A DNA stretch of 64,000 nucleotides from Streptomyces humicola (GTDB lineage Bacteria > Actinomycetota > Actinomycetes > Streptomycetales > Streptomycetaceae), in contig NZ_JANFNG010000006.1 in NCBI RefSeq assembly GCF_024436035.1, forward strand, positions 1 to 64,000, in the 5' to 3' direction. Under the pieces are notes generated by a model. That model did no database searches and was not told the origin of the DNA. It saw nothing but the letters and a program-made list of their open reading frames with translations. The stretch's first letter is position 1. Every line of letters begins with the position of its first letter. A program made the position numbers and the translations under genes. Of the stretch, positions 1 through 64,000 are shown piece by piece.

Positions 1-130
1 GCCCCTCCGGGCTTTCCCTTCGTTTCTCCAGCTTATCAGACCTTTTCAGGACCGATTCCCGCCGGCGGGATTTCTCTTTGCGCCTTCCGGCGTGCTCACT
101 ACTTTAGCGGATTTCCGTGACGACTCAAAT
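1..130 (-). promoter_or_regulatory. Promoter and leader of an rRNA operon running out of the window (left)
   Basis: Read on the minus strand, this lower-GC stretch has the character of the Streptomyces 16S rRNA upstream leader as I recall it. A TAAAGT -10 box (106-101) follows a TTGAGT (128-123, 16-bp spacer) or TTTGAG (129-124, 17-bp spacer) -35 box. Then comes a leader with the recognisable blocks CTGATA, GAAGGGAAAGCCCGGAGG and a CCCGCCGGCGGG palindrome (58-69). The 16S gene itself would start left of position 1. No protein-coding gene is supported here; the short ORFs on either strand lack family resemblance. The identification rests on remembered rrn leader sequence, not on an alignment. 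Confidence 0.65.
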
Positions 131-147
131 CGAGCCGCTCGGGGAGA

Positions 148-165
148 ATTTCGGCATGCCGAAAT
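148..165. repeat. 18-bp perfect palindrome upstream of the rrn promoter
   Basis: ATTTCGGCA at 148-156 is followed directly by its exact reverse complement TGCCGAAAT at 157-165. It lies about 20 bp upstream of the -35 region of the leftward rrn promoter and about 160 bp upstream of the rightward trp leader promoter, so it could be an operator for either. No regulator is identified. Confidence 0.6.
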
Positions 166-322
166 CAACCCCGAAGGGTGGCCGTGCAGTAGTGGTTGCC
201 GTCGGGCGGCTTGAGTGGTCGCTGACGGCCCGTCTCCGGTACGCAGCAACCCGGCGACTCTACACCAGGGCCATCTGCCGTACAAGCCGCTCCGTCCTCG
301 TGCAGCGCGTCCCCTTCGGCGT

Positions 323-328
323 TACGCT
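323..328 (+). promoter_or_regulatory. -10 box of the trp leader transcript (leaderless)
   Basis: TACGCT sits exactly 6 nt before the ATG of the leader peptide at 335, the spacing that puts the transcription start on the A of the start codon. No good -35 match is visible, and no Shine-Dalgarno sequence precedes the ATG, which agrees with a leaderless leader peptide. Confidence 0.55.
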
Positions 329-334
329 GTCTTC

Positions 335-376
335 ATGACTTCGCGTGTGCACACACAGGGCTGGTGGGCCGCCTGA
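335..376 (+). CDS. trpL: Trp-Trp leader peptide of the tryptophanyl-tRNA synthetase attenuator
   Basis: A 13-codon ORF, MTSRVHTQGWWAA-stop, with two tandem TGG codons (362-367) followed by Ala-Ala and TGA (374-376). Trp is rare, so back-to-back codons just ahead of a strong hairpin are the signature of ribosome-mediated attenuation. The stop codon lies in the loop between the first and second pairing segments, so ribosome position would decide which hairpin forms. The downstream gene is a tryptophanyl-tRNA synthetase, the matching target. An equivalent mechanism has been reported for the auxiliary, indolmycin-resistant Trp-tRNA synthetase gene of S. coelicolor. The peptide itself probably has no function. 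Confidence 0.88.
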   Translation: MTSRVHTQGWWAA

Positions 377-430
377 CGGCGGCCGACCTGCAGTGCATGC
401 GTTCCAACGGCCGCCGCTTCGGCGGCCGTT
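367..430 (+). promoter_or_regulatory. Trp attenuator: mutually exclusive 1:2, 2:3 and 3:4 hairpins
   Basis: Segment 1 GGCCGCC (367-373) pairs with segment 2 GGCGGCC (378-384) over a 4-nt loop. Segment 2 (CGGCGGCCG, 377-385) also pairs perfectly with segment 3 (CGGCCGCCG, 408-416). Segment 3 extended (406-416) pairs over 11 bp with segment 4 (420-430), forming the terminator. A ribosome stalled on the Trp codons would mask segment 1 and favour the 2:3 antiterminator; translation to the stop codon would favour 3:4. All pairings are exact in the sequence; the regulatory logic is inferred from classical trp attenuators. Confidence 0.85.
406..430 (+). terminator. Attenuator terminator hairpin before trpS
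   Basis: Perfect 11-bp stem AACGGCCGCCG / CGGCGGCCGTT with a 3-nt CTT loop (417-419). There is no U-tract after it, as is common for actinobacterial terminators. It ends 83 nt before the proposed trpS start. Confidence 0.8.
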
Positions 431-513
431 CGCGCATCTCCTGACGCCACACGGCCGACGAGGCCGGCGGCCCCGAGACAGAGCGGGACACAGAGATGAC
501 GGAGATGCCGACG

Positions 514-1521
514 ATGGCCGAAATGACGCGAACGTTCAGCGGGGTCAAGCCCACCGGGCACCTCACCCTGGGCAACTACCTCGGGGCGGTGCGGCAGTGG
601 GTCGAGATGGATCAGCACCGCTCTGACGCTCTGTTCTGCGTCGTCGACCTGCATGCGCTGACCGTCGACCACGACCCGGCACGTGTGCTGCGGCTCAGTC
701 GTCAGGCCGCGACGCTGCTCCTCGCCTCCGGCCTGGACCCCGAGGTCTGCACGGTCTTCGTCCAAAGTCACGTCGGCGAGCACACGCGGCTGGCGTACCT
801 GATGGAGTGCACCGCGTCGGACGGTGAGATGCGGCGCATGATCCAGTACAAGGAGAAGGCCACGCGCGAGCAGGCTCGTGGTGGCAGTGTGCGGCTGTCG
901 CTGCTCACCTATCCCGCGTTGATGGCCGCCGACATCCTCGCCTATCAGACCGACGCCGTGCCGGTCGGGGACGATCAGGCGCAGCATGTCGAGCTGACCC
1001 GGGATCTGGCCGTCCGTTTCAACCAGCGGTACGGGCACACCTTCACCGTGCCGCGGGCCGTGCTTCCTCCCGTCGCCTCGCGCGTCATGGATCTGCAGGA
1101 CCCGACGTCGAAGATGGGCAAGTCGCACGCCGCGACCGCCGGGATCGTCTATCTCCTCGACGAGCCGGAGGTGATCCGGAAGAAGGTGATGCGGGCGGTG
1201 ACGGACAGCGGCAGCGAGGTGGCGTACGACCCCGAGGGCCGGCCGGGTGTGGCGAATCTGCTGGACATCCTGGCCGCCTGCACCGGCGAGCGTCCGGAGG
1301 AGCTGGCGGGGCAGTACAACTCGTACGGCGCGCTGAAGAAGGAGATCGCGGACGCCGTCGTCGAGCTGCTTCGGCCGTTGCGCATCCGGCACGCGGAGCT
1401 GTGCGCGGATCCGGGGTATGTGGACGGGGTGCTGAGGAAGGGCGCGGAACGGGCGCGCCGGCTGGCGCGCCCGACGGTTGATGCGGCCTACGCGGCGGTG
1501 GGGCTGATGCCCGCGTTGTGA
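514..1521 (+). CDS. trpS: Tryptophanyl-tRNA synthetase (auxiliary, attenuator-controlled)
   Basis: Charges tRNA(Trp) with tryptophan in the cytoplasm. Class I signatures are visible: the HIGH-type motif in FSGVKPTGHLTLGNYLG near the N-terminus, the VPVGDDQAQHVELTRDL block, and KMGKS at about residues 200-204 in place of KMSKS. The length of about 335 aa is normal for the family. ATG 514 has GGAG 9 nt upstream (501-504); ATG 496 would add six residues and ATG 523 would remove three. The gene lies behind a trp-type attenuator and beside proC, the context I recall for the indolmycin-resistant second synthetase of S. coelicolor, so a housekeeping copy is expected elsewhere. Drug resistance is inferred from context, not seen in the residues. 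It converges on proC with a 20-nt gap. Confidence 0.93.
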   Translation: MAEMTRTFSGVKPTGHLTLGNYLGAVRQWVEMDQHRSDALFCVVDLHALTVDHDPARVLRLSRQAATLLLASGLDPEVCTVFVQSHVGEHTRLAYLMECTASDGEMRRMIQYKEKATREQARGGSVRLSLLTYPALMAADILAYQTDAVPVGDDQAQHVELTRDLAVRFNQRYGHTFTVPRAVLPPVASRVMDLQDPTSKMGKSHAATAGIVYLLDEPEVIRKKVMRAVTDSGSEVAYDPEGRPGVANLLDILAACTGERPEELAGQYNSYGALKKEIADAVVELLRPLRIRHAELCADPGYVDGVLRKGAERARRLARPTVDAAYAAVGLMPAL

Positions 1522-1541
1522 GAGGGCGGGCGGGCCGCCCG

Positions 1542-2351
1542 TCAGCCGTTGCCGGAGGCCAGCTCGCGGCTGCGGTCGCGGGCGGCCTCCAGCGCGGCGA
1601 GGAGGGCCGCCCGTACGCCGTGGTTCTCCAGTTCGCGGATGGCGCTGATGGTGGTACCCGCCGGAGAGGTGACGGCCTCGCGGAGGGTGACGGGGTGCTC
1701 GCCGCTGTCGCGCAGCATGACGGCGGCGCCGATGGCGGCCTGGACGATGAGGTCGTGAGCTTGGGAGCGCGGCAGTCCGAGCAGGATGCCGGCGTCCGTC
1801 ATGGCTTCGACGAGGTAGTAGAAGTAGGCGGGTCCCGAGCCGGAGAGTGCGGTGGCCGCGTCCTGGCGTGATTCGGGGACGCGCAGCGTCTTGCCGACGG
1901 GCTTGAAGATCTCCTCGGTTCGGACGAGGTGGGCCTCGGTGGCGTGGGAGCCGGCGGAGATGACGGACATGCCCTCGTCCACGAGGACGGGCGTGTTGGG
2001 CATGACGCGGACGACCGGCGTGCCTTCTGCGAGGCGGGCTTCGAAGAACGACGTCGGGATGCCGGCCGCGGCGGAGATGACCAGCCGGTCGGAGGGGACG
2101 TGGGGGGCGAGTTCGTCGAGGAGCGTCGCCATGTCCTGCGGTTTGACGGTGAGGATGAGGGTGTCGGCGTTCTTGGCGGCTTCGGCGTTGCTGACCGGCT
2201 CGACGCCGTACTGCGTGCGCAGTTCCTCCGCCCGCTCCGCGCGCCGCGTGGTCACCAGCAGATCGCCGGGTGCCCATCCGGCCCGGATCATGCCGGAGAG
2301 CAGCGCTTCGCCGATCTTTCCGGTGCCGAGTACGGCGACTTTCTGGCTCAT
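1542..2351 (-). CDS. proC: Pyrroline-5-carboxylate reductase
   Basis: Catalyses the last step of proline synthesis, NAD(P)H-dependent reduction of 1-pyrroline-5-carboxylate. The 269-aa protein opens with a Rossmann dinucleotide site (VAVLGTGKIGEALLSGM). In the C-terminal half it carries the ProC signature region SGSGPAYFYYLVEAM followed by the substrate-binding segment ending TSPAGTTISAIRELE. Full length for the family. A GAGGTGAG ribosome binding site precedes ATG 2351. The gene is transcribed toward trpS and away from the ABC exporter operon, which lies upstream on the same strand with a gap of about 100 nt. Confidence 0.96.
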   Translation of the reverse strand: MSQKVAVLGTGKIGEALLSGMIRAGWAPGDLLVTTRRAERAEELRTQYGVEPVSNAEAAKNADTLILTVKPQDMATLLDELAPHVPSDRLVISAAAGIPTSFFEARLAEGTPVVRVMPNTPVLVDEGMSVISAGSHATEAHLVRTEEIFKPVGKTLRVPESRQDAATALSGSGPAYFYYLVEAMTDAGILLGLPRSQAHDLIVQAAIGAAVMLRDSGEHPVTLREAVTSPAGTTISAIRELENHGVRAALLAALEAARDRSRELASGNG

Positions 2352-2455
2352 TGCGGCTCACCTCGTGTGGTGCGTGTGTACCCCTTGCATTCCCCGGGGC
2401 CCATCCTCGCACCGTGCGGCTGTCAGGGCGTGCTGTGGTCGCGGCGTCCCGGTGG

Positions 2456-3193
2456 TCAGGGCGTGCGGCGGCGCAGGGTGGCTGCGCCGAGGACGAGGAC
2501 GAGCAGGGCGCTGCCGGCGATGACGGCGAGATCGCGCCAGAAGTCGCCGGTGATGCCGGTGTGGGTGGAGACCTGCGTCATGGCGTCGACGGCGTACGAC
2601 ATGGGCAGCACGTTGGAGAGGTCCGCGAGCAGGGTCTGCATCTGGCCGCGGGGGATGAACAGGCCGCAGAGCAGCAGCTGCGGCAGGAGTACTGCGGGCA
2701 TGAACTGGACGGCCTGGAACTCGCTCGCCGCGAAGGCGCTGACGAACAGACCGAGCGCCGTGCCGAGCAGCGCGTTGAGGACGGCGACGAACAGCAGCAG
2801 CCAGGGCGATCCCGCGAGCGTGAGGTGGAGCAGGAGGACGGACAGTCCGGTGGCCAGGCCTGCCTGGATGACGGCGAGGAGGCCGAAGGCGAGGGCGTAG
2901 CCGAGGATGAGTTCGGCCTTCTGCATCGGCATGGACATGAGTCGTTCGAGCGTGCCGGAGGTGCGCTCGCGCAGGGTGGCGATCGAGGTGACGAGGAACA
3001 TCACGATCATCGGGAAGATGCCGAGGAGTGCGGGTCCCACGTTGGTGAAGATCTCTGGCGTGGCGTGGAAGGCCCAGTAAAGCAGGGTCAGCAGCACGAT
3101 GGGGACGATCAGCATCATCGCGATCGTGCGCGGGTCGTGGCGCAGCTGGCGCAGGACGCGGTGGCTGGTGGCGAGGAGTCGGTGCGGGCTCAT
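2456..3193 (-). CDS. ABC-2 type exporter permease
   Basis: A 245-aa integral membrane protein of the ABC2_membrane family, with about six hydrophobic segments and the conserved cytoplasmic block RERTSGTLERLMSMPM between the first helices. Such permeases work with one ATPase to export drugs, lipids or polymers; the substrate cannot be read from sequence. Its ATG (3193) overlaps the ATPase stop codon in an ATGA arrangement, so the two are translationally coupled and almost certainly form one transporter. The TLRRRTP tail is a normal short cytoplasmic end. Confidence 0.88.
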   Translation of the reverse strand: MSPHRLLATSHRVLRQLRHDPRTIAMMLIVPIVLLTLLYWAFHATPEIFTNVGPALLGIFPMIVMFLVTSIATLRERTSGTLERLMSMPMQKAELILGYALAFGLLAVIQAGLATGLSVLLLHLTLAGSPWLLLFVAVLNALLGTALGLFVSAFAASEFQAVQFMPAVLLPQLLLCGLFIPRGQMQTLLADLSNVLPMSYAVDAMTQVSTHTGITGDFWRDLAVIAGSALLVLVLGAATLRRRTP

Positions 3194-3942
3194 GAGGCGG
3201 TGGCTGCCTTGTCAACGAGGTGGAGGAAGGCTTCTTCGACGGTCTTGGTCTGGGTCTCGGCGCGCAGGGCGTCCGGGGTGTCGTCGGCGAGCAGCCGGCC
3301 TTCGCGCAGCAGGAGGAGGCGGTCGCAACGCTCGGCCTCGTCCATGACGTGGCTGGAGACGAGGAGGGTGGTGCCGCGTTCGTCCGCGAGGCGGTGGAAG
3401 AGTTTCCACAGGTCGCGGCGGAGTACGGGGTCGAGGCCGACGGTGGGTTCGTCGAGGACGAGGAGCTCGGGGTTACCTAGCAGCGCCACGGCGAGGGAGG
3501 CGCGGGAGCTCTGGCCGCCGGAGAGGCGGGAGACGAGGTCGTCGGCGTGGTCAGTGAGGTCGACGTCGGTGAGGGCCTTGGTAATGGCTGCACGGCGGGT
3601 GGCGCGGGAGGCGCGGGCATCGATGACGGTGGCGAAGTACTCAAGATTTTGACTTACCGTCAGGTCGCGGTAGACCGAGGGTGATTGGGTGACGTAGCCG
3701 ACGCGGTCGCGCAGCGCTGGGTCGCCCGCGGGATGGCCGAGGACGTCGAGGGCGCCGCTGACTTTGGCCTGTGCGCCGACGAGGGCGCGTATGAGGGTGG
3801 ATTTGCCGCTGCCGCTGGGGCCGAGCAGGCCGGTGACCTGGCCGCGGGGCACGGTGAAGTCCAGGCTGTCGAGCACGGTGCGGGAGCCGCGGACGACAGT
3901 GAGGGCGGCGGCACGCACCGCCGGCGACGCATGGGAATTCAT
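3190..3942 (-). CDS. ABC exporter ATP-binding subunit
   Basis: A 250-aa nucleotide-binding domain. It has Walker A GLLGPSGSGKST, Q-loop TQSPSVYRDL, ABC signature LSGGQSSRASLA, Walker B LLVLDEPTVGLDP and the switch histidine in LLVSSHVMDE. It energises the permease that follows, with which it overlaps by ATGA. The start is ATG 3942 or the GTG immediately before it (3945-3943); both lie inside a 20-bp palindrome and no Shine-Dalgarno is present. A weak CACAAT box 7 nt before the GTG suggests a leaderless transcript. No regulator gene is adjacent, so any repressor acting on the palindrome is encoded elsewhere. Confidence 0.9.
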   Translation of the reverse strand: MNSHASPAVRAAALTVVRGSRTVLDSLDFTVPRGQVTGLLGPSGSGKSTLIRALVGAQAKVSGALDVLGHPAGDPALRDRVGYVTQSPSVYRDLTVSQNLEYFATVIDARASRATRRAAITKALTDVDLTDHADDLVSRLSGGQSSRASLAVALLGNPELLVLDEPTVGLDPVLRRDLWKLFHRLADERGTTLLVSSHVMDEAERCDRLLLLREGRLLADDTPDALRAETQTKTVEEAFLHLVDKAATAS

Positions 3943-3955
3943 CACATGATGAATT
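3936..3955. promoter_or_regulatory. 20-bp palindrome across the ABC ATPase start (candidate operator)
   Basis: Arms AATTCATCA (3936-3944) and TGATGAATT (3947-3955) are exact reverse complements around a 2-nt centre. The element covers the start codon of the exporter ATPase and reaches into the putative -10 region (3953-3958). It is AT-rich against a GC-rich background. A repressor bound here would block the exporter operon; its identity is unknown. Confidence 0.65.
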
Positions 3956-4000
3956 GTGGGCGGCGGAGGGCACGCGGTCAAGGGGCGCGTCAGGGACGCC

Positions 4001-4100
4001 GGTGGGCGCCAATGGGCGCCGATGGACGGCGATGGACGGCGACGGACGGCGACGGACGGCGACGGACGGCGACGGACGGCGACGGACGGCGACGGAGGCG
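4001..4100. repeat. 10-bp tandem repeat array upstream of the ABC exporter
   Basis: About ten units of 10 bp: two degenerate (ggtgggcgcc, aatgggcgcc), two gatggacggc, five identical gacggacggc, and a final diverged unit. The array fills the gap between the stop codon of the membrane-protein gene (4101) and the ABC operon promoter. The period is close to one helical turn. Antisense ORFs through it encode only low-complexity SPSVAVRRRP repeats and are not real genes. Confidence 0.9.
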
Positions 4101-4568
4101 TCAGCCGCGCGTGCGGCGCTTGCCCTGCTTGTAGGAGCTCAGGGCGTGCTCGTACTCCGCGCGGCGCAGCTGTTCGCCGGGGGCTTCCGTCAGGCAGCGC
4201 AAGGAGTAGGCGAGGAGGGAGCCGATGAAGCCGATCAGCATCAGGCCACGACTGGTCTCGGCCGGCGAGTCGGGACCGGGCCGGCGGACGAACCCTTCCC
4301 AGGTGCGGCGGAAGGCCAGCGCCGTGCAGATCGCGAGCGCCACGACGAAGAGCACCTTGACGGCGATGCCCACGTTCGCCGTGTCGAAGCCCTCGTAGGC
4401 GAAGCGCAGCACAAAGGCCCCGGCCGCGGCCGCGGCCAGCGCACCGACGCCGACGGCGGCACGCCGTAGGGCGTAGCCGCCGTCGTGGTGCACCCACGTG
4501 GTGCCGAAGAAACGGATGGGCTCAGGCTGCGGCTCGGACTCGGGCGCCGGCGTGGACTCGTCACTCAC
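4101..4568 (-). CDS. Conserved hypothetical membrane protein
   Basis: A 155-aa protein whose function I do not recognise. It has an acidic, proline-rich N-terminus (about 20 residues), the motif FFGTTWVHHDGGYALRR, and then three likely membrane helices (around residues 36-56, 65-85 and 108-125). The tail is basic (SSYKQGKRRTRG). The pattern of a cytoplasmic W-H-x-D-G-G segment before the first helix is common in Streptomyces membrane proteins of unknown role. The start is GTG 4568; a weak GACAAT box 7 nt upstream hints at leaderless expression. It lies 31 nt downstream of the ilvD stop and reads the same way. Confidence 0.75.
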   Translation of the reverse strand: MSDESTPAPESEPQPEPIRFFGTTWVHHDGGYALRRAAVGVGALAAAAAGAFVLRFAYEGFDTANVGIAVKVLFVVALAICTALAFRRTWEGFVRRPGPDSPAETSRGLMLIGFIGSLLAYSLRCLTEAPGEQLRRAEYEHALSSYKQGKRRTRG

Positions 4569-4599
4569 ATCCGCAATTGTCCGTCAGCCGCCGGGTACG

Positions 4600-6444
4600 T
4601 CAGCCGCCGAGCTTGCTGATGTCGCGCACCGCTCCCTTGTCCGCGCTGGTCGCCATGGCCGCGTAGGCCTTGAGCGCCGTCGACACCTTGCGGTCGCGGT
4701 TCCGCGGGGCGAAGCGCCCGCCGAGCTCCTCGCGCCGCTCGGCCAGCTCCTCGAAGCTCACGAGCAGCTCGATGGTGCGGTTGGGGATGTCGATGCGGAC
4801 CCGGTCGCCGTCCTTGACCAGGGCGATCGTGCCGCCCGCCGCCGCCTCCGGGGAGACGTGGCCGATGGACAGGCCCGAGGTGCCGCCGGAGAAGCGGCCG
4901 TCGGTGATCAGCGCGCAGCTCTTGCCGAGGCCGCGCCCCTTGAGGAATGCGGTCGGGTAGAGCATCTCCTGCATACCGGGGCCGCCCTTGGGGCCCTCGT
5001 AGCGGACGACGACGACGTCGCCCTCCTTGACGCGCTTGGTCAGGATCGCGTCGACGGCCTCCTCCTGCGACTCGACGACGACGGCCGGGCCCTCGAAGGT
5101 CCAGATCGACTCGTCGACGCCCGCGGTCTTCACCACGCAGCCGTCCTCGGCGAGGTTGCCGTGGAGAATGGCGAGTCCGCCGTCGGCCGAGTAGGCGTGG
5201 GCGACGTCGCGCACGCAGCCCGCCTCGGCATCGTCGTCGAGCGACTCCCAGCGCTCCGACTGCGAGAACGCGGTGGCCGAGCGGACGCAGCCGGGCGCGG
5301 CGTGGAAGAGCTCGACGGCCTCGGCGGACGGCGAACCGCCACGCACGTCCCACTGCTTCAGCCAGTCGGCCAGGGAAGCGGAGTGAACGGCGTGCACATC
5401 CTCGTTGAGCAGCCCCCCGCGGTGCAGCTCGCCGAGGATCGCCGGGATGCCGCCGGCCCGGTGCACGTCCTCCATGTGGTAGTTGCTGGTGGGCGCGACC
5501 TTGCACAGGCACGGGACGCCGCGCGAGAGGTGGTCGATGTCGGCCATCGAGAAGTCGAGCTCGGCCTCACGGGCAGCGGCCAGCAGGTGCAGGATCGTGT
5601 TGGTCGAGCCGCCCATGGCGATGTCCATCGCCATCGCGTTCTCGAAGGCGGCGCGCGAGGCGACGTTGCGCGGCAGGACGGTCTCGTCGTCCTGTTCGTA
5701 GTACCGCTTGGTGATCTCGACCACCGTACGGCCGGCGTTCTCGTACAGCGCCTTGCGCCCGGTGTGGGTGGCGAGCACCGAGCCGTTGCCCGGCAGGGCC
5801 AGGCCGAGCGCCTCGGTGAGGCAGTTCATCGAGTTGGCGGTGAACATGCCGGAACACGAACCGCACGTCGGACAGGCCGCCTCCTCGACCCGGGCCAGGT
5901 CCTCGTCGCTCACCGACTCCGACACCGCGTCCGACATGGCGCTGATCAGGTCGAGTCCGGTGCGGACCGTGCCGTCGACGAGGACGGCCTTGCCGGCCTC
6001 CATCGGCCCGCCGGAGACGAAGACCGTCGGGATGTTGAGGCGCAGGGCGGCCATCAGCATCCCGGGGGTGATCTTGTCGCAGTTGGAGATGCAGATCAGG
6101 GCGTCGGCGCAGTGCGCCTCGACCATGTACTCGACGGAGTCGGCGATCAGGTCGCGGGAGGGCAGCGAGTACAGCATTCCGCCGTGGCCCATGGCGATGC
6201 CGTCGTCGACGGCGATCGAGTTGAACTCCCGGGGAATGCCCCCGGCCTGCTTGATCGCCTCGGAGACGATCCGGCCGACCGGGGCGAGGTGGGTGTGGCC
6301 GGGTACGAACTCGGTGAAGCTGTTGGCGACCGCGATGATCGGCTTGCCGAAGTCCTCGCGCTCGACACCGGCCGCACGCAGCAGCGCGCGGGCTCCTGCC
6401 ATGTTGCGGCCGTGGGTGACCGTACGTGACCTCAGTTCGGGCAC
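4600..6444 (-). CDS. ilvD: Dihydroxy-acid dehydratase
   Basis: Dehydrates 2,3-dihydroxy-isovalerate and 2,3-dihydroxy-methylvalerate to the 2-keto acids in valine, leucine and isoleucine synthesis; the valine precursor also feeds pantothenate. The 614-aa protein has the IlvD/Edd Fe-S ligand regions [13 protein letters not shown] and [18 protein letters not shown], the metal-site segment [20 protein letters not shown], and the family N-terminus [20 protein letters not shown]. Length is normal. GTG 6444 follows a GAGGGAGTG ribosome binding site. No T-box or leucine-type leader peptide is visible upstream, so control by attenuation is not supported. Confidence 0.97.
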
Positions 6445-6537
6445 GGTAGCTTCACTCCCTCGAGTTCCCGACGTAGCTACCGAGCGTACGCCTCTCGGCC
6501 CGAGATCTGGACGACCTGTCCGGGATCCGGACGTCGT

Positions 6538-7161
6538 TCAGTGCGTCCCGGCGGCCGGCCCGGCGGTCAGATAGCGCTGCAGCGTCGGGCCCACGTACGC
6601 CACAATCTCTTCGACGTCCGCGGACGCGAGCGGCTCGATCCGTACGACGTAGCGCAGCAGCGCCACGCCCACCATCTGTGACGCTGCCAGCTCGGCGCGC
6701 AGTCTGGCGTCCGGCACGTCCAGCTCACCGACCACCCGTGACACCAGGGCACGCAGGACGAAGCCGCGCAGCACGGCCGCCGCCGTCTCGTTCGTCACCG
6801 CAGAGCGGACGACCGCCAGCAGCGGTGCCCGCGTCATCGGCCGCTCCCAGACGCCGAGGAAATAGCGCGCGAACCGCTCACCGATGTCCTCCAGCCCGCC
6901 CGCCAGCAGATCGGCGATGTTGAGCGCGGGCGCGAAGGACACCTCGATCGCGGCCTCGAAGACCTGCTCCTTGGCGCCGAAGTAGTGGTGCACCAGCGCC
7001 GGGTCGACCTCCGCGGCCTTGGCGATGGCACGGATCGAGGTCTTGTCGTAGCCGCGCTCGGCGAACACGCTCCGGGCGGCGGCGAGGATGCGCTCCCGGG
7101 TCGGGGTCTCACCGGCGCGCGCGCCGGCGGGGCGGCCGCGCCGCCTCGGCTGCGGTTCCAT
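6538..7161 (-). CDS. TetR family transcriptional regulator
   Basis: A 207-aa regulator. An N-terminal helix-turn-helix domain (TRERILAAARSVFAERGYDKTSIRAIAKAAEVDPALVHHYFGAKE, given here as the family-wide pattern of residues about 20-64) precedes an all-helical ligand domain. A basic segment RRRGRPAG sits at the very N-terminus. The ATG shares its A with the TGA of the isomerase gene upstream (TGATG), so the two are co-translated. A repressor encoded with an isomerase may control that gene or another nearby; the ligand and operator cannot be told from sequence. Confidence 0.9.
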   Translation of the reverse strand: MEPQPRRRGRPAGARAGETPTRERILAAARSVFAERGYDKTSIRAIAKAAEVDPALVHHYFGAKEQVFEAAIEVSFAPALNIADLLAGGLEDIGERFARYFLGVWERPMTRAPLLAVVRSAVTNETAAAVLRGFVLRALVSRVVGELDVPDARLRAELAASQMVGVALLRYVVRIEPLASADVEEIVAYVGPTLQRYLTAGPAAGTH

Positions 7162-8018
7162 CACCCGACCTGCGCGGCGGACGCCAGGTGCAGCCGGGTG
7201 AAGGCGAGCGCCTCGGCGAGATCGGCCTCCCGTTCGGCGGCGGACATCGCACGCCGCGTGTTGACCTCGACCACCACCGTGCCGGTGAAGCCGGAGACCG
7301 CGAGACGCTCCAGCAGCTCCGCACAGGGCTGCGCACCGCGCCCCGGCACCAGGTGCTCGTCCTTGCCGGAGCCGGTGCCGTCCGCGAGATGCACGTGCGC
7401 GAGCCGGCTGCCCATGCGGTCGACCATGTGCAGGGCGTCGTTGCGAGCGGTCGCGGTGTGGGACAGGTCGATGGTGAAGTCCCGGAAGTCCTCCTTCGTG
7501 GGATCCCAGTCCGGGGCATACGCGAGCATCTCGCGGTCGCGGTAGCGCCACGGGTACATGTTCTCCACCGCGAACCGCACATCGGTCTCGTCGGCCATCC
7601 GCCACACCCCGCGGACGAAATCTCGCGCGTAATTGCGCTGCCACCTGAACGGCGGGTGGACGACGACGGTGGACGCCCCGAGCGTCTCGGCGGCGGCGCG
7701 GGCGCGCTGCAGTTTCGTCCACGGGTCCGTGGACCAGACGCGCTGGGTGATCAGCAGGCAGGGGGCGTGGACGGCGAGGACGGGGACGCCGTGGTAGTCG
7801 GAGAGGCGCCGCAGCGCCTCGGTGTCCTGGCTGACGGGATCCGTCCAGACCATGACCTCGACTCCGTCGTACCCCAGGCGTGCGGCGATCTCGAAGGCGG
7901 TGGACGTCGACTCGGGGTACACAGACGCTGTCGACAGCGCGACGCGGTGCGAGGCGCTGGCGCGCGTCATTTTCGCCTGCGCCTTCCGGGGCGCGGGATC
8001 GTCGGGTCGGTCGGCCAC
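7161..8018 (-). CDS. Sugar phosphate isomerase/epimerase family protein (AP endonuclease 2 fold)
   Basis: A 285-aa TIM-barrel protein of the xylose-isomerase-like family. Metal-ligand segments typical of the fold are present: [46 protein letters not shown] and [21 protein letters not shown]. The last is the conserved H-x-D and GRG region. The exact substrate is unknown. GTG 8018 is supported by a TACGCT box ending 7 nt upstream (8031-8026), a leaderless layout; an internal ATG at 7970 would remove 16 residues. It is translationally coupled to the TetR gene downstream. Confidence 0.86.
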
Positions 8019-8088
8019 GCGCTACAGCGTACGGCTTGCACTGCGTGCGGCTTGCGCATCGTGACGTGCGTTACGCGGCGCCCGGCGG

Positions 8089-9027
8089 TCAGCGCACGGG
8101 CAGCCCCATCGCGTCCAGCCGCCGCAGGATCACGCCCTCGCGCAGCGCCCAGGGGCAGATCTCCAGCTCCTCGACCCCGAAGAGGTCCATGGCGCCCTCG
8201 GCCACGAGCGCACCGGCGAGCAGTTGTCGTGCGCGCCCCTCCGAGACCCCGGGCAGGGCGGAGCGCTGCGCGGCCGTCATCGACGCGAGCCGCGGCACCC
8301 ACTCCTCCAGGTCCCGCCGGCCCAGCGTGCGCTGCACGTACAGCCCCTCCCGGGACGCCGCCGCGCCGGCGATGCGCGCGAGCTGGCGGAACGTCTTCGA
8401 CGTGCCGACCACGTGATCGGGCGCCCCGAGCCGGCTGAACTCCGCGACCGTACGGGCGATTTCGGCCCGCACGTGCTTGCGCAGTGCCCGTACGTCCTCC
8501 GGCTCCGGCGGGTCGCCAGGCAGCGCCGACGCCGTGAGCCGTCCGGCGCCCAGCGGCAGCGACACCGCCGCATCGGGCTGCTCGTCGATCCCGTAGGCGG
8601 CTTCGAGCGAGCCGCCGCCGATGTCGAGCACCAGGAGCCGCCCGGCCGACCAGCCGAACCAGCGGCGGGCCGCGAGGAAGGTCAGCCGCGCCTCGTCCGC
8701 GCCGGAGAGGACCTGCAGTTTGATGCCGGTGCCCTCCGCGACCCGCGCGAGCACTTCCTCGGCGTTGACGGCCTCCCGTACCGCGGAGGTCGCGAAGGCG
8801 AGCACCTCCTCGACACCCTTGTCCTCGGCGACCCGTTCCGCGTCCGCGACCTGGGCGGCCAGCCGTGCGACGCCCGCGTCACCGATCGCGCCGTCCTCGT
8901 CGAGGATCTCGGCAAGCTTCAGCTCCGCCTTGTGCGAGTAGGCCGGCAAGGGCCGTGCTCCCGGGTGCGCGTCCACCACCAGCAGGTGAACGGTGTTGGA
9001 TCCCACGTCGAGCACTCCGAGTCGCAT
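8089..9027 (-). CDS. Ppx/GppA family exopolyphosphatase or (p)ppGpp phosphohydrolase
   Basis: A 312-aa member of the ASKHA-fold Ppx/GppA phosphatases, which remove terminal phosphate from polyphosphate or pppGpp. The N-terminal phosphate-binding motif is [15 protein letters not shown], the second glycine-rich motif is [16 protein letters not shown], and a C-terminal catalytic-domain tail ([15 protein letters not shown]) is present. About 310 aa is the short actinobacterial type without a C-terminal HD domain. TAGCGT (9040-9035) lies 7 nt before ATG 9027, indicating a leaderless transcript. It diverges from the cysteine-rich gene at 9106. Confidence 0.92.
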
Positions 9028-9105
9028 AGGACCGACGCTAGCGCGATCCGCATCCATGGTTGTGGGCGACGTCGGTAATCTCCCGCGCTGACCTACCCTG
9101 GCTGG

Positions 9106-9909
9106 GTGGCAAAAGCGGCAAAGGCGAAGTCCAAGATGAAGCAGAAGCCGGTCGAGGCCGACGAGGTCGGTCTCGACTTCCCGCGCGCCTGGGTCGAGTT
9201 CCCCGACCCGGCCGACGACGAGCAGGTCTTCCGCTGCGACCTGACCTGGCTCACCTCGCGGTGGACGTGCATCTTCGGCCGCGGCTGCCAGGGCATCGCC
9301 GCGGGCCGGGCGAGCGACGGCTGCTGCACCCTCGGCGCGCACTTCTCGGACGAGGACGACGAGGCGAGGGTGGCCAAGCACGCCGCCCGGCTCACACCCG
9401 AGCTGTGGCAGTTGTACGAGACCGGCCACTCGCCCGAGGGATGGGCCGAGGTCAACGAGGACGGCGAGCGGCAGACCCGGCGCGTCGACGGTGCCTGCGT
9501 CTTCCTCAACCGTCCGGGATTCACGGGCGGCGAGGGCTGCGCGCTGCACACGCTGGCGCTGCGCGAGGGGCGCGAGCCGCTGGAGACCAAGCCGGACGTG
9601 TGCTGGCAGCTGCCGATCCGGCGCACCTACGACTGGGTCGACCGGCCCGACGACACGCGCGTGCTGGTGGTCTCGATCGGGGAGTACGACCGGCGCGGCT
9701 GGGGTCCCGGCGGGCACGACCTGCACTGGTGGTGCACGAGCGCGAGGTCGGCGCACGGCGCGGGCGAGCCGGTCTACCTCTCGTACCGGCCCGAGCTGAT
9801 CGAGCTGATGGGCGCGCCCGCGTACGAGCGGCTGGCCGAGCTGTGCGAGGCACGGCTGGCCTCGTCGCTGCCGCTGCTCGCCCCGCACCCGGCTGATCCC
9901 CAGGTCTGA
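9106..9909 (+). CDS. Conserved cysteine-rich protein, possible metal-cluster protein
   Basis: A 267-aa protein of unknown function with a lysine/alanine-rich start. It has a cysteine cluster (Cys44, 55, 61, 73, 74, 131, 145 and three later ones) reminiscent of the YkgJ-type Fe/Zn cluster family (C-x-C ... CC ... C). Conserved tryptophans occur in [12 protein letters not shown]. No signal peptide or membrane segment is seen, so it is probably cytoplasmic. GTG 9106 follows TACCCT (9094-9099) by exactly 6 nt and there is no Shine-Dalgarno, so the mRNA is probably leaderless. It diverges from the Ppx/GppA gene. Confidence 0.8.
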
Positions 9910-9934
9910 CGGGCCGGCGGGCGGGCCCGGCGGC

Positions 9935-11641
9935 CTACGACGGCTTGGGCCCCGGGCCGGAGGTCGGCGTCGGCGAGGACGAGGGTGTGGGCGTCGGGCT
10001 GGGCGTCGGGGAGGGGCTCGCTCCCTGGCCCTCGATGGTGACGGTGGAGCCCGACGGCTCGAAGGTGATCCGTGCGCGCCAGGGCCCCGCGGGCTGGGCC
10101 GCCTGGTCGACGGTGACCGTGATGGCGACGCTGCGGCCCGGCCGGAGGGTGCCCGAGGTGGTGCTCAGGTGCAGCCAGTACGCGTCGGTTGACGCCTTCC
10201 AGTGCACCGGCGAGCCGCCCTCGTCCGTGACCGTGATCAGGGTGCCGGAGCCCTGCGGCTGGGCGGCAACGGTGATCCACCCGGGGCTCGGCGAGGAGGG
10301 TGAGGAGCTCGCCGTGGGGCGGGGGGAGCCGGACGCGATCGACGACCCGGCCGAGCCGTCCGCCGAGGTGGCCGCCTTCGGGGTGGGTGTGGTGCCGGGG
10401 GTGCGCAGGCTGGTGGCGTGGTGGCGGTCGCCGGCCTTGTCGTTGCTGGTCCTGTCGTCGGCGTAGCCGTAGTCGCTGGGGTTGGTGCCGTCGGTGTCGG
10501 TCGCCGAGACCGACGTGGTGTCCTGGGCCTCGCCGGTCTGCGGTGCGTTGCGGTAGGCGACCCACAGGGCGAGCGCGGGGGCGGCGACGACGGCCGCGAC
10601 GACGGTCGTGGTGACCGCGCGGTGGCGGATCAGCGTGCGGCGCGCGGCGCGGTCCTTCATGTCCAGCGGGAAACCGCGCCGGTCGAAGTGGGGTACGCGG
10701 CCGGCGCTGCGTCCGGCGGAGCGGATCGCGCGCAGGGAGTGCAGCATCGCGGCGCACACGGCGGAGCGCGGTGCCTCGACGACGGCGAGTACGGCGGGGG
10801 TTGCGGTGCCCGGCCACGGCCCGGCAGCGACGGCCTGTTCCGCGGTGAGGCGGCACGCCGGGCATTCGTCGACGTGGCGGACGAGTTCGCGGCGCAGCGC
10901 CGTGCCGAGCAGCACCTGGGTGTCGCCGGAGAGGCGGGCGACGGCGGGGCAGCTGCCGAGTTCGACGACGGCGAGGGCGGTGCGGGTACGTTCCACCTCG
11001 CAGGCGGCGCGGGAGAGCAGGGAGCGGGCGGCGTCGCGGTCGACGCCGAGCACGGCGGCGATCTCGCGGGCCGACAGCTGGTGGCGTACGGCGAGTTCGA
11101 GTGCCTCGCGCTGCTCGGGGGTGGTGCCCGCGGCCTCGGGCCAGGCGAGGGCGGCGAGTTCGCGGCGGCGTTCGTCGGCGACGGACTGCGGCGTCTCGGG
11201 TGATCCGGCGGACGGGCGGCCCTCGGCGAGGCGGCGCAGGCAGGCCCAGCGGGCGAGCGCGTAGAACCAGGCGCGGCGCAGCTCGGGGTCGCGCAGTCGG
11301 CCGCGGTGGCGTTCGGCGACGGCGAGCATGTCGCCGAGGGCGGCGATGGCCGTGTCGTGCCCGCACAGCACGGACAGGCAGTACGTGAACAGCCCGTCCA
11401 GGTACGGCTCGTAGAGCGGCGGTGGCTGCTGCGGCACGGTGCCGACGGCCGGTTCGCAGCCCGGCCCGGTGTCCATGGCGAGGGCCGTGGCGGCACCCGG
11501 CCCGGCGGACTGCCCGGCGGCCGGGCCGGTTCCGCGGCGGGTCGCGCGCGGGACCGCCCGGTGCGCGCCGGTGGGTGCCGGGTGTCGGTGCGCCGGGGAC
11601 GAAGGGGAACGCGACGGGGTGTGCTCAGACCTGCTCATCAC
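9935..11641 (-). CDS. Membrane protein with sigma-like, zinc-finger and BACON domains
   Basis: A 568-aa multi-domain chain. After a proline-rich N-terminus come a segment like ECF sigma region 2 ([20 protein letters not shown]) and one like region 4 ([20 protein letters not shown]). A zinc-finger anti-sigma-type motif HVDECPACR follows, then one membrane helix ([20 protein letters not shown]). An extracytoplasmic Ser/Thr/Pro linker leads to a BACON-like beta domain ([18 protein letters not shown]) and an SPTP-rich tail. It looks like a sigma/anti-sigma pair fused to an outside sensor; whether the sigma part still binds polymerase is unknown. TACGGT 6 nt before GTG 11641 suggests a leaderless start (ATG 11638 is the next codon). 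It is next to radA-disA. Confidence 0.82.
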
Positions 11642-11849
11642 TGGGCGACCGTAGGGCGGCGGTGCGCGCCCTCCCACCCCCCGGTGCGACGTTTAACCCT
11701 TTCGGGTGTACTTCCCCCTCAAAAGAGGACACCAGTCCCATCCGTCCGTGCGATTCACCCTTCCCCGCCACGGCGCGCCACCCAACCGCCCCCGCGTACG
11801 CCACGGCGCGCCCCACGCGTTGTCACACCCTGGCTCTATGGTGAGGCCC

Positions 11850-13277
11850 ATGGCTGCCCGTACGCGTACGACAACCAAGGACCGCCCGGCCTACCGCTGC
11901 ACCGAGTGCGGCTGGACGACGGCCAAGTGGGTCGGCCGGTGCGGCGAGTGCCAGGCGTGGGGCACGGTCGAGGAGCAGGGCGCGCCCGCCGTGCGCACCA
12001 CCGCACCCGGCCGGGTCACCGCACCTGCGCGCCCGATCGCGCAGGTCGACGGCCGCGTGGCGACGGCGCGCTCCACGGGAGTCGCCGAGCTCGACCGAGT
12101 GCTCGGCGGCGGCCTCGTGCCCGGCGCCGTCGTACTGCTCGCGGGCGAGCCCGGGGTGGGCAAGTCGACGCTGCTGCTCGACGTCGCGGCGAAGGCGTCG
12201 AGCGAGCAGGGGCGCACCCTGTACGTGACGGGTGAGGAGTCGGCCGGGCAGGTGCGGCTGCGTGCCGACCGCATCGGCGCGCTCAGCGACCACCTGTATC
12301 TGGCCGCGGAGACGGATCTCGCGGCGGTCCTCGGCCATCTCGACGACGTCAAGCCCTCGCTGCTGGTCCTGGACTCGGTGCAGACCGTCGCCTCCCCGGA
12401 GATCGACGGCGCGCCCGGCGGCATGGCGCAGGTCCGCGAGGTGGCAGGGGCGCTGATCCGCGCCTCAAAGGAGCGCGGCATGTCGACGATCCTGGTCGGC
12501 CATGTCACCAAGGACGGCGCGATCGCCGGGCCGCGGCTGCTGGAGCATCTCGTCGACGTCGTCCTGCACTTCGAGGGCGACCGCCATGCACGGCTCCGGC
12601 TGATCCGCGGGGTCAAGAACCGCTACGGGGCCACTGACGAGGTCGGCTGCTTCGAGCTGCACGACGAGGGGATCACCGGGCTCGCCGATCCCAGCGGGCT
12701 GTTCCTCACCCGGCGGGACGAGCCGGTGCCCGGCACGTGCCTGACCGTCACCCTGGAGGGCCGCCGCCCGCTCGTCGCCGAGGTGCAGGCGCTCACCGTG
12801 GCGTCCCAGATCCCCTCACCGCGCCGCACCACATCGGGGCTCGAGACCTCCCGGGTGTCGATGATGCTCGCCGTCCTGGAACAGCGCGGCCGCATCCACC
12901 AGATCGGCAAGTGCGACATCTACAGCGCCACGGTGGGCGGGGTGAAGCTGTCGGAGCCGTCGGCCGACCTGGCGGTGGCGCTGGCGCTGGCGAGCGCGGC
13001 GAGCGACACGCCGCTGCCGAAGAACCTGGTGGCGATCGGCGAGGTGGGCCTGGCCGGCGAGGTGCGCCGGGTCACCGGGGTGCAGCGCCGCCTCGCCGAG
13101 GCCGCCCGGCTCGGCTTCACCCGGGCGCTCGTGCCGCCCGACCCCGGCAAGGTGCCGGCGGGGATGACGGTGACGGAGGTCACGGACGTCGGTGAGGCAT
13201 TGCGCGTGCTTCCGCGGAAAGGCTCCGGTGACGGCGGCTCGAACCGGACCCGGCGGGCAGACAAAGAGCCTCGGTAG
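11850..13277 (+). CDS. radA: DNA repair protein RadA
   Basis: A RecA-like ATPase that helps process recombination intermediates. The 475-aa protein has an N-terminal zinc finger (C-T-E-C ... C-G-E-C, about residues 13-33) and Walker A GEPGVGKST. The RadA-specific KNRYG motif and a C-terminal Lon-protease-like domain (SEPSADLAVALALASAASDTP) are also present. ATG 11850 has GGTGAGG 4 nt upstream; ATG 11838 would add four residues. It reads into disA 117 nt downstream, an arrangement conserved from mycobacteria to Streptomyces. RadA is known to bind and restrain DisA in other bacteria. Confidence 0.95.
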   Translation: MAARTRTTTKDRPAYRCTECGWTTAKWVGRCGECQAWGTVEEQGAPAVRTTAPGRVTAPARPIAQVDGRVATARSTGVAELDRVLGGGLVPGAVVLLAGEPGVGKSTLLLDVAAKASSEQGRTLYVTGEESAGQVRLRADRIGALSDHLYLAAETDLAAVLGHLDDVKPSLLVLDSVQTVASPEIDGAPGGMAQVREVAGALIRASKERGMSTILVGHVTKDGAIAGPRLLEHLVDVVLHFEGDRHARLRLIRGVKNRYGATDEVGCFELHDEGITGLADPSGLFLTRRDEPVPGTCLTVTLEGRRPLVAEVQALTVASQIPSPRRTTSGLETSRVSMMLAVLEQRGRIHQIGKCDIYSATVGGVKLSEPSADLAVALALASAASDTPLPKNLVAIGEVGLAGEVRRVTGVQRRLAEAARLGFTRALVPPDPGKVPAGMTVTEVTDVGEALRVLPRKGSGDGGSNRTRRADKEPR

Positions 13278-13394
13278 ACTTTGCCCCGGTCTCGCCCGTC
13301 CGGGCTTGCCAGGACGACGGTCGTGCCGACGGCCCCCCGTGTGCGTTCCGGTCACGCGGGCCCGGAACACCCGATATGTGACCGGAGGAGTGCA

Positions 13395-14519
13395 GTGGCA
13401 GCCAACGACCGGGTATCCGTACCCGGAAGGTCCGGCACAGACGGTACGAGTACGAGCATGATGCGGGCTGCGCTCAGCGCGGCCGCGCCCGGCACCGCGC
13501 TCCGTGACGGCCTGGAGCGCATCGTCCGCGGCAACACCGGCGGGCTGATCGTGCTCGGTATGGACAAAACGGTCGAATCGCTCTGTACCGGCGGTTTCGT
13601 GCTCGACGTCGAGTTCACGGCGACGCGCCTGCGCGAGCTGTGCAAGCTCGACGGCGCGCTCATCCTCGACAAGGACATCACCAAGATCCTCCGCGCCGGT
13701 GTGCAGCTCGTGCCCGACTCCACCATTCCGACCGAGGAGACCGGAACCCGTCACCGCACCGCGGACCGGGTCAGCAAGCAGGTCGGTTTCCCCGTCATCT
13801 CCGTCAGCCAGTCGATGCGGGTGATCGCCCTCTACGTCGAGGGGCAGCGCCGCGTGCTGGAGGACTCGGCGACGATTCTCTCCCGCGCCAACCAGGCGCT
13901 CGCCACGCTCGAACGCTACAAGCTGCGACTCGACGAGGTCGCCGGCACGCTCTCCGCGCTGGAGATCGAGGACCTGGTCACCGTCAGGGACGTCACGGCG
14001 GTCGCGCAGCGCCTGGAGATGGTGCGCCGCATCGCCACCGAGATCGCCGAGTACGTCGTGGAGTTGGGCACCGACGGCCGTCTCCTCGCGCTCCAGCTCG
14101 ACGAGTTGATCTCGGGCGTCGACCCCGAGCGCGAACTCGTCGCTCGCGACTACGTGCCGGAGCCCGTCGGGAAGCGCTCGCGTACGGTCGCCGAGGCACT
14201 GGCGGAGCTCGACGCGCTGCCGCAGAGCGAGCTGATCGAACTGACCACGGTGGCCCGGGCGTTGGGATACACCGGTTCACCCGAATCGCTGGACGCCGCC
14301 GTCAGCCCCCGCGGTTTCCGGCTGCTCGCGAAGGTGCCGCGGCTGCCGAACACCGTCATCGAGCGGCTCGTCGACCACTTCGGCGGCCTGCAGAAGCTGC
14401 TCGCCGCGAGCGTCGACGATCTGCAGACGGTCGACGGAGTCGGAGAGGCGCGGGCCCGTTCGGTCCGCGAGGGCCTCTCCCGGCTCGCCGAGTCCTCGAT
14501 CCTCGAACGCTACGTATGA
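13395..14519 (+). CDS. disA: DNA integrity scanning protein, diadenylate cyclase DisA
   Basis: Makes cyclic di-AMP from two ATP and scans DNA for branched structures. The DAC domain has the catalytic DGALILD and RHR (TGTRHRTA) motifs in the first 120 residues. A helical linker and a C-terminal RuvA-like helix-hairpin-helix domain (LLAASVDDLQTVDGVGEAR) follow. The 374-aa length matches the family. GTG 13395 has GGAGGAG 4 nt upstream and gives the MAANDR start known from Streptomyces. No c-di-AMP riboswitch is seen in the 117-nt gap after radA. Confidence 0.96.
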   Translation: MAANDRVSVPGRSGTDGTSTSMMRAALSAAAPGTALRDGLERIVRGNTGGLIVLGMDKTVESLCTGGFVLDVEFTATRLRELCKLDGALILDKDITKILRAGVQLVPDSTIPTEETGTRHRTADRVSKQVGFPVISVSQSMRVIALYVEGQRRVLEDSATILSRANQALATLERYKLRLDEVAGTLSALEIEDLVTVRDVTAVAQRLEMVRRIATEIAEYVVELGTDGRLLALQLDELISGVDPERELVARDYVPEPVGKRSRTVAEALAELDALPQSELIELTTVARALGYTGSPESLDAAVSPRGFRLLAKVPRLPNTVIERLVDHFGGLQKLLAASVDDLQTVDGVGEARARSVREGLSRLAESSILERYV

Positions 14520-14537
14520 CGCCGGCGTCCGGCGCGC

Positions 14538-15335
14538 TCAGCTCCCGTACTGGTTGAGCGCGAACGTGCCCTGGTCGGAACCGATTCCGCTCTCCGACAC
14601 CTTCACCTTGTACGTGCCCGCCCCCGCACCGCTCCCTGATGGCGAGGCGCACTGCGGGCTGCTCTTGCTCATGTCCCACTGCAGCGTGTACGAGGCGGAA
14701 CCGTGCGCCGGGACCTCGAGCAGGTACGCGTTGCGGTCGGTGGGGCAGTCGCCCGTGGACCACACGTGGTTGCCGGAGGAGTCGACGACGGTGACGACCG
14801 CCGCCGTCGCCCCGAAGTTCACCTTGCACGCATTGGAGCCGGAGTTGACCGCGGTCAGGACGAACTTCGGCTGCTGGCCCGGGTCGTAGGACTTCTGCGC
14901 GCTGCGCACCGTCAACTGCGCCTGCGGAGAGGAGCAGTCGGGCAGGTTCGAGGAAACCGGGAGCGGCGGGGGGTTGGAGATCCCCGAACCGCCCGCGCCT
15001 CCGTCCCCGCTGCCGCCCGGCGTACCGGAGCTGCCGCCAGAACCCCCCGAGCCGCCAGAGCCCCCGGAACTGCCCGAACCGCCCGACGTGCCGCGTCCGC
15101 CCGGCACCGAGGTGATCCCCGTCTGGCTCGCCGATGGCCCCGGTGTGATCGACGGAAGCGGCGACCGGCCGTTCTTGGGCGCACCCTCGTTCTGCGTGCC
15201 TCCCCCGGAACCGGCGGAGGTCACGGCCCACACGACGAGCGCCACGAGAAGCGCGAACAGGCACAGCACAACCGCCCGCCGCCGCCAGTAGATCGAGGAA
15301 GGCAGGGGGCCCACCGGGTTGCGCACATTGCCCAC
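14538..15335 (-). CDS. Membrane-anchored extracytoplasmic protein with Gly-Ser linker
   Basis: A 265-aa protein of unknown function. After the cytoplasmic start (GNVRNPVGPLPSSIYWRRR) comes one membrane helix (VVLCLFALLVALVVWAVTSA). A long Gly/Ser/Pro linker made of GGSG repeats leads to a folded outer domain with four cysteines (DCSSPQAQ, SNACKVNF, TGDCPTD, PQCASPSG), enough for two disulfides. The fold resembles small beta-sandwich domains of Streptomyces lipoproteins. GTG 15335 follows TAGAGT (15347-15342) by 6 nt, so it is probably leaderless; an upstream in-frame TTG at 15341 is less likely. It lies convergent to disA and divergent from mutY. Confidence 0.8.
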   Translation of the reverse strand: MGNVRNPVGPLPSSIYWRRRAVVLCLFALLVALVVWAVTSAGSGGGTQNEGAPKNGRSPLPSITPGPSASQTGITSVPGGRGTSGGSGSSGGSGGSGGSGGSSGTPGGSGDGGAGGSGISNPPPLPVSSNLPDCSSPQAQLTVRSAQKSYDPGQQPKFVLTAVNSGSNACKVNFGATAAVVTVVDSSGNHVWSTGDCPTDRNAYLLEVPAHGSASYTLQWDMSKSSPQCASPSGSGAGAGTYKVKVSESGIGSDQGTFALNQYGS

Positions 15336-15481
15336 GCGCAAACTCTATGGGAGAGCAGGGGTTTACCCATGCACCACCCGCCGCATACGGCTCAACTCTT
15401 TGCAGGTCTTCATACGTTTCCGTCGTTTCCGCGCAGCGCTGTGAGCGACGCAGCGCAGCGTGTGACAGGATCGAAAACGCC

Positions 15482-16387
15482 ATGAAGACCGACCACTGCG
15501 TCACGACAGCCCTGCACAGCTCGCTCACGGCCTGGTTCGCAGCGCACGCCCGCGATCTGCCGTGGCGCCGCCCCGAGGCGGGCGCGTGGGGCGTGATGGT
15601 CAGCGAGTTCATGCTGCAGCAGACCCCGGTCAGCCGGGTGCTGCCGGTCTACGAGCAGTGGATGGCCCGTTGGCCGCGCCCCGCCGACCTCGCCGCCGAG
15701 CCACCCGGCGAGGCGGTCCGCGCCTGGGGTCGGCTCGGCTACCCGCGGCGCGCCCTGCGGCTGCACGCCGCGGCGGCCGCGATCGCCGATCGCCACGGCG
15801 GTGAAGTCCCTTGCGATCACGCGGCGTTGCTGGCGCTGCCAGGAGTCGGCGAGTACACGGCAGCCGCGGTCGCCTCGTTCGCGTACGGGCAGCGGCATGC
15901 CGTCCTCGACACCAACGTCCGCCGTGTCCTCGCCCGCGCCCTTACCGGCGTCCAGTACCCGCCCAACGCCACGACCGCGGCCGAGCGCCGCCTCGCCCAG
16001 CGCGTGCTCCCCGACGACGAGGCGCTCGCCGCCCGCTGGGCCGCCGCGACGATGGAGCTCGGCGCGCTGGTGTGCACGGCCCGCACCCCCGGCTGCGGAC
16101 GCTGCCCGATCGCGGAGCGCTGCGCCTGGCGGCTCGCGGGCTTCCCTGAGCACGACGGCCCGCCGCGCCGCGGCCAGTCGTACGCGGGCACCGACCGCCA
16201 GGTGCGCGGCAAGCTGCTCGCGGTGCTGCGCGAGGCGACCGCGCCCGTCCCCCGCGAGGTGCTGGACCGGGTCTGGGACGAGCCCGTGCAGCGGGCCCGC
16301 GCGCTCGACGGCCTCGTCGCAGACGGACTCGTCGAACCCGTCGCCGACGGGGTCTACCGCCTGCCGCAGCGCGCGCCGCTGCCGTAG
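15482..16387 (+). CDS. mutY: A/G-specific adenine glycosylase
   Basis: Removes adenine mispaired with 8-oxoguanine. The 301-aa protein has the helix-hairpin-helix and catalytic aspartate region LPGVGEYTAAAVASFAYG ... VLDTNV. The four-cysteine [4Fe-4S] motif C-x6-C-x2-C-x5-C (CTARTPGCGRCPIAERC) is complete. It lacks the long NUDIX-like C-terminal domain of E. coli MutY and ends in a short winged-helix-like tail, as in other actinobacterial members. ATG 15482 is the start that begins the conserved region; CAGGAT 10 nt upstream may be its -10 box. Confidence 0.93.
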   Translation: MKTDHCVTTALHSSLTAWFAAHARDLPWRRPEAGAWGVMVSEFMLQQTPVSRVLPVYEQWMARWPRPADLAAEPPGEAVRAWGRLGYPRRALRLHAAAAAIADRHGGEVPCDHAALLALPGVGEYTAAAVASFAYGQRHAVLDTNVRRVLARALTGVQYPPNATTAAERRLAQRVLPDDEALAARWAAATMELGALVCTARTPGCGRCPIAERCAWRLAGFPEHDGPPRRGQSYAGTDRQVRGKLLAVLREATAPVPREVLDRVWDEPVQRARALDGLVADGLVEPVADGVYRLPQRAPLP

Positions 16388-16444
16388 CCCGGCAGTGCCG
16401 CCGGCACCGCGGCAGAGTCGGCTGATGAGTGTCTTTGCGGCCCG

Positions 16445-16517
16445 CCGGTTCCGGTTGTTACAGAATCGACGGATCGCTGTGAGCCGGTTGTGGGGTTGCG
16501 GGCGGGGTTACCGCAAC
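16445..16517 (+). promoter_or_regulatory. Candidate control region of sigE: spaced CCGGTT repeats and an inverted repeat
   Basis: CCGGTT occurs at 16445 and 16451. CCGGTTGT recurs at 16451-16458 and 16484-16491, 33 bp apart (about three helical turns). A 7-bp inverted repeat GTTGCGG/CCGCAAC (16495-16501, 16511-16517) follows. In S. coelicolor the sigE promoter is activated by CseB, so these are candidate CseB contacts; no footprint sequence is available to me to confirm. Confidence 0.35.
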
Positions 16518-16591
16518 AGCACGCCCATAGCGTCCTTCCTCGTCGGCCCGACCAGCCGACGGTACTCAGGACGGATCTGGAGGCTCAGGCC

Positions 16592-17173
16592 ATGGCCATG
16601 GCGGCAAGCACGGCGATGGACGACAGCAGGACGCTGGACTTCGAGGAGTACGTGCGGACCCGGCAGGACTCCCTGCTCCGCAGCGCCCGCCGTCTCGTGC
16701 CGGACCCGGTCGACGCCCAGGACCTGGTCCAGACCGCGCTGTGCCGCACGTTCCCGCGGTGGGACCGGATAGCCGACAAGGGACTCGCCGACGCCTACAT
16801 GCGCCGCGTCATGATCAACACCCGTACGGAGTGGTGGCGTGCGCGCAAGCTGGAAGAGGTCCCCACCGACACCCTCCCCGACTCCAGCATCGACGACGGC
16901 GCCGAGCAGCGCGCCGACCGGGCCATGCTCCTCAGTGTGCTCGCCGTGCTCGCGCCCAAGCAGCGCCAGGTCGTCGTGTTGCGGCACTGGGAGCAGATGA
17001 GCACGGAGGAGACCGCCCGCGTGCTGGGCATGTCGACGGGTACCGTCAAGAGCACCCTGCACCGCGCGCTCGCCCGGATGCGCGAGGAGCTCGAGCAGAA
17101 CGCCTTCGTGCCGGCGCAGGCGCAGCGCCGCCGTGAGACGGCATCCGCAAGGGAGGGGACGTGCGCCGCATAG
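16592..17173 (+). CDS. sigE: ECF RNA polymerase sigma factor SigE
   Basis: Directs polymerase to cell-envelope stress genes. The 193-aa protein has sigma region 2 (DAQDLVQTALCRTFPRWD) and region 4 with its helix-turn-helix (MSTEETARVLGMSTGTVKST). SigE of Streptomyces is unusual in having no anti-sigma factor and is instead set by transcription through CseB/CseC; the downstream genes here match that system. GGAGG (16579-16583) lies 8 nt before ATG 16592; ATGs at 16598 and 16616 are alternatives. Its 3' end overlaps cseA by 13 nt. Confidence 0.94.
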   Translation: MAMAASTAMDDSRTLDFEEYVRTRQDSLLRSARRLVPDPVDAQDLVQTALCRTFPRWDRIADKGLADAYMRRVMINTRTEWWRARKLEEVPTDTLPDSSIDDGAEQRADRAMLLSVLAVLAPKQRQVVVLRHWEQMSTEETARVLGMSTGTVKSTLHRALARMREELEQNAFVPAQAQRRRETASAREGTCAA

Positions 17174-17742
17174 GCCCCGCGAACTACGCACTCGCCGCCG
17201 CCGCTCTCGTACCGCTGGTGATGCTCACCGGGTGCGCGGAGGGCGGCGGCGTTCGTGTCGAGGGGCCCGCGTCCACATCCGTGGCGAGCCCGCCGGCGAG
17301 CCCCAGCCAGGAGCCGGCGGTCAAGGTGGACCCGATCCAGTTGCTCACTCACGACCCGAAGGTCGGCAGCGAGATCAAATCGGATCTCAAGCCGTGCGAC
17401 GGCCACGAATACCCCGTCGACACCTCATATGGGAATGTGACACGGGACACAGCACCCGATGTGGTGATAAATGTGTCGACCTGCGCAGACGGGGTCGGTC
17501 TCGGCAGTTACGTCTACCGTATGGAGAATGGCCAGTACGTCGATGTATTCGGTGACGAGCAGCCACCGGTCTATATCGACATGAACAACGGTGACCTGCA
17601 GCTGACGCGGCAGGTGTACGCGGCCGACGACCCTGTGTGCTGCCCTTCCGGTGAGGACGTGATCACGTACCACTGGGACGGCACTCGTTTCACGGAGACG
17701 TCGCGCACCCACAGCGACTACGGAACAAAGGCGAATGGCTGA
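17161..17742 (+). CDS. cseA: SigE-operon lipoprotein CseA
   Basis: A 193-aa lipoprotein. A type II signal peptide (basic MRR, hydrophobic ALAAAALVPLVML) ends in lipobox L-T-G-C with lipidated Cys25. A short linker and a mature domain containing the CCPSGEDVITYHWDG element (two adjacent cysteines) follow, which resembles the LppP/LprE-like secreted fold. In S. coelicolor CseA acts as a negative modulator of the CseBC signal. The GTG start lies inside the sigE 3' end, and its own end overlaps cseB by 8 nt (ATGGCTGA), so all are co-translated. Confidence 0.9.
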   Translation: MRRIGPANYALAAAALVPLVMLTGCAEGGGVRVEGPASTSVASPPASPSQEPAVKVDPIQLLTHDPKVGSEIKSDLKPCDGHEYPVDTSYGNVTRDTAPDVVINVSTCADGVGLGSYVYRMENGQYVDVFGDEQPPVYIDMNNGDLQLTRQVYAADDPVCCPSGEDVITYHWDGTRFTETSRTHSDYGTKANG

Positions 17743-18457
17743 GACGACGCATGTCCTCTTCGTCGAGGACGACGACGTCATCCGCGAGGCGACGACGCTC
17801 GCCCTCGAACGTGACGGCTTCGAGGTGACCGCGGTCCCGGACGGGATCACGGGCCTCGACTCCTTCCGGGCCCGGCAGCCCGACATCGCACTTCTCGATG
17901 TCATGGTGCCGGGCCTGGACGGCGTGAGCCTGTGCCGCCGTATTCGCGACGAGTCGACCGTTCCCGTGATCATGCTGTCGGCGCGCGCCGACTCGATCGA
18001 CGTCGTCCTCGGCCTGGAGGCGGGCGCCGACGACTACGTCACCAAGCCCTTCGACGCCGCCGTGCTCGTCGCCCGCATCCGCGCCGTGCTGCGCCGCTTC
18101 GACCACGCCTCCGGGGGCGCCGCAGGCGCCGGGTCCGGCTCGGCCGCGGCCCAGGCGTCACCGCAGTCCGACGGCTCCCTGCGCTTCGGCGACCTGGAGA
18201 TCGACACCGACGGCATGGAGGTGCGCCGGGCGGGCGAGGTGGTCTCGCTCACCCCGACCGAGATGCGGCTGCTGCTCGAATTCTCCGCCGCCCCTGGCTC
18301 GGTGCTCACCCGTGACCGCTTGCTGACCAGCGTCTGGGACTACGACTGGGGCGGTGACACGCGCGTCGTCGACGTCCACGTCCAGCGGCTGCGCACCAAG
18401 ATCGGCCAGGACCGCATAGAGACCGTCCGTGGCTTCGGCTACAAGCTGAAGGCCTGA
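17735..18457 (+). CDS. cseB: Response regulator CseB
   Basis: An OmpR-family regulator of 240 aa. The receiver domain has an acidic pocket EDDD at 11-14, phospho-acceptor Asp55 in ALLDVMVPG, and Lys in VTKPFD. A Gly/Ala/Ser-rich linker (about residues 128-147) leads to a winged-helix DNA-binding domain (LTPTEMRLLLEF, DTRVVDVHVQRLRTKIG). It is phosphorylated by CseC and activates the sigE promoter in S. coelicolor. It overlaps cseA and lies 5 nt ahead of cseC. Confidence 0.95.
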   Translation: MAETTHVLFVEDDDVIREATTLALERDGFEVTAVPDGITGLDSFRARQPDIALLDVMVPGLDGVSLCRRIRDESTVPVIMLSARADSIDVVLGLEAGADDYVTKPFDAAVLVARIRAVLRRFDHASGGAAGAGSGSAAAQASPQSDGSLRFGDLEIDTDGMEVRRAGEVVSLTPTEMRLLLEFSAAPGSVLTRDRLLTSVWDYDWGGDTRVVDVHVQRLRTKIGQDRIETVRGFGYKLKA

Positions 18458-18462
18458 CGGAC

Positions 18463-19746
18463 GTGACGCTGCTGCGCCGTCCCGGGCTGCGCTGGAAACT
18501 CACGGCGGCGATCGCCGCGGTTTCCGCGCTGGTCGCGCTTGCGCTCTCGATCGTCGTGCACAACGCGGCCGAGCTGTCCATGCTCAACAGCGCGCGCGAC
18601 GTCCAGGACACCCGCGTGCAGCTCGCGGCGAAGATCTACGAGTCCACCCACCGGCTGACGATCACCGCTCGGCTCAACGACCCCAAGCTGCCGGCCGGCC
18701 TGAAGGAGGCCGCGCGCAAGGGCCTGCGCGCCACCTACATCCAGGAGACGTCGGGCGAGCCGATCATCTGGGCCGAGACACCGCTCCCCGACAACACGAT
18801 CCTGTCGATCAACAGCCGCTTCAGCGACCGCGCAGCCGTCCTCGACGACCTCGACGGGGTGCTGATCGCCGGCTCGGTGGCCGTGGTGCTCGCCGGCTCG
18901 GCGCTCGGCGTGCTCATCGGCGGCCAGCTCTCCCGCAGGCTCCGCAAGGCCGCGGTCGCCGCCCGCGAGGTCGCCGACGGCGACACCCGGGTGCGGGTGC
19001 GCGATGCGATCGGGCGCCGCGTGCACGACGAGACCGACGAACTGGCGCGTGCGGTGGACGCGATGGCCGACGCCCTCCAGGAACGCCTGGAAGCCGAGCG
19101 ACGGGTCACCGCCGACATCGCCCACGAACTGCGCACCCCCGTGACGGGCCTGGTCACCGCCGCCGAACTGCTGCCGCCGGGCCGGCCGTCCGAGCTCGTA
19201 CGCGACAGGGCGCAGGCGCTGCGCACGCTCGTCGAGGACGTGCTGGAAGTGGCCCGCCTCGACGGCGCCGAGGAGCGCGCCGACCTGCAGGAGATGGCGC
19301 TGCCGGAGTTCGTCCGCCGCAGGGTGGGCGGGCTGGCACCGGACGCGACGGTCCAGGTGGTACGCGATGCGTGGGTGCACACCGACCCGCGCCGCCTGGA
19401 GCGGATCCTCGGCAACCTGCTGGCGAACGCCGGACGGTACGGCAAACCGCCCGTCGAGGTGGTCGTCGACGGGCCGGTGCTGCGGGTGCGCGACCACGGC
19501 CCGGGTTTCCCGCCCGACCTGCTGCGCGAGGGCCCGAGCCGCTTCCGCACCGGCAGCAGCGACCGCGCGGGCCAGGGCCACGGCCTGGGCCTGACGATCG
19601 CCACGGGCCAGGCGCGGGTGCTGGGCGCGGAGCTCTCCTTCAGGAACGTGCAGGGCGCCGACGGCGAGGAGGGTGCGAGCGGCGCCATCGCGGAGCTGCG
19701 GCTGCCCGAAGTCGTCCCGGAGGCGGATTCACGCCCTGGCGCATAG
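18463..19746 (+). CDS. cseC: Sensor histidine kinase CseC
   Basis: A 427-aa membrane kinase for CseB. The first membrane helix (LTAAIAAVSALVALALSIVV) is followed by an extracytoplasmic loop of about 90 residues and a second helix (GSVAVVLAGSALGVLIGG). A HAMP domain, the H-box DIAHELRTPVTGL with His221, and an HATPase domain (N-box RILGNLLANAGRYG, G-box DHGPGFP, GHGLGL) complete it. It senses cell-wall damage in S. coelicolor. GTG 18463 lies 5 nt after cseB. Confidence 0.95.
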   Translation: MTLLRRPGLRWKLTAAIAAVSALVALALSIVVHNAAELSMLNSARDVQDTRVQLAAKIYESTHRLTITARLNDPKLPAGLKEAARKGLRATYIQETSGEPIIWAETPLPDNTILSINSRFSDRAAVLDDLDGVLIAGSVAVVLAGSALGVLIGGQLSRRLRKAAVAAREVADGDTRVRVRDAIGRRVHDETDELARAVDAMADALQERLEAERRVTADIAHELRTPVTGLVTAAELLPPGRPSELVRDRAQALRTLVEDVLEVARLDGAEERADLQEMALPEFVRRRVGGLAPDATVQVVRDAWVHTDPRRLERILGNLLANAGRYGKPPVEVVVDGPVLRVRDHGPGFPPDLLREGPSRFRTGSSDRAGQGHGLGLTIATGQARVLGAELSFRNVQGADGEEGASGAIAELRLPEVVPEADSRPGA

Positions 19747-19778
19747 TCCGGGCGCATGGCGTCCTGCTCGTGGCCCGG

Positions 19779-20129
19779 CTACAGGTCGTGGGCGCGCGGG
19801 TGAAGCGGCTCGTACAGGGAGAGTTCGCTCCCGCCGGGCAGACGGAAGCTCGTGACGCGTCCCCAGCGCTCGTCGCGAATGGGCCGGGTGAATTCGACGT
19901 CCTGCTTTCTGAGCTCGGCCACGGTCGCCTCGACGTCGTCGCACATCAGCATGACCTCGTGCGACGGCGCCCCCTCGGCCGGGTGCATGGCGAGCTCGGC
20001 CGGCGGGGCCTTGAAGATGAGCCATCCGTGCCCGGCGTCGACCTGCGGGTAGCCGAGCACATCCCTGAAGAACGCCCGGTCGGCCTCCGCGTCGCGGGTG
20101 TAGATCACCATGTGTACGCCGTTGATCAC
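19779..20129 (-). CDS. VOC family (glyoxalase/bleomycin-resistance fold) protein
   Basis: A 116-aa single-module VOC protein with two beta-alpha-beta-beta-beta repeats: MVIYTRDAEADRAFFRDVLGYP, and VEATVAELRKQDVEF then GSELSLYEPLHPR. Members act as dioxygenases, isomerases or drug-binding proteins; a function cannot be assigned. GTG 20129 follows TAGTGT (20141-20136) by 6 nt, indicating a leaderless mRNA. Its promoter overlaps the left edge of the FAD-monooxygenase remnant on the other strand. It converges on cseC. Confidence 0.85.
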   Translation of the reverse strand: MINGVHMVIYTRDAEADRAFFRDVLGYPQVDAGHGWLIFKAPPAELAMHPAEGAPSHEVMLMCDDVEATVAELRKQDVEFTRPIRDERWGRVTSFRLPGGSELSLYEPLHPRAHDL

Positions 20130-20141
20130 GTATGGACACTA

Positions 20142-20665
20142 CTCCAAGAGCATGCCGATGCCGTCGAGGAGGCGTTGCAGGCCGAAGTCGAAGAGGGCGT
20201 GATCGCACACCGTTTCGCCGGCGCCGGATGGGAGGTGCCGCGTCTGCTGGCGGCGATGCGCAGCGCCTCCGACTTCTTCTTCGACTCCATGGGACAGGTG
20301 AAGCTGCCCGCCTGGTCGCGCGGCCGCGCGGTGCTGGTGGGCGACGCCGGGTACTGCCCGACGCCGCTCACCGGTCTCGGCACCAGCCTGGCGCTGGTCG
20401 GCGCCTACATGCTCGCCGGTGAACTCGTCGCCGCCGACGGCGACCACCGCATCGCCTTCCCGCGCAACGAGCGGCTGATGCGCCCCTACGTCAGCCGTGG
20501 CCAGCAACTGCCGCCCGGCGGCGTGGCGGGATACGCCCCTACGAGCACGCTCACCATCCGCCTGCGTGCCCTGTCGATGCGCTCGATGAACCGCTGGCCG
20601 ATGCGCCGGTTGCTCTCCGCGCCGTTCGACAAGGCCGGCGACATCGCTTTTCCCGCCTCCTACCG
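20142..20665 (+). pseudogene. 5'-truncated remnant of an FAD-dependent monooxygenase
   Basis: One plus-strand frame encodes a recognisable C-terminal half of a PHBH-type flavin monooxygenase. It shows HRFAGAGWEVPRLLAAM, then the FAD-binding motif GRAVLVGDAGYCPTPLTGLG, TSLALVGAYMLAGELVAA and the usual C-terminal helices ending near DIAFPAS. The N-terminal GxGxxG dinucleotide domain (about 170 residues) is absent: the homology starts where the VOC gene promoter begins. No start codon or ribosome binding site serves it, and the frame runs on into the antisense of the glycosidase gene. It is a decayed gene fragment. Confidence 0.8.
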
Positions 20666-22897
20666 TCACTGGACGAGGGTCCAGGTCTGGTTGGAGCCTG
20701 AGTCCGACGGCCACTGCAGCACGGCGGCGCCGTTGGACAGCGAGCTGTTGTCGAGGTCGACGAGGTCGCCGTCGTAGACGCTCTTGAACTGGACGAGGTT
20801 GGGCCCTGCGTCCACCAGCGTCCAGCGGGAGTTGCTGCCGCCGTCGTCGTGGTACTGGATCAGCTGCGTCCCCTCCGCCGTCGTCGGTCCCGGTATGTTG
20901 AGCAGCTTGCCGCTGTGGGCGTTGACGATGGTGTAGCTTCCGTCGCTCTGCAGGTCGAACGTCCACAGCTGGTCGGACTGACCGTTGTCCTGCCACTGCA
21001 GGATGTCGGCGCCGTCAGCCGTCGAGTCGCCGTTGACGTCCATCCGGCCGTCCGTCGCGCCGTTGACGAGCTTGTACTGGGTGCCCGCGGCGGGGACCGG
21101 GACGAGCTTCCACTGCTGGGTGGTGGCAGCCGACGACGGCTCCTGCACCACCGACGACCCGCTGGTGCCGATGTTCTGGCCGTCGTAGCGCGAGGTGATG
21201 GTGTAGGTGCCGCTGCCCGTGGGGGCGATCTGCCACTGGGAGTTGGAGCCATGGTCGTCGTGGTACTGGATCAGCTGGGTACCCGATGCCGTCGTGGGCC
21301 CGGGGATATTGACCAGTTTGCCGCTGCCCACGTTGGCGACCCGGTAGGAGCCGTTCCCGGCCGGCGCGAGCTGCCACTGCTGGTCGGCCGCGCCGTCGGC
21401 CGGCTGCTGGACGATGCCGGCGCCGTCCGCGGCCGAGGCGCCGCTGACGTCGAGATACTGACCCGACGAGACGTTGACGACGTTGTAGTGCATCGTCGTG
21501 AAGCCGTCACCGGTGCCCGGGGTGATCCGCAGCAGCCGTGAGGCGTGCGGGTTCAGCGTCGCGCTGAACCCGCCCGACGACGTGCCGAGGTCGCTGTTGC
21601 TCCACACGTCCTGGACGTCGGCTGATCCGCTGAAGCCGAGGTCGGGGAAGTGGGCGGTCACGGTGGCGGAGGAGGAGCCGAGGTTGAACAGGCCCACGGT
21701 GTAGCTTCCGTCCGCGTTCGCGGCGTACCAGACCTGCTGCTGCGACAGCTGGTCGACCGGCCGCGCCGGGTTGCCCGCCTGGTCCACCGCGATGACGTTG
21801 CTGTTGGTGAGGAGCGACAGATCACCCGAGTCGAGGTTGGTCAGATCGGTGCCGAGCAGCAGCGGGGCGCCCTCGATGGCCCAGAAGGTGAGCTGGGTCC
21901 GGCGTTCGTCCGTGGTCAGGCCGTCGTTGCTGCCGTTGCCGACCTCCAGGGAGTCGAGATCGTTCCAGCCTCCCGGCCCTGCGTACGCGATCCACTTGGG
22001 CACGATGGAGAAGCGGGAGGCGACGTTCGACCAGTCGGTGAGCGGATAGGAGGAGCCGTTCGTACCGCAGTAGCACTCGATGTCCCCGGAGATCCGCCAG
22101 CCGTTGGCGTACTGCTTCCACAGCGAGCCGTTCTTGGGGTCGAGATTGTTGGAGAGCCCGAGGTAGATCGGCCGACCCGTCTGCTGCAGCGCCTGCGACC
22201 AGTGCTCGATGTCGGGGATGTCACCGTCCCCGACGCCGTCGATCTTCAGGTAGTCGACGCCCCACGACGCCAGCTCGTCGGCCCAGGAGTTGAGGTAGGC
22301 CTGAGCCGCGGCGGGGTTCTTGTTGTAGTCGATGTAATACATCGACCCGCTGCCGTAGTTGTAGTTCGTCTCGTAGTCCGTGGTGTCGGAGACGATGTCC
22401 TGGGCGTGGTAACTGGTGCCCTCGATCGGGCTGTTCTGCTGGTACGCGGCAACGGGGATGCCGGGCGTGAGGTACATGCCGAACTTCTCGCCGAGGCCGT
22501 GGACGTACGAGGAGACGGCGGCCATGCCGTCCGGGAACTTGGTGGAGTCGGGCACCCAGCGGCCGTAACCGTCCACGGTCGTCGACGGGTTGAGATACCA
22601 GAAGTCGTCGAGGTTGACGTAGGTGTAGCCGTGTGCGACCAGTCCGCTGGTCTGCATGGCCTTGGCCTCGGCCTCGATCTTCGCCTCGGTCGGATCGCTG
22701 CGCAGGTAGCTCCAACTGCTCCAGCCCATCGGCGGCGTCGCGGCGACGCCGTTCGCCTCCGCATGCGCGACTGCCGCCGTACCGAGCGACAGCGGTACGA
22801 CGGCAGCGACGGGCAGCACGAGCGTGAGCAGACAGCGGCCGATCGCCCTCAACGGTCCGGGTCTGAATGACGGTCTGAACGACGTGAGAGATGGCAC
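20666..22897 (-). CDS. Secreted GH27 alpha-galactosidase-type glycosidase with ricin-type lectin domains
   Basis: A 743-aa exported enzyme. The Sec signal peptide (LTLVLPVAAVVPLSLGTAAVAHA) is followed by a GH27 TIM barrel starting TPPMGWSSW. The nucleophile region is WGVDYLKIDG, the acid/base region WRISGDIE, and GPGGWNDLDSLEVGN is conserved. A beta-sandwich and two ricin-B/CBM13-like lectin domains (QXW repeats such as ADQQWQLAP and SNQTWTLVQ) follow. It probably hydrolyses alpha-galactosides or beta-arabinopyranosides from plant polymers. GTG 22897 has GGAGG 10 nt upstream; further upstream ATG starts are less likely. A -35/-10 promoter and a leader hairpin precede it. Confidence 0.88.
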   Translation of the reverse strand: MPSLTSFRPSFRPGPLRAIGRCLLTLVLPVAAVVPLSLGTAAVAHAEANGVAATPPMGWSSWSYLRSDPTEAKIEAEAKAMQTSGLVAHGYTYVNLDDFWYLNPSTTVDGYGRWVPDSTKFPDGMAAVSSYVHGLGEKFGMYLTPGIPVAAYQQNSPIEGTSYHAQDIVSDTTDYETNYNYGSGSMYYIDYNKNPAAAQAYLNSWADELASWGVDYLKIDGVGDGDIPDIEHWSQALQQTGRPIYLGLSNNLDPKNGSLWKQYANGWRISGDIECYCGTNGSSYPLTDWSNVASRFSIVPKWIAYAGPGGWNDLDSLEVGNGSNDGLTTDERRTQLTFWAIEGAPLLLGTDLTNLDSGDLSLLTNSNVIAVDQAGNPARPVDQLSQQQVWYAANADGSYTVGLFNLGSSSATVTAHFPDLGFSGSADVQDVWSNSDLGTSSGGFSATLNPHASRLLRITPGTGDGFTTMHYNVVNVSSGQYLDVSGASAADGAGIVQQPADGAADQQWQLAPAGNGSYRVANVGSGKLVNIPGPTTASGTQLIQYHDDHGSNSQWQIAPTGSGTYTITSRYDGQNIGTSGSSVVQEPSSAATTQQWKLVPVPAAGTQYKLVNGATDGRMDVNGDSTADGADILQWQDNGQSDQLWTFDLQSDGSYTIVNAHSGKLLNIPGPTTAEGTQLIQYHDDGGSNSRWTLVDAGPNLVQFKSVYDGDLVDLDNSSLSNGAAVLQWPSDSGSNQTWTLVQ

Positions 22898-22914
22898 GTG
22901 TAACGCACCTCCAA

Positions 22915-22933
22915 GAGGCCGCCGGTTGGCCTC
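22915..22933. promoter_or_regulatory. Inverted repeat in the glycosidase leader
   Basis: GAGGCC (22915-22920) and GGCCTC (22928-22933) flank a 7-nt centre, directly upstream of the GGAGG ribosome binding site. It may be an operator for a sugar repressor or a leader hairpin; no regulator is encoded nearby. Confidence 0.35.
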
Positions 22934-22973
22934 AACACCCAACAGAACCGCACGGATTCGCACGGCCCGCGTC

Positions 22974-23002
22974 ATCACAGCGCCGCCCGCGACCCCTGTC
23001 AA
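22974..23002 (-). promoter_or_regulatory. Sigma-70-type promoter of the GH27 gene
   Basis: On the minus strand TTGACA (23002-22997) and TGTGAT (22979-22974) are separated by exactly 17 bp, close to the HrdB consensus. Transcription should begin near 22967, giving a leader of about 70 nt. Confidence 0.65.
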
Positions 23003-23024
23003 GAGTTCTGGTTGACTTGCGCAG

Positions 23025-23678
23025 GTGACCGGTTACGACGTGCTGTGTGTCTTCTGCGGCCCCGACGGCACCCATGGCAACGAGCTCGGAGTCGTACGCG
23101 ACGGAGCCCGCATCCCCGGCCGGGCCGAACGTCAGGCCCTCGCCGGGACGCTGGGCTTCAGCGAGACGGTCTTCGTCGACGATCCCGAACGCGGCGCCAT
23201 CGACATCTATACGCCGACGTCACGGCTGCCCTTCGCAGGACACCCATGCGTCGGGACGGCGTGGCTGCTCGACGTGCCCGAACTGGTTACGCCCGCAGGG
23301 GTGGTCGGCACCCGGCTGGACGGCGAGTTCACCTGGATCGAGGCGCGCCCCGAGTGGGCGCCGCCGCGCACACTGCGGCAGTACGGCACGGTGGAGGAGG
23401 TCGACGCGCTGCCCGTGCCGCCACCCGGGGAGTGGATCTACGCGTGGGCCTGGCAGGACGAAGCGGGCGGCCGCGTGCGGGCCCGCGCCTTCCCCGGCCG
23501 CGACGACGGCATCGACGAGGACGAGGCGACGGGCGCGGCGGCGCTCCTGCTCACCGCACGCCTCGCACGAGCGCTCAACATCGCACAAGGGCTCGGCTCG
23601 CAGATCCTCACGGCGCCGATGCCGGACGGGTTGATCGAAGTGGGCGGCCGGGTGCGGCTGCACAGGACGATGGCCTAG
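23025..23678 (+). CDS. PhzF family protein (isomerase/epimerase-like)
   Basis: A 217-aa protein with the two-domain diaminopimelate-epimerase-like fold. It shows the N-terminal catalytic-glutamate region (GTHGNELGVV), RLPFAGHPCVGTAWLL, and the second phosphate/substrate loop DEDEATGAAALLLTARL. It is shorter than the usual 270-300 aa PhzF proteins, a recurrent short subtype. The substrate is unknown; true PhzF acts in phenazine synthesis but no phenazine genes are nearby. GTG 23025 has no clear Shine-Dalgarno. It is divergent from the GH27 gene and convergent with the acetate transporter across a terminator hairpin. Confidence 0.82.
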   Translation: MTGYDVLCVFCGPDGTHGNELGVVRDGARIPGRAERQALAGTLGFSETVFVDDPERGAIDIYTPTSRLPFAGHPCVGTAWLLDVPELVTPAGVVGTRLDGEFTWIEARPEWAPPRTLRQYGTVEEVDALPVPPPGEWIYAWAWQDEAGGRVRARAFPGRDDGIDEDEATGAAALLLTARLARALNIAQGLGSQILTAPMPDGLIEVGGRVRLHRTMA

Positions 23679-23720
23679 CAGGACTATGGCCACGCAGGAC
23701 GATGCCTAGGGCGCCCGGGT

Positions 23721-23762
23721 GGAGTGCCGCGCCGGACGGTACGGCGGGCGGCGCGGCACTCC
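23721..23762. terminator. Bidirectional terminator between PhzF and SatP-like genes
   Basis: A 14-bp perfect stem, GGAGTGCCGCGCCG (23721-23734) with CGGCGCGGCACTCC (23749-23762), around a 14-nt loop. It sits between two convergent genes, so it can serve both. Confidence 0.75.
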
Positions 23763-23776
23763 GCTCGCACCGCGCG

Positions 23777-24424
23777 TCAGGACCCGAGCGGCCAGGTCGG
23801 GAGCACGGTCTTCTTCCACGTTGCGTTGGTGACGACGGCGAAGGAGGCGTACCAGGCGAGCACGGCGGTGACGAGGCCCACCCATCCGCCGACCTTGTTC
23901 CAGCCGGTCGACTGCGCGAACGCACCGATGGTCAGGAAGAGGAAGGTGAGGGTGAGGGCAAAGAAGACGGCGAACACGGAGCCGTTGACGCGTGCCGCGC
24001 CGACCGTCATGTAGGCCGTGAAGACGGTCCACGCCAGCAGGTAGACCCCGGTGGCCTGGTAGGCGTGGGCAGCGTCCAGGTGCGGCGCGATCCGGCTGAT
24101 GTAGAACCAGAACGAGAGCCAGAAGGCCCCGAACGAGGCGAACGCGGTGGCGGCGAAGGTGTTGCCGCGCCGGAACTCCCACATGCCGGCGAGGAACTGC
24201 GTGGCTCCGCCGTAGAAGAGCGCGAGCCCCAGCACGACGCCCTGGACGGAGAGGCTGATCAGGCCGGCGTTGAAGCAGCTCAGCACGAACGTCGTCATGG
24301 CGAACGCACCGAGTCCGAGCGCTCCGGGATCGGCGACGGACGGAGAGGCGGGCTGGGAGAGGGATGAGGCGGACGAGGGGGATGAGGTGACGGGTTCAGG
24401 CGTTGCGGGTTCGGAAATTGCCAC
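23777..24424 (-). CDS. GPR1/FUN34/YaaH (SatP) family acetate transporter
   Basis: A 215-aa six-helix membrane protein. After a Ser/Pro-rich N-terminus comes the family motif in the form DPGALGLGAFAMTTF, where NPAPLGL is usual. Then follow ALFYGGATQFLAGMWEF, GNTFAATAFASFGAFWLSF and four more helices. Members carry acetate or succinate across the membrane, by proton symport or as channels. GTG 24424 follows a GGAAAGGA ribosome binding site. Its role beside the secreted glycosidase may be carbon uptake, but that is only positional. Confidence 0.9.
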   Translation of the reverse strand: MAISEPATPEPVTSSPSSASSLSQPASPSVADPGALGLGAFAMTTFVLSCFNAGLISLSVQGVVLGLALFYGGATQFLAGMWEFRRGNTFAATAFASFGAFWLSFWFYISRIAPHLDAAHAYQATGVYLLAWTVFTAYMTVGAARVNGSVFAVFFALTLTFLFLTIGAFAQSTGWNKVGGWVGLVTAVLAWYASFAVVTNATWKKTVLPTWPLGS

Positions 24425-24579
24425 GACTGGATCCTTTCCGGGACGTCCTGTCCGCCCTCCATGCTAGGACGAACCGGCCAAGTCGGACCCTCTCCGTTTA
24501 TTGAATTCTCGATTACGCGATATGCGGCGATTACTTATACTCTGTCCCGTAATGCGTAATTCACGAAAAGCAAGAGGCC

Positions 24580-24611
24580 GGCCCCGGAACCGTTTCGGCG
24601 GTTCCGGGGCC
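24580..24611 (-). terminator. Intrinsic terminator of clpC
   Basis: GGCCCCGGAACC (24580-24591) pairs perfectly with GGTTCCGGGGCC (24600-24611), extendable to 13 bp over a 6-nt loop. On the minus strand it lies 26 nt after the clpC stop and is followed by a T-rich stretch (TCTTGCTTTTC). Confidence 0.82.
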
Positions 24612-24636
24612 GACCCCTTGATGAGCGATTGCGCGC

Positions 24637-27153
24637 TTACGCGTCCTTGCTCAGATTCGGGCCGGCGGCCTCCACCGGAGGCGCATCGGCGACAGTGACC
24701 TTCTCCTCGCCGCGGAAGGTGAAGGTCTTCTCCTCGCCTTCGCCCTGCGTGTCGACGACCACGATGTGACCGGGGCGCAGCTCGCTGAAGAGGATCTTCT
24801 CCGAGAGCGCGTCCTCGATCTCCCGCTGGATCGTCCGGCGCAGCGGCCGGGCACCCAGGATCGGGTCGTAGCCCTTCTTGGCGAGCAGCTTCTTGGCGTC
24901 GGAGCTGAGCTCGATGCCCATGTCCCGGTCCTTGAGCCGCTCATCCACCTTGGCCAGCATCAGGTCGACGATCTGGATGATGTCGTCCTCGCTGAGCTGG
25001 TGGAAGACCACGATGTCGTCCACACGGTTGAGGAACTCGGGCCGGAAGTGCTGCTTGAGCTCCTCACCGACCTTGGCCTTCATCCGCTCGTACCCGGTCT
25101 TGACGTCGCCCGCGGCCGCGAAGCCGAGGTTGAAGCCCTTGGAGATGTCCCGGGTGCCGAGGTTGGTGGTCATGATGATGACCGTGTTCTTAAAGTCCAC
25201 GACCCGGCCCTGGGAGTCGGTCAGGCGACCGTCCTCCAGGATCTGCAACAGCGAGTTGAAGATGTCGGGGTGAGCCTTTTCCACCTCGTCGAAGAGGACG
25301 ACAGAGAACGGCTTGCGGCGCACCTTCTCGGTGAGCTGGCCGCCTTCCTCGTAGCCGACGTAGCCCGGAGGGGAGCCGAAGAGGCGGGAAACGGTGTGCT
25401 TCTCGCTGAACTCCGACATGTCGAGCTGGATCAGCGCGTCCTCATCGCCGAAGAGGAATTCGGCGAGCGTCTTGCTCAGCTCGGTCTTACCGACACCGGA
25501 CGGGCCGGCGAAGATGAACGAGCCGCCGGGGCGCTTGGGGTCCTTCAGGCCCGCACGCGTACGGCGAATGGCCTGCGAGAGCGCCTTGATGGCGTCCTTC
25601 TGGCCAATGACGCGCTTGTGGAGCTCGTCCTCCATGCGCAGCAGGCGCGAGGACTCCTCCTCGGTGAGCTTGAAGACCGGGATGCCGGTGGCCGTGGCCA
25701 GGACCTCGGCGATCAGCTCCTCGTCGACCTCGGCGACGACATCCATGTCGCCGGCCTTCCACTCCTTCTCCCGCTTGGTCTTCGCCGACAGCAGCTGCTT
25801 CTCCTTGTCGCGGAGCGAGGCTGCCTTCTCGAAGTCCTGGGAGTCGATGGCCGACTCCTTCTCCCGGCGCACATCGGCGATCTTCTCGTCGAATTCCCGC
25901 AGGTCCGGCGGTGCGGTCATGCGGCGGATACGCATCCGGGAGCCGGCCTCGTCGATCAGATCGATCGCCTTGTCCGGCAGGAAGCGGTCGGAGATGTAGC
26001 GGTCGGCCAGGGTGGCCGCGGCGACCAGGGCCGCGTCGGTGATGGACACACGGTGGTGCGCCTCGTACCGGTCGCGCAGACCCTTGAGGATCTCGATGGT
26101 GTGCGGCAGCGACGGCTCGGCGACCTGGATGGGCTGGAAGCGGCGCTCCAGGGCCGCGTCCTTCTCCAGGTGCTTGCGGTACTCGTCGAGCGTCGTCGCG
26201 CCGATGGTCTGCAGCTCGCCGCGGGCCAGCATCGGCTTGAGGATGCTGGCGGCGTCGATCGCACCCTCGGCGGCGCCCGCACCCACCAGGGTGTGGAGCT
26301 CGTCGATGAACAGGATGATGTCGCCGCGGGTGCGGATCTCCTTGAGCACCTTCTTCAAGCGCTCTTCGAAGTCACCGCGGTAGCGGGACCCGGCGACCAG
26401 CGCACCCAGGTCCAGGGTGTAGAGCTGCTTGTCCTTGAGCGTCTCGGGAACCTCGCCCTTGACGATGGCCTGGGCCAGGCCCTCGACGACGGCGGTCTTG
26501 CCGACGCCCGGCTCGCCGATGAGGACGGGGTTGTTCTTGGTACGGCGGGACAGCACCTGCATGACCCGCTCGATCTCCTTCTCGCGCCCGATGACCGGGT
26601 CGAGCTTGGACTCACGAGCGGCCTGGGTGAGGTTGCGGCCGAACTGGTCGAGGACGAGCGAGGTCGAGGGCGTGCCCTCGGCCGGGCCGCCCGCGGTGGC
26701 CGACTCCTTCCCGCCCTGGTAACCGGAGAGCAGCTGGATGACCTGCTGCCGCACCCGGTTCAGATCGGCGCCCAGCTTCACCAGGACCTGGGCGGCGACG
26801 CCCTCGCCCTCGCGAATCAGGCCGAGCAGGATGTGCTCGGTGCCGATGTAGTTGTGACCGAGCTGAAGGGCCTCACGGAGCGAGAGCTCCAGGACCTTCT
26901 TGGCACGGGGAGTGAAGGGAATGTGGCCGGAAGGGGCCTGCTGCCCCTGGCCGATGATCTCCTCCACCTGCTGGCGGACCGCCTCGAGCGAAATCCCGAG
27001 GCTCTCCAGGGCCTTCGCAGCGACACCCTCACCCTCGTGGATCAGGCCCAGGAGGATGTGCTCGGTACCGATGTAGTTGTGGTTGAGCATCCGGGCTTCT
27101 TCCTGAGCCAGGACGACAACCCGCCGCGCGCGGTCGGTGAACCTCTCGAACAT
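24637..27153 (-). CDS. clpC: ATP-dependent Clp protease ATP-binding subunit ClpC
   Basis: A Hsp100 unfoldase that feeds substrates to ClpP. The 838-aa protein has an N-domain with the double repeat ([38 protein letters not shown]), AAA-1 with Walker [10 protein letters not shown], and a UVR-type middle domain ([20 protein letters not shown]). AAA-2 has GPSGVGKTE and the C-terminal domain the sensor-2 region GARPLRR. ATG 27153 has GAGGAG 10 nt upstream. A ClgR-type box lies about 206 bp upstream, consistent with the known ClgR control of clp genes in Streptomyces. A strong terminator follows the gene. Confidence 0.97.
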
Positions 27154-27577
27154 CGTTAATCGCTCCTCAGAGCGGTCAGGCAGATCGGGGCCGGTCCCCT
27201 CCCTGTCCTTCCGCATGCTAGTCCCGGCGGGCGGGACAGCTCACTTCAACCGTCGACACCTATGAGGGCTCTACCGCCGCTCACAGCCGACAACAGCTCC
27301 AACCCGATGGTGCGAGACGATGTTCCCGCAGGCCAGGCGGATCCACCTATTCCCAGTACGCCCGTGGCGAACGCCTGACTGGCGGGCACCTCTTGCTCGT
27401 CCCTCCCACTACGTCTTTCTTACCCGTTCGCACAGACAATCCATGCGGCGCGCACCCCCGATGTCTGCTACCAGCGAACAACCTCGCGCCCCCCATTTAT
27501 CCGTACGATCAACCCAGCCGATCACACAGTGCGACACCGAGGGCGCTGACCGAAACATTCCGTAACCATCCCGCGCC
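27154..27577. other. Intergenic region between clpC and the divergent unknown gene
   Basis: About 420 bp without a supported gene. It holds the clpC ribosome binding site, a possible clpC -10 box TAGCAT (27220-27215) next to a CCCGCCCGCCGGG element, and the ClgR box at 27359-27372. Short ORFs on both strands show no family features. Confidence 0.6.
27359..27372 (-). promoter_or_regulatory. ClgR-type operator upstream of clpC
   Basis: On the minus strand the sequence is GTTCGC-CACGG-GCG, an exact match to the GTTCGC-N5-GCG box described for the ClgR activator of clp and lon genes in Streptomyces. The clgR gene itself is not in the window. Confidence 0.65.
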
Positions 27578-28195
27578 GTGGCAGTTGCACCGGGCATGGG
27601 ACCCGCGACGCCGAGGACGCTGAAGAGGCAGAACTGGTACGAGCGTGAGCTCGGATGGGCCACGACGGATGACCGGCCACTACGGCTGCGCACCGGCTTG
27701 CGCTTCGACGCACTCGACGTGCCGGCGGGAGCGGGACTGGCGTTCCTGCGCCGCATGAACAGCCACACGGCCACTGGGAGGACGGGACCGGCCGCACGCA
27801 GCGGCGACCGCGTCCTGCTGCTGGTGGCGGCGGGCAGCGCGGAAGAGCTGCCGGGCTTGTTCGAATGGCTGGAATGGAGCGGTATCGAGCTGGATCTGCG
27901 GGCCCACGGAGCGGGTGGCAGCATTCCCGCCCCGGTCCCTCCTCACGCAGAGCGGGAGGCCGCAGGCGACCGGCGACGGCCGGTCTGGCTGCGGCCTCCC
28001 GAGCCGGGACGCGAGGTGGAGCCGACGCTGCCCGCGCTCACATGGTCAAGCGACAGGTCGGGCAGCCGGTGCGGGGCGCACGATCCCGTGGGCCTGGCGT
28101 CGCTGCTCGGCGCACTGGCGACCCAGTGCCACCGTGCCAGGCTCTTCCCGGCATCGTCAGTTCCGACCGAGGATCAGCCGTGCGCCTTCTCGTAG
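27578..28195 (+). CDS. Conserved hypothetical protein between clpC and lsr2
   Basis: A 205-aa protein I cannot assign to a family. It opens with RQNWYERELGWAT and has a middle segment LRLRTGLRFDALDVPAGAGLAFLRR that looks like a mixed alpha/beta fold, with an SGDRVLLLVAAGSAEELPGLFEWLEW helix-strand region. The C-terminal third is less ordered. No signal peptide or membrane helix is present. Start GTG 27578. Its last 22 nt overlap the 3' end of lsr2 on the opposite strand. I recall a gene in the same position in S. coelicolor, which argues that it is real. Confidence 0.7.
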   Translation: MAVAPGMGPATPRTLKRQNWYERELGWATTDDRPLRLRTGLRFDALDVPAGAGLAFLRRMNSHTATGRTGPAARSGDRVLLLVAAGSAEELPGLFEWLEWSGIELDLRAHGAGGSIPAPVPPHAEREAAGDRRRPVWLRPPEPGREVEPTLPALTWSSDRSGSRCGAHDPVGLASLLGALATQCHRARLFPASSVPTEDQPCAFS

Positions 28196-28521
28196 GCCTC
28201 GCGGATGGTGGCGGGGACGCGGCCGCGGTCGTTTACCTCGTAGCCGTTCTCCTTCGCCCAGGCGCGGATCTTGGCGGTGTCCTGGCCGGCGGCAGCGGAA
28301 CCGGCAGCGCTACGGGACGCGCGGCCGCGGCCGCGAGAGCTGCGGCCGCCGGTGCGGCGTCCGGCCTCGACGTAGTCGGCGAGCAGGCCGCGGAGCTTGT
28401 CCGCGTTCTCCGTGGTGAGGTCGATCTCGTACGTGGCGCCGTCGAGGGCAAACGTCACGGTCTCGTCGGCCTCGCCGCCGGTGATGTCGTCAACAAGAAG
28501 GACCTGGACCTTCTGTGCCAC
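28174..28521 (-). CDS. lsr2: Nucleoid-associated xenogeneic silencer Lsr2
   Basis: A 115-aa H-NS-like protein that bridges AT-rich DNA and silences acquired or secondary-metabolite genes. The N-terminal oligomerisation domain (VQVLLVDDITGGEADETVTF) is joined by a basic Arg/Ser/Gly linker to the DNA-binding domain. That domain contains IRAWAKENGYEVNDRGRVP, with the RGR AT-hook-like motif that enters the minor groove. GTG 28521 has GGGAAG 3 nt upstream. It is convergent with the unknown gene at 27578. The upstream region is locally AT-rich (28560-28610), a possible self-binding site. Confidence 0.96.
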   Translation of the reverse strand: MAQKVQVLLVDDITGGEADETVTFALDGATYEIDLTTENADKLRGLLADYVEAGRRTGGRSSRGRGRASRSAAGSAAAGQDTAKIRAWAKENGYEVNDRGRVPATIREAYEKAHG

Positions 28522-28644
28522 GGGCTTCCCTTTCATCGATATGGTTCCGGGGAGACCCCGGGATAAAGCAGTACGGGTAAAAGGAAACCGCTTTTCCGCG
28601 AAAAACACAAACCCCCGGTGGAGGGGAAGCCGTGCACCAGTACG

Positions 28645-28666
28645 GCACTCCCGCCTTCCGGAGTGC
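28645..28666 (-). terminator. Probable terminator after the GNAT gene
   Basis: A 7-bp stem GCACTCC (28645-28651) and GGAGTGC (28660-28666) over an 8-nt loop, 36 nt downstream of the GNAT stop codon on the minus strand. Short, so moderate confidence. Confidence 0.45.
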
Positions 28667-28701
28667 GCGTAACGGACATACTGTTCACAGATCGCCGCGG
28701 T

Positions 28702-29220
28702 TCACAGATGCAAGAGCATCCTGCTGTTGCCGAGAGTGTTCGGCTTCACCCGTTCGAGACCAAGGAACTCCGCGACACCCTCGTCATAGGAACGGAGGAG
28801 CTCGCTGTAGACATCTCGGTCCACCGGTGTCTCACCGATCTCCACGAAGCCGTGCTTCGCGAAGAAGTCGACTTCGAAGGTGAGGCAGAAAATGCGCTGC
28901 ACACCGAGCCAGCGAGCGGTCTGCAGCAGCTTGACGAGCAACTGATGCCCGACGCCCTTGCCGTGCAGGTCGGGGCGGACCGCCAACGTCCGTACCTCCG
29001 CGAGATCTTCCCACATGACATGAAGTGCGCCGCAGCCGACGACTTCCGCGTCGGCGTCCTGTTCGGCGACCCAGAACTCCTGGATGTCCTCGTAAAGCGT
29101 CACCGTCGGCTTGTCGAGGAGGATACGGTCGCGCGCATAGCCGTCGAGCAGTCGGCGAACCGCAGGCACATCGCCGGTCCTGGCGCGTCTGACGGTGACC
29201 ACATTTGATGCGAAGGACAT
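28702..29220 (-). CDS. argA: GNAT acetyltransferase, N-acetylglutamate synthase type
   Basis: A 172-aa GNAT protein. It has the acetyl-CoA loop VRPDLHGKGVGHQLLVKLL and motifs CGALHVMWEDLAEVRTLAV, FAKHGFVEIGETPV and VKPNTLGNSRMLLHL. These match the stand-alone actinobacterial N-acetylglutamate synthase (M. tuberculosis Rv2747 type) that starts arginine synthesis by acetylating glutamate or glutamine. ATG 29220 follows TAGCGT (29232-29227) by 6 nt; the TAG of that box is the stop codon of the BlaI gene upstream. It is therefore likely to be transcribed as a leaderless mRNA. Confidence 0.85.
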   Translation of the reverse strand: MSFASNVVTVRRARTGDVPAVRRLLDGYARDRILLDKPTVTLYEDIQEFWVAEQDADAEVVGCGALHVMWEDLAEVRTLAVRPDLHGKGVGHQLLVKLLQTARWLGVQRIFCLTFEVDFFAKHGFVEIGETPVDRDVYSELLRSYDEGVAEFLGLERVKPNTLGNSRMLLHL

Positions 29221-29229
29221 GAGGGGACG

Positions 29230-29655
29230 CTATCGCCCGCCGGGCTCGTCGGGCGCGGCGGGTTCACCCGGATCCCCGCCGTGGCCGGGTGGCTCTTCTG
29301 GCTGCACGATCCGCGACGCGTCCCGCAGGGCTTCGCGTTGTTCCGGCGACATCATGCTGAAGAACTGCACGAGGGCGGCCGCCGGGTTGTCGCTCGCCGC
29401 CCACGCCTCGTGCATCAGTGCGGCCGCGTACGCGGCCCTGGTGGAAACGGCCTCATAACGATAGGCCCGGCCTTCGTGTTCGCGGCGCAGCCAACCCTTC
29501 TGATGGAGGTTGTCCATTACCGTCATCACGGTCGTGTACGCGATGGACCTCTCCTGCTGCAGGTCCTCCAGCACTTCGCGTACGGTCACCGGGCGGTTCC
29601 ACTGCCATACCCGGGTCATGACCACGTCTTCCAGATCTCCCAAAGGCCGCACCAC
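29230..29655 (-). CDS. BlaI/MecI family transcriptional repressor
   Basis: A 141-aa winged-helix repressor with the family pattern LGDLEDVVMTRVWQWNRPVT, VREVLEDL, and IAYTTVMTVMDNLHQKGWL. It is followed by the protease-sensitive dimerisation tail and a Pro/Gly/Glu-rich C-terminus. BlaI proteins usually control beta-lactamase or redox genes together with a BlaR peptidase, but no blaR is adjacent. GTG 29655 follows TAGTAT (29667-29662) by 6 nt, so it is probably leaderless. The TACT...AGTA half-sites around this box (29663-29679) could be its own operator. Confidence 0.88.
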   Translation of the reverse strand: MVRPLGDLEDVVMTRVWQWNRPVTVREVLEDLQQERSIAYTTVMTVMDNLHQKGWLRREHEGRAYRYEAVSTRAAYAAALMHEAWAASDNPAAALVQFFSMMSPEQREALRDASRIVQPEEPPGHGGDPGEPAAPDEPGGR

Positions 29656-29742
29656 ACCCGAATACTAGTGGCAAAAGTAACGGATGCGGCTTTTTTCGGG
29701 CGTACGGGAATGGGGAACGTGCGGACGATGCGTCCGGGTGGA

Positions 29743-29946
29743 TCAGCTCTCGGGCTCTTCCGCGGCGCCGGCCCCCGTGGGAGCGGTCGCCTGACGCACA
29801 CCTTCGGCGCGGGCGAACGCCGCGTCGACGGCCGCGTCCTCCTTCGCCTTGTTGGGGCCACCCTGGTTTTTGATCAGCGTCACGACGAGGGCGGTGAAGG
29901 CCACCGCCATCACTACGGGCGGCACAAGCGCGGAGACGTAGTCCAC
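29743..29946 (-). CDS. Small single-span membrane protein
   Basis: A 67-aa protein with one N-terminal membrane helix (VSALVPPVVMAVAFTALVVTLI), then a charged cytoplasmic segment (KNQGGPNKAKEDAAVDAAFARAEG) and an Ala/Glu-rich end. It has no recognised function. GTG 29946 is preceded by GGAGTGAGG, a good ribosome binding site, which together with the clear helix supports it as a real gene. Confidence 0.68.
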   Translation of the reverse strand: MDYVSALVPPVVMAVAFTALVVTLIKNQGGPNKAKEDAAVDAAFARAEGVRQATAPTGAGAAEEPES

Positions 29947-30139
29947 GATCGCCTCACTCCTTCTCCCGGGCTCTCCCGGCTTCCGGCTTCTGCCGGCTCA
30001 TTCGAACCATCTCAGGGTAGCCGTGCCGGATTCCGTGACGACGCGCAGGTGTGCATCGCGGGATGCCTGTGGCAATTCTGTGGTGAATTCGAGTCGGTGT
30101 TGAGGCGATGCCGGGGTTGAGGAACGGAAAACCGTGAGG

Positions 30140-31018
30140 TCAGCCGATTGCACGCCGTTGCTGCGGGGGCGGCGGGGCGGGGCGGCGGCGCGGCGGCCAG
30201 ATCTCCGCGGGCGTCGGTACCCGCCGTTCCCGCTCCGGTTCCTTGCCAGGCTCCCTGCTCGGTTCTCTGCTCGGTTCTCTGGTCGGCTCTCTGCTCGGCT
30301 CTCTGGTGGGAGCCGTCTTCGGATTCTCCTGCGGGGCCGGCGCCGGAGTCCGTTCCGGCTGCTTCGGCCCGGGTTTCGGATTCGCAGGCCCGGGCTTCTT
30401 CGCGGGCTCGCCCGCGGCCCGCGCCGGAACCGGGATGAGGACGTCCAGCACATCCCGGGTGGCCCGCTCCTCCCGGAGCGAGGGCCGGCCGCCTGGCAGC
30501 GCGAGCAGCCGCGCGCGGTCGGCGATCTGCGGCCTGGTGCGAGGGGCACGGCCTTCGAGCTTGGCGCGCACGGCCTGTTCGGCGAGGTCCTCGCAGCGGC
30601 GCCGCATCCCATCCCGGCGATAGGACTCGGCCGGCGTGCACGGCAGGCGGCTCAGGCCGCGCAGCGCCGCCAGGTCCTCGGGCGTCGGCAGATAGCCGGC
30701 GTCGAGCGCTTCGGCGAGCCGCTCCAGATAGTCGGCGGCTGTACCGGGCAGAGCGCCGCGGTAGAGGGAGAGATCGGCGAGGAGGAAGGACCGCAGCCGA
30801 CCGCCCTCGCGCACCGCCTCCTCCACGGATTCGGCGAGCCGCAGATACTCCTGGACTTCCGTCACATCGCGGCAGCGGCCGTGGCCGTGACCCGTCCGGT
30901 CCTGGACAGGCGTCGTGTCGGGTGCTGTGACGAGGGCCTCGGCGAGGGCGCGCCGGAGCACACGCAGCTCATCCGCGCTGAACGCCATGCCCCCTCGGGA
31001 ACCGTGTGGCGTGGGCAT
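30140..31018 (-). CDS. Hypothetical protein with Arg-Glu-Pro-Ser repeats
   Basis: A 292-aa protein of unknown role. The first two thirds are helical and basic/acidic (FSADELRVLRRALAEALV, VQEYLRLAESVEEAVRE, GTAADYLERLAEALDAGYL). The last third is a low-complexity tail: Lys/Pro segments, then about six REPS/REPT-like tetrapeptides encoded by 12-bp tandem repeats (about 30235-30310), and a Pro/Arg-rich end. No export signal. ATG 31018 follows TAAAGT (31030-31025) by 6 nt, a leaderless layout. It lies 72 nt upstream of the coaX 3' end on the other side of a small gap. Confidence 0.72.
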   Translation of the reverse strand: MPTPHGSRGGMAFSADELRVLRRALAEALVTAPDTTPVQDRTGHGHGRCRDVTEVQEYLRLAESVEEAVREGGRLRSFLLADLSLYRGALPGTAADYLERLAEALDAGYLPTPEDLAALRGLSRLPCTPAESYRRDGMRRRCEDLAEQAVRAKLEGRAPRTRPQIADRARLLALPGGRPSLREERATRDVLDVLIPVPARAAGEPAKKPGPANPKPGPKQPERTPAPAPQENPKTAPTREPSREPTREPSREPSREPGKEPERERRVPTPAEIWPPRRRPAPPPPQQRRAIG

Positions 31019-31090
31019 GGCCCAACTTTACGTACTAAATGGACAAACATCGCGTATTACGGCAAGTCGGGCGGGTCGGACATTCGTCAG

Positions 31091-31888
<798 letters not shown>

Positions 31889-31895
31889 GGCCGGA

Positions 31896-32924
31896 TCAGC
31901 CCTCCGACCTGAGGTCGAGGCCGATGTCGAGGATCCGGGAGGAGTGGGTGAGCGCGCCGACGGCGAGGTAGTCCACGCCGGTGGCGGCGTAGGCGGCGGC
32001 GTTCTCCAGCGTCAGACGGCCGGAGGACTCCAGCAGAGCGCGGCCGGCGACGATCGCGACCGCCTCCTCGGTCTCGGCCGGGGTGAAGTTGTCCAGCAGG
32101 ATCAAGTCAGCGCCCGCGTCGAGGACTTCACGCACCTGGTGGAGGGTGTCGACCTCGACCTCGATGGGCAGATCGGGGAACTCCTCGCGCACGGCACGGA
32201 ACGCGGCCGCGACGCCGCCGGCCGCTACCACGTGGTTGTCCTTGACCAGGGCCGCATCCGACAGCGACATGCGGTGGTTGACGCCGCCGCCGCAGCGCAC
32301 CGCGTACTTCTCCAGCGCGCGCAGCCCCGGTGTCGTCTTGCGGGTGTCGCGGACCTTGGTCTTCGTACCCTCCAGCACATCGGCCCAGGCGTGGGTGGCG
32401 GTGGCGATACCGGACAGGTGGCAGAGCAGGTTGAGCGCGCTGCGCTCGGCCGTGAGCAGATCGCGGGTGCGGGTGCGGACACTCAGCAGCACCTGGCCCG
32501 CCGTGACCCGTTCGCCGTCCTCGGCGTGCCGCTCCACCTCGAACTCATCGGTGCACACGACGGAGAGCACCGCCTCGGCGATCCGCAGGCCGGCCACGGT
32601 GCCCGCCTCGCGCGCGGTGAAGTCGCCCACGGAGACGGCGTCCTCCGGCACGGTCGCCACCGTCGTCACGTCCACGCCGTGGTCGAGGTCCTCCTCGATC
32701 GCCATGTGCGCGATGTCCTCGACCTGGACGGGGTCGAGCCCGGCGTCGGCGAGCAGCCCGGCGAGGTCGGGATCGAGGCCGCATTCGAGCGGGTCGAGGT
32801 CGTAGCCCTCACCACCGGCGCCGCAGCCGCAGCCGTCACCGCAGCCCACGTCGCCCGCGGACGCCGGCGCGGGCGACTGGCCCGGGCGGCCGATCTGCAG
32901 GAGGGGAAGGTCGGGGTTGCTCAC
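31896..32924 (-). CDS. nadC: Nicotinate-nucleotide pyrophosphorylase (carboxylating)
   Basis: Converts quinolinate and PRPP to nicotinate mononucleotide in de novo NAD synthesis. The 342-aa enzyme has the NadC motifs VRDTRKTTPGLRALEKYAV, GGGVNHRMSLSDAALVKDNH and LLDNFTPAE. About 60 residues precede the normal start of the fold; this extension carries three close cysteines (Cys28, 32 and 34) in a Gly-rich run and is unusual for the family. GTG 32924 overlaps the nadB stop (GTGA). Confidence 0.96.
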   Translation of the reverse strand: MSNPDLPLLQIGRPGQSPAPASAGDVGCGDGCGCGAGGEGYDLDPLECGLDPDLAGLLADAGLDPVQVEDIAHMAIEEDLDHGVDVTTVATVPEDAVSVGDFTAREAGTVAGLRIAEAVLSVVCTDEFEVERHAEDGERVTAGQVLLSVRTRTRDLLTAERSALNLLCHLSGIATATHAWADVLEGTKTKVRDTRKTTPGLRALEKYAVRCGGGVNHRMSLSDAALVKDNHVVAAGGVAAAFRAVREEFPDLPIEVEVDTLHQVREVLDAGADLILLDNFTPAETEEAVAIVAGRALLESSGRLTLENAAAYAATGVDYLAVGALTHSSRILDIGLDLRSEG

Positions 32925-34636
32925 GGTCGGGCCTCCGCGTGGGTGGTGGGGGGAAACGCAGTCGTGTCGGTCGTGTCGACGCACAGCGCGCTGTCCGGAC
33001 TGAGACGGACGACGAGGTGGCGCCGCCAGTTCTCGTCGTCTCGCAGCGGGCGGTCCTCGCGCCAGTGGCAGCCACGGGTCTCCTCACGGCGGCGCGCGGC
33101 GGCGACCAGCACCCGCGCGACGAGGCAGAGGTTGGTGGCCTCCCAGCTCTCCACGCACGGCTCAGCGGTCTTCTCGTCGCGCTCCAGGGCCTCGACCGCT
33201 TGCTCCTGGATGCGCGCCAGGGCCGCGCCGGCGCGCTCCAGGCTCTCGGCGCTGCGCAGCACCCCGGCGCCCTCGGTCATGATCCGCTGGACCTCGTACC
33301 GCACGGCGGGCTCCAGCAGCGGATCGCGGGACGGCGCCGGGACCACCGGCGCTCCGGGCGCCCGGAGCGAGGACGTCACGTCCTCGGCGATGCGCTCAGC
33401 GAAGACCAGGCCTTCGAGGAGGGAGTTGGAGGCGAGACGGTTCGCGCCGTGAACGCCGGTGCACGCCACCTCGCCACACGCGTACAAGCCGGGGACGGTG
33501 GTACGGCCGCGCAGATCGGTGCGTACCCCGCCGGACGCGTAGTGCGCGGCGGGTGCGACCGGGACCGGCTCGGTGACCGGGTCGATGCCGTTCGCGCGGC
33601 AGGCGGCGAGGATCGTCGGGAAGCGGCGTTCCCACATCTCGGCGCCGAAGTGGCGGGCGTCGAGGTACATGTGGTCGGCGCCGGTCTCGTGCATGCGGCG
33701 CATGATGCCCTTGGCGACGATGTCGCGCGGTGCCAGTTCGGCCAGTTCGTGCTGCCCTTGCATGAACCGCACGCCGTCGGCGTCGACGAGGTGGGCGCCC
33801 TCGCCGCGTACCGCCTCGGAGACCAGCGGCTGCTGGCCCTCGGCGTCCGGGCCGAGCCACAGCACGGTCGGGTGGAACTGCACGAACTCCAGGTCGCTCA
33901 CCTCGGCTCCGGCGCGCAACGCGAGCGCAACCCCGTCGCCGGTCGAGACCGCCGGGTTGGTGGTGGCAGAGAAGACCTGGCCCATGCCGCCGGTGGCGAG
34001 GACGACCGCCCTGGCGTGCACCGCGCCGACCCCGTCGCGCTGCCCCTCCCCCATGACGTGCAGGGAGACGCCCGCGGTCCGGCCTTCGGCGTCGGTGAGC
34101 AGGTCGAGGACGAGGGCGTTCTCGACGGTCTCGATGCCTGCCTGCCGTACGGCGTCGACGAGCGCGCGGGAGACCTCGGCACCGGTCGCGTCACCGCCCG
34201 CGTGCGCGATGCGGCTGCGGTGGTGGCCGCCCTCGCGGGTCAGCAGGATCTCGCCGGTCGCCTGCGAGGTGTCGAAGCGCGCGCCCGAGGCGATCAGCCG
34301 GCGTACGGCGTCGGGGCCCTCGGTGACCAGGGTGCGCACCGCGTTCTCGTCGCACAGCCCGGCCCCTGCGACCAGCGTGTCGTCGAGGTGCTGCCGAGGG
34401 GTGTCGCCGTCGCCGAGCGCGGCCGCTATGCCGCCCTGGGCCCAGCGGGTCGAGCCGTCGTCGAGCTTCGCCTTGGTGACGACGGTGACCTTGGCGCCCT
34501 CGGCCGCACAGCGCAGCGCCGCCGTCAGGCCCGCGACTCCGGAGCCGACGACGACCACGTCGGCCTCGATGGCCCAGCCGGGGGCGGGTGCGAGCAGCCG
34601 TATTCCGGTGTGGTGGCCGGTGGCGCTGGCGTTCAT
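32921..34636 (-). CDS. nadB: L-aspartate oxidase
   Basis: A flavoenzyme that oxidises aspartate to iminoaspartate, the first step of de novo NAD synthesis. The 571-aa protein has the N-terminal FAD motif VVVVGSGVAGLTAAL, the substrate-site region STRWAQGGIAAAL, the GEGAHLVD and ASGGVRTDLRGRT motifs, and HGANRLASNSLLEGLVF. A helical C-terminal domain completes it. ATG 34636 overlaps the panC stop (ATGA). Its partner nadA is not in the window. Confidence 0.96.
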   Translation of the reverse strand: MNASATGHHTGIRLLAPAPGWAIEADVVVVGSGVAGLTAALRCAAEGAKVTVVTKAKLDDGSTRWAQGGIAAALGDGDTPRQHLDDTLVAGAGLCDENAVRTLVTEGPDAVRRLIASGARFDTSQATGEILLTREGGHHRSRIAHAGGDATGAEVSRALVDAVRQAGIETVENALVLDLLTDAEGRTAGVSLHVMGEGQRDGVGAVHARAVVLATGGMGQVFSATTNPAVSTGDGVALALRAGAEVSDLEFVQFHPTVLWLGPDAEGQQPLVSEAVRGEGAHLVDADGVRFMQGQHELAELAPRDIVAKGIMRRMHETGADHMYLDARHFGAEMWERRFPTILAACRANGIDPVTEPVPVAPAAHYASGGVRTDLRGRTTVPGLYACGEVACTGVHGANRLASNSLLEGLVFAERIAEDVTSSLRAPGAPVVPAPSRDPLLEPAVRYEVQRIMTEGAGVLRSAESLERAGAALARIQEQAVEALERDEKTAEPCVESWEATNLCLVARVLVAAARRREETRGCHWREDRPLRDDENWRRHLVVRLSPDSALCVDTTDTTAFPPTTHAEARP

Positions 34637-35487
34637 CTGCGGGCTCCGAACTGCAGGGGGATGTTGTCGATCAGCCGCGTGGTGCCTGCCTTCGCCGCGA
34701 CGGCGAGGACCGCAGGACCGGTGTGGTCCGAGGCGGCCTCGGTGAAGTCTGCCGGGTCGACCAGGGCAAGGTAGTCGACGGCCAGACCGTGAGACGCGTC
34801 GAGCACGGCGCGAGCCGCTTTCCGTACCGCGTCGGGTCCCGCGGTGAGCGCGTCGCGCCCGGCGAACAGGGCGCGGGACAGGGCGAGGGCGTCGGCTCGC
34901 TCGTCGGGCGTCAGATAGCGGTTGCGGCTGGACATCGCCAGCCCGTCGCTCTCGCGGACCGTCGGCACAGCGACGATCTCGGTGTCGAAGTTCAGGTCGG
35001 CGGCCATGCGGCGGATCAGCGCCAGCTGCTGGGCGTCCTTCTGGCCGAAGAAGGCGATCTCGGCGCGGGTGAGGTGGAGCAGTTTGGCCACGACGGTGAG
35101 CATCCCGTCGAAGTGTCCGGGCCGCGAGGCTCCCTCGTAGCGCTCCCCCATGGGGCCCGCGGCGATCCGGACCCACGGCTCGCCGCCCGGGTAGACCTGG
35201 TCGGCGGAGGGCGCGAAGACGATGTCGGCGCCCTCCCGCTCGGCGAGCTTCACGTCGGCGTCGAGGGTGCGCGGATAGCGGTCGAGGTCCTCGTTCGGGC
35301 CGAACTGCAGCGGGTTGACGAAGACGGTGACGACGACCTGCCCGTCGGCGCCCGCCCGCTCGCGGGCGGCGCGGATGAGCGCGGCATGGCCCTCGTGCAG
35401 CGCGCCCATCGTCATCACGACCGCGCGCGGCCTGCGTGCGCCGCCCGCGGCGTGCAGTTCGCGAGCGGTGTGCAGCAACTCGGTCAA
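34633..35487 (-). CDS. panC: Pantothenate synthetase
   Basis: Joins pantoate and beta-alanine with ATP. The 284-aa protein has the HIGH-type motif MTMGALHEGH, VFVNPLQFGPNEDLDRYPR, the KDAQQL and KLLHL regions and the KMSKS-like loop DGLAMSSRNRYL. The start is an unusual TTG at 35487 whose last two bases overlap the TGA of the DUF2520 gene (TTGA); GGAGGG a few nt upstream supports it. panD, often the next gene in actinobacteria, is missing from this operon. Confidence 0.95.
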   Translation of the reverse strand: MTELLHTARELHAAGGARRPRAVVMTMGALHEGHAALIRAARERAGADGQVVVTVFVNPLQFGPNEDLDRYPRTLDADVKLAEREGADIVFAPSADQVYPGGEPWVRIAAGPMGERYEGASRPGHFDGMLTVVAKLLHLTRAEIAFFGQKDAQQLALIRRMAADLNFDTEIVAVPTVRESDGLAMSSRNRYLTPDERADALALSRALFAGRDALTAGPDAVRKAARAVLDASHGLAVDYLALVDPADFTEAASDHTGPAVLAVAAKAGTTRLIDNIPLQFGARR

Positions 35488-36398
35488 CGGGACCCTCCCT
35501 CGGCGAGCACATCGAGCAGCGCCTCGGCCAGCTCCGGCTTGAGCATTCCGCCGGCCAGCGCACGGTCCGCCGTCGCGCGCGCCATCGCCACATAGCTGGC
35601 AACGGCCTGCGGCGAGTGGCGGCGCAACACCTCCACGTGGGCGGCGACGGTACCGGCGTCGCCCCGCGAGACCGGCCCGGTCAGCGCCTGGTCGCCGGAG
35701 CGCAGCGCGTTGTCGAGCGCCGCGCCGAGCAGCGGGCCGAGCATACGTCCGGGCGCCTCGACGCCGGCCGCGCTCAGCAGCTCCATGGACTGGGCGACGA
35801 GCGTGACGAGGTGGTTGGCGCCGATGGCGAGGGCCGCGTGGTAGAGCGGGCGCGCCTCCTCCTCGATCCACTCGGGCTCACCGCCCATCTCCACCACCAG
35901 CGCCTCCGCCGCGAGCCGCAGCTGCTGCGGCGCGGTGACGCCGAACGAGCAGCCGACGAGCCGCTGGACATCGACCGAGGTGCCGGTGAAGGTCATGGCG
36001 GGGTGCAGGGCGAGCGGCAGCGCCCCGGCGCGCAACGCCGGATCGAGCACGGACGTGCCGTACCGGCCCGAGGTGTGCACCAGCAGCTGGCCGGGGCGGA
36101 CCGCTCCGGTGGCGGCGAGACCCGAGACCAGACCGGGCAGCACGTCGTCGGGGACCGTGAGCAGGACGAGCTCGGCGCGGGCCAGCACCTCGTCCGGTTC
36201 GACGAGCGGCACGCCGGGCAGCAGGGTCTCCGCGCGATGGCGGGAGGCGTCGGAGACCCCGGAGGCCGCGACAGGGCGGTGGCCGGCGAGCTGGAGCGCG
36301 GCGGCGAGCGCGGGGCCGACCCGGCCTGCGCCGACGACTCCGACGGTCAGGCGCGCAGGCCGGTCCTTGGCGGACTCGGTGGTGCGGGGGGTGTTCAC
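35484..36398 (-). CDS. Rossmann-like DUF2520 oxidoreductase
   Basis: A 304-aa NAD(P)-binding protein. It has the dinucleotide motif LTVGVVGAGRVGPALAAAL, then LLTVPDDVLPGLV, a substrate-region block LALHPAMTFTG, and a helical C-terminal DUF2520 domain (LYHAALAIGANHLVTLVAQS). The layout is that of 6-phosphogluconate-dehydrogenase-like enzymes such as ketopantoate reductase. It heads the panC-nadB-nadC-coaX operon, as in mycobacteria, so a role in pantoate supply is possible but unproven. GTG 36398 has GGAAGG 7 nt upstream. Confidence 0.85.
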   Translation of the reverse strand: MNTPRTTESAKDRPARLTVGVVGAGRVGPALAAALQLAGHRPVAASGVSDASRHRAETLLPGVPLVEPDEVLARAELVLLTVPDDVLPGLVSGLAATGAVRPGQLLVHTSGRYGTSVLDPALRAGALPLALHPAMTFTGTSVDVQRLVGCSFGVTAPQQLRLAAEALVVEMGGEPEWIEEEARPLYHAALAIGANHLVTLVAQSMELLSAAGVEAPGRMLGPLLGAALDNALRSGDQALTGPVSRGDAGTVAAHVEVLRRHSPQAVASYVAMARATADRALAGGMLKPELAEALLDVLAEGGSR

Positions 36399-36522
36399 GC
36401 GACGGCCTTCCGTTCCAGTCCTCGGCGGGTACCGGACGTTCACTATCGCTCAATGCTACGTGAGCGCCATCCGTCGGCTCCGGGCGGTTTCCGGTGCAGG
36501 GTGGCTGCGGCATGATCGGCGC

Positions 36523-37689
36523 ATGAACGGGCGCACGGGCATGACGGACGAGCAGCAGGCGCAGGAGCGTCGGATCGCCGCCTGGCGTGGGGCCGAGCGG
36601 ATACTCGGCCACCGGCCGGAGAGCCTCGGTGAGCGGCTCGCCCGGCTGGCGGCGGACGCGCCCGCCGTGTACGACCTCGGCGAGCCGACCGACATCTATG
36701 GCAACGGGGTCGTCGAGGCGGTGGAGCGGCGGGTCGCGGAACTGCTCGGGCTTCCGGCGGCGGCGTTCTTCCCGACCGGGACGATGGCGCAGCAGGTCGC
36801 CCTGCGCTGCTGGGCCGGACGGACCGGCAATCCCGTGGTGGCGTTGCATCCGCTCGCCCATCCCGAGGTGCACGAGCGCGGCGCGCTCTCGGCCCTTACC
36901 GGGCTGCGCACGGTGCACCCCACCCGTACTCCGCGGCTGCCGACCGCGGACGAAGTGCGCGACCTCGACGAGCCGTTCGGCACCTTGATGCTCGAACTTC
37001 CGTTGCGCGACGCCGGTTTCGTCCTGCCGTCCTGGGAGGAGCTGACCGCCGTGGTGGAGGCGGCCCGCGAGCGCGATGCCGTGGTGCACCTCGACGGGGC
37101 GCGGCTGTGGGAGTGCACCGGGCATTTCGGACGGCCGTTGCCGGAGATCGCCGGACTCGCGGACAGCGTCTACGTCTCGTTCTACAAGTCGCTGGGCGGC
37201 ATATCGGGTGCCGCGCTCGCCGGTCCCGACGCTCTGGTGGAGGAGGCGAAAACGTGGCGGCACCGCTACGGCGGTCAGCTCTTCCAGCAGTGGCCCGCCG
37301 CGCTCGCAGCACTGGCCGGGCTGCGTGACGAACGGCCGCGCCTTCCCGGCTATGTGGCGCACGCCAAGGTCGTGGCGAAGGCGCTACGGGACGCGCTCGG
37401 CGCGGCGCCGTGGTCGAGGCTGCACCCCGAGGTGCCGCAGACCCACCAGTTCCAGGTGTGGCTGCCGTATCCGCCTCAGGTGCTGGACGAGGCCGGGCTG
37501 CTCCAGGCGGAGGAGACGAAGACGGCGCTCTTCCGGCGCTGGTGGGAGCCGGGCGTGCCGGGCTTGTCGACGACCGAGGTGACCGTCGCCGGGCCGGACG
37601 TGGAGCGGTGGACGGCGGCGGCGGTCGCCGAGGCCGTCGGCGACTTCCTGGAACGGGTGGACCGCGTGGCGCGGGCCGAGCAGGGGTGA
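36523..37689 (+). CDS. Threonine aldolase family / beta-eliminating lyase PLP enzyme
   Basis: A 388-aa fold-type I PLP enzyme. Features include EPTDIYGNGVVEAVERRVAE, FFPTGTMAQQVALR, the cofactor aspartate region VVHLDGARLWE, and the PLP lysine in YVSFYKSLGG. Low-specificity threonine aldolases cleave threonine to glycine and acetaldehyde; substrate preference cannot be read. ATG 36523 has no ribosome binding site; CATGAT 6 nt upstream suggests a leaderless mRNA, and ATG 36541 is an alternative. It diverges from the DUF2520 operon and ends 1 nt short of the response regulator stop. Confidence 0.87.
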   Translation: MNGRTGMTDEQQAQERRIAAWRGAERILGHRPESLGERLARLAADAPAVYDLGEPTDIYGNGVVEAVERRVAELLGLPAAAFFPTGTMAQQVALRCWAGRTGNPVVALHPLAHPEVHERGALSALTGLRTVHPTRTPRLPTADEVRDLDEPFGTLMLELPLRDAGFVLPSWEELTAVVEAARERDAVVHLDGARLWECTGHFGRPLPEIAGLADSVYVSFYKSLGGISGAALAGPDALVEEAKTWRHRYGGQLFQQWPAALAALAGLRDERPRLPGYVAHAKVVAKALRDALGAAPWSRLHPEVPQTHQFQVWLPYPPQVLDEAGLLQAEETKTALFRRWWEPGVPGLSTTEVTVAGPDVERWTAAAVAEAVGDFLERVDRVARAEQG

Positions 37690-37690
37690 C

Positions 37691-38377
37691 TCAGGTGAGG
37701 CCGCCGGCCCGCACCAGGCCCGTCTCGTAGGCGAGCACCACGGCCTGGACCCGGTCGCGCAGCTCCAGCTTGGTGAGGATGCGGCCGACGTGCGTCTTGA
37801 CCGTCGCCTCGGAGAGCACCAGCCGCTCGGCGATCTCCCCGTTGGACAGCCCCTGGGCGACCAGCAGCAGCACCTCGCGCTCCCGCTCGGTCAGCCGCCT
37901 CAGCTCCGCGCTGTCCGGCTCGGTGGCGCTCGGCAGCATGGGCGCGAACCGGTCGATGAGGCGGCGGGTCGTGCTCGGCGCGACCACCGCGTCACCGCTG
38001 TGGACGGCGCGGATCGCGGCGAGCAGCTCGTCGGGCGGGACGTCCTTGAGCATGAAGCCGCTCGCGCCCGCCTTGAGCGCCGCGAAGGCGTACTCGTCGA
38101 GATCGAAGGTGGTCAGTATCAGCACCCGTGGCCCGTCGTCGCCCGTGGTGCGGCCGGGTGCGCCGCAGATCCGGCGGGTCGCCTCGACGCCGTCGAGCTT
38201 CGGCATGCGGACGTCCATCAGCACCACGTCCACCGGCGTCGTGCGCAGCGCCTCCAGCGCCTCCGCGCCGTCGCCCGCCTCGGCCACGACTTCCATGTCG
38301 GGCTGCGCCTGGAGCACCATCCGGAATCCGGTGCGCAGCAGCACCTGGTCGTCGACGAGCATCACGCGGATCGCCAT
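37691..38377 (-). CDS. NarL/FixJ-type response regulator
   Basis: A 228-aa regulator: a receiver domain (VMLVDDQVLLRTGFRMVL, phospho-Asp in VDVVLMDVRMPK, Lys in GFMLKDVPP) and a LuxR-type helix-turn-helix domain (LTEREREVLLLVAQGLSN, VKTHVGRILTKL). ATG 38377 has a GGGAGG ribosome binding site. The kinase gene lies 58 nt upstream on the same strand, so the two form a two-component system. The signal and targets are unknown. Confidence 0.94.
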   Translation of the reverse strand: MAIRVMLVDDQVLLRTGFRMVLQAQPDMEVVAEAGDGAEALEALRTTPVDVVLMDVRMPKLDGVEATRRICGAPGRTTGDDGPRVLILTTFDLDEYAFAALKAGASGFMLKDVPPDELLAAIRAVHSGDAVVAPSTTRRLIDRFAPMLPSATEPDSAELRRLTEREREVLLLVAQGLSNGEIAERLVLSEATVKTHVGRILTKLELRDRVQAVVLAYETGLVRAGGLT

Positions 38378-38435
38378 CGTTTTCGTTCCCTCCCTCGACT
38401 TCGGCCCTCGGCCCTCGGCCTCGACGTGCTGGTTC

Positions 38436-39632
38436 TCAACGTGCCGGCTTCAGCGGCAGCGCCGCGCTGATGCGGAAGCCTCCGCCCGGCCGCGGTCCGG
38501 TGTCCAGAGTGCCGCCCACCATGGTGATGCGTTCCCGCATGCCGATCAGCCCCTGGCCGAGGCCGTCGGCGCCGCCGTCCTCGTACAACTCGTGCTGCGA
38601 ACCGCGCCCGTCGTCCTCGATGAGCATCTGCAACTCGGATTCGGCGTAGGTGAGATGGACGGTCGCGCGGGCGCACGGGCCGCCGTGTTTGCGGGTGTTG
38701 GTGAGTGCTTCCTGCACGATGCGGTAGGCCGTCAGCTCCACGCCGCTCGACAGCGGCCGCGGGGAGCCGTCGACGGCGAAATCGACCGGCAGGCCGGCGC
38801 CACGCACCTGCTCTATGAGATCACCCAGCTGGTCGACGCCGGGCTGCGGCACGTACTCCCCGCCGCTGTCGTCCGACGCGCGCAGCAGCCCCAGCAGGCG
38901 GCGCATCTCGGCGAGCGCGAGGCGGCCGGTCTGCGAGATCGTGCCGAGCGCCTGCTTCGCCTGCTCCGGAGAGCTGTCCAGGACGTAGGCCGCACCGTCC
39001 GCCTGCACCACCATCACCGAGACGTTGTGCGCCACGACGTCGTGGAGCTCCCGGGCTATGCGGGCCCGCTCGGCGGCGACCGCGGCCTTGGACTGTGCTT
39101 CGCGCTCGCGTTGCAGCCGCTCGGCGCGCTCCTCGAGCTGGGCGTAGTAGGCGCGGCGGGTGCGCAGCGAATCGCCGATCACCCAGGCGAGGGCGAACGG
39201 GATGGTGAGGAAGACGGCCTGGATCAGCCACGTCCAGCCGGTGTCGAAGCTGCTGTGCCAGCGCCACTGCGCGAGCGGCGCGGCGCACAGGCCGCCGACG
39301 AGCGCGAGCAGCGAGGCCCACCGGGCCCCGGTGGAGGCGACGGTGTAGACGATGACCAGCATTGCGAAGTCGGCGGGTGATATCTGGACGTCGGCGGCGA
39401 GCTGACCGGCCCCGACCGCGACCGTCAGCAGCAGCATCCGCTCGGGCCTGCGGCGGCGCAGGGCGACGGCCAGGGAGAGCGCGAAGGCGGCGAGCAGGTC
39501 GAGCAGCCGCTCGCGGCCGGTGAAGGGGGTGTGCTGCATGACTTCGAGCGCGGAGACCGCGAACAGGATGACGCCCCAGAAGGTGTCGACCCCTGTCGGG
39601 TGCCTGCGGAAGAAGTCGTAGAGACGCTGCAC
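38436..39632 (-). CDS. Sensor histidine kinase (HisKA_3 type)
   Basis: A 398-aa membrane kinase. About five membrane helices (LFAVSALEVM ... FLTIPFALAWVIGD) form an N-terminal sensor. A short coiled coil (EERAERLQREREAQSKAAVA), the phosphorylation motif ARELHDVVAHNVSVMV, and a HATPase domain (EALTNTRKHGG, DDGRG, GLIGMRERITMVGG) follow. It partners the NarL-type regulator downstream. GTG 39632 follows TACTCT (39645-39640) by 7 nt, so it may be leaderless; GTG 39650 is the alternative start. Confidence 0.92.
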   Translation of the reverse strand: MQRLYDFFRRHPTGVDTFWGVILFAVSALEVMQHTPFTGRERLLDLLAAFALSLAVALRRRRPERMLLLTVAVGAGQLAADVQISPADFAMLVIVYTVASTGARWASLLALVGGLCAAPLAQWRWHSSFDTGWTWLIQAVFLTIPFALAWVIGDSLRTRRAYYAQLEERAERLQREREAQSKAAVAAERARIARELHDVVAHNVSVMVVQADGAAYVLDSSPEQAKQALGTISQTGRLALAEMRRLLGLLRASDDSGGEYVPQPGVDQLGDLIEQVRGAGLPVDFAVDGSPRPLSSGVELTAYRIVQEALTNTRKHGGPCARATVHLTYAESELQMLIEDDGRGSQHELYEDGGADGLGQGLIGMRERITMVGGTLDTGPRPGGGFRISAALPLKPAR

Positions 39633-39766
39633 GTCACCCAGAGTAGGCACCGGCGATATCTGCGGGGGTCAACCGGCAGGGCGATCCTGGCGGGGGCGGG
39701 TACTCCGCAGGGTGGAGGCGCCTTCGGCCAACCGCTGCGGCCTGCGGTTGCGCCTAGGGTTGAGCA

Positions 39767-40798
39767 GTGACCGGCGAGTGGATCTCCTGGCGGGAGGCGA
39801 TGGAGAGGGCGCTGTACGGCGCCGGGGGCTTCTTCCGGCGCGCGGAGGGCCCGGCCGGGCACTTCCGCACGTCGGTGCATGCCTCGCCGCTGTACGCGGG
39901 CGCCGTGGCGGAGCTGCTGGGGCGGGTCGACGAGGTGCTCGGCCGGCCCGGGAGGCTGGCGCTCGTGGACGTCGGTGCCGGGCGTGGCGAGCTGCTGGCG
40001 GGGGTGCTCGCGTGCCTGCCGCACCAGGTGGCGGCGCGGCTGCAGCCGTACGCCGTCGAGCGGGCCGCACGCCCGGAGGGGCTCGACGAGCGCATCCGGT
40101 GGACGGACACGCCACCGCAGGGTGTGACGGGGCTGCTCTTCGCCAATGAATGGCTGGACAACGTCCCTGTCGACGTCGCCGAGGTGGACGAGGACGGCGT
40201 GCCCCGCTATGTGCTCGTCCGGCCGTCGGACGGCACGGAGCGGCTGGGCGCCCCCGTCGAGGGCCGGGACGCCGCGTGGCTTGAGCAGTGGTGGCCGATC
40301 GCGGGCGAGCCGGGCGCGCGGGCCGAGATCGGCCGCACGAGGGACGATGCCTGGGCGGCGGCGGTGGGATCGCTCACCCGCGGGGTGGCCGTCGCCGTGG
40401 ACTACGCGCACGAGCGCGATGCGCGTCCGCCCTTCGGCACCCTGACCGGTTTCCGCGAGGGACGGGAGGTGAGTCCCGTCCCGGACGGGTCGTGCGATGT
40501 GACGGCCCATGTCGCGGTGGACGCGTGCGCGGCGGCAGCCGGGGGTGGGCCCGGTGGGGTGATGGCGGTGTCGCAGCGGGACGCGCTGCGCGCCCTGGGG
40601 GTCGCGGGGCGGCGCCCCCCGCTGGCGCTGGCGGCGCAGGATGCCGCGGCGTATGTGCGGGCGCTGGCCGCGGCGGGCGAGGCGGCGGAACTCCTCGCCC
40701 CCGGCGGGCTGGGGGATTTCTCGTGGCTGGTGGTGGGGGTCGGGTGCGCGCCCCCGTTTCCGCGGTGCGGCGGATCACCTGGGAGACTGTCCCCATGA
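39767..40798 (+). CDS. MidA/NDUFAF7-like SAM-dependent methyltransferase (DUF185)
   Basis: A 343-aa class I methyltransferase with SAM motif [17 protein letters not shown] (about residues 66-81). The DUF185-type N-terminus [22 protein letters not shown] and the acceptor-site segment [15 protein letters not shown] are also present. The eukaryotic homologue NDUFAF7/MidA dimethylates an arginine of the complex I NDUFS2 (NuoD) subunit. Here the next gene, overlapping by ATGA, is a NuoD paralogue, so the same enzyme-substrate relation is likely. GTG 39767 follows TAGGGT (39755-39760) by 6 nt: leaderless. Confidence 0.85.
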
Positions 40799-41940
40799 CG
40801 ACGGAGACCACGATCGGTATCGGCGGCGCCGCCGAGGGGACCGACATGGTGCTGAACATCGGGCCGCAGCACCCCGCGACCCACGGCGTGCTGCGGCTGC
40901 GGCTGACGCTCGACGGCGAGCGGATCAGCCACGCCGAGCCCGTCGTCGGCTACATGCACCGCGGGGCGGAGAAGCTCTTCGAGGCGCGCGACTACCGCCA
41001 GATCGTCATGCTCGCCAACCGCCACGACTGGCTCTCGGCGTTCTCCAACGAGCTGGGTGTGGTGCTCGCGGTCGAGCGGATGCTGGGCATGGAGGTCCCG
41101 GAGCGCGCCGTGTGGACACGCACGCTGCTCGCCGAGCTGAACCGGGTGCTCAACCACCTGATGTTCCTCGGCTCGTACCCGCTCGAACTGGGCGGGATCA
41201 CGCCGATCTTCTACGCGTTCACCGAGCGCGAGGAGCTCCAGCACGTGATGGAGGAGATCTCCGGCGGCCGGATGCACTACATGTTCAACCGGGTCGGGGG
41301 CCTGAAGGAGGACCTCCCGAACGGCTGGCTCGGGCGCGCCCGGCAGGCGGTGGCCGACGTGCGCTCCCGGATGGAGGTCTTCGACCGGCTGGTGTTGGGC
41401 AACGAGATCTTCCGCGGGCGGACCCGGGGCGTCGGCACCCTCGCGCCGCGGATCGTGCACGCCTACGGGATGAGCGGGCCCATCGCGCGGGCCTCCGGTG
41501 TCGACTTCGATCTGCGGCGGGACGAACCGTATCTGGCGTACGGGGAGTTGCAGGACACCCTGAAGGTCGTCACGCGGACCGAGGGCGACTGCCTGGCGCG
41601 GTTCGAGTGCCTGCTGGAGCAGACGCACAACTCGCTCGACCTCGCCGACGCCTGCCTCGACCGGATCGCGGAACTGCCGCCCGGGCCGATCAACCAGCGG
41701 CTTCCGAAGGTGCTCAAGGCCCCCGAGGGCGAGACATACGCCTGGACGGAGAACCCCCTCGGCATCAACGGCTACTACCTGGTCTCGAAGGGTGAGAAGA
41801 CCCCGTACCGCCTCAAGCTGCGGTCGGCCTCCTACAACAACATCCAGGCGCTGACCGAGCTGCTGCCGGGGACGCTGGTCGCCGACATGGTGGCGATCCT
41901 CGGGTCGTTCTTCTTCGTCGTCGGAGACATCGACAAGTGA
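40795..41940 (+). CDS. nuoD2: Orphan NADH dehydrogenase subunit D paralogue (NuoD2)
   Basis: A 381-aa protein of the complex I 49-kDa/NuoD family: [34 protein letters not shown], the long central helical region, and the C-terminal [17 protein letters not shown] and [18 protein letters not shown]. No other nuo genes are present, so it is outside the main nuo operon. His30 of the quinone site and Arg56 (the residue methylated by MidA in the mitochondrial protein) are kept. The quinone-site tyrosine appears to be Trp79 (NRHDWLS). This suggests altered redox chemistry. ATG 40795 overlaps the methyltransferase stop. Confidence 0.92.
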
Positions 41941-41963
41941 CGAGTACGGACGAAAGGTAAGGA

Positions 41964-42950
41964 CTAGGAGGACTGGGCGCGCAACGCGCGGACGTCGAGC
42001 TGCTCGGTGTCGTCGTGTGCGGTGAGGTCGATGACCTCGTGCTCGTGATCGTCCTGCTCCTGCTGCTGCCGCTCCACGTGCTCGGCGTGGGCCTCGTCGC
42101 CGATGACGTCCGCGAGATCGTCGGCGGCGGCCGTCTTCTGCAGCCCGAAGAAATCGAAGCCGCCCTGCTGGCGGTTGCCGGTGGCACGCTGCGGGTTGGC
42201 GTACGGGAGGACGGCGGCCGCCACCGCCGGGACCAGCTGGTGCTCGCGCACCGGCAGCCGCGGCTTGCCGCTCGCCGCCTCTGCGGCCCGCGGCTGCTGC
42301 TGCGCCACCGCGTCTGTGGCGTCCGCGGCGTCCTCCGCCGCAGCGGCCGTCACGGCCGTGGCACCTGTCGCGCTCGCTGCGTCATCGTTGTCATGGGCGA
42401 GTTTGCGAAGCGCCTCGGCCGCCTCGCGGAACGCGGACGCGCTCAACGGGTTGGCGGGCGGCGGGGCGATCGCGCGCGGTGCCGTCGCGGCCTCTATCGC
42501 CAGCTGACGGCGGCTCTCCAGGGCTCGGGCGCGTTCGCTCTCGGCGGTGGCGTAGCGCCGCAGCAGCTCGGCGTGCTCGCCCCGCAGCCGCGCCAGTTCA
42601 CCGCGCTTGGCGCGCAGCTGCGTCTCCAGGGTGCGGCGGAGCTCGCGGGACTCCTCCACGTCGCTTTCGAGCTCCGCTATGCGCTCGTCGGTGCGCCATT
42701 CGTCGCGGAGGCGGGCGGCGGTCAGGTCCGCCACGCGCTTGCCTGCAGCGCGGTCCCACTTGCGCAGCAGGACCGCGCCCGTGCACGCGACGGCTGCGGC
42801 CGCCGCGACCAGCACGCGGATGATGACCGCTTCGTGCCCGCTCGGGCTGAACCAGGCACCGACGGCAAGGGCCATGGCCGACCCTGCGACCGTCAACGGG
42901 GGAAGGAGCCGGTGCAGCGGCGGTGAATGGCGGTGTCGTCCACGTGGCAT
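41964..42950 (-). CDS. Membrane protein with coiled coil
   Basis: A 328-aa protein of unknown function. A basic N-terminus (RGRHRHSPPLHRLLPP) leads to two membrane helices (LTVAGSAMALAVGAWFS, VIIRVLVAAAAAVACTGAVL). A heptad-rich coiled coil of about 90 residues follows (ERIAELESDVEESRELRRTLETQLRAKRGELARL, by pattern), then an Ala-rich disordered region and an acidic His/Gln/Asp tail. Such proteins often scaffold at the membrane. ATG 42950 follows TAAGTT (42963-42958) by 7 nt: leaderless. Three phased TTGATCA repeats lie about 90-115 bp upstream. Convergent with nuoD2. Confidence 0.8.
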   Translation of the reverse strand: MPRGRHRHSPPLHRLLPPLTVAGSAMALAVGAWFSPSGHEAVIIRVLVAAAAAVACTGAVLLRKWDRAAGKRVADLTAARLRDEWRTDERIAELESDVEESRELRRTLETQLRAKRGELARLRGEHAELLRRYATAESERARALESRRQLAIEAATAPRAIAPPPANPLSASAFREAAEALRKLAHDNDDAASATGATAVTAAAAEDAADATDAVAQQQPRAAEAASGKPRLPVREHQLVPAVAAAVLPYANPQRATGNRQQGGFDFFGLQKTAAADDLADVIGDEAHAEHVERQQQEQDDHEHEVIDLTAHDDTEQLDVRALRAQSS

Positions 42951-43037
42951 GGCTTGAAACTTAGCGTGCGAAAGGGGCGTGTGGGAGGCGGCCACACAAT
43001 TTACCGCCGCCTGTTAGGTCACATCATGGTTTCGATG

Positions 43038-43066
43038 TTGATCAGGTCTTGATCATCCGTTGATCA
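43038..43066. repeat. Three TTGATCA copies at exact 11-bp spacing
   Basis: TTGATCA at 43038-43044, 43049-43055 and 43060-43066, with the palindromic core TGATCA in each. The second and third copies lie over the last codons of the osmoprotectant-binding protein gene, and all three lie upstream of the leaderless start of the coiled-coil membrane gene. Helical phasing suggests a protein-binding array. Confidence 0.55.
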
Positions 43067-44027
43067 GTCCCTTCGACTTCAGATACGCATCCGCCACATC
43101 CGAAGGCTTCATGCGCTCGGCGTCCACCTGCTTGTCGAGCTGGGTGAGGTCGGCGGTGGTGAGCACCTTGGTGAGCTTGTCGAGGGCGTCGGCAACCGCG
43201 GCCGAGCCGGCGTACTTGGCGTTGACCACGGGCAGGACGTTGTCCGCGTTCTGCAGCTTCTTGTCGTCCTGCAGCAGCACCAGCCCGAAGTCGTCGAGCG
43301 TGGCGTCCGTCGTCGTGGTCAGGACGAGCTGGTCGGTGCCGTCCTTGACCGCCTGCTTCGCCTGCGGGGTGCCGACACCCTTCGGGTCGATGCCGGTGAT
43401 GTCGATGCCGTACGTCGACTTCAGGCCCGGCTCGCAGAACGGCCGGTCCGAGCACTCGTCGCCGGCCGCCAGCTTCACTTTCAGCCCGGACTTGCCGAGA
43501 TCGCTGAGGGTCTTGAGGTGGTGCGCCGCGGCGAAGGACGTCGACACCGCGAAGGCGTTCTGGTCGACCGCGTTCCCCACGGCGAGAGCCTTCAGACCGC
43601 GCGGCTGGGCGAGCCTGGTCAGCGCCGCCATGGTGGAGGTGATGTCGGACGAGGCGACGGGCTTGGCATTCGCGCCGTTCGCCTTCGCGTTGAGGAATTC
43701 GGCGAGCGTGGCCGCGTACTCCGGCACGACATCGATCTGCCCCTTCTCCAGCGCCGGTTCGTACAGCTCGCGGTTGGCAAGGGTCGTGACGGACGTCCGA
43801 TATCCGGCCTTGGCGAGCAACTCCGCATACATCTGCGCCAGGACAGTGGACTCGGTGAATCCGGCGGAGCCGATCACGAGCGTGCCCTTGGAACCGGAGC
43901 CGCTCGCCCCGGAGCCCGAGCCCTTCTGTTCGAGGCTGCTGCCGCCGCAGGCACTCAGGCCGGCCGCGAGCACCACCACCGCCGATGCCGCGCCGACGGT
44001 ACGTATTCCGCGCTGGCCCTTACTCAT
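43053..44027 (-). CDS. Osmoprotectant (glycine betaine/choline) ABC transporter binding lipoprotein
   Basis: A 324-aa substrate-binding protein of the OpuAC/QAT type. The lipoprotein signal (VGAASAVVVLAAGLSACGG) has a lipobox L-S-A-C. A Gly/Ser linker leads to the binding fold (TLVIGSAGFTESTVLAQMYAELL, GQIDVVPEYAATLAEFL, ADNVLPVVNAKY, ERMKPSDVADAYLKSKGL). ATG 44027 overlaps the permease stop (ATGA). It delivers compatible solutes to the two permeases encoded upstream. Confidence 0.92.
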   Translation of the reverse strand: MSKGQRGIRTVGAASAVVVLAAGLSACGGSSLEQKGSGSGASGSGSKGTLVIGSAGFTESTVLAQMYAELLAKAGYRTSVTTLANRELYEPALEKGQIDVVPEYAATLAEFLNAKANGANAKPVASSDITSTMAALTRLAQPRGLKALAVGNAVDQNAFAVSTSFAAAHHLKTLSDLGKSGLKVKLAAGDECSDRPFCEPGLKSTYGIDITGIDPKGVGTPQAKQAVKDGTDQLVLTTTTDATLDDFGLVLLQDDKKLQNADNVLPVVNAKYAGSAAVADALDKLTKVLTTADLTQLDKQVDAERMKPSDVADAYLKSKGLING

Positions 44028-44755
44028 TGCGTCACCCATCTCTTCGGTATGCCAAGAATGCGTTGATTGCCCAATGCGTTACGGTTTCGCCGACGATGCC
44101 GGGAGGGGTCGGCGAACCGCTGCAGTACGGCGAAGAACGCCTCGACCAGCAGCGCCAGCGCTGCCACGAGCAGCGCACCCGCGACTACCTGCGGGGTGTC
44201 GTAGCGGTTGAACCCGGCGGTGATCACCCTCCCCAGACCACCGCCACCCGGCAGCGCGGCCAGCGTCGCCGTGGCGACCACCTGCACGGCCGCGGTGCGT
44301 ATCCCCGTCATGATCAGCGGGAACGCCAGCGGAAGTTCGACGCGGACCAGCACTTGACGGCCCGTCATCCCCATGCCGCGGGCGGACTCCACGACGTTCC
44401 TGTCGACCTCGCGCATCCCGACATAGGCGTTGGTGAGCACCGGGGGTATGGCGAAGAGCACCAGCGCAATGATGGTCGGCCACTGCCCGTACCGGCCCAG
44501 AGGGCTGAGCACCAGCAGCACCAGCACCGCGAACGTGGGCACTGCACGACCGGCGTTGGAGACGTTGATGGCAAGTGCACCGCCCCTGCCCAGATGGCCG
44601 AGCACCACGGCGACGGGCAGGGCGATCGCGCAGGTGATCGCCAGGCACACAGCGGTGAGGTAGACATGCTCCCCGAGCCTGTGCCACACCCCGTCGCCGC
44701 CGGCCCAGTGCGCACCCGTGGTCAACCAGGCAAAGGCTCCCGACACCGCACCCAT
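44024..44755 (-). CDS. Osmoprotectant ABC transporter permease (second)
   Basis: A 243-aa inner-membrane subunit with about six helices and the BPD_transp_1 EAA loop (VVESARGMGMTGRQVLVRVELPLA). It pairs with the other permease to form the channel. ATG 44755 shares its A with the preceding TGA (TGATG), and its own stop overlaps the binding-protein start, so the three genes are tightly coupled. The C-terminus ends in a basic stretch (RHRRRNRNALGNQRIL). Confidence 0.91.
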   Translation of the reverse strand: MGAVSGAFAWLTTGAHWAGGDGVWHRLGEHVYLTAVCLAITCAIALPVAVVLGHLGRGGALAINVSNAGRAVPTFAVLVLLVLSPLGRYGQWPTIIALVLFAIPPVLTNAYVGMREVDRNVVESARGMGMTGRQVLVRVELPLAFPLIMTGIRTAAVQVVATATLAALPGGGGLGRVITAGFNRYDTPQVVAGALLVAALALLVEAFFAVLQRFADPSRHRRRNRNALGNQRILGIPKRWVTQ

Positions 44756-45441
44756 CAGGCCACCGCCTTCCTGCGGCCCGCCCGCGTCCACGGTGTCAGC
44801 AGCCGCTGCACCCCCAGCAGCAGCACATCGGCCGCGACCGCCATCGCCACGCAGATCGCCGACGCGGTGAGCACCTGCGCCTTGAACAGGCTGTTCATCC
44901 CCTCGTATATGAGGTTGCCGAGCCCGCCGTAGCCGACGATCGCACCGACCGTGGTGAGCGAGACCGCCGAGACCGTGGCGATCCGCAGCCCCGCCATCAC
45001 CGCCGGAAGCGCCAGCGGCAGTTCCACCCCGAAGAGCAGCCGCAGCGGCCCGTACCCCATCCCCCGCGCCGCCTCGCGCACGTCCTCGGGCACCGATTCG
45101 AGGCCGGCCACGATGTTGCGCACCAGAATCGTCAGCGAATACAGCACAAGACCGGTGACGACCACCGACGCCGAGACACCGAACACCGGCAGAAGCAGCG
45201 AATACATCGCCAGCGACGGAATGGTGTAGAGGATGGTGGTGAACCCCAGCACCGGCCCGGCCGCGGGCCGCCACCGCCGTGCGATCAGCGCCAGCGGGAA
45301 CGCCACGAGCAGGCCCATGCCCACCGACACCCCTGTGATCCACAGGTGTTGCAGCGTGGCGTCGGTCAACTCCTGGCTGCGCGAGCGCACATACTCACCG
45401 CAGATCCAGTCGTTCGCCGCCAAGCAGTCCTGGCCCGCCAT
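44755..45441 (-). CDS. Osmoprotectant ABC transporter permease (first)
   Basis: A 228-aa permease with the motif VREAARGMGYGPLRLLFGVELPLALPAVMAG and helices typical of OpuBB/ProW-like subunits. The N-terminus (CLAANDWICGEYVRSR) is characteristic of these permeases. ATG 45441 has GGAGGTG upstream; longer starts lack support. It is the first gene of the minus-strand trio, divergent from its ATPase gene across a 171-bp gap that must hold both promoters. Confidence 0.91.
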   Translation of the reverse strand: MAGQDCLAANDWICGEYVRSRSQELTDATLQHLWITGVSVGMGLLVAFPLALIARRWRPAAGPVLGFTTILYTIPSLAMYSLLLPVFGVSASVVVTGLVLYSLTILVRNIVAGLESVPEDVREAARGMGYGPLRLLFGVELPLALPAVMAGLRIATVSAVSLTTVGAIVGYGGLGNLIYEGMNSLFKAQVLTASAICVAMAVAADVLLLGVQRLLTPWTRAGRRKAVA

Positions 45442-45612
45442 TCCGCACCTCCCCCATCGTGTCCCCCATGGCGCGAATCCGATCTGCGACGACCCTAACC
45501 CCCTGCACTGACAATCGGGCCGGACCGCCACACGGCAGCAACACTGCCTTCACACCACGCGTGCAAGGTACGGTCGTGCGAACACCCGCCCGCCCCCGAC
45601 CGATGAGCGTCC

Positions 45613-46809
45613 ATGATCCGATTCGAGCACGTCACCAAGCGCTACCCGGACGGCACCACCGCCGTGGACGATCTCTCCTTCGAGGTGGCCGAGGGCGAAC
45701 TCGTCACCCTCGTGGGCCCGTCCGGCTGCGGCAAGACCACCACCATGAAGATGGTCAACCGGCTCATCGAGCCCACCGAAGGCCGGATATTCCTCGACGG
45801 TGACGACATATCGACACTCGATCCGGTGGCACTGCGACGCCGCATCGGATACGTCATCCAGCAGGTCGGACTCTTCCCCCACAAGACAGTCCTGGAGAAC
45901 ACCGCCACCGTCCCGCATCTGCTCGGCCACCCGCGCCGCAAGGCCCGTGAACGCGCCGCCGAGCTCCTCGAACTCGTCGGCCTCGACCCCGCCGTCCACG
46001 GCGGCCGCTACCCCGACCAGCTCTCCGGCGGTCAGCGGCAACGCGTCGGCGTCGCCCGCGCGCTGGCCGCCGATCCGCCCGTGCTGCTGATGGACGAGCC
46101 GTTCGGCGCCGTCGACCCGGTGGTGCGCGACCATCTCCAGTCCGAATTCCTGCGCTTGCAGCAACAAGTGCGCAAGACCGTGCTCTTCGTCACCCACGAC
46201 ATCGAGGAGGCGGTGCGGCTCGGCGACCGCATCGCGGTCTACGGCGGGGGGTCCCCCCGCGGAGCAGGGGGAGGGCGCATCGAGCAGTTCGACACCCCCG
46301 CCGCCGTGCTCGGCGCCCCCGCCACGCCCTACGTCGCCGACTTCGTCGGCTCCGACCGCGGCCTGAAACGGCTCTCCGTCACGCCGATCGAGCCCGGCGA
46401 CCTCGAACAGCCGCCCGTACTGCGCCTCGACGACCCGTCGAGCGCCGCCACGTCGCGCCTACGCGAACTCGATGCCCGCTGGGCCGTCGTCCTCGACGGC
46501 GACGGAACCCTGCACGGCTGGGTCTCCGCCGACGCGCTGGCGCAGGCGCCCGACGACCAGCCGGTGCGCGACCACGCCCGCCGAATGGAGGCCTGGCTGC
46601 CCCTGGGCGCCAGCCTCAAACAGGCGTTCAGCGTGATGCTGCAGCACGATGCGGGCTGGATCGCGGTGCTCGACGGCGAGGGCGCGGAGCGCTTCCGCGG
46701 CGTCCTCACCCCGTCCCGGCTGCACGAGGCGTTGCGCCGCTCGATCGACGCGGACGCACGCGGCGCGTCCCGCGCGGACGTCGCGCTGGAGACCATCCCG
46801 GGCGCGTGA
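45613..46809 (+). CDS. Osmoprotectant ABC transporter ATP-binding subunit
   Basis: A 398-aa ProV/OpuBA-type ATPase: Walker A GPSGCGKTT, Q-loop YVIQQVGLFPH, signature LSGGQRQRVGVA, Walker B LLMDEPFGAVDP, switch VTHDIEEA, and a C-terminal CBS-like region (about residues 290-380) of the kind that senses ionic strength. An extra run of about nine residues, GGGSPRGAGG, interrupts the normal AVYGxGRIEQFDTP segment and comes from a palindromic DNA insert. Divergent from the permeases. The ribosome binding site is weak; TACGGT at 45569-45574 may be the -10 box. Confidence 0.92.
   Translation: MIRFEHVTKRYPDGTTAVDDLSFEVAEGELVTLVGPSGCGKTTTMKMVNRLIEPTEGRIFLDGDDISTLDPVALRRRIGYVIQQVGLFPHKTVLENTATVPHLLGHPRRKARERAAELLELVGLDPAVHGGRYPDQLSGGQRQRVGVARALAADPPVLLMDEPFGAVDPVVRDHLQSEFLRLQQQVRKTVLFVTHDIEEAVRLGDRIAVYGGGSPRGAGGGRIEQFDTPAAVLGAPATPYVADFVGSDRGLKRLSVTPIEPGDLEQPPVLRLDDPSSAATSRLRELDARWAVVLDGDGTLHGWVSADALAQAPDDQPVRDHARRMEAWLPLGASLKQAFSVMLQHDAGWIAVLDGEGAERFRGVLTPSRLHEALRRSIDADARGASRADVALETIPGA
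46247..46273. repeat. In-frame palindromic insert inside the transporter ATPase gene
   Basis: A run with TCCCCC and GGGGGA arms around CGCGGAGCA, flanked by G-runs, about 27 bp and in frame. It resembles the short GTCCCCCCGC...GGGGGAGG palindromes that recur across Streptomyces chromosomes. Confidence 0.5.
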
Positions 46810-46827
46810 GCGCACCGAGGACCGCCG

Positions 46828-47319
46828 TCACGCCGACGGCGCGGCCCCCCGGTGGTTGTGCTCGTCGTCCTCCGGCAGCCTGCACACCCGCTCCAGGAAG
46901 AGCGCAGCCGCCACCACCGCCGCGCCCGCGACCACCGCGAGACCCGCGTACACCGCCTGGTCCCTGCGCGCCGGGATGCCGAGCTCGGAGACGACGAGGA
47001 AGACCCCGACGCCGGCGTAGATCCCCGCCACCAGCGCCGCCACCAGGGCGCTCGCCTGGCCGAAGACCACCGCACGCGCGGCAAGCAGCGGATCCACGCC
47101 CTTCGCGCCCGGCGTGCGCTCACGCTGTGCCCGCAGCCGCTGCCGCAGCGACAACGCTGTTGCGGCGAGCACGACGGCGATGATCGCAAGGACGACGGGA
47201 GCGGCCACCGGCACCCCGGGCAGCGTGCCGAACGCATCCCACAACCGCGCACCGGCCCACGCCAGCACCCCGGCCACCACGAACAACCCGACCAGCACCC
47301 TGAACCGCAGCTGCTTCAA
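46828..47319 (-). CDS. DUF3180 membrane protein
   Basis: A 163-aa protein with four likely membrane helices (VLVGLFVVAGVLAWAGARLW, PVVLAIIAVVLAATALSL, ASALVAALVAGIYAGVGVFLV, GLAVVAGAAVVAAALFLE) and a C-terminal segment CRLPEDDEHNHRG. DUF3180 genes sit next to folK throughout actinobacteria (as Rv3605c does), but no function is known. The start is TTG 47319, with GAGGAG 6 nt upstream; other starts would need a long N-terminal extension. The same strand carries folK 67 nt upstream. Confidence 0.85.
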   Translation of the reverse strand: MKQLRFRVLVGLFVVAGVLAWAGARLWDAFGTLPGVPVAAPVVLAIIAVVLAATALSLRQRLRAQRERTPGAKGVDPLLAARAVVFGQASALVAALVAGIYAGVGVFLVVSELGIPARRDQAVYAGLAVVAGAAVVAAALFLERVCRLPEDDEHNHRGAAPSA

Positions 47320-47386
47320 CGACCACTCCTCATCACGACGCCGGCCGGGAGTGCGCGGTGCACTTGGTTGGCCCTGAGGACAACGT

Positions 47387-47977
47387 CTACTCCGGGAGGC
47401 GCAGTTCCACGTCGACGCGCGGCCGTACCCCCGCGTGGCCGACATGGGCGAGCAGCTGCGTCACGGGGCCGCGCCCCGGCAGCTCCGCCGCCGGATCCAC
47501 GTCATGCCACGGCGCGAGGACGAAGGCACGCTCGTGTGCGCGCGGATGCGGCAGGGTCAGCTGCGGATCGTCGGAGACCACGTCCTGGTACGAGACGATG
47601 TCGACGTCGATCGTGCGCGGGCCCCAGCGCTCGTCGCGCACCCGCTCGAACGCCTCCTCGATAGCGTGGCCGCGCTCCAGCAGGGAGACGGGCGGCAGCG
47701 TCGTCTTCACCAGCACCACGGCGTTGAGATAGTTCGGTTGGCTGCCGGGCTCCACGCCCCACGGCTCGGTCTCGTAGACCGGGGAGACGGCTTTGACGCG
47801 CAGACCGGGGGTGTCCTCCAGCGCATCGACGGCGCCCTGCAGCGTCTCCAGACGGTTGCCGAGGTTGCTGCCGAGGGCGACCACCGCCCATTTCGGGTTC
47901 TGCAGGGTGGTGTCGGCGTCGTCGACCTTGCGCTCGACGGAGGCGGGTACCGGCTGGACGGTCGGGTCGGAACTCAC
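47387..47977 (-). CDS. folK: 2-amino-4-hydroxy-6-hydroxymethyldihydropteridine pyrophosphokinase
   Basis: Transfers pyrophosphate from ATP to hydroxymethyldihydropterin in folate synthesis. The 196-aa protein has AVVALGSNLGNRLETLQGAV, SPVYETEPWGVEPGSQPNYLN, RWGPRTIDVDIV and LPHPRAHERAFVLAPW. An N-terminal stretch of about 25 residues precedes the fold. GTG 47977 overlaps the folB stop (GTGA). Confidence 0.96.
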   Translation of the reverse strand: MSSDPTVQPVPASVERKVDDADTTLQNPKWAVVALGSNLGNRLETLQGAVDALEDTPGLRVKAVSPVYETEPWGVEPGSQPNYLNAVVLVKTTLPPVSLLERGHAIEEAFERVRDERWGPRTIDVDIVSYQDVVSDDPQLTLPHPRAHERAFVLAPWHDVDPAAELPGRGPVTQLLAHVGHAGVRPRVDVELRLPE

Positions 47978-48333
47978 GGGCGCCTCCTGTGGATGGTGAT
48001 CGTCACATCGTCGAACGGCACGGTGATCGGGGCCTCCGGCTTGTGCACGGTCACCTCGACCTCCTGCACCGCCGCGTGCTTCAGGCACTGGTCGGCGATG
48101 CGCTGGGCGAGCGTTTCGATCAGCGCGACCGGCTCGCCCCGCACGACGTCCACGACCTCCTCGGCCACGACGCCGTAATGAACGGTCTTGGTCAGGTCGT
48201 CCCCGGCGGCGGCAGGGGCCGTGTCGAGGCCGAGCACCAGATCCACGACGAAGGTCTGGCCTTCTTCACGCTCCTGTGGGTAGACACCATGGTGCCCGCG
48301 GGCCTTCAAGCCGCGCAGCGCGACATGATCCAC
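47974..48333 (-). CDS. folB: Dihydroneopterin aldolase
   Basis: Cleaves dihydroneopterin to hydroxymethyldihydropterin and glycolaldehyde. The 119-aa T-fold protein shows VALRGLKARGHHGVYPQE, DLTKTVHYGVVAE, LIETLAQRIAD and VTVHKPEAPI, all typical. GTG 48333 has GGGGTGATG upstream. It is coupled to folK and lies about 315 nt downstream of the NTF2-like gene. Confidence 0.96.
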   Translation of the reverse strand: MDHVALRGLKARGHHGVYPQEREEGQTFVVDLVLGLDTAPAAAGDDLTKTVHYGVVAEEVVDVVRGEPVALIETLAQRIADQCLKHAAVQEVEVTVHKPEAPITVPFDDVTITIHRRRP

Positions 48334-48647
48334 GAGACATCACCCCTGCTGGTCGTCGGACATATCGGTACGGTCGCGCCCATCGCGACAGCTGTCCTCA
48401 CGTCGAATCTACCTGCGAACACCGACAGCTTTTGCCCATGGGGTGCTCACGCACGCAGCGGCCGGCCGAGCCGTGGGAGGGGGTTCCGCGGGCCAGCGGG
48501 GCCCGCCGCCGCATGCAGCCGCCCCTACCCGACAGTCGCCGATTCCACTCCTGCCTTGGGGAGTTCTTGGCTCGAACGAGTGGCCCACCTGCATGTCGGA
48601 TGACTCCGGTCCGACTGCGCACGGGTGTCGGGAGCACCCGGCTCCGG
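48334..48647. other. 314-bp gap between folB and the NTF2-like gene
   Basis: No ORF here has family features or a convincing ribosome binding site. The stretch is less GC-biased in places (about 48400-48440 and 48560-48600). One plus-strand frame (LLPWGVLGSNEWPTCM) reads like a short coding scrap but has no context. I see no terminator strong enough to report. Confidence 0.5.
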
Positions 48648-49133
48648 TTACGACGAGGCGTCCGTTCCGCCCTCTGCGTCCCCGTTCGCCCGTTCTTCCT
48701 CGTCATCCTCTGTGTCAGCCATCACAGGCGAGGCGTGATGAGACCAGAGGCGCCACCTCTCGCCGGTGCGGCGGAAGACATTGGTCGCCACGACCAGGCC
48801 GCCGACCAGCTCCCCCGCCGAACCGTCCGGCTCGGCGGGACCGCCGCTGAGGATGTTCTCGCTGCACGTGAGCAGCGCGGTGTCACCGGCGACGGCGACC
48901 TCGACGTCGGTGAGGAAGAACTGCATGTAGTCGGTGTTCGCCATGATCAGCGCATATGAGCGGAGCACCTCGCCGCGGCCGCGCAGCACGGGCCAGCCCG
49001 GGTGCACCACGGACACCGAACCGGCGAGATCGCCATCGAGCAGTACGTCCTCGAGCGCCGCGAGATCACCGCCCTCGACGGCATCGTAGAACGCCTGGTT
49101 GGCCTGCTCGACCCCCTCGCGCGCGTCGCTCAC
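48648..49133 (-). CDS. NTF2-like (SnoaL/DUF4440-type) family protein
   Basis: A 161-aa protein with the cone-shaped NTF2 fold pattern: VEQANQAFYDAVEGGDLAALEDVL, VSVVHPGWPVLRGRGEVLRSY, DVEVAVAGDTALLTCSENIL, VVATNVFRRTGERWRLWSHHASPV. The tail is acidic. Members include isomerases and hydrolases, but many are unassigned; the position inside the folate genes is conserved in Streptomyces and hints at a pterin-related task. GTG 49133 has GGAGGC upstream. Confidence 0.85.
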   Translation of the reverse strand: MSDAREGVEQANQAFYDAVEGGDLAALEDVLLDGDLAGSVSVVHPGWPVLRGRGEVLRSYALIMANTDYMQFFLTDVEVAVAGDTALLTCSENILSGGPAEPDGSAGELVGGLVVATNVFRRTGERWRLWSHHASPVMADTEDDEEERANGDAEGGTDASS

Positions 49134-49257
49134 AGCGCCTCCTTCGTGAGTCCCGCCGCGCCGGCGGCTGATGCCACTGCCGTGCGCTCGGCGAGAGGCT
49201 CCGGCGTCACCGTCGCCTGCGCCCCGGCGGCCCCGCGCGCGCCGCTCACAGGCCTGC

Positions 49258-50112
49258 TCACTCCGCGTCCTCGATGGCCCCCGCCACCCGTACCGCGTCC
49301 GCGGACGGGCGGATCTCATGGACGCGCACCGCCCACGCGCCCTCGCGCGCCGCGATCGCGGAGACCGCTGCGGTCGCCGCGTCCCGCTCGCGCGCCGGCG
49401 GCGGGTCGCCCGTATCGCCGGCGAGCACCCGGCCCAAGAAGCGCTTGCGGGACGCGGCCACCAGCAGCGGGCGGCCGAGCGCGCGCAGCTCCTTCAGATG
49501 GGCGAGGAGCGCGAGATCGTGCGGGGCGTCCTTGGCGAATCCCAGGCCGGGGTCGACGACGATGCGCTCCGGGTCGACGCCGCCGGCGACGACCTCGTCG
49601 AGCCTGCGGCGCAGCTCGTCCACCACTTCGGCGACCACGTCACCGTAGACCGCACGGTTGTTCATGTCGACGCTCTGGCCGCGCCAGTGCATCACCACGA
49701 ACGGAACCCGGGCCTGAGCCGCCATCGGCACCATCGCCGGGTCCGCGAGGCCTCCGCTGACATCGTTGACCAGCCGCGCCCCCGCGTCCACGGCGCGGGC
49801 CGCGACCGACGCGCGCATCGTGTCCACGCTCACCAGCACGCCCGCGGCGGCCAGCTCCCTGACGACCGGGATGACCCGGCGCAGCTCCTCGGCCTCGCCC
49901 ACGCGACGTGCCCCCGGCCTGGTCGACTCGCCGCCGACGTCCACCAGATCGGCGCCCGCCGCGATCAGGTCGAGGCCGTGCTTGACGGCGAGCTCCGGGT
50001 CGAACCACAGACCGCCGTCGGAGAAGGAATCAGGCGTGACGTTCACCACGCCCATCACCGCGCACCGGTCCCAGTCGGGAAGACCGGCCACCCGGCCTCG
50101 CAACGCACTCAT
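49258..50112 (-). CDS. folP: Dihydropteroate synthase
   Basis: Condenses hydroxymethyldihydropterin pyrophosphate with p-aminobenzoate; the target of sulfonamides. The 284-aa TIM barrel has MGVVNVTPDSFSDGG, VDVGGESTRPGA, LVSVDTM, LVNDVSGG, VVDPGLGFAK and LVAASRKRFLG. ATG 50112 follows TAGGCT (50124-50119) by exactly 6 nt: leaderless. It therefore has its own promoter, separate from the MprF-like gene upstream. Confidence 0.97.
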   Translation of the reverse strand: MSALRGRVAGLPDWDRCAVMGVVNVTPDSFSDGGLWFDPELAVKHGLDLIAAGADLVDVGGESTRPGARRVGEAEELRRVIPVVRELAAAGVLVSVDTMRASVAARAVDAGARLVNDVSGGLADPAMVPMAAQARVPFVVMHWRGQSVDMNNRAVYGDVVAEVVDELRRRLDEVVAGGVDPERIVVDPGLGFAKDAPHDLALLAHLKELRALGRPLLVAASRKRFLGRVLAGDTGDPPPARERDAATAAVSAIAAREGAWAVRVHEIRPSADAVRVAGAIEDAE

Positions 50113-50152
50113 GTCTAGAGCCTAGGCGTTCACCCCCGGCCGGGGGCCGAAC

Positions 50153-50205
50153 GGGACCGGCCCGGACCGACCCGGACCGGCCCGGACCGACCCGGACCGG
50201 TCGGG
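50153..50205. repeat. 10/20-bp tandem repeats between folP and the MprF-like gene
   Basis: Alternating ggcccggacc and gacccggacc units, about five in all, with a perfect duplication of a 20-bp unit at 50161-50200. Non-coding. The period matches the array at 4001-4100 although the sequence differs. Confidence 0.8.
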
Positions 50206-50238
50206 AGCCGGTGCGCCCGTGAGCGGTGCAGTCGTGCC

Positions 50239-52074
50239 TCAGGCGGCGCGGCCGCCGACCGCGGCGACCTGCCCGTCGTCCTCCGCATGGGCGCACTGGT
50301 GCGACCGCGGCTCGCTGCTCAGCCCCGGGATCCAACGGCGCACCCGCGCCGGGAGCTCCAGGGTGATGAACGCCTCGGCCTGCATGACGGCGAAGCCGAT
50401 GCGCGGCAGGTTCCGGTTGTTCGGGAAGACCATGAAGCGCGGCTCCCACACAGGCTGGAACTTGGCGTTGAACTTGTACAGCGACTCGATCTGGAACCAG
50501 CGGGAGAGGAAGACCAGCAGCCCGCGCCAGAAGCGCAACACCGGCCCGGCGCCGATCCGTTCTCCGCGTGCCAGCGCCGAGCGGAACATCGCGAAGTTGA
50601 GGGAGACCCGGGTGATCCCCAACTCCTGTGCGTTCTGCAGCGCGTGGACGATGAGCATCTCGTTCATGCCTGCGTCCGCGCTGCGGTCACGGCGCATCAG
50701 CTCAAGCGAGATGCCGTCCTTGCCCCACGGGACGAAGTGCAGTACGGCCTTGAGATCGCCGTGCGGTGAGGGGTCGTTCTCCTCCGTCTTGTGCGCGGTG
50801 ACGACGACGCAGTCCCCGTCCTCCGGGTCGCCGAACCGGCCGAGCGCCATGGAGAAACCGCGCTCGGTGTCGGTGCCGCGCCAGTCGGCCGCCGCCGAGC
50901 GGATCCGCGCCTTCTCCTCGTCGGTGAGCTCGCTCACCCGCCGCATCCGGCAGGTGTAGCCGTTGCGTTCGACGCGCTTGACCATCTGCCGGACGTTGCG
51001 CATCGCGCGCCCGGAGAGCGAGAAGCCGGCGGTCTCGACGATCGCCTCGTCACCGAGCTCCAGGGCGTCGAGCCCCGTCTCGCGCGTCCACACCTCACCG
51101 CCGGTCTCGCTGCAGCCGACGACCGCGGGGATCCAGGCGTGCGCCCGGGCCTCCTCCATGAAGCGTTCGATCGCGCCCGGCCACGCCTCGACGTCACCGA
51201 TGGGGTCGCCGCTGGCGAGCATCACGCCGGAGATCACCCGGTAGGAGATCGCGGCCTTGCCGGTGGGCGAGAAGATGACGCTCTTGTCGCGGCGCAGCGC
51301 GAAGTGGCCGAGCGAGTCGCGGCGGCCGTGCTTGGCGAGCAGTTCGCGGATGCGGCGTTCGTCCTCGGCGTTGAGGACGGCCGTCGGGTGCTCGGGGCGC
51401 AGCACCAGGTAGACGGTGGTGAACAGGATCAGGAAGCCGAGGCCGCCGAGCGAGTAGCCGACGATGTCGCCGACTCGGTCGGAGCTGTAGTGCACCGGGC
51501 CCCCGAAGCCGAAGAGGCCGTAGAAAACGGTCTCGACGCGGGCGATGATGCCGGGGTTGCCGATCTCGTCGCGCGGGTGGGAGCTGACGATCACCAGACC
51601 GATGCCGAAGCTGACCATCGTCAGGACGACGAAGTTGAACAGCGCCCGCCAGCGCGTCCGCGGGTCGGAGAGCGCGGAGAATTCACTCCTATGTGTGAGA
51701 AGCACCACAAGGAGGACCACCGTAAGGATGACATGTCCGATGCCTCCCCGGTGGTGCAGTGCGTCGATCACCAGGCTCGCCGGGAGCAGCACGACCGCCG
51801 TACGCCACGCCCGCCGCTTACGCCGCTTCAGACCGTGGGCCAGCATCAGCAGCAGGATGCCGATGATGATCGATGCGGCGAGTGCGATGCTGGTCACAGT
51901 GCCCGGGAGGTATCCGGCGAGCGTGTGCACCTTGCTGTGGCGGAGCTTGGGAATGATGCCGGTGGCCAGGTCGAGCAGACCGATGAGAGCGACCAGTGTG
52001 CCCACCACCGTCGGCACCTTGTTGCTCGGCTGAAGGCGCGGCAGTCGAGGACGTGTGGCGGACGACTCAGCCAT
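50239..52074 (-). CDS. MprF-like phosphatidylglycerol lysyltransferase domain protein (DUF2156)
   Basis: A 611-aa membrane protein: about six to seven N-terminal helices, then a cytosolic DUF2156 aminoacyltransferase domain. That domain includes GRRDSLGHFALRRDKSVIFSP, GVMLASGDPIGD, RFMEEARAHAWIPAVVGCSE, FSLSGRAMRNVRQMVKRVERNGY and LELMRRDRSADAGMNEMLI. MprF proteins add lysine or alanine to phosphatidylglycerol and flip it, lowering the negative charge of the membrane and resisting cationic peptides. No LysRS fusion is present. ATG 52074 has AGGGGG 8 nt upstream. Confidence 0.88.
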   Translation of the reverse strand: MAESSATRPRLPRLQPSNKVPTVVGTLVALIGLLDLATGIIPKLRHSKVHTLAGYLPGTVTSIALAASIIIGILLLMLAHGLKRRKRRAWRTAVVLLPASLVIDALHHRGGIGHVILTVVLLVVLLTHRSEFSALSDPRTRWRALFNFVVLTMVSFGIGLVIVSSHPRDEIGNPGIIARVETVFYGLFGFGGPVHYSSDRVGDIVGYSLGGLGFLILFTTVYLVLRPEHPTAVLNAEDERRIRELLAKHGRRDSLGHFALRRDKSVIFSPTGKAAISYRVISGVMLASGDPIGDVEAWPGAIERFMEEARAHAWIPAVVGCSETGGEVWTRETGLDALELGDEAIVETAGFSLSGRAMRNVRQMVKRVERNGYTCRMRRVSELTDEEKARIRSAAADWRGTDTERGFSMALGRFGDPEDGDCVVVTAHKTEENDPSPHGDLKAVLHFVPWGKDGISLELMRRDRSADAGMNEMLIVHALQNAQELGITRVSLNFAMFRSALARGERIGAGPVLRFWRGLLVFLSRWFQIESLYKFNAKFQPVWEPRFMVFPNNRNLPRIGFAVMQAEAFITLELPARVRRWIPGLSSEPRSHQCAHAEDDGQVAAVGGRAA

Positions 52075-52274
52075 TGATGCCGCCCCCTGAGGGAACCCAT
52101 TCAAGGCAAACGGCATCTTTGTGTGCAGACATCGGTCTCCCAGCCCCGATCAGCGGTTCGTCCGGCCCATTCGATGAGGGCGCGAATGTTGTGCGCTCTC
52201 TATGACGGAGCCACGAGCCGCGAGGTTCCACCTCGGCGGCCCCGGCGACCGAGACACCGAACGGAAAGCGCCTC

Positions 52275-53399
52275 ATGGGTCTCACAAGTACGAAGCTCCT
52301 CGTTCTGGTCATCGCCATCGCGGTGGCCGCTTTCGCGGCCACGATCTGGCTGTGGCCACGGCTGTCCCACAGAGGAATCAAGCCGATAGCAGGCCGGGTG
52401 GGCCTCCTGCTCGGCGGCCAGCTTGCCATCCTCGCCGCCCTGGGTCTGGCAATCAACTCGTACTTCGGCTTCTACGCATCATTCGCCGACCTGTTCGGTA
52501 CCAACCAGGACCCCGGCACGGTGGTCGACTACTCGGCGGGCGGGACGCCGTCGGGCAAGCTCGGCCTGCAGCACCTGGGCACCCAGGAGGTGGGCGTGCC
52601 CGGCGGAGCCTCGCCCGAGAAGGCAGGCGAGATCGAGAAGGTGCAGATCGTCGGCACCAAGACCGGAATCGACACGCCGGCTTACGTCTACCTGCCGCCG
52701 CAGTACTTCCAGGCAGCGTTCAAGAACCAGAACTTCCCGGCAGCGGTGATCCTCACCGGTTATCCGGGGACGACCGACTCGCTGATCACCCGGATGAAGT
52801 ATCCCCAGACGGCGGCGGAGCACATCCAGCAGGGCAAGATGCAGCCCACGATCCTGGTCATGCTGCGCCCGACGGTGGTGCCGCCGCGCGACACCGAGTG
52901 CATGGACATCCCGCACGGCCCGCAGGTGGAGACCTTCTTCACACAGGACCTGCGCAATGCCATCTCGGCCAACTACCGGGTCGGCAACCGCGGCGCGAAC
53001 TGGGGCATCATGGGCGACTCGACCGGCGGATACTGCGCCCTGAAGATGTCGATGCGCCACCCCGACGACTACTCGGCCGCGGTGGCCCTCTCGGGTTACT
53101 TCAGCACGCACAACGACCCGACCACGGGCGACCTGTTCGGCGGCAACAAGCAGCTGCAGAACGAGAACGACATGATGTGGTGGCTCAAGCACAAGCCGGC
53201 GCCGCCGATCTGGGCGCTCGTGACCAGCAGCCAGCACGGCGAGTACGACTACAAGGCGACCATGGCCTTCATCAAGGCCGTCAAGCCGCCGATGACGGTC
53301 TCGTCGATCATCCTGCCGAGCGGCGGCCACAACTTCACCACGTGGAACCGCGAGCTGCCGGCAGCCCTCGACGCCATGAGCCAGCACCTCGCGCAGTAG
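52275..53399 (+). CDS. Membrane-anchored esterase (Ag85-like alpha/beta hydrolase)
   Basis: A 374-aa protein. Two N-terminal membrane segments (LLVLVIAIAVAAFAATIWLW, LLLGGQLAILAALGLAINSY) lead to an extracytoplasmic hydrolase domain with PAYVYLPPQYFQAAFKNQ, AVILTGYPGT, the nucleophile motif GIMGDSTGGYCALKM, and a C-terminal catalytic histidine in LPSGGHNFTTW. It resembles the putative-esterase/mycolyltransferase-like family. Mycolates are absent from Streptomyces, so another ester is the substrate. ATG 52275 follows GGAAAG. It is divergent from the MprF-like gene. Confidence 0.86.
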   Translation: MGLTSTKLLVLVIAIAVAAFAATIWLWPRLSHRGIKPIAGRVGLLLGGQLAILAALGLAINSYFGFYASFADLFGTNQDPGTVVDYSAGGTPSGKLGLQHLGTQEVGVPGGASPEKAGEIEKVQIVGTKTGIDTPAYVYLPPQYFQAAFKNQNFPAAVILTGYPGTTDSLITRMKYPQTAAEHIQQGKMQPTILVMLRPTVVPPRDTECMDIPHGPQVETFFTQDLRNAISANYRVGNRGANWGIMGDSTGGYCALKMSMRHPDDYSAAVALSGYFSTHNDPTTGDLFGGNKQLQNENDMMWWLKHKPAPPIWALVTSSQHGEYDYKATMAFIKAVKPPMTVSSIILPSGGHNFTTWNRELPAALDAMSQHLAQ

Positions 53400-53442
53400 C
53401 CCCTCACGAGAGCGACCCGTTCGGCCCGTTCGGCCCGTCTGA

Positions 53443-53477
53443 CTGCGGCCGGGAAGGCAATGCCTTCCCGGCCGCAG
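53443..53477. terminator. Bidirectional terminator between the esterase and folE
   Basis: CTGCGGCCGGGAAGG (53443-53457) pairs perfectly with CCTTCCCGGCCGCAG (53463-53477) over a CAATG loop: a 15-bp stem (17 bp if the loop closes). It lies between two convergent genes. Confidence 0.88.
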
Positions 53478-53504
53478 CGCGTTGTCGTGGGTTGCGGTCC
53501 CGCG

Positions 53505-54113
53505 CTATCGCGCCAGGATCAGGCTCATCGCCTCGGCGCGTGTCGCGGGGTCGCGCAGCTGGCCGCGAACGGCGGATGTCGTGGTCTTCGCGCCCGGCTT
53601 CCTTATGCCGCGCATCGACATGCACATGTGCTCGCACTCGACAACGACAATCACACCGCGCGGCTCCAGAATCTCCATCAGCGAGTCGGCGATCTGCGTC
53701 GTCATCCGCTCCTGCACCTGGGGGCGCCGGGCGTAGACGTCGACGAGGCGGGCCAGCTTGGACAGACCCGTGATCTTGCCGGTGACGGCCGGGATGTAGC
53801 CGACATGCGCGACCCCGTGGAACGGCACGAGGTGGTGCTCACAGGTCGAGTAGACCTCGATGTCCTTGACCAGGACCATCTCGTCGTGGCCGATGTCGAA
53901 CGTCGTGGTCAGCACGTCCTCCGGCTGCTGCCACAGTCCGCCGAACATCTCCTTGTAGGCGCGTGCGACCCGGCCGGGCGTGTCGCGCAGTCCCTCGCGG
54001 TCGGGGTCCTCCCCCACGGCGATGAGCAGCTCGCGGACGGCGTTCTCGGCCCGCTTCTCGTCGAACTCGCCGACGGTGGCCGCGGCGGCGTCCAGCGTCA
54101 CCGGGTCAGTCAT
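53505..54113 (-). CDS. folE: GTP cyclohydrolase I
   Basis: Opens GTP to dihydroneopterin triphosphate, the first step of folate synthesis. The 202-aa protein has the zinc and active-site motifs [12 protein letters not shown] and [12 protein letters not shown], plus [23 protein letters not shown]. Full length. ATG 54113 follows an AGGAACGAGG ribosome binding site. It lies downstream of ftsH but is separated from it by a terminator hairpin, so a promoter of its own in 54114-54175 is likely. Confidence 0.97.
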
Positions 54114-54175
54114 CTGTGCCTCGTTCCTCACGCGGGTCGTGCGGGTCGTGCGGGCCGTACACGTACATATGCGTC

Positions 54176-54216
54176 AATGCCGCGTCCCCAGGCTAGAACC
54201 TGGGGGACGCGGCATT
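54176..54216 (-). terminator. Terminator of ftsH
   Basis: AATGCCGCGTCCCCAGG (54176-54192) pairs with CCTGGGGGACGCGGCATT (54199-54216) with one bulged G, around a CTAGAA loop. It is 29 nt downstream of the ftsH stop. Confidence 0.82.
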
Positions 54217-54245
54217 AATTCCGGGGCGGGATTCCTGCCCTCAGG

Positions 54246-56312
54246 TCAGCTCTCGCCGTCCGCGGGACGCGCGTCCTCGACCGGGAGCTCGACCGTCTCC
54301 GTCGACGGCTTGACCGTCGAGACCGACGGCGGCGTGGCGCCGTTGGCTCCGTTGGTCAACGCCAGCTCCCGCGGGGAGAGCACCGCCGGGCGGGTCGAGG
54401 GCGTACGGCGCGACGAACCCGTCCACGCCGGACGCGGCGGGCGCTTGACGACCGGCTTGAAGATCTCGGCGATCTCCTCCTTGTTGAGCGTCTCCTTCTC
54501 CAGGAGCGCAAGGACCAGGTTGTCGAGCACGTCGCGGTTCTCGACGAGGATCTCCCACGCCTCGTTGTGCGCGTTCTCGATCAGCTTCTTGACCTCTTCG
54601 TCCACCAGCCCGGCGACCTCTTCCGAGTAGTCGCGCTGGTGAGCCATCTCACGTCCCAGGAAGGGCTCGGAGTTGTCGGTGCCGAACTTGATCGCGCCGA
54701 GACGCTCGGTCATGCCGTACTGGGTGACCATCGCGCGCGCCGTGGCCGTCGCCTTCTCGATGTCGTTCGCCGCGCCCGTGGTCGGGTCGTGGAAGACGAG
54801 CTCCTCCGCCGCACGGCCGCCCAGCATGTACGCGAGCTGGTCGAGCATCTCGTTGCGCGTGGTCGAGTACTTGTCCTCGTCGGGCAGCACCATCGTGTAA
54901 CCGAGCGCACGGCCACGGGACAGGATCGTGATCTTGTGCACCGGGTCACTGTTCGGAGAAGCCGCCGCGACCAGGGCGTGCCCGCCCTCGTGGTACGCGG
55001 TGATCTTCTTCTCCTTCTCGCTCATGATCCGGGTCCGCTTCTGCGGCCCGGCCACGACACGGTCGATCGCCTCGTCGAGGAACTTGTTGTCGACCAGCTT
55101 CTTGTCGCTGCGCGCGGTGAGCAGCGCGGCCTCGTTGAGCACGTTGGCCAGGTCGGCGCCGGTGAAGCCGGGGGTGCGGCGGGCGACGGCCTGCAGGTCG
55201 ACGTCCGGGGCGACCGGCTTGCCCTTCTGGTGGACCTTGAGGATCTCCAGACGGCCCTGCAGGTCGGGGCGGTCGACGGCGATCTGGCGGTCGAAGCGGC
55301 CCGGTCGCAGCAGCGCCGGGTCGAGGATGTCGGGCCGGTTGGTGGCGGCGATCAGGATGACGCCGCCCTTGACGTCGAAGCCGTCCATCTCGACGAGCAG
55401 CTGGTTGAGGGTCTGCTCGCGCTCGTCGTGGCCGCCGCCGAGGCCCGCGCCGCGGTGCCGGCCGACGGCGTCGATCTCGTCGACGAAGACGATCGCCGGG
55501 GCGTTCGCCTTGGCCTGCTCGAACAGGTCGCGGACGCGGGAGGCGCCGACACCGACGAACATCTCGACGAAGTCGGAACCGGAGATCGAGTAGAACGGCA
55601 CGCCGGCCTCGCCCGCGACGGCGCGTGCGAGCAGCGTCTTGCCGGTGCCGGGCGGGCCGTAGAGCAGCACGCCCTTGGGGATCTTGGCGCCGACGGCCTG
55701 GAACTTCGCCGGCTCCTGCAGGAACTCCTTGATCTCCTGGAGCTCCTCGACGGCCTCGTCCGCGCCGGCGACGTCACTGAACGTCGTCTTCGGCGTGTCC
55801 TTGGTGATCAGCTTCGCCTTCGACTTGCCGAAGTTCATCACCCGGGAGCCGCCGCCCTGCATCTGGTTCATCAGGAACAGGAAGATGACGACGATCAGCA
55901 CGAACGGCAGCAGGGAGATGAGGATGCTGACGAACGGGTTCTGCTTCGACGGCGAGACCGTGTAGCCGTCGGGGAGCGTGCTCGGGTCCTTCTTGTGGTT
56001 GTCGATCTGCGACTGCAGCTTGTTCGCGATCTGTACGCCCTGGTTGCCGACGTAGGAGGCCTGGATCTTGTCGCCCAGGTTCTTTCCGTCGACCTTGACG
56101 CCCGGCTTGAGCTGGACCTGAATGACCTGCGAGTCGCCCGTGGAGATCTTGGCCGACTGGGCCTGGCCGGAATCGATTGCGGCGACCACCTGGCCGGTGT
56201 CCACCGTTTTGTAACCGCCTGTGGAGCCGACGACGTTCATCAAGACGACGACGGCAAGGACGGCCAGCACGATCCACATGACCGGCCCACGGAAGTAGCG
56301 TTTGACGTCCAT
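54246..56312 (-). CDS. ftsH: ATP-dependent zinc metalloprotease FtsH
   Basis: A membrane-bound AAA protease for damaged membrane and regulatory proteins. The 688-aa protein has two membrane helices ([36 protein letters not shown]) flanking an extracytoplasmic domain. Walker A is [10 protein letters not shown], Walker [12 protein letters not shown], with an SRH region, the zinc site HEGGH and a variable Pro/Thr-rich tail. ATG 56312 begins the conserved [10 protein letters not shown]. Its GGAGGG lies 24 nt upstream behind a 7-bp hairpin that would bring it into range. An upstream GTG (56360) would add 16 residues. Confidence 0.97.
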
Positions 56313-56317
56313 CCATG

Positions 56318-56342
56318 CGGGGCGGTGACGCCCCGTCCCTCC
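56318..56342 (-). promoter_or_regulatory. Hairpin between the ftsH ribosome binding site and start codon
   Basis: On the mRNA: GGAGGG (56342-56337), one A, the hairpin CGGGGCG-TCAC-CGCCCCG (56335-56318), then CATGG and ATG (56312). Folding of the hairpin would shorten the effective spacing to about 6 nt. Confidence 0.5.
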
Positions 56343-56525
56343 TGCCCACAGTGAGAGCACCTCGGCCGATGAAGCCGCTGTGCGCCAGCTAGGTGTATGA
56401 CCCGACCTTCGGACGGTACCTCAGCATTGTCACCCGAAGCTGCCGAGGACCGGTAACGAACCCCTCTTCCCTTGCTCCAACGGCAGGAACCCGTGAACCG
56501 TTCCCGTGAGGGGAGACCGGGCTCA

Positions 56526-57080
56526 TCAGCCGCCGTAGACGTGCGGGGCGAGGGTACCGACGAACGGGAGATTGCGGTACTTCTCGGCGTAGTCGAGGCC
56601 GTACCCGACGACGAATTCGTTGGGAATGTCGAAGCCGACGTATTTCACATCGATGTCGACCTTGGCCGCCTCCGGCTTGCGTAGCAGCGTACACACCTGA
56701 AGCGACGCCGGACCACGCGAGCTGAGGTTGGACAGCAGCCAGGACAGGGTGAGCCCGGAGTCGATGATGTCCTCGACGATCAGGACGTGACGTCCCTGGA
56801 TGTCGGTGTCGAGGTCCTTGAGGATCCGCACCACGCCGGAGGACTTGGTGCCCGCCCCGTACGAGGAGACCGCCATCCAGTCCATCGTGACCGGGGTGGA
56901 CAGGGCCCGGGCGAGGTCGGCCATCACCATGACCGCGCCCTTGAGGACGCCGACGATCAGCAGGTCCTTCCCGTCGTAGTCCTTGTCGATCAGCGCGGCA
57001 AGCTCGGCCAGCTTGGCGTCGATGTCTTCCTTGCTGACGAGCACCTGCTCCAGGTCGGTGCCCATGTCCTTCTCGTTCAC
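56526..57080 (-). CDS. hpt: Hypoxanthine (guanine) phosphoribosyltransferase
   Basis: Salvages hypoxanthine or guanine with PRPP. The 184-aa protein has the PRPP motif [46 protein letters not shown] and the C-terminal [20 protein letters not shown] 57080 has a GGAAG ribosome binding site and gives the VNEKDMG start seen in relatives; ATG 57065 is the alternative. It follows tilS by 37 nt; tilS, hpt and ftsH are neighbours in many bacteria. Confidence 0.96.
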
Positions 57081-57117
57081 CCGCGCTACTTCCTGCAAGG
57101 CCTGCCGGCTCAAGTGA

Positions 57118-58164
57118 TCAGTCGGACGCGATCGCGCGCCGAATGACCAGTCTGCCATTCCGCCGGCGGGCCTCGACGCCCCCCGGCAGGTTGATCGGGC
57201 CCTGGCCGCGCCAGCCGGTGACCAGCCGGTCCAGTTCCTCGACGTGACGGGCGAACAACGAGCCGGACGGGCTGCCGGCCTCGACGGCGGCCATCCGCAG
57301 CACACGACGGCGCACCGCGGGCGGCAGCGTGTAGAGCTTGGCGGTGTCCAGGGCGCCGCCGGGACGGCCGTCGGGTGCTTCGTCGGCGACGACCTCGCGG
57401 GCGGCGTTGGCGGCCCACTGGTCGAGCGCGTCGGCGTCGTCGCGGAAGAGCTGGGCGGTGCGGGCGAGCGAGGCGACGACGCCGCGGCCGAGCGACTTCT
57501 CCAGCACGGGCAGCGCCTCGTGCCGGACGCGGGCGCGGGCATAGGCCGGATCGGCGTTGTGCGGGTCCTCCCACACGTCGATGCCCTGGACGAGGCAGGC
57601 CTTGCGGGTGGTGTCGCGGTCGAGCAGCAGGAAGGGGCGGCGGTAGCGGCCGCCGGGCCCCGAGATCGCGGCCATCCCGGCGAGCGAGCGGGTGCCGGAG
57701 CCGCGGGCGAGTCCGAGCAGGACGGTTTCCGCCTGGTCGTCGCGCGTGTGGCCGAGCAGGACGGCGGCCGCGCCGAGCGAGGCGGCGCAGGCTTCGAGTG
57801 CGGCGTACCGGGCGTCGCGGGCGGCGGCTTCGGGGCCGCCCTGGCGGCCCACGGTGACGCCTAGCGCCTCGACCGGGTCGAGGCCGAGGCCCCGCAGGCG
57901 GTGGGCGACGTCGGTGGCGCGGGCGGCGGAACCGGCCTGGAGGCCGTGGTCGATGGTGACGCCTCCCCCGCGGACGCCCAGTTTGCGGGCCTCGAAGACG
58001 AGGGCGGAGGCGAGCGCCATGGAGTCGGCGCCTCCACTGCAGGCCGCGAGGACGAGGGGGCGGGCGCCGGCGACGGTACTCGCTCGGGCTTGGTCGTTGA
58101 GGATGTCGTGGAGGACGCGGCGGACGGCCAGGCGTATCGCCGCGACCGCAGGATGGGGACCCAT
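57118..58164 (-). CDS. tilS: tRNA(Ile)-lysidine synthetase
   Basis: Modifies C34 of tRNA(Ile2) to lysidine so that it reads AUA. The 348-aa protein has the PP-loop ATPase motif [45 protein letters not shown] and the [10 protein letters not shown] segment, followed by a shortened C-terminal domain. ATG 58164 has GGGAGG 8 nt upstream; ATG 58170 is too close to it. AUA codons are very rare at this GC content, yet the gene is essential in most bacteria. Confidence 0.95.
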
Positions 58165-58297
58165 GTCCATTCCCTCCCGGAAGGGGGCATCACGGAGCGT
58201 AGCTAGATGGTGACAGATGTGGAGTGCTACCCGAGCATCGCACGCCTACCCACGGGCCATGGTCCCTCGGATGGGTGAAGTACAGGGCGCTCAGGGT

Positions 58298-59467
58298 TCA
58301 CGAATCGCTACGCCGGTGCACCCTTGCGATCCAGTCCGCGGGTTTCGCGATCTCCGTCTTGGTGGGGAGTGTGTTGGGCGAGGTCCAGATCCGGTTGAAG
58401 CCGTCCATGCCCACCTCGTCGACCACCGCGCGGACGAAGCGCTCGCCTTCGCGGTACTGGCGCAGCTTGGCATCGAGCCCGAGGAGCCGCCGCAGCGCCA
58501 GGTCGAGCCGGCCCGCGCCGCTGGCGCGCCGCTTCTGGAACTTCTCGCGGATCTCGGCGACGGACGGCACGACGTCCGGGCCGACGCCGTCCATGACGTA
58601 GTCGGCGTGCCCTTCGAGCAGCGACATCACGGCGGTCAGCCGGGCGAGGATCTCGCGCTGGGCGGGGGTCTGGACGATCTCGACGATGCTGAGGCCCTCC
58701 CCCGCAGGCCGCCCGTCGCCCTCGCCCTTGCCGCTCACCAGTGACTGGGCGGCCTCCCGCACCCGTTCGAGCAGGGTGACCGGGTCGACCTCGGTCTCGG
58801 CGAGGAACTCCTGGATCTCCGACTCAATGTGGTCGCGCAGCCAGGGCACGGCGCTGAACTGGGTGCGGTGGGTCTCCTCGTGCAGGCACACCCAGAGCCT
58901 GAAGTCATGCGGTTCGACGTCGAGTTCACGCTCGACGTGGACGATGTTGGGGGCGACGAGCAGCAGTCGCCCGGCGCGCTGGTCGCCGGGTGCGGCGTCT
59001 GCGGGGCCGGCTGGCAGTTCACGCGTGGCCGGGGCGAACGTCTCGTACTGGCCGAGCACGCGCGAGGCGAGGAACGACAGCAGCGCCCCGACCTCGACGC
59101 CGGTGACCTTGCCGCCGACGGTGCCGAGCACGGCTCCGCCCGGGAGACTGGAGCGGCGGGCCTGCATCTTGTCGAGCAGGGGGCGCAGGACTTCGCGGAA
59201 GCCGGCGACGTTCGCCTTGATCCAGCCGGGCCGGTCGACGACGAGCACGGGCGTGCCGTGCTCGTACGATGCGGGGTCGCCGCCCGCCCCGTACATCTGG
59301 GTGAAGGAGCGAACGTGCTCCTCCGACGACCTCGCGTGGCGGCGCAGCTCGGACACGACGGCCCGCGCCTCGTCGCGGCTGACCTCGGGGCCCGGCCTCA
59401 CCAGGCGGGTCGCGGTCGTCACCGCGAGGTTCCAGTCGACCATCTCCGCACCACCGATGCTCGTCAT
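58298..59467 (-). CDS. Zinc-dependent metalloprotease-like protein (DUF2342)
   Basis: A 389-aa protein of the actinobacterial DUF2342/coenzyme F420-biosynthesis-associated type. It carries the zinc motif HEETH in LWVCLHEETHRTQFSAVPWL and a second acidic region LEGHADYVMDGVG that supplies further ligands, on a mostly helical framework. Peptidase activity is inferred from HExxH only. TACGGT (59479-59474) 6 nt before ATG 59467 indicates a leaderless mRNA. The position between dacB and tilS is conserved in mycobacteria. Confidence 0.88.
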   Translation of the reverse strand: MTSIGGAEMVDWNLAVTTATRLVRPGPEVSRDEARAVVSELRRHARSSEEHVRSFTQMYGAGGDPASYEHGTPVLVVDRPGWIKANVAGFREVLRPLLDKMQARRSSLPGGAVLGTVGGKVTGVEVGALLSFLASRVLGQYETFAPATRELPAGPADAAPGDQRAGRLLLVAPNIVHVERELDVEPHDFRLWVCLHEETHRTQFSAVPWLRDHIESEIQEFLAETEVDPVTLLERVREAAQSLVSGKGEGDGRPAGEGLSIVEIVQTPAQREILARLTAVMSLLEGHADYVMDGVGPDVVPSVAEIREKFQKRRASGAGRLDLALRRLLGLDAKLRQYREGERFVRAVVDEVGMDGFNRIWTSPNTLPTKTEIAKPADWIARVHRRSDS

Positions 59468-59578
59468 GGCTTCACCGTACGTGGCGCGGCGCGGATGTGG
59501 GGGGCCTGGCCGCGGAATCCGGGTTTTCCCTGAGAGCTCGTTTCAAGGGGCCCTGAGGGGACCCCAAGGCCCGTCGGT

Positions 59579-61117
59579 TCAGCGGCAGCCGCAGGCCGTG
59601 ACGGCTGTGGCGAGGCGGTCGAGTGCGTCCACGGCGGCGTCGGCGTCGGCGGTGCCCGAGGTCATGAAGGCGAAGACCAGCAGCCGCCCGTCGGTGTCGA
59701 CGACGGTGCCGGCCAGGGTGTTCACACCGGTGAGGGTGCCGGTCTTGGCGTGGACGAGGCCGGCCGCGGTGGCCCCGGCGTTCTCCGAGGCGTTGAAGCG
59801 GTCGCTGAGCGTGCCGGTGAAGCCGGCGATGGGCAGGCCGCTGAGGACGGAGCGCAGTTCGGGGTGGGCCGGGCTCGCGGCGGTGGCGAGCAGCCGGGTG
59901 AGCAGGTCGGCGGTGAGCCGGTCGTCGCGGTCGAGTCCGCTGCCGTCGAGGAAGACCGTGCCGCCGAGCGGCATACCGAGCCTGGCGAGGGCCTGGCGGA
60001 CCGCCTGGGCGCCGCCCGAGAAGTCGGCGGGCAGGTGCGCCCCGATCGCGGTCTGCCGGGCCAGGTGCTCGGCGATGTCGTTGTCGCTGTTGGTGAGCAT
60101 CCGCTCGACCAGCGCGGACAGCGGCATCGACCGGACCTGGGCGATGGGTGCACCGGACGCGGACGGGGCCTGGCCGGGCGCCGGGGTTCGCTCGACCGTG
60201 ATGCCGCGGGCCTGCAGCAATCCGGCGAAGCTCTGCGCCGCGGAGGCGGCGGGGTCGGCGACGCGCGGGGCGTCCTCGGTGGAGTTCGGGTCGACCCGCC
60301 CTTCGTCGGTCATCAGCGGCGTGACGGGGGCGATGTTCTCGTTGATGCCGATGGGGTGGATGACGGGCCCGCTGTAGCGCGACGTGTCGTAGGAGAGCGT
60401 GACCTTGGTGGTGCCGCGGGCGCGCAGCGCCTTGGCGGTGGCGTCGGCGAGCGTGACCAGGCTCGCCGGCTGGGCGGAGGGGTCGGCGCCGGGCGTCGGC
60501 GCGGCTGCCGTCAGCGTGGGGTCGCCGCCGCCGACGAGCACGATGCTGCCGGGCGCCTGGCCGGGAACGACGGTCGTCGGGATGGTGTAGCCGGGCCCGA
60601 GGGTCTCCAGGGCGGCGACCGCGGTGGCGATCTTCGTGGTGGAGGCGGGGGCGGTGGGCTGGTCTGCTTGGTGGCCGAAGAGTCGGCGGCCGGTCGCCGC
60701 GTCCAGGACGGCGCCGGTGCGGATCCCGCCCAGCGCGGGGTCGTTGAAGAGCGGCCCGAGCGCGGCGTCCAGGCCCTGGGCGGTCGGCAGGGGCGTGTCC
60801 GGGCCGGTGGCGGACGTCGAGCCGGCGGGGTCGATGCCGGTGAGGACGGCCGGTGCGCTGGGTGCAGGGGTGATGCTGTTCTCGGCGGCGTTCGCCCCCT
60901 CGCGCGCGGCGGCCCAGGCGCGTTCTGCCGTGCGCTGGCCCGCCTGCCACGGCCCGGTGGCCGCGATCGCCACTATGGCCGCGAGGAGGCCGACGCCGGC
61001 CGATCCGGCGACGAGCTTCAGCGTCGACCGGGCCGGACCCGAGAGGTTGGTCACGTACGACGTCGCCGCTGACGAATGCGACCTCGCCAGGTCCGCCCAT
61101 TTCGACAGCACCGCCAT
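59579..61117 (-). CDS. dacB: D-alanyl-D-alanine carboxypeptidase/endopeptidase (PBP4 type)
   Basis: Trims peptidoglycan cross-links outside the membrane. The 512-aa protein has an N-terminal membrane anchor ([21 protein letters not shown]), then the peptidase S13 domain with active-site STTK in [12 protein letters not shown], the SDN motif in [13 protein letters not shown] and KTG in HAKTGTLTG. The C-terminus ends CGCR. ATG 61117 has AGGAG 10 nt upstream; ATG 61126 and upstream GTG/ATG starts are alternatives. It is divergent from ppa. Confidence 0.93.
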
Positions 61118-61227
61118 GGCTGTCATGCTCCTGGCCTTGTCCACCCCGGACCAGCCCCTTTCGCCAGCACCCACCTGCGTGGGGGACACTTAATCACCCG
61201 ATGCGTGTAGCTGATCATGGAGGAGCA

Positions 61228-61722
61228 GTGGAGTTCGACGTCACGATCGAGATCCCGAAGGGTTCGCGGAACAAGTACGAGGTGGACCACGAGACCGGTC
61301 GTATCCGCCTGGACCGCAGGCTCTTCACCTCGACCAGCTACCCCGCCGACTACGGCTTCGTCGAGAACACCCTCGGCGAGGACGGTGACCCGCTGGACGC
61401 GCTGGTCATCCTCGACGAGCCGACGTTCCCGGGCTGCCTGATCCGCTGCCGCGCGATCGGCATGTTCCGGATGACGGACGAGAAGGGCGGCGACGACAAG
61501 CTGCTCTGCGTCCCTGCCTCCGACCCGCGCGTGGAGCACCTGCGTGACATTCATCACGTGAGCGAGTTCGACCGCCTGGAGATCCAGCACTTCTTCGAGG
61601 TCTACAAGGACCTGGAGCCGGGCAAGTCGGTCGAGGGCGCCAACTGGGTGGGCCGCGCGGAGGCCGAGGCCGAGGTCGAGGCGTCCATAAAGCGGCTGGA
61701 GGCCTCCGGCCACGGCCACTGA
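61228..61722 (+). CDS. ppa: Inorganic pyrophosphatase
   Basis: Hydrolyses pyrophosphate and pulls biosynthesis forward. The 164-aa family I enzyme has [17 protein letters not shown], the signature [20 protein letters not shown] with the three catalytic aspartates, and [25 protein letters not shown] 61228 has GGAGG 4 nt upstream and yields the standard [10 protein letters not shown] start. It is followed by a long terminator hairpin. Confidence 0.97.
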
Positions 61723-61742
61723 CCTCCGGACCCCTGTACGGC

Positions 61743-61791
61743 ATACGGCGAGAGGCCCGCGCGAGCGTTTCGCGCGGGCCTCTCGCCGTAT
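61743..61791. terminator. Bidirectional terminator between ppa and the ThrE-type gene
   Basis: A perfect 22-bp stem, 61743-61764 with 61770-61791, over a 5-nt GCGTT loop; the strongest hairpin in the window. It lies between two convergent genes. Confidence 0.93.
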
Positions 61792-61828
61792 ACGTCTGCG
61801 GCTCAGAAGTACGTCTGCAGCTCAGAAG
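61791..61828. repeat. 19-bp tandem duplication at the 3' end of the exporter gene
   Basis: TACGTCTGCGGCTCAGAAG (61791-61809) is repeated with one change at 61810-61828. The second copy contains the stop codon of the ThrE-type gene, and the first abuts the terminator stem. Confidence 0.75.
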
Positions 61829-63501
61829 CCGCGAGTGCGCTTCGCCGCGCGGCGCCGTTCCGGGCCGCCGCCGCCCGGCGAGCGGATCATGAGCCGGGCG
61901 ATCTCGCCTCCGAGGTTGACGCCGACCGCGACCGCGAGCGCCAGCGCCGCCGCCTTGGCGAGCGAGGCGAGGCCCGCGTCCTGCTGGCCCTGAGTGAAGG
62001 CGAGCAGCCCGAAGTACGTGGCGCTACCGGGCAGCAGCGGCCCGATCGCGGCGGTGACGTAGGGCAGCGCGGAGGCGAAGCGGTAGCGTGAGAGCAGCTG
62101 CCCGAACAGGCCGACGAGTCCGGCGGCGATGGCGGTCGCCGCGATCGGCGACATGTGCGCGTTGAAGTGCAGGACACCGTAAGTGACCCACGCGACGCCG
62201 CCGTTGAGCGCCACGACCGCGAGCACACTGCGCTCGCACTGCAGCAGCACGGCGAAGGCGAGCGTCAGCAGCATCGCCGCGATCAGCTGCACGAGCGGGC
62301 TGTCGTAGACCTGCAGCGCCTGGTCGGGGTTGAGCCGCGCACCGATGCTGACGCCGAAGTAGAGCACCATCGTCACGCCGACGACGATTCCGACGATGAG
62401 GTACAGCACTTCGAGCAGGCGCGCCGATGCGGTGATGTAGAAGCCAGTGAGGCCGTCCTGCACCGCGGCGACCAGCGCACGGCCGGGAATCAGCGCATAC
62501 AGCCCACCGGTGATCACCGCCGAGGTCTGGACGTGGCCGCCACCCGGCAGGTGGCTGCCGTAGAGGGTCATCAGCACGCCCATCGCGGCGGCGGGCATCG
62601 CTGCCGAGACGAACTGGTAGAACTCGGGCAGCCCGCGGCCTGCGCACAGCCACGCCAGCCGGTCGCCGAGCATCGCGCCGAGCGCGGCGGCGACGAAGAC
62701 GGTCGGGCCGCCGCCCACCAGCATGCTCGCCGCGCCGGCGAGCACACCGGCGGCGGCGGTGAGCAGCCAGCCGGGGTAGGGGTGCCGGTTGCGGCGGATC
62801 TCGGCGAGGGCGCGGTAGGCGTCCTCGAGCGTCGCCTCGTGGGCGGTGATGTCGTCGATGAGCCGGAAGACGGCGGCGAGGCGGGTGTAGTCGGTGCCGC
62901 GGCGGCGTACGGTGCGCGACGCGGTGACGGGGTCGTCGACGAGGGACGGCTGGTGGCTGATCGAGAGCAGGGTGAAGGTGACCGTCGGCTCGCAGCGGTC
63001 GAGGCCGTAGGCGTGCGCGACGCCGAACATCGCCGCCTCGACGTCCTCGGCTCCCTCACCGCCGGCCAGCAGCAGCTCGCCGATGCGCAGCGTCAGGTCG
63101 AGGATGCGCGGCACGGGCAGGGCGTCGGCCTCGGCGCGTTCGGCGAGCTCGGGGGACGGGCGTTCGGCGACGGGGATGCGCAGCATGGCGCGCATGCGGT
63201 CCTGCCAGGGGGCGTCGGCTCCCAGCCGGACGACGGGGATGCCCTCGGGCGGGGTGAACGCATGCCGGAAGGGCTGGACCGGCAGCGGGTGGGTGCCGGT
63301 GGTGCTTGCGGTGGTCGAGCCGGCACCGGGGGGCGTGAAGGCCGAGCCCTCGGGTTCGGGCGGGGGCGGCAGCGGAACTCCGAGGGGAGGGGTGAACGCG
63401 GAGTGTGCCTCGTCCGATTCGGGCTTGGTGTCCTGTGTGCCGGGGCCGGACGTGCCGATGTCACCGGTCCGCCTGTTCTCCGCCACCTGAGCCGCTCCCA
63501 T
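61822..63501 (-). CDS. Threonine/serine exporter (ThrE/DUF1212) family protein
   Basis: A 559-aa fused ThrE-type protein. The Pro-rich N-terminal extension of about 110 residues contains three AFTPP motifs (HSAFTPPLGVP, GSAFTPPGAG, RHAFTPPEGIP). The DUF1212 domain follows (DLTLRIGELLLAGGEGAEDVEAAM, TFTLLSISHQ, ...RRNRHPYPGWLLTAAAGVLAG) with about ten membrane helices including a C-terminal DUF3815 half (LVGLFGQLLSRYRFASALPYVTAAIGPLLPGSA). ThrE of Corynebacterium exports threonine and serine. ATG 63501 has no clear ribosome binding site, so the start is uncertain. Confidence 0.86.
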   Translation of the reverse strand: MGAAQVAENRRTGDIGTSGPGTQDTKPESDEAHSAFTPPLGVPLPPPPEPEGSAFTPPGAGSTTASTTGTHPLPVQPFRHAFTPPEGIPVVRLGADAPWQDRMRAMLRIPVAERPSPELAERAEADALPVPRILDLTLRIGELLLAGGEGAEDVEAAMFGVAHAYGLDRCEPTVTFTLLSISHQPSLVDDPVTASRTVRRRGTDYTRLAAVFRLIDDITAHEATLEDAYRALAEIRRNRHPYPGWLLTAAAGVLAGAASMLVGGGPTVFVAAALGAMLGDRLAWLCAGRGLPEFYQFVSAAMPAAAMGVLMTLYGSHLPGGGHVQTSAVITGGLYALIPGRALVAAVQDGLTGFYITASARLLEVLYLIVGIVVGVTMVLYFGVSIGARLNPDQALQVYDSPLVQLIAAMLLTLAFAVLLQCERSVLAVVALNGGVAWVTYGVLHFNAHMSPIAATAIAAGLVGLFGQLLSRYRFASALPYVTAAIGPLLPGSATYFGLLAFTQGQQDAGLASLAKAAALALAVAVGVNLGGEIARLMIRSPGGGGPERRRAAKRTRGF

Positions 63502-63599
63502 GTGCCCAATCGCTCTGCCGTTCAAACCCTGAATTTCCCACACCAGTGTGCAGCAGGTACTTCGGGTACCCACTCAGAGGCGGTCAGCGATTCGTCCGC

Positions 63600-63963
63600 T
63601 CAGCTCTCGGAGCGCGCCGACGCGCAGCGCCGTGCGCTCAGATACTCGACGCCGATCGGGACGACGGAGACCAGCACGAGGACGTCGAATGTGATGGACG
63701 TCCGGTAGTCCATGGCCCACCCCGGCGATGACCGGGGTGAAGGTGCGCACGATCGGAACGATGCGAGCAAGGATGATCGACTTCGGCCCGTGCCGCTCGA
63801 AGAACGCATGCGTCCTCTCGATGTTCTCCTGTCTGAACAGGGTCGACTCCGGACGACGGAAGGGCAAGGCCCCGGCCTTGCGGGCCTTGCGGCCGAACGG
63901 ACAGCCGGCCTGGTCGCCGAGGACGGCCGCGATCACCACCGGCACGCTGTGGTTTTGCCGCAT
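63600..63963 (-). pseudogene. Broken DedA-family membrane protein gene
   Basis: The minus strand encodes the DedA core AAVLGDQAG ... FRQENIERTHAFFERHGP and SIILARIVPIVRTFTPVIAG in one frame. The continuation MDYRTSITFDV ... LVLVSVVPIGVEYLSARR is in another frame, after an apparent 2-nt loss near 63713. About 30 residues expected between TFDV and LVLV are also missing (near 63683), and the N-terminal half is absent before ATG 63963 or lies beyond the window. DedA proteins help flip undecaprenyl phosphate and keep membrane potential; this copy looks inactive. Confidence 0.75.
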
Positions 63964-64000
63964 GGGGAAGACGTGAGGTGCCGGCCCGGGGGCGCCTCCC

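Follow-up and report, generated by a model that had tools for sequence, protein, structure and literature searches.

Methyltransferases of the NDUFAF7/MidA family (PF02636, COG1565) act on an arginine of a complex I subunit, Arg85 of NDUFS2, and human cells need NDUFAF7 to assemble complex I, according to the accessible part of PMC3829151. In bacteria, the available portion of PMC3750175 describes the NuoD arginine at the same site as symmetrically dimethylated in Paracoccus denitrificans and unmodified in E. coli. The role of the dimethylated arginine beside cluster N2 is called unsettled in the accessible text of PMC8042128, which also describes two alternative sources of an arginine near N2: NuoD in Yarrowia (R121, NuoB having Thr) and NuoB in T. 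thermophilus (R83, NuoD having Thr). Streptomyces carry a second set of complex I genes, nuo2 (nuoA2, B2, D2, H2–N2), with a separate nuoD2 (PMC3765725 and PMC8388888, as far as their text is accessible), from which the N-module genes are missing (PMC3765725, same portion).

Here we analyzed a window of 64,000 nucleotides from Streptomyces humicola, in which a gene for a MidA-type methyltransferase adjoins nuoD2. We propose, with a probability of about three in four, that the two genes encode a dedicated maturation enzyme and its complex I subunit substrate, both serving the second complex; the direct basis is sequence, fold, an Arg/Thr pairing, co-occurrence, and linkage. Comparison across genomes strongly supports a MidA-type methylase with NuoD2 as its predicted, and probable, substrate. 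The pair shares family, fold, and motif arginine with NDUFAF7/MidA and NDUFS2; it differs in that the genes are adjacent, the partner is the NuoD of a second complex devoid of the NADH module, and the activity is predicted. The sequence-only reading had called bacterial NuoD methylation by a MidA homologue encoded with its target little explored, which is overstated in view of the P. denitrificans modification (and its absence from E. coli) in PMC3750175, as available in part. Within the accessible portions of the open-access literature, we found neither a link of a MidA homologue to actinobacterial NuoD2 nor a soluble B-C-D-I complex.

The methylase and NuoD2

The two genes occupy positions 39767 to 41940 of the window, with the following features:

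39755..39760, + strand: TAGGGT box, possible −10 of a leaderless transcript, six bases 5′ of the GTG (sequence reading)
39767..40798, + strand: MidA/NDUFAF7-family (PF02636, COG1565) SAM methyltransferase, 343 aa, GTG start, Pfam match; predicted NuoD2 arginine methylase
40795..40798, + strand: ATGA stop/start overlap of methylase and nuoD2, 4 bases (read from sequence)
40795..41940, + strand: nuoD2, 381 aa, NuoD of the second (NADH-module-less) complex I (PF00346 match, tree)
40882..40884, + strand: His30 codon of nuoD2, equivalent to T. thermophilus Nqo4 His38 (alignment; H in 63/67 D2 rows)
40960..40962, + strand: Arg56 codon of nuoD2, equivalent to NDUFS2 Arg85, predicted methylation site (R in 67/67 D2 rows)
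41029..41031, + strand: Trp79 codon of nuoD2, replacing T. thermophilus Nqo4 Tyr87 (W in 67/67 D2 rows)

Coordinates, Pfam matches, and the phmmer alignment agree with what the sequence-only reading had claimed for both reading frames, their overlap, and the position of Arg56 in the motif. In profile searches, the 343-residue protein matched PF02636 (Methyltransf_28) at 66.9 bits against a cut-off of 23.3 and was the sole PF02636 match in its genome; the E. coli control genome had no PF02636 match, and the protein had none among the NCBIfam profiles. Its AlphaFold model (pLDDT 94.9) superimposed on Dictyostelium MidA (5ztz) with a VIA Z of 31.4 (327 aligned, rmsd 3.0) and on 4g67 with a Z of 32.6. 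The first five VIA rows (Z 29.9–32.6) were all MidA family, the next fold reaching only 13.3, and Foldseek ranks 1–6 were likewise all MidA family. Six residues (T35, E128, L130, D131, D212, and Y213) were unchanged across a 46-sequence alignment. Among 77 homologues taken from fetched loci, the glycine-rich SAM motif (G70 in 70/75, G72 in 70/75, G74 in 72/75) and the acidic residues (E128 in 76/76, D131 in 76/77, D212 in 76/76) were kept. By profile and fold, the methylase is a MidA/NDUFAF7 relative, as had been suggested from the sequence. A 2018 paper reportedly treats the proteobacterial origin of MidA.

NuoD2 matched PF00346 (Complex1_49kDa) at 235.7 bits (cut-off 24), and the fold matches listed for it were complex I 49-kDa/NuoD chains. 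In a 43-row tree with long branches and a midpoint root, the window D2 grouped (support 100/100) with two D2 from the same family; the two main NuoD rows formed a long branch of their own. The phmmer alignment to T. thermophilus Nqo4, gap-free in the key region, pairs R56 with Thr64, H30 with His38, and W79 with Tyr87. The motif of NuoD2 is thus HRG, with the arginine in all 67 aligned D2 rows; the main NuoD of this genome reads GYLHTGIEKN, with Thr at the target position (HTG), as in both main NuoD proteins read. NuoD2 is therefore the only NuoD in the genome open to modification at this site, which bears out the claim that the target is not the main complex I subunit. The model of NuoD2 has a pLDDT below 50 at residues 56–59, around Arg56, and geometry was not taken from it.

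NuoD2 also departs from the canonical subunit where quinone is bound. The quinone-ligating Tyr (T. thermophilus Tyr87), present in the main NuoD of this genome, is replaced by Trp79 in every aligned D2, and His30 is kept in 63 of the 67 rows. The Trp makes the quinone chemistry of NuoD2 doubtful, and both Trp79 and the incomplete conservation of His30 speak against ordinary quinone reduction by a complex containing this subunit. We considered Trp79 as a marker of the methylase and rejected it, since 12/12 D2 of the GYMHRGFEK type, of whose source genomes one (G040) has PF02636, also carry W.

The TAGGGT box makes a leaderless promoter for the methylase–nuoD2 pair, as proposed earlier, plausible; a sigma-70 scan returned no promoter match. 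At 39700–39716 of the window, GTACTCCGCAGGGTGGA resembles GTACTCCCCAAGGTGGA, which lies up to 45 bases 5′ of the methylase start at many related loci. The divergent neighbor is a DUF7134/HisKA_3 sensor kinase (38436–39650), followed by a LuxR-type response regulator. Within the end of nuoD2, a terminator-like hairpin spans 41892–41909 (two such in the region versus 0.6 expected); beyond it lies a convergent ORF with no Pfam match (41964–42995), and 3′ of the pair an OpuAC-type substrate-binding protein (43053–44039) stands with more transporter-like ORFs (43053–46809).

The second complex I and the N2-side arginine

The genome encodes two NuoD and two NuoH proteins. The second NuoH belongs to a ten-gene cluster, A2 B2 C2 H2 I2 J2 K2 L2 M2 N2, on another contig than D2 (locus L008); B2, C2, H2, I2, L2, M2, and N2 were named by Pfam and A2, J2, and K2 by homology. 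No D, E, F, or G gene was found in the second nuo cluster on the stretches read (L008 and L268). With D2 in the window, the second set of A, B, C, D, H, I, J, K, L, M, and N is fully encoded, without E, F, and G. The sequence-only reading had described NuoD2 as an orphan paralogue; we rejected this description, since D2 is the very subunit absent from the cluster elsewhere in the genome and completes its set. In other actinobacterial classes, D2 sat between C2 and H2 in 17/17 second clusters read (L116, L118–L121, and L248–L259; all 11 genes in L118–L121, the other 13 being cut by stretch ends).

The window system corresponds to the published Streptomyces nuo2 (PMC3765725 and PMC8388888, accessible portions), so that the membership of nuoD2 in nuo2 is already known. 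Neither nuoC2 nor a methylase is named in the accessible text of those accounts; the C2 gene (PF00329), the link to the methylase, and the Arg/Thr pairing come from the present analysis. The system shares with the known 11-subunit complex I of a strict anaerobe the lack of an NADH module and ferredoxin as the proposed shuttle, and differs from it in having D at another locus, in Trp for Tyr in D, and in that some lineages keep just B2-C2-I2 plus D2.

The arginine near N2 distinguishes the two complexes. At the switch position, NuoB1 of this genome has R (AGR) and NuoB2 has T (SGT), and Thr was found in 57/57 B2 genes of this nuo2 system. In NuoB at four loci of other types, the position is Thr in three (L260, L261, and L265) and Pro in L264. 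As read from sequence, each complex in this genome has one N2-side arginine, supplied by NuoD in the second only, the main-complex half of this statement covering one genome for NuoB and two for NuoD. Positions and logic are those of the Y. lipolytica/T. thermophilus switch in the accessible part of PMC8042128, with the difference that here both versions occur in one genome. The switch implies that D2 is paired with B2, and with the arginine placed in the main NuoB, the methylase would be superfluous in genomes that have the main complex alone.

These observations suggest the following scheme. NuoD2 would be the D subunit of an NADH-module-less complex whose other ten subunits (A2 B2 C2 H2–N2) are clustered elsewhere; its Arg56 would provide the N2-side arginine opposite the Thr of NuoB2, the reverse of the main complex (NuoD HTG, NuoB AGR). 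The MidA-type enzyme would symmetrically dimethylate Arg56, probably before D2 joins B2, and the dimethylation would allow N2 to form and the Q-module to assemble, with electrons supplied by ferredoxin from a neighboring KorAB. That the methylase is retained chiefly alongside the second complex or a remnant of it would follow from such a dependence. The genome appears to combine the two solutions, the main complex doing without the methylase and the second needing it, and would permit a clean test of methylation in a genetically tractable bacterium in which the main complex serves as internal control.

Co-occurrence and linkage of methylase and nuoD2

The sequence-only reading had proposed co-occurrence across actinobacteria as a check. 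In 296 genomes of the class Actinomycetes, searched with the DNA pattern G[YF]xHRGxEK for D2 and the PF02636 profile for the methylase, the pattern occurred in 94, the profile in 105, and both in 87 (Fisher p about 1e-47, a value inflated by shared ancestry). We then read the exceptions. By tblastn, a D2 homologue shares the fetched stretch with the methylase in 15 of the 18 methylase-only genomes, and the remaining three lie near contig ends. Two of the seven pattern-only genomes do have a methylase, four showed none on the 9.9–20 kb fetched, and one (G440) was scored on pattern and profile alone. The final tally, compiled by hand from pattern, profile, and tblastn readings, is 104 genomes with both, five with D2 only (G398, G534, G364, G308, and G440), three with the methylase only, and 184 with neither. 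D2 and methylase are thus usually retained or lost as a pair. They are also close together, with pattern and profile on the same contig in 81/87 genomes at a median distance of 2.4 kb.

Co-occurrence extends beyond the class. In a phylum sample of 296 genomes, PF02636 was found in 89 and PF00346 in 262, and 87 of the 89 have both (lists compared by eye). Methylase-family genes without a NuoD partner, raised at the outset as the case against the pairing, were confined in this sample to G178 and G277, which are 83% and 66% complete, so that this condition does not refute the pairing. The motif GYMHRG[AYH]EK occurred in 61 phylum genomes, 56 of them with PF02636; GYMHRGFEK occurred in 21, with PF02636 in one. 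We therefore rejected Arg56 as a sufficient sign of the methylase: D2 of the GYMHRGFEK type is mostly without PF02636, so an HRG NuoD does not need it.

Could the methylase have extra targets, for example a different site on the main NuoD or proteins unrelated to it? The Pfam name says no more than putative methyltransferase, and when 20 methylase loci from other classes were fetched, in ten a D2 with an HRAAEK motif lay close by on the other strand, and ten had no D2 on the fetched stretch, including one beside NuoB2 (L143). Against this, the known target position is Thr in the main NuoD (2/2 read), and D2 is present in 104/107 methylase-bearing Actinomycetes, the other three lying near contig ends. 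We regard additional targets as unlikely. At the locus of genome G279 (L143/L285), the methylase gene directly adjoins that of NuoB2.

A second alternative is that D2 and the methylase are merely old neighbors in a conserved chromosomal block and that the enzyme modifies something else. Within the class, linkage is indeed partly inherited synteny: the surroundings of D2 repeatedly contain DUF2520, panC, nadB, coaX, lysS, ftsH, folate genes, and more. The neighboring DUF2520 gene, however, is present in 77/80 genomes that have neither D2 nor methylase, so that the loss affects the pair specifically, and we rejected plain synteny as the full explanation. Arrangement also speaks against mere neighborhood. 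Among the named loci (the best 80 of 584, nearly all Streptomyces and hence close relatives), 76 have the methylase, upstream and co-directional in 34 and downstream and convergent in 42; in the four without it, D2 is within 650 bases of a contig end. An ATGA-type overlap occurs in eight of the 34 co-directional loci, a gap of 0–60 bp in 12, and a larger gap in 14. Since the pairing persists through inversion, the ATGA coupling to which the sequence-only reading gave weight is not the conserved feature.

For other classes, linkage was examined in 45 genomes carrying both PF02636 and a D2-type motif. Motif and methylase share a contig in 25 (16 at 8.7–10.0 kb on the same strand, six within 5 kb on opposite strands, and three farther apart), so that two further arrangements join the two adjacent orientations of the named genomes. 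In G016 (L118), a case of the 8.7–10.0 kb arrangement, the methylase directly follows nuoN2 of an intact 11-gene cluster. The two are on different contigs in the other 20 genomes, among them 14/14 genomes of family f9, which favors the old-neighbor account. This count cuts both ways and left our odds for the enzyme–substrate reading unchanged; on the whole, we consider mere neighborhood improbable. The claim of an enzyme–substrate pair accordingly holds up in co-occurrence and co-localization across Actinomycetes, while methylation of NuoD2 stays a prediction from sequence.

Reduced second complexes and electron supply

We compared two hand-picked groups of 80 genomes each from the class sample, one carrying D2, the methylase, or both (both in 76, D2 alone in G398, G440, and G534, and the methylase alone in G353) and one carrying neither. 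NuoH2-type genes (PF00146, 295–352 bits) were found in 50/80 of the former and 0/80 of the latter. In the 30 genomes without NuoH2, NuoB2-type genes mostly persist; none was found in G353, and three (G309, G354, and G062) have a full-type NuoB2 and may represent assembly gaps or recent decay. On the single contig of G062 (L234), an apparent half-decayed second cluster comprises A2 B2 C2, a partial H2, and I2, with J2–N2 not found on that stretch.

Twenty B2 loci were fetched (L228–L247; 15 from genomes with both genes, two with D2 only, and three with neither). Nineteen are B2-C2-I2 sets that no second-set membrane genes accompany (C2 being weak in L247), the twentieth is the G062 locus, and all 20 have the NuoB tandem Cys and both NuoI CxxCxxCxxxC motifs intact. 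In 20 D2 of the NuoH2-less group, Arg56 and Trp79 are invariant and His30 is lost in four, in a comparison where the genomes of five loci in the NuoH2 group (L069, L114, L115, L122, and L125) and of one in the NuoH2-less group (L100) lay outside the NuoH2 search. The three loci from genomes with neither gene (L245–L247; G447, G407, and G390) hold B2-I2 sets, D2 pattern and PF02636 both being undetected in these genomes.

That NuoD2 is instead an alternative D subunit exchanged into the main complex I, with no separate complex, is improbable: the accessible text of PMC3765725 and PMC8388888 does propose differential incorporation for NuoL2/NuoM2, and NuoH2 is missing from 30/80 genomes that carry D2, the methylase, or both, but the switch would put two arginines in D2+B1 and none in D1+B2 (one B1 read), the NuoH2-less lineages retain a B2-C2-I2 set, and D2 lies inside all 17 second clusters read from other classes.

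Returning to NuoD2 as the methylated subunit of a separate complex, in some lineages all that is left of this complex is NuoB2-C2-I2 and D2, and the methylase is for the most part still present. We tentatively suggest, at rather less than even odds, that in some Actinomycetes it has become a membrane-free, NADH-module-free Q-module, that is, a soluble four-subunit Fe-S complex of NuoB2-C2-I2, encoded in a compact cluster often divergent from KorAB, and NuoD2, encoded at the methylase locus, that takes electrons from ferredoxin, has no quinone tunnel, and in which MidA methylation of D2 has outlived the proton pump; such an enzyme would be complex I-derived with a new acceptor. The reduced B2-C2-D2-I2 sets would show which part of complex I survives without the membrane arm.

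Genes of the KorA/KorB type (2-oxoacid:ferredoxin oxidoreductase) lie divergent from the nuo2 cluster in this genome (L268 9502–12418 and L008). The KorB protein tested falls below the NCBIfam cut-offs. KorAB stands, divergently oriented, beside the second cluster at 12 of the 18 loci with membrane genes (this genome included) and at 12 of the 20 reduced or decayed loci, L228–L247. This adjacency is a lead rather than a rule; ferredoxin from the often neighboring KorAB may be the electron donor, which is a reasonable lead. At L239 (9645–9997), KorB and KorA appear just as short matches beside the B2-C2-I2 set.
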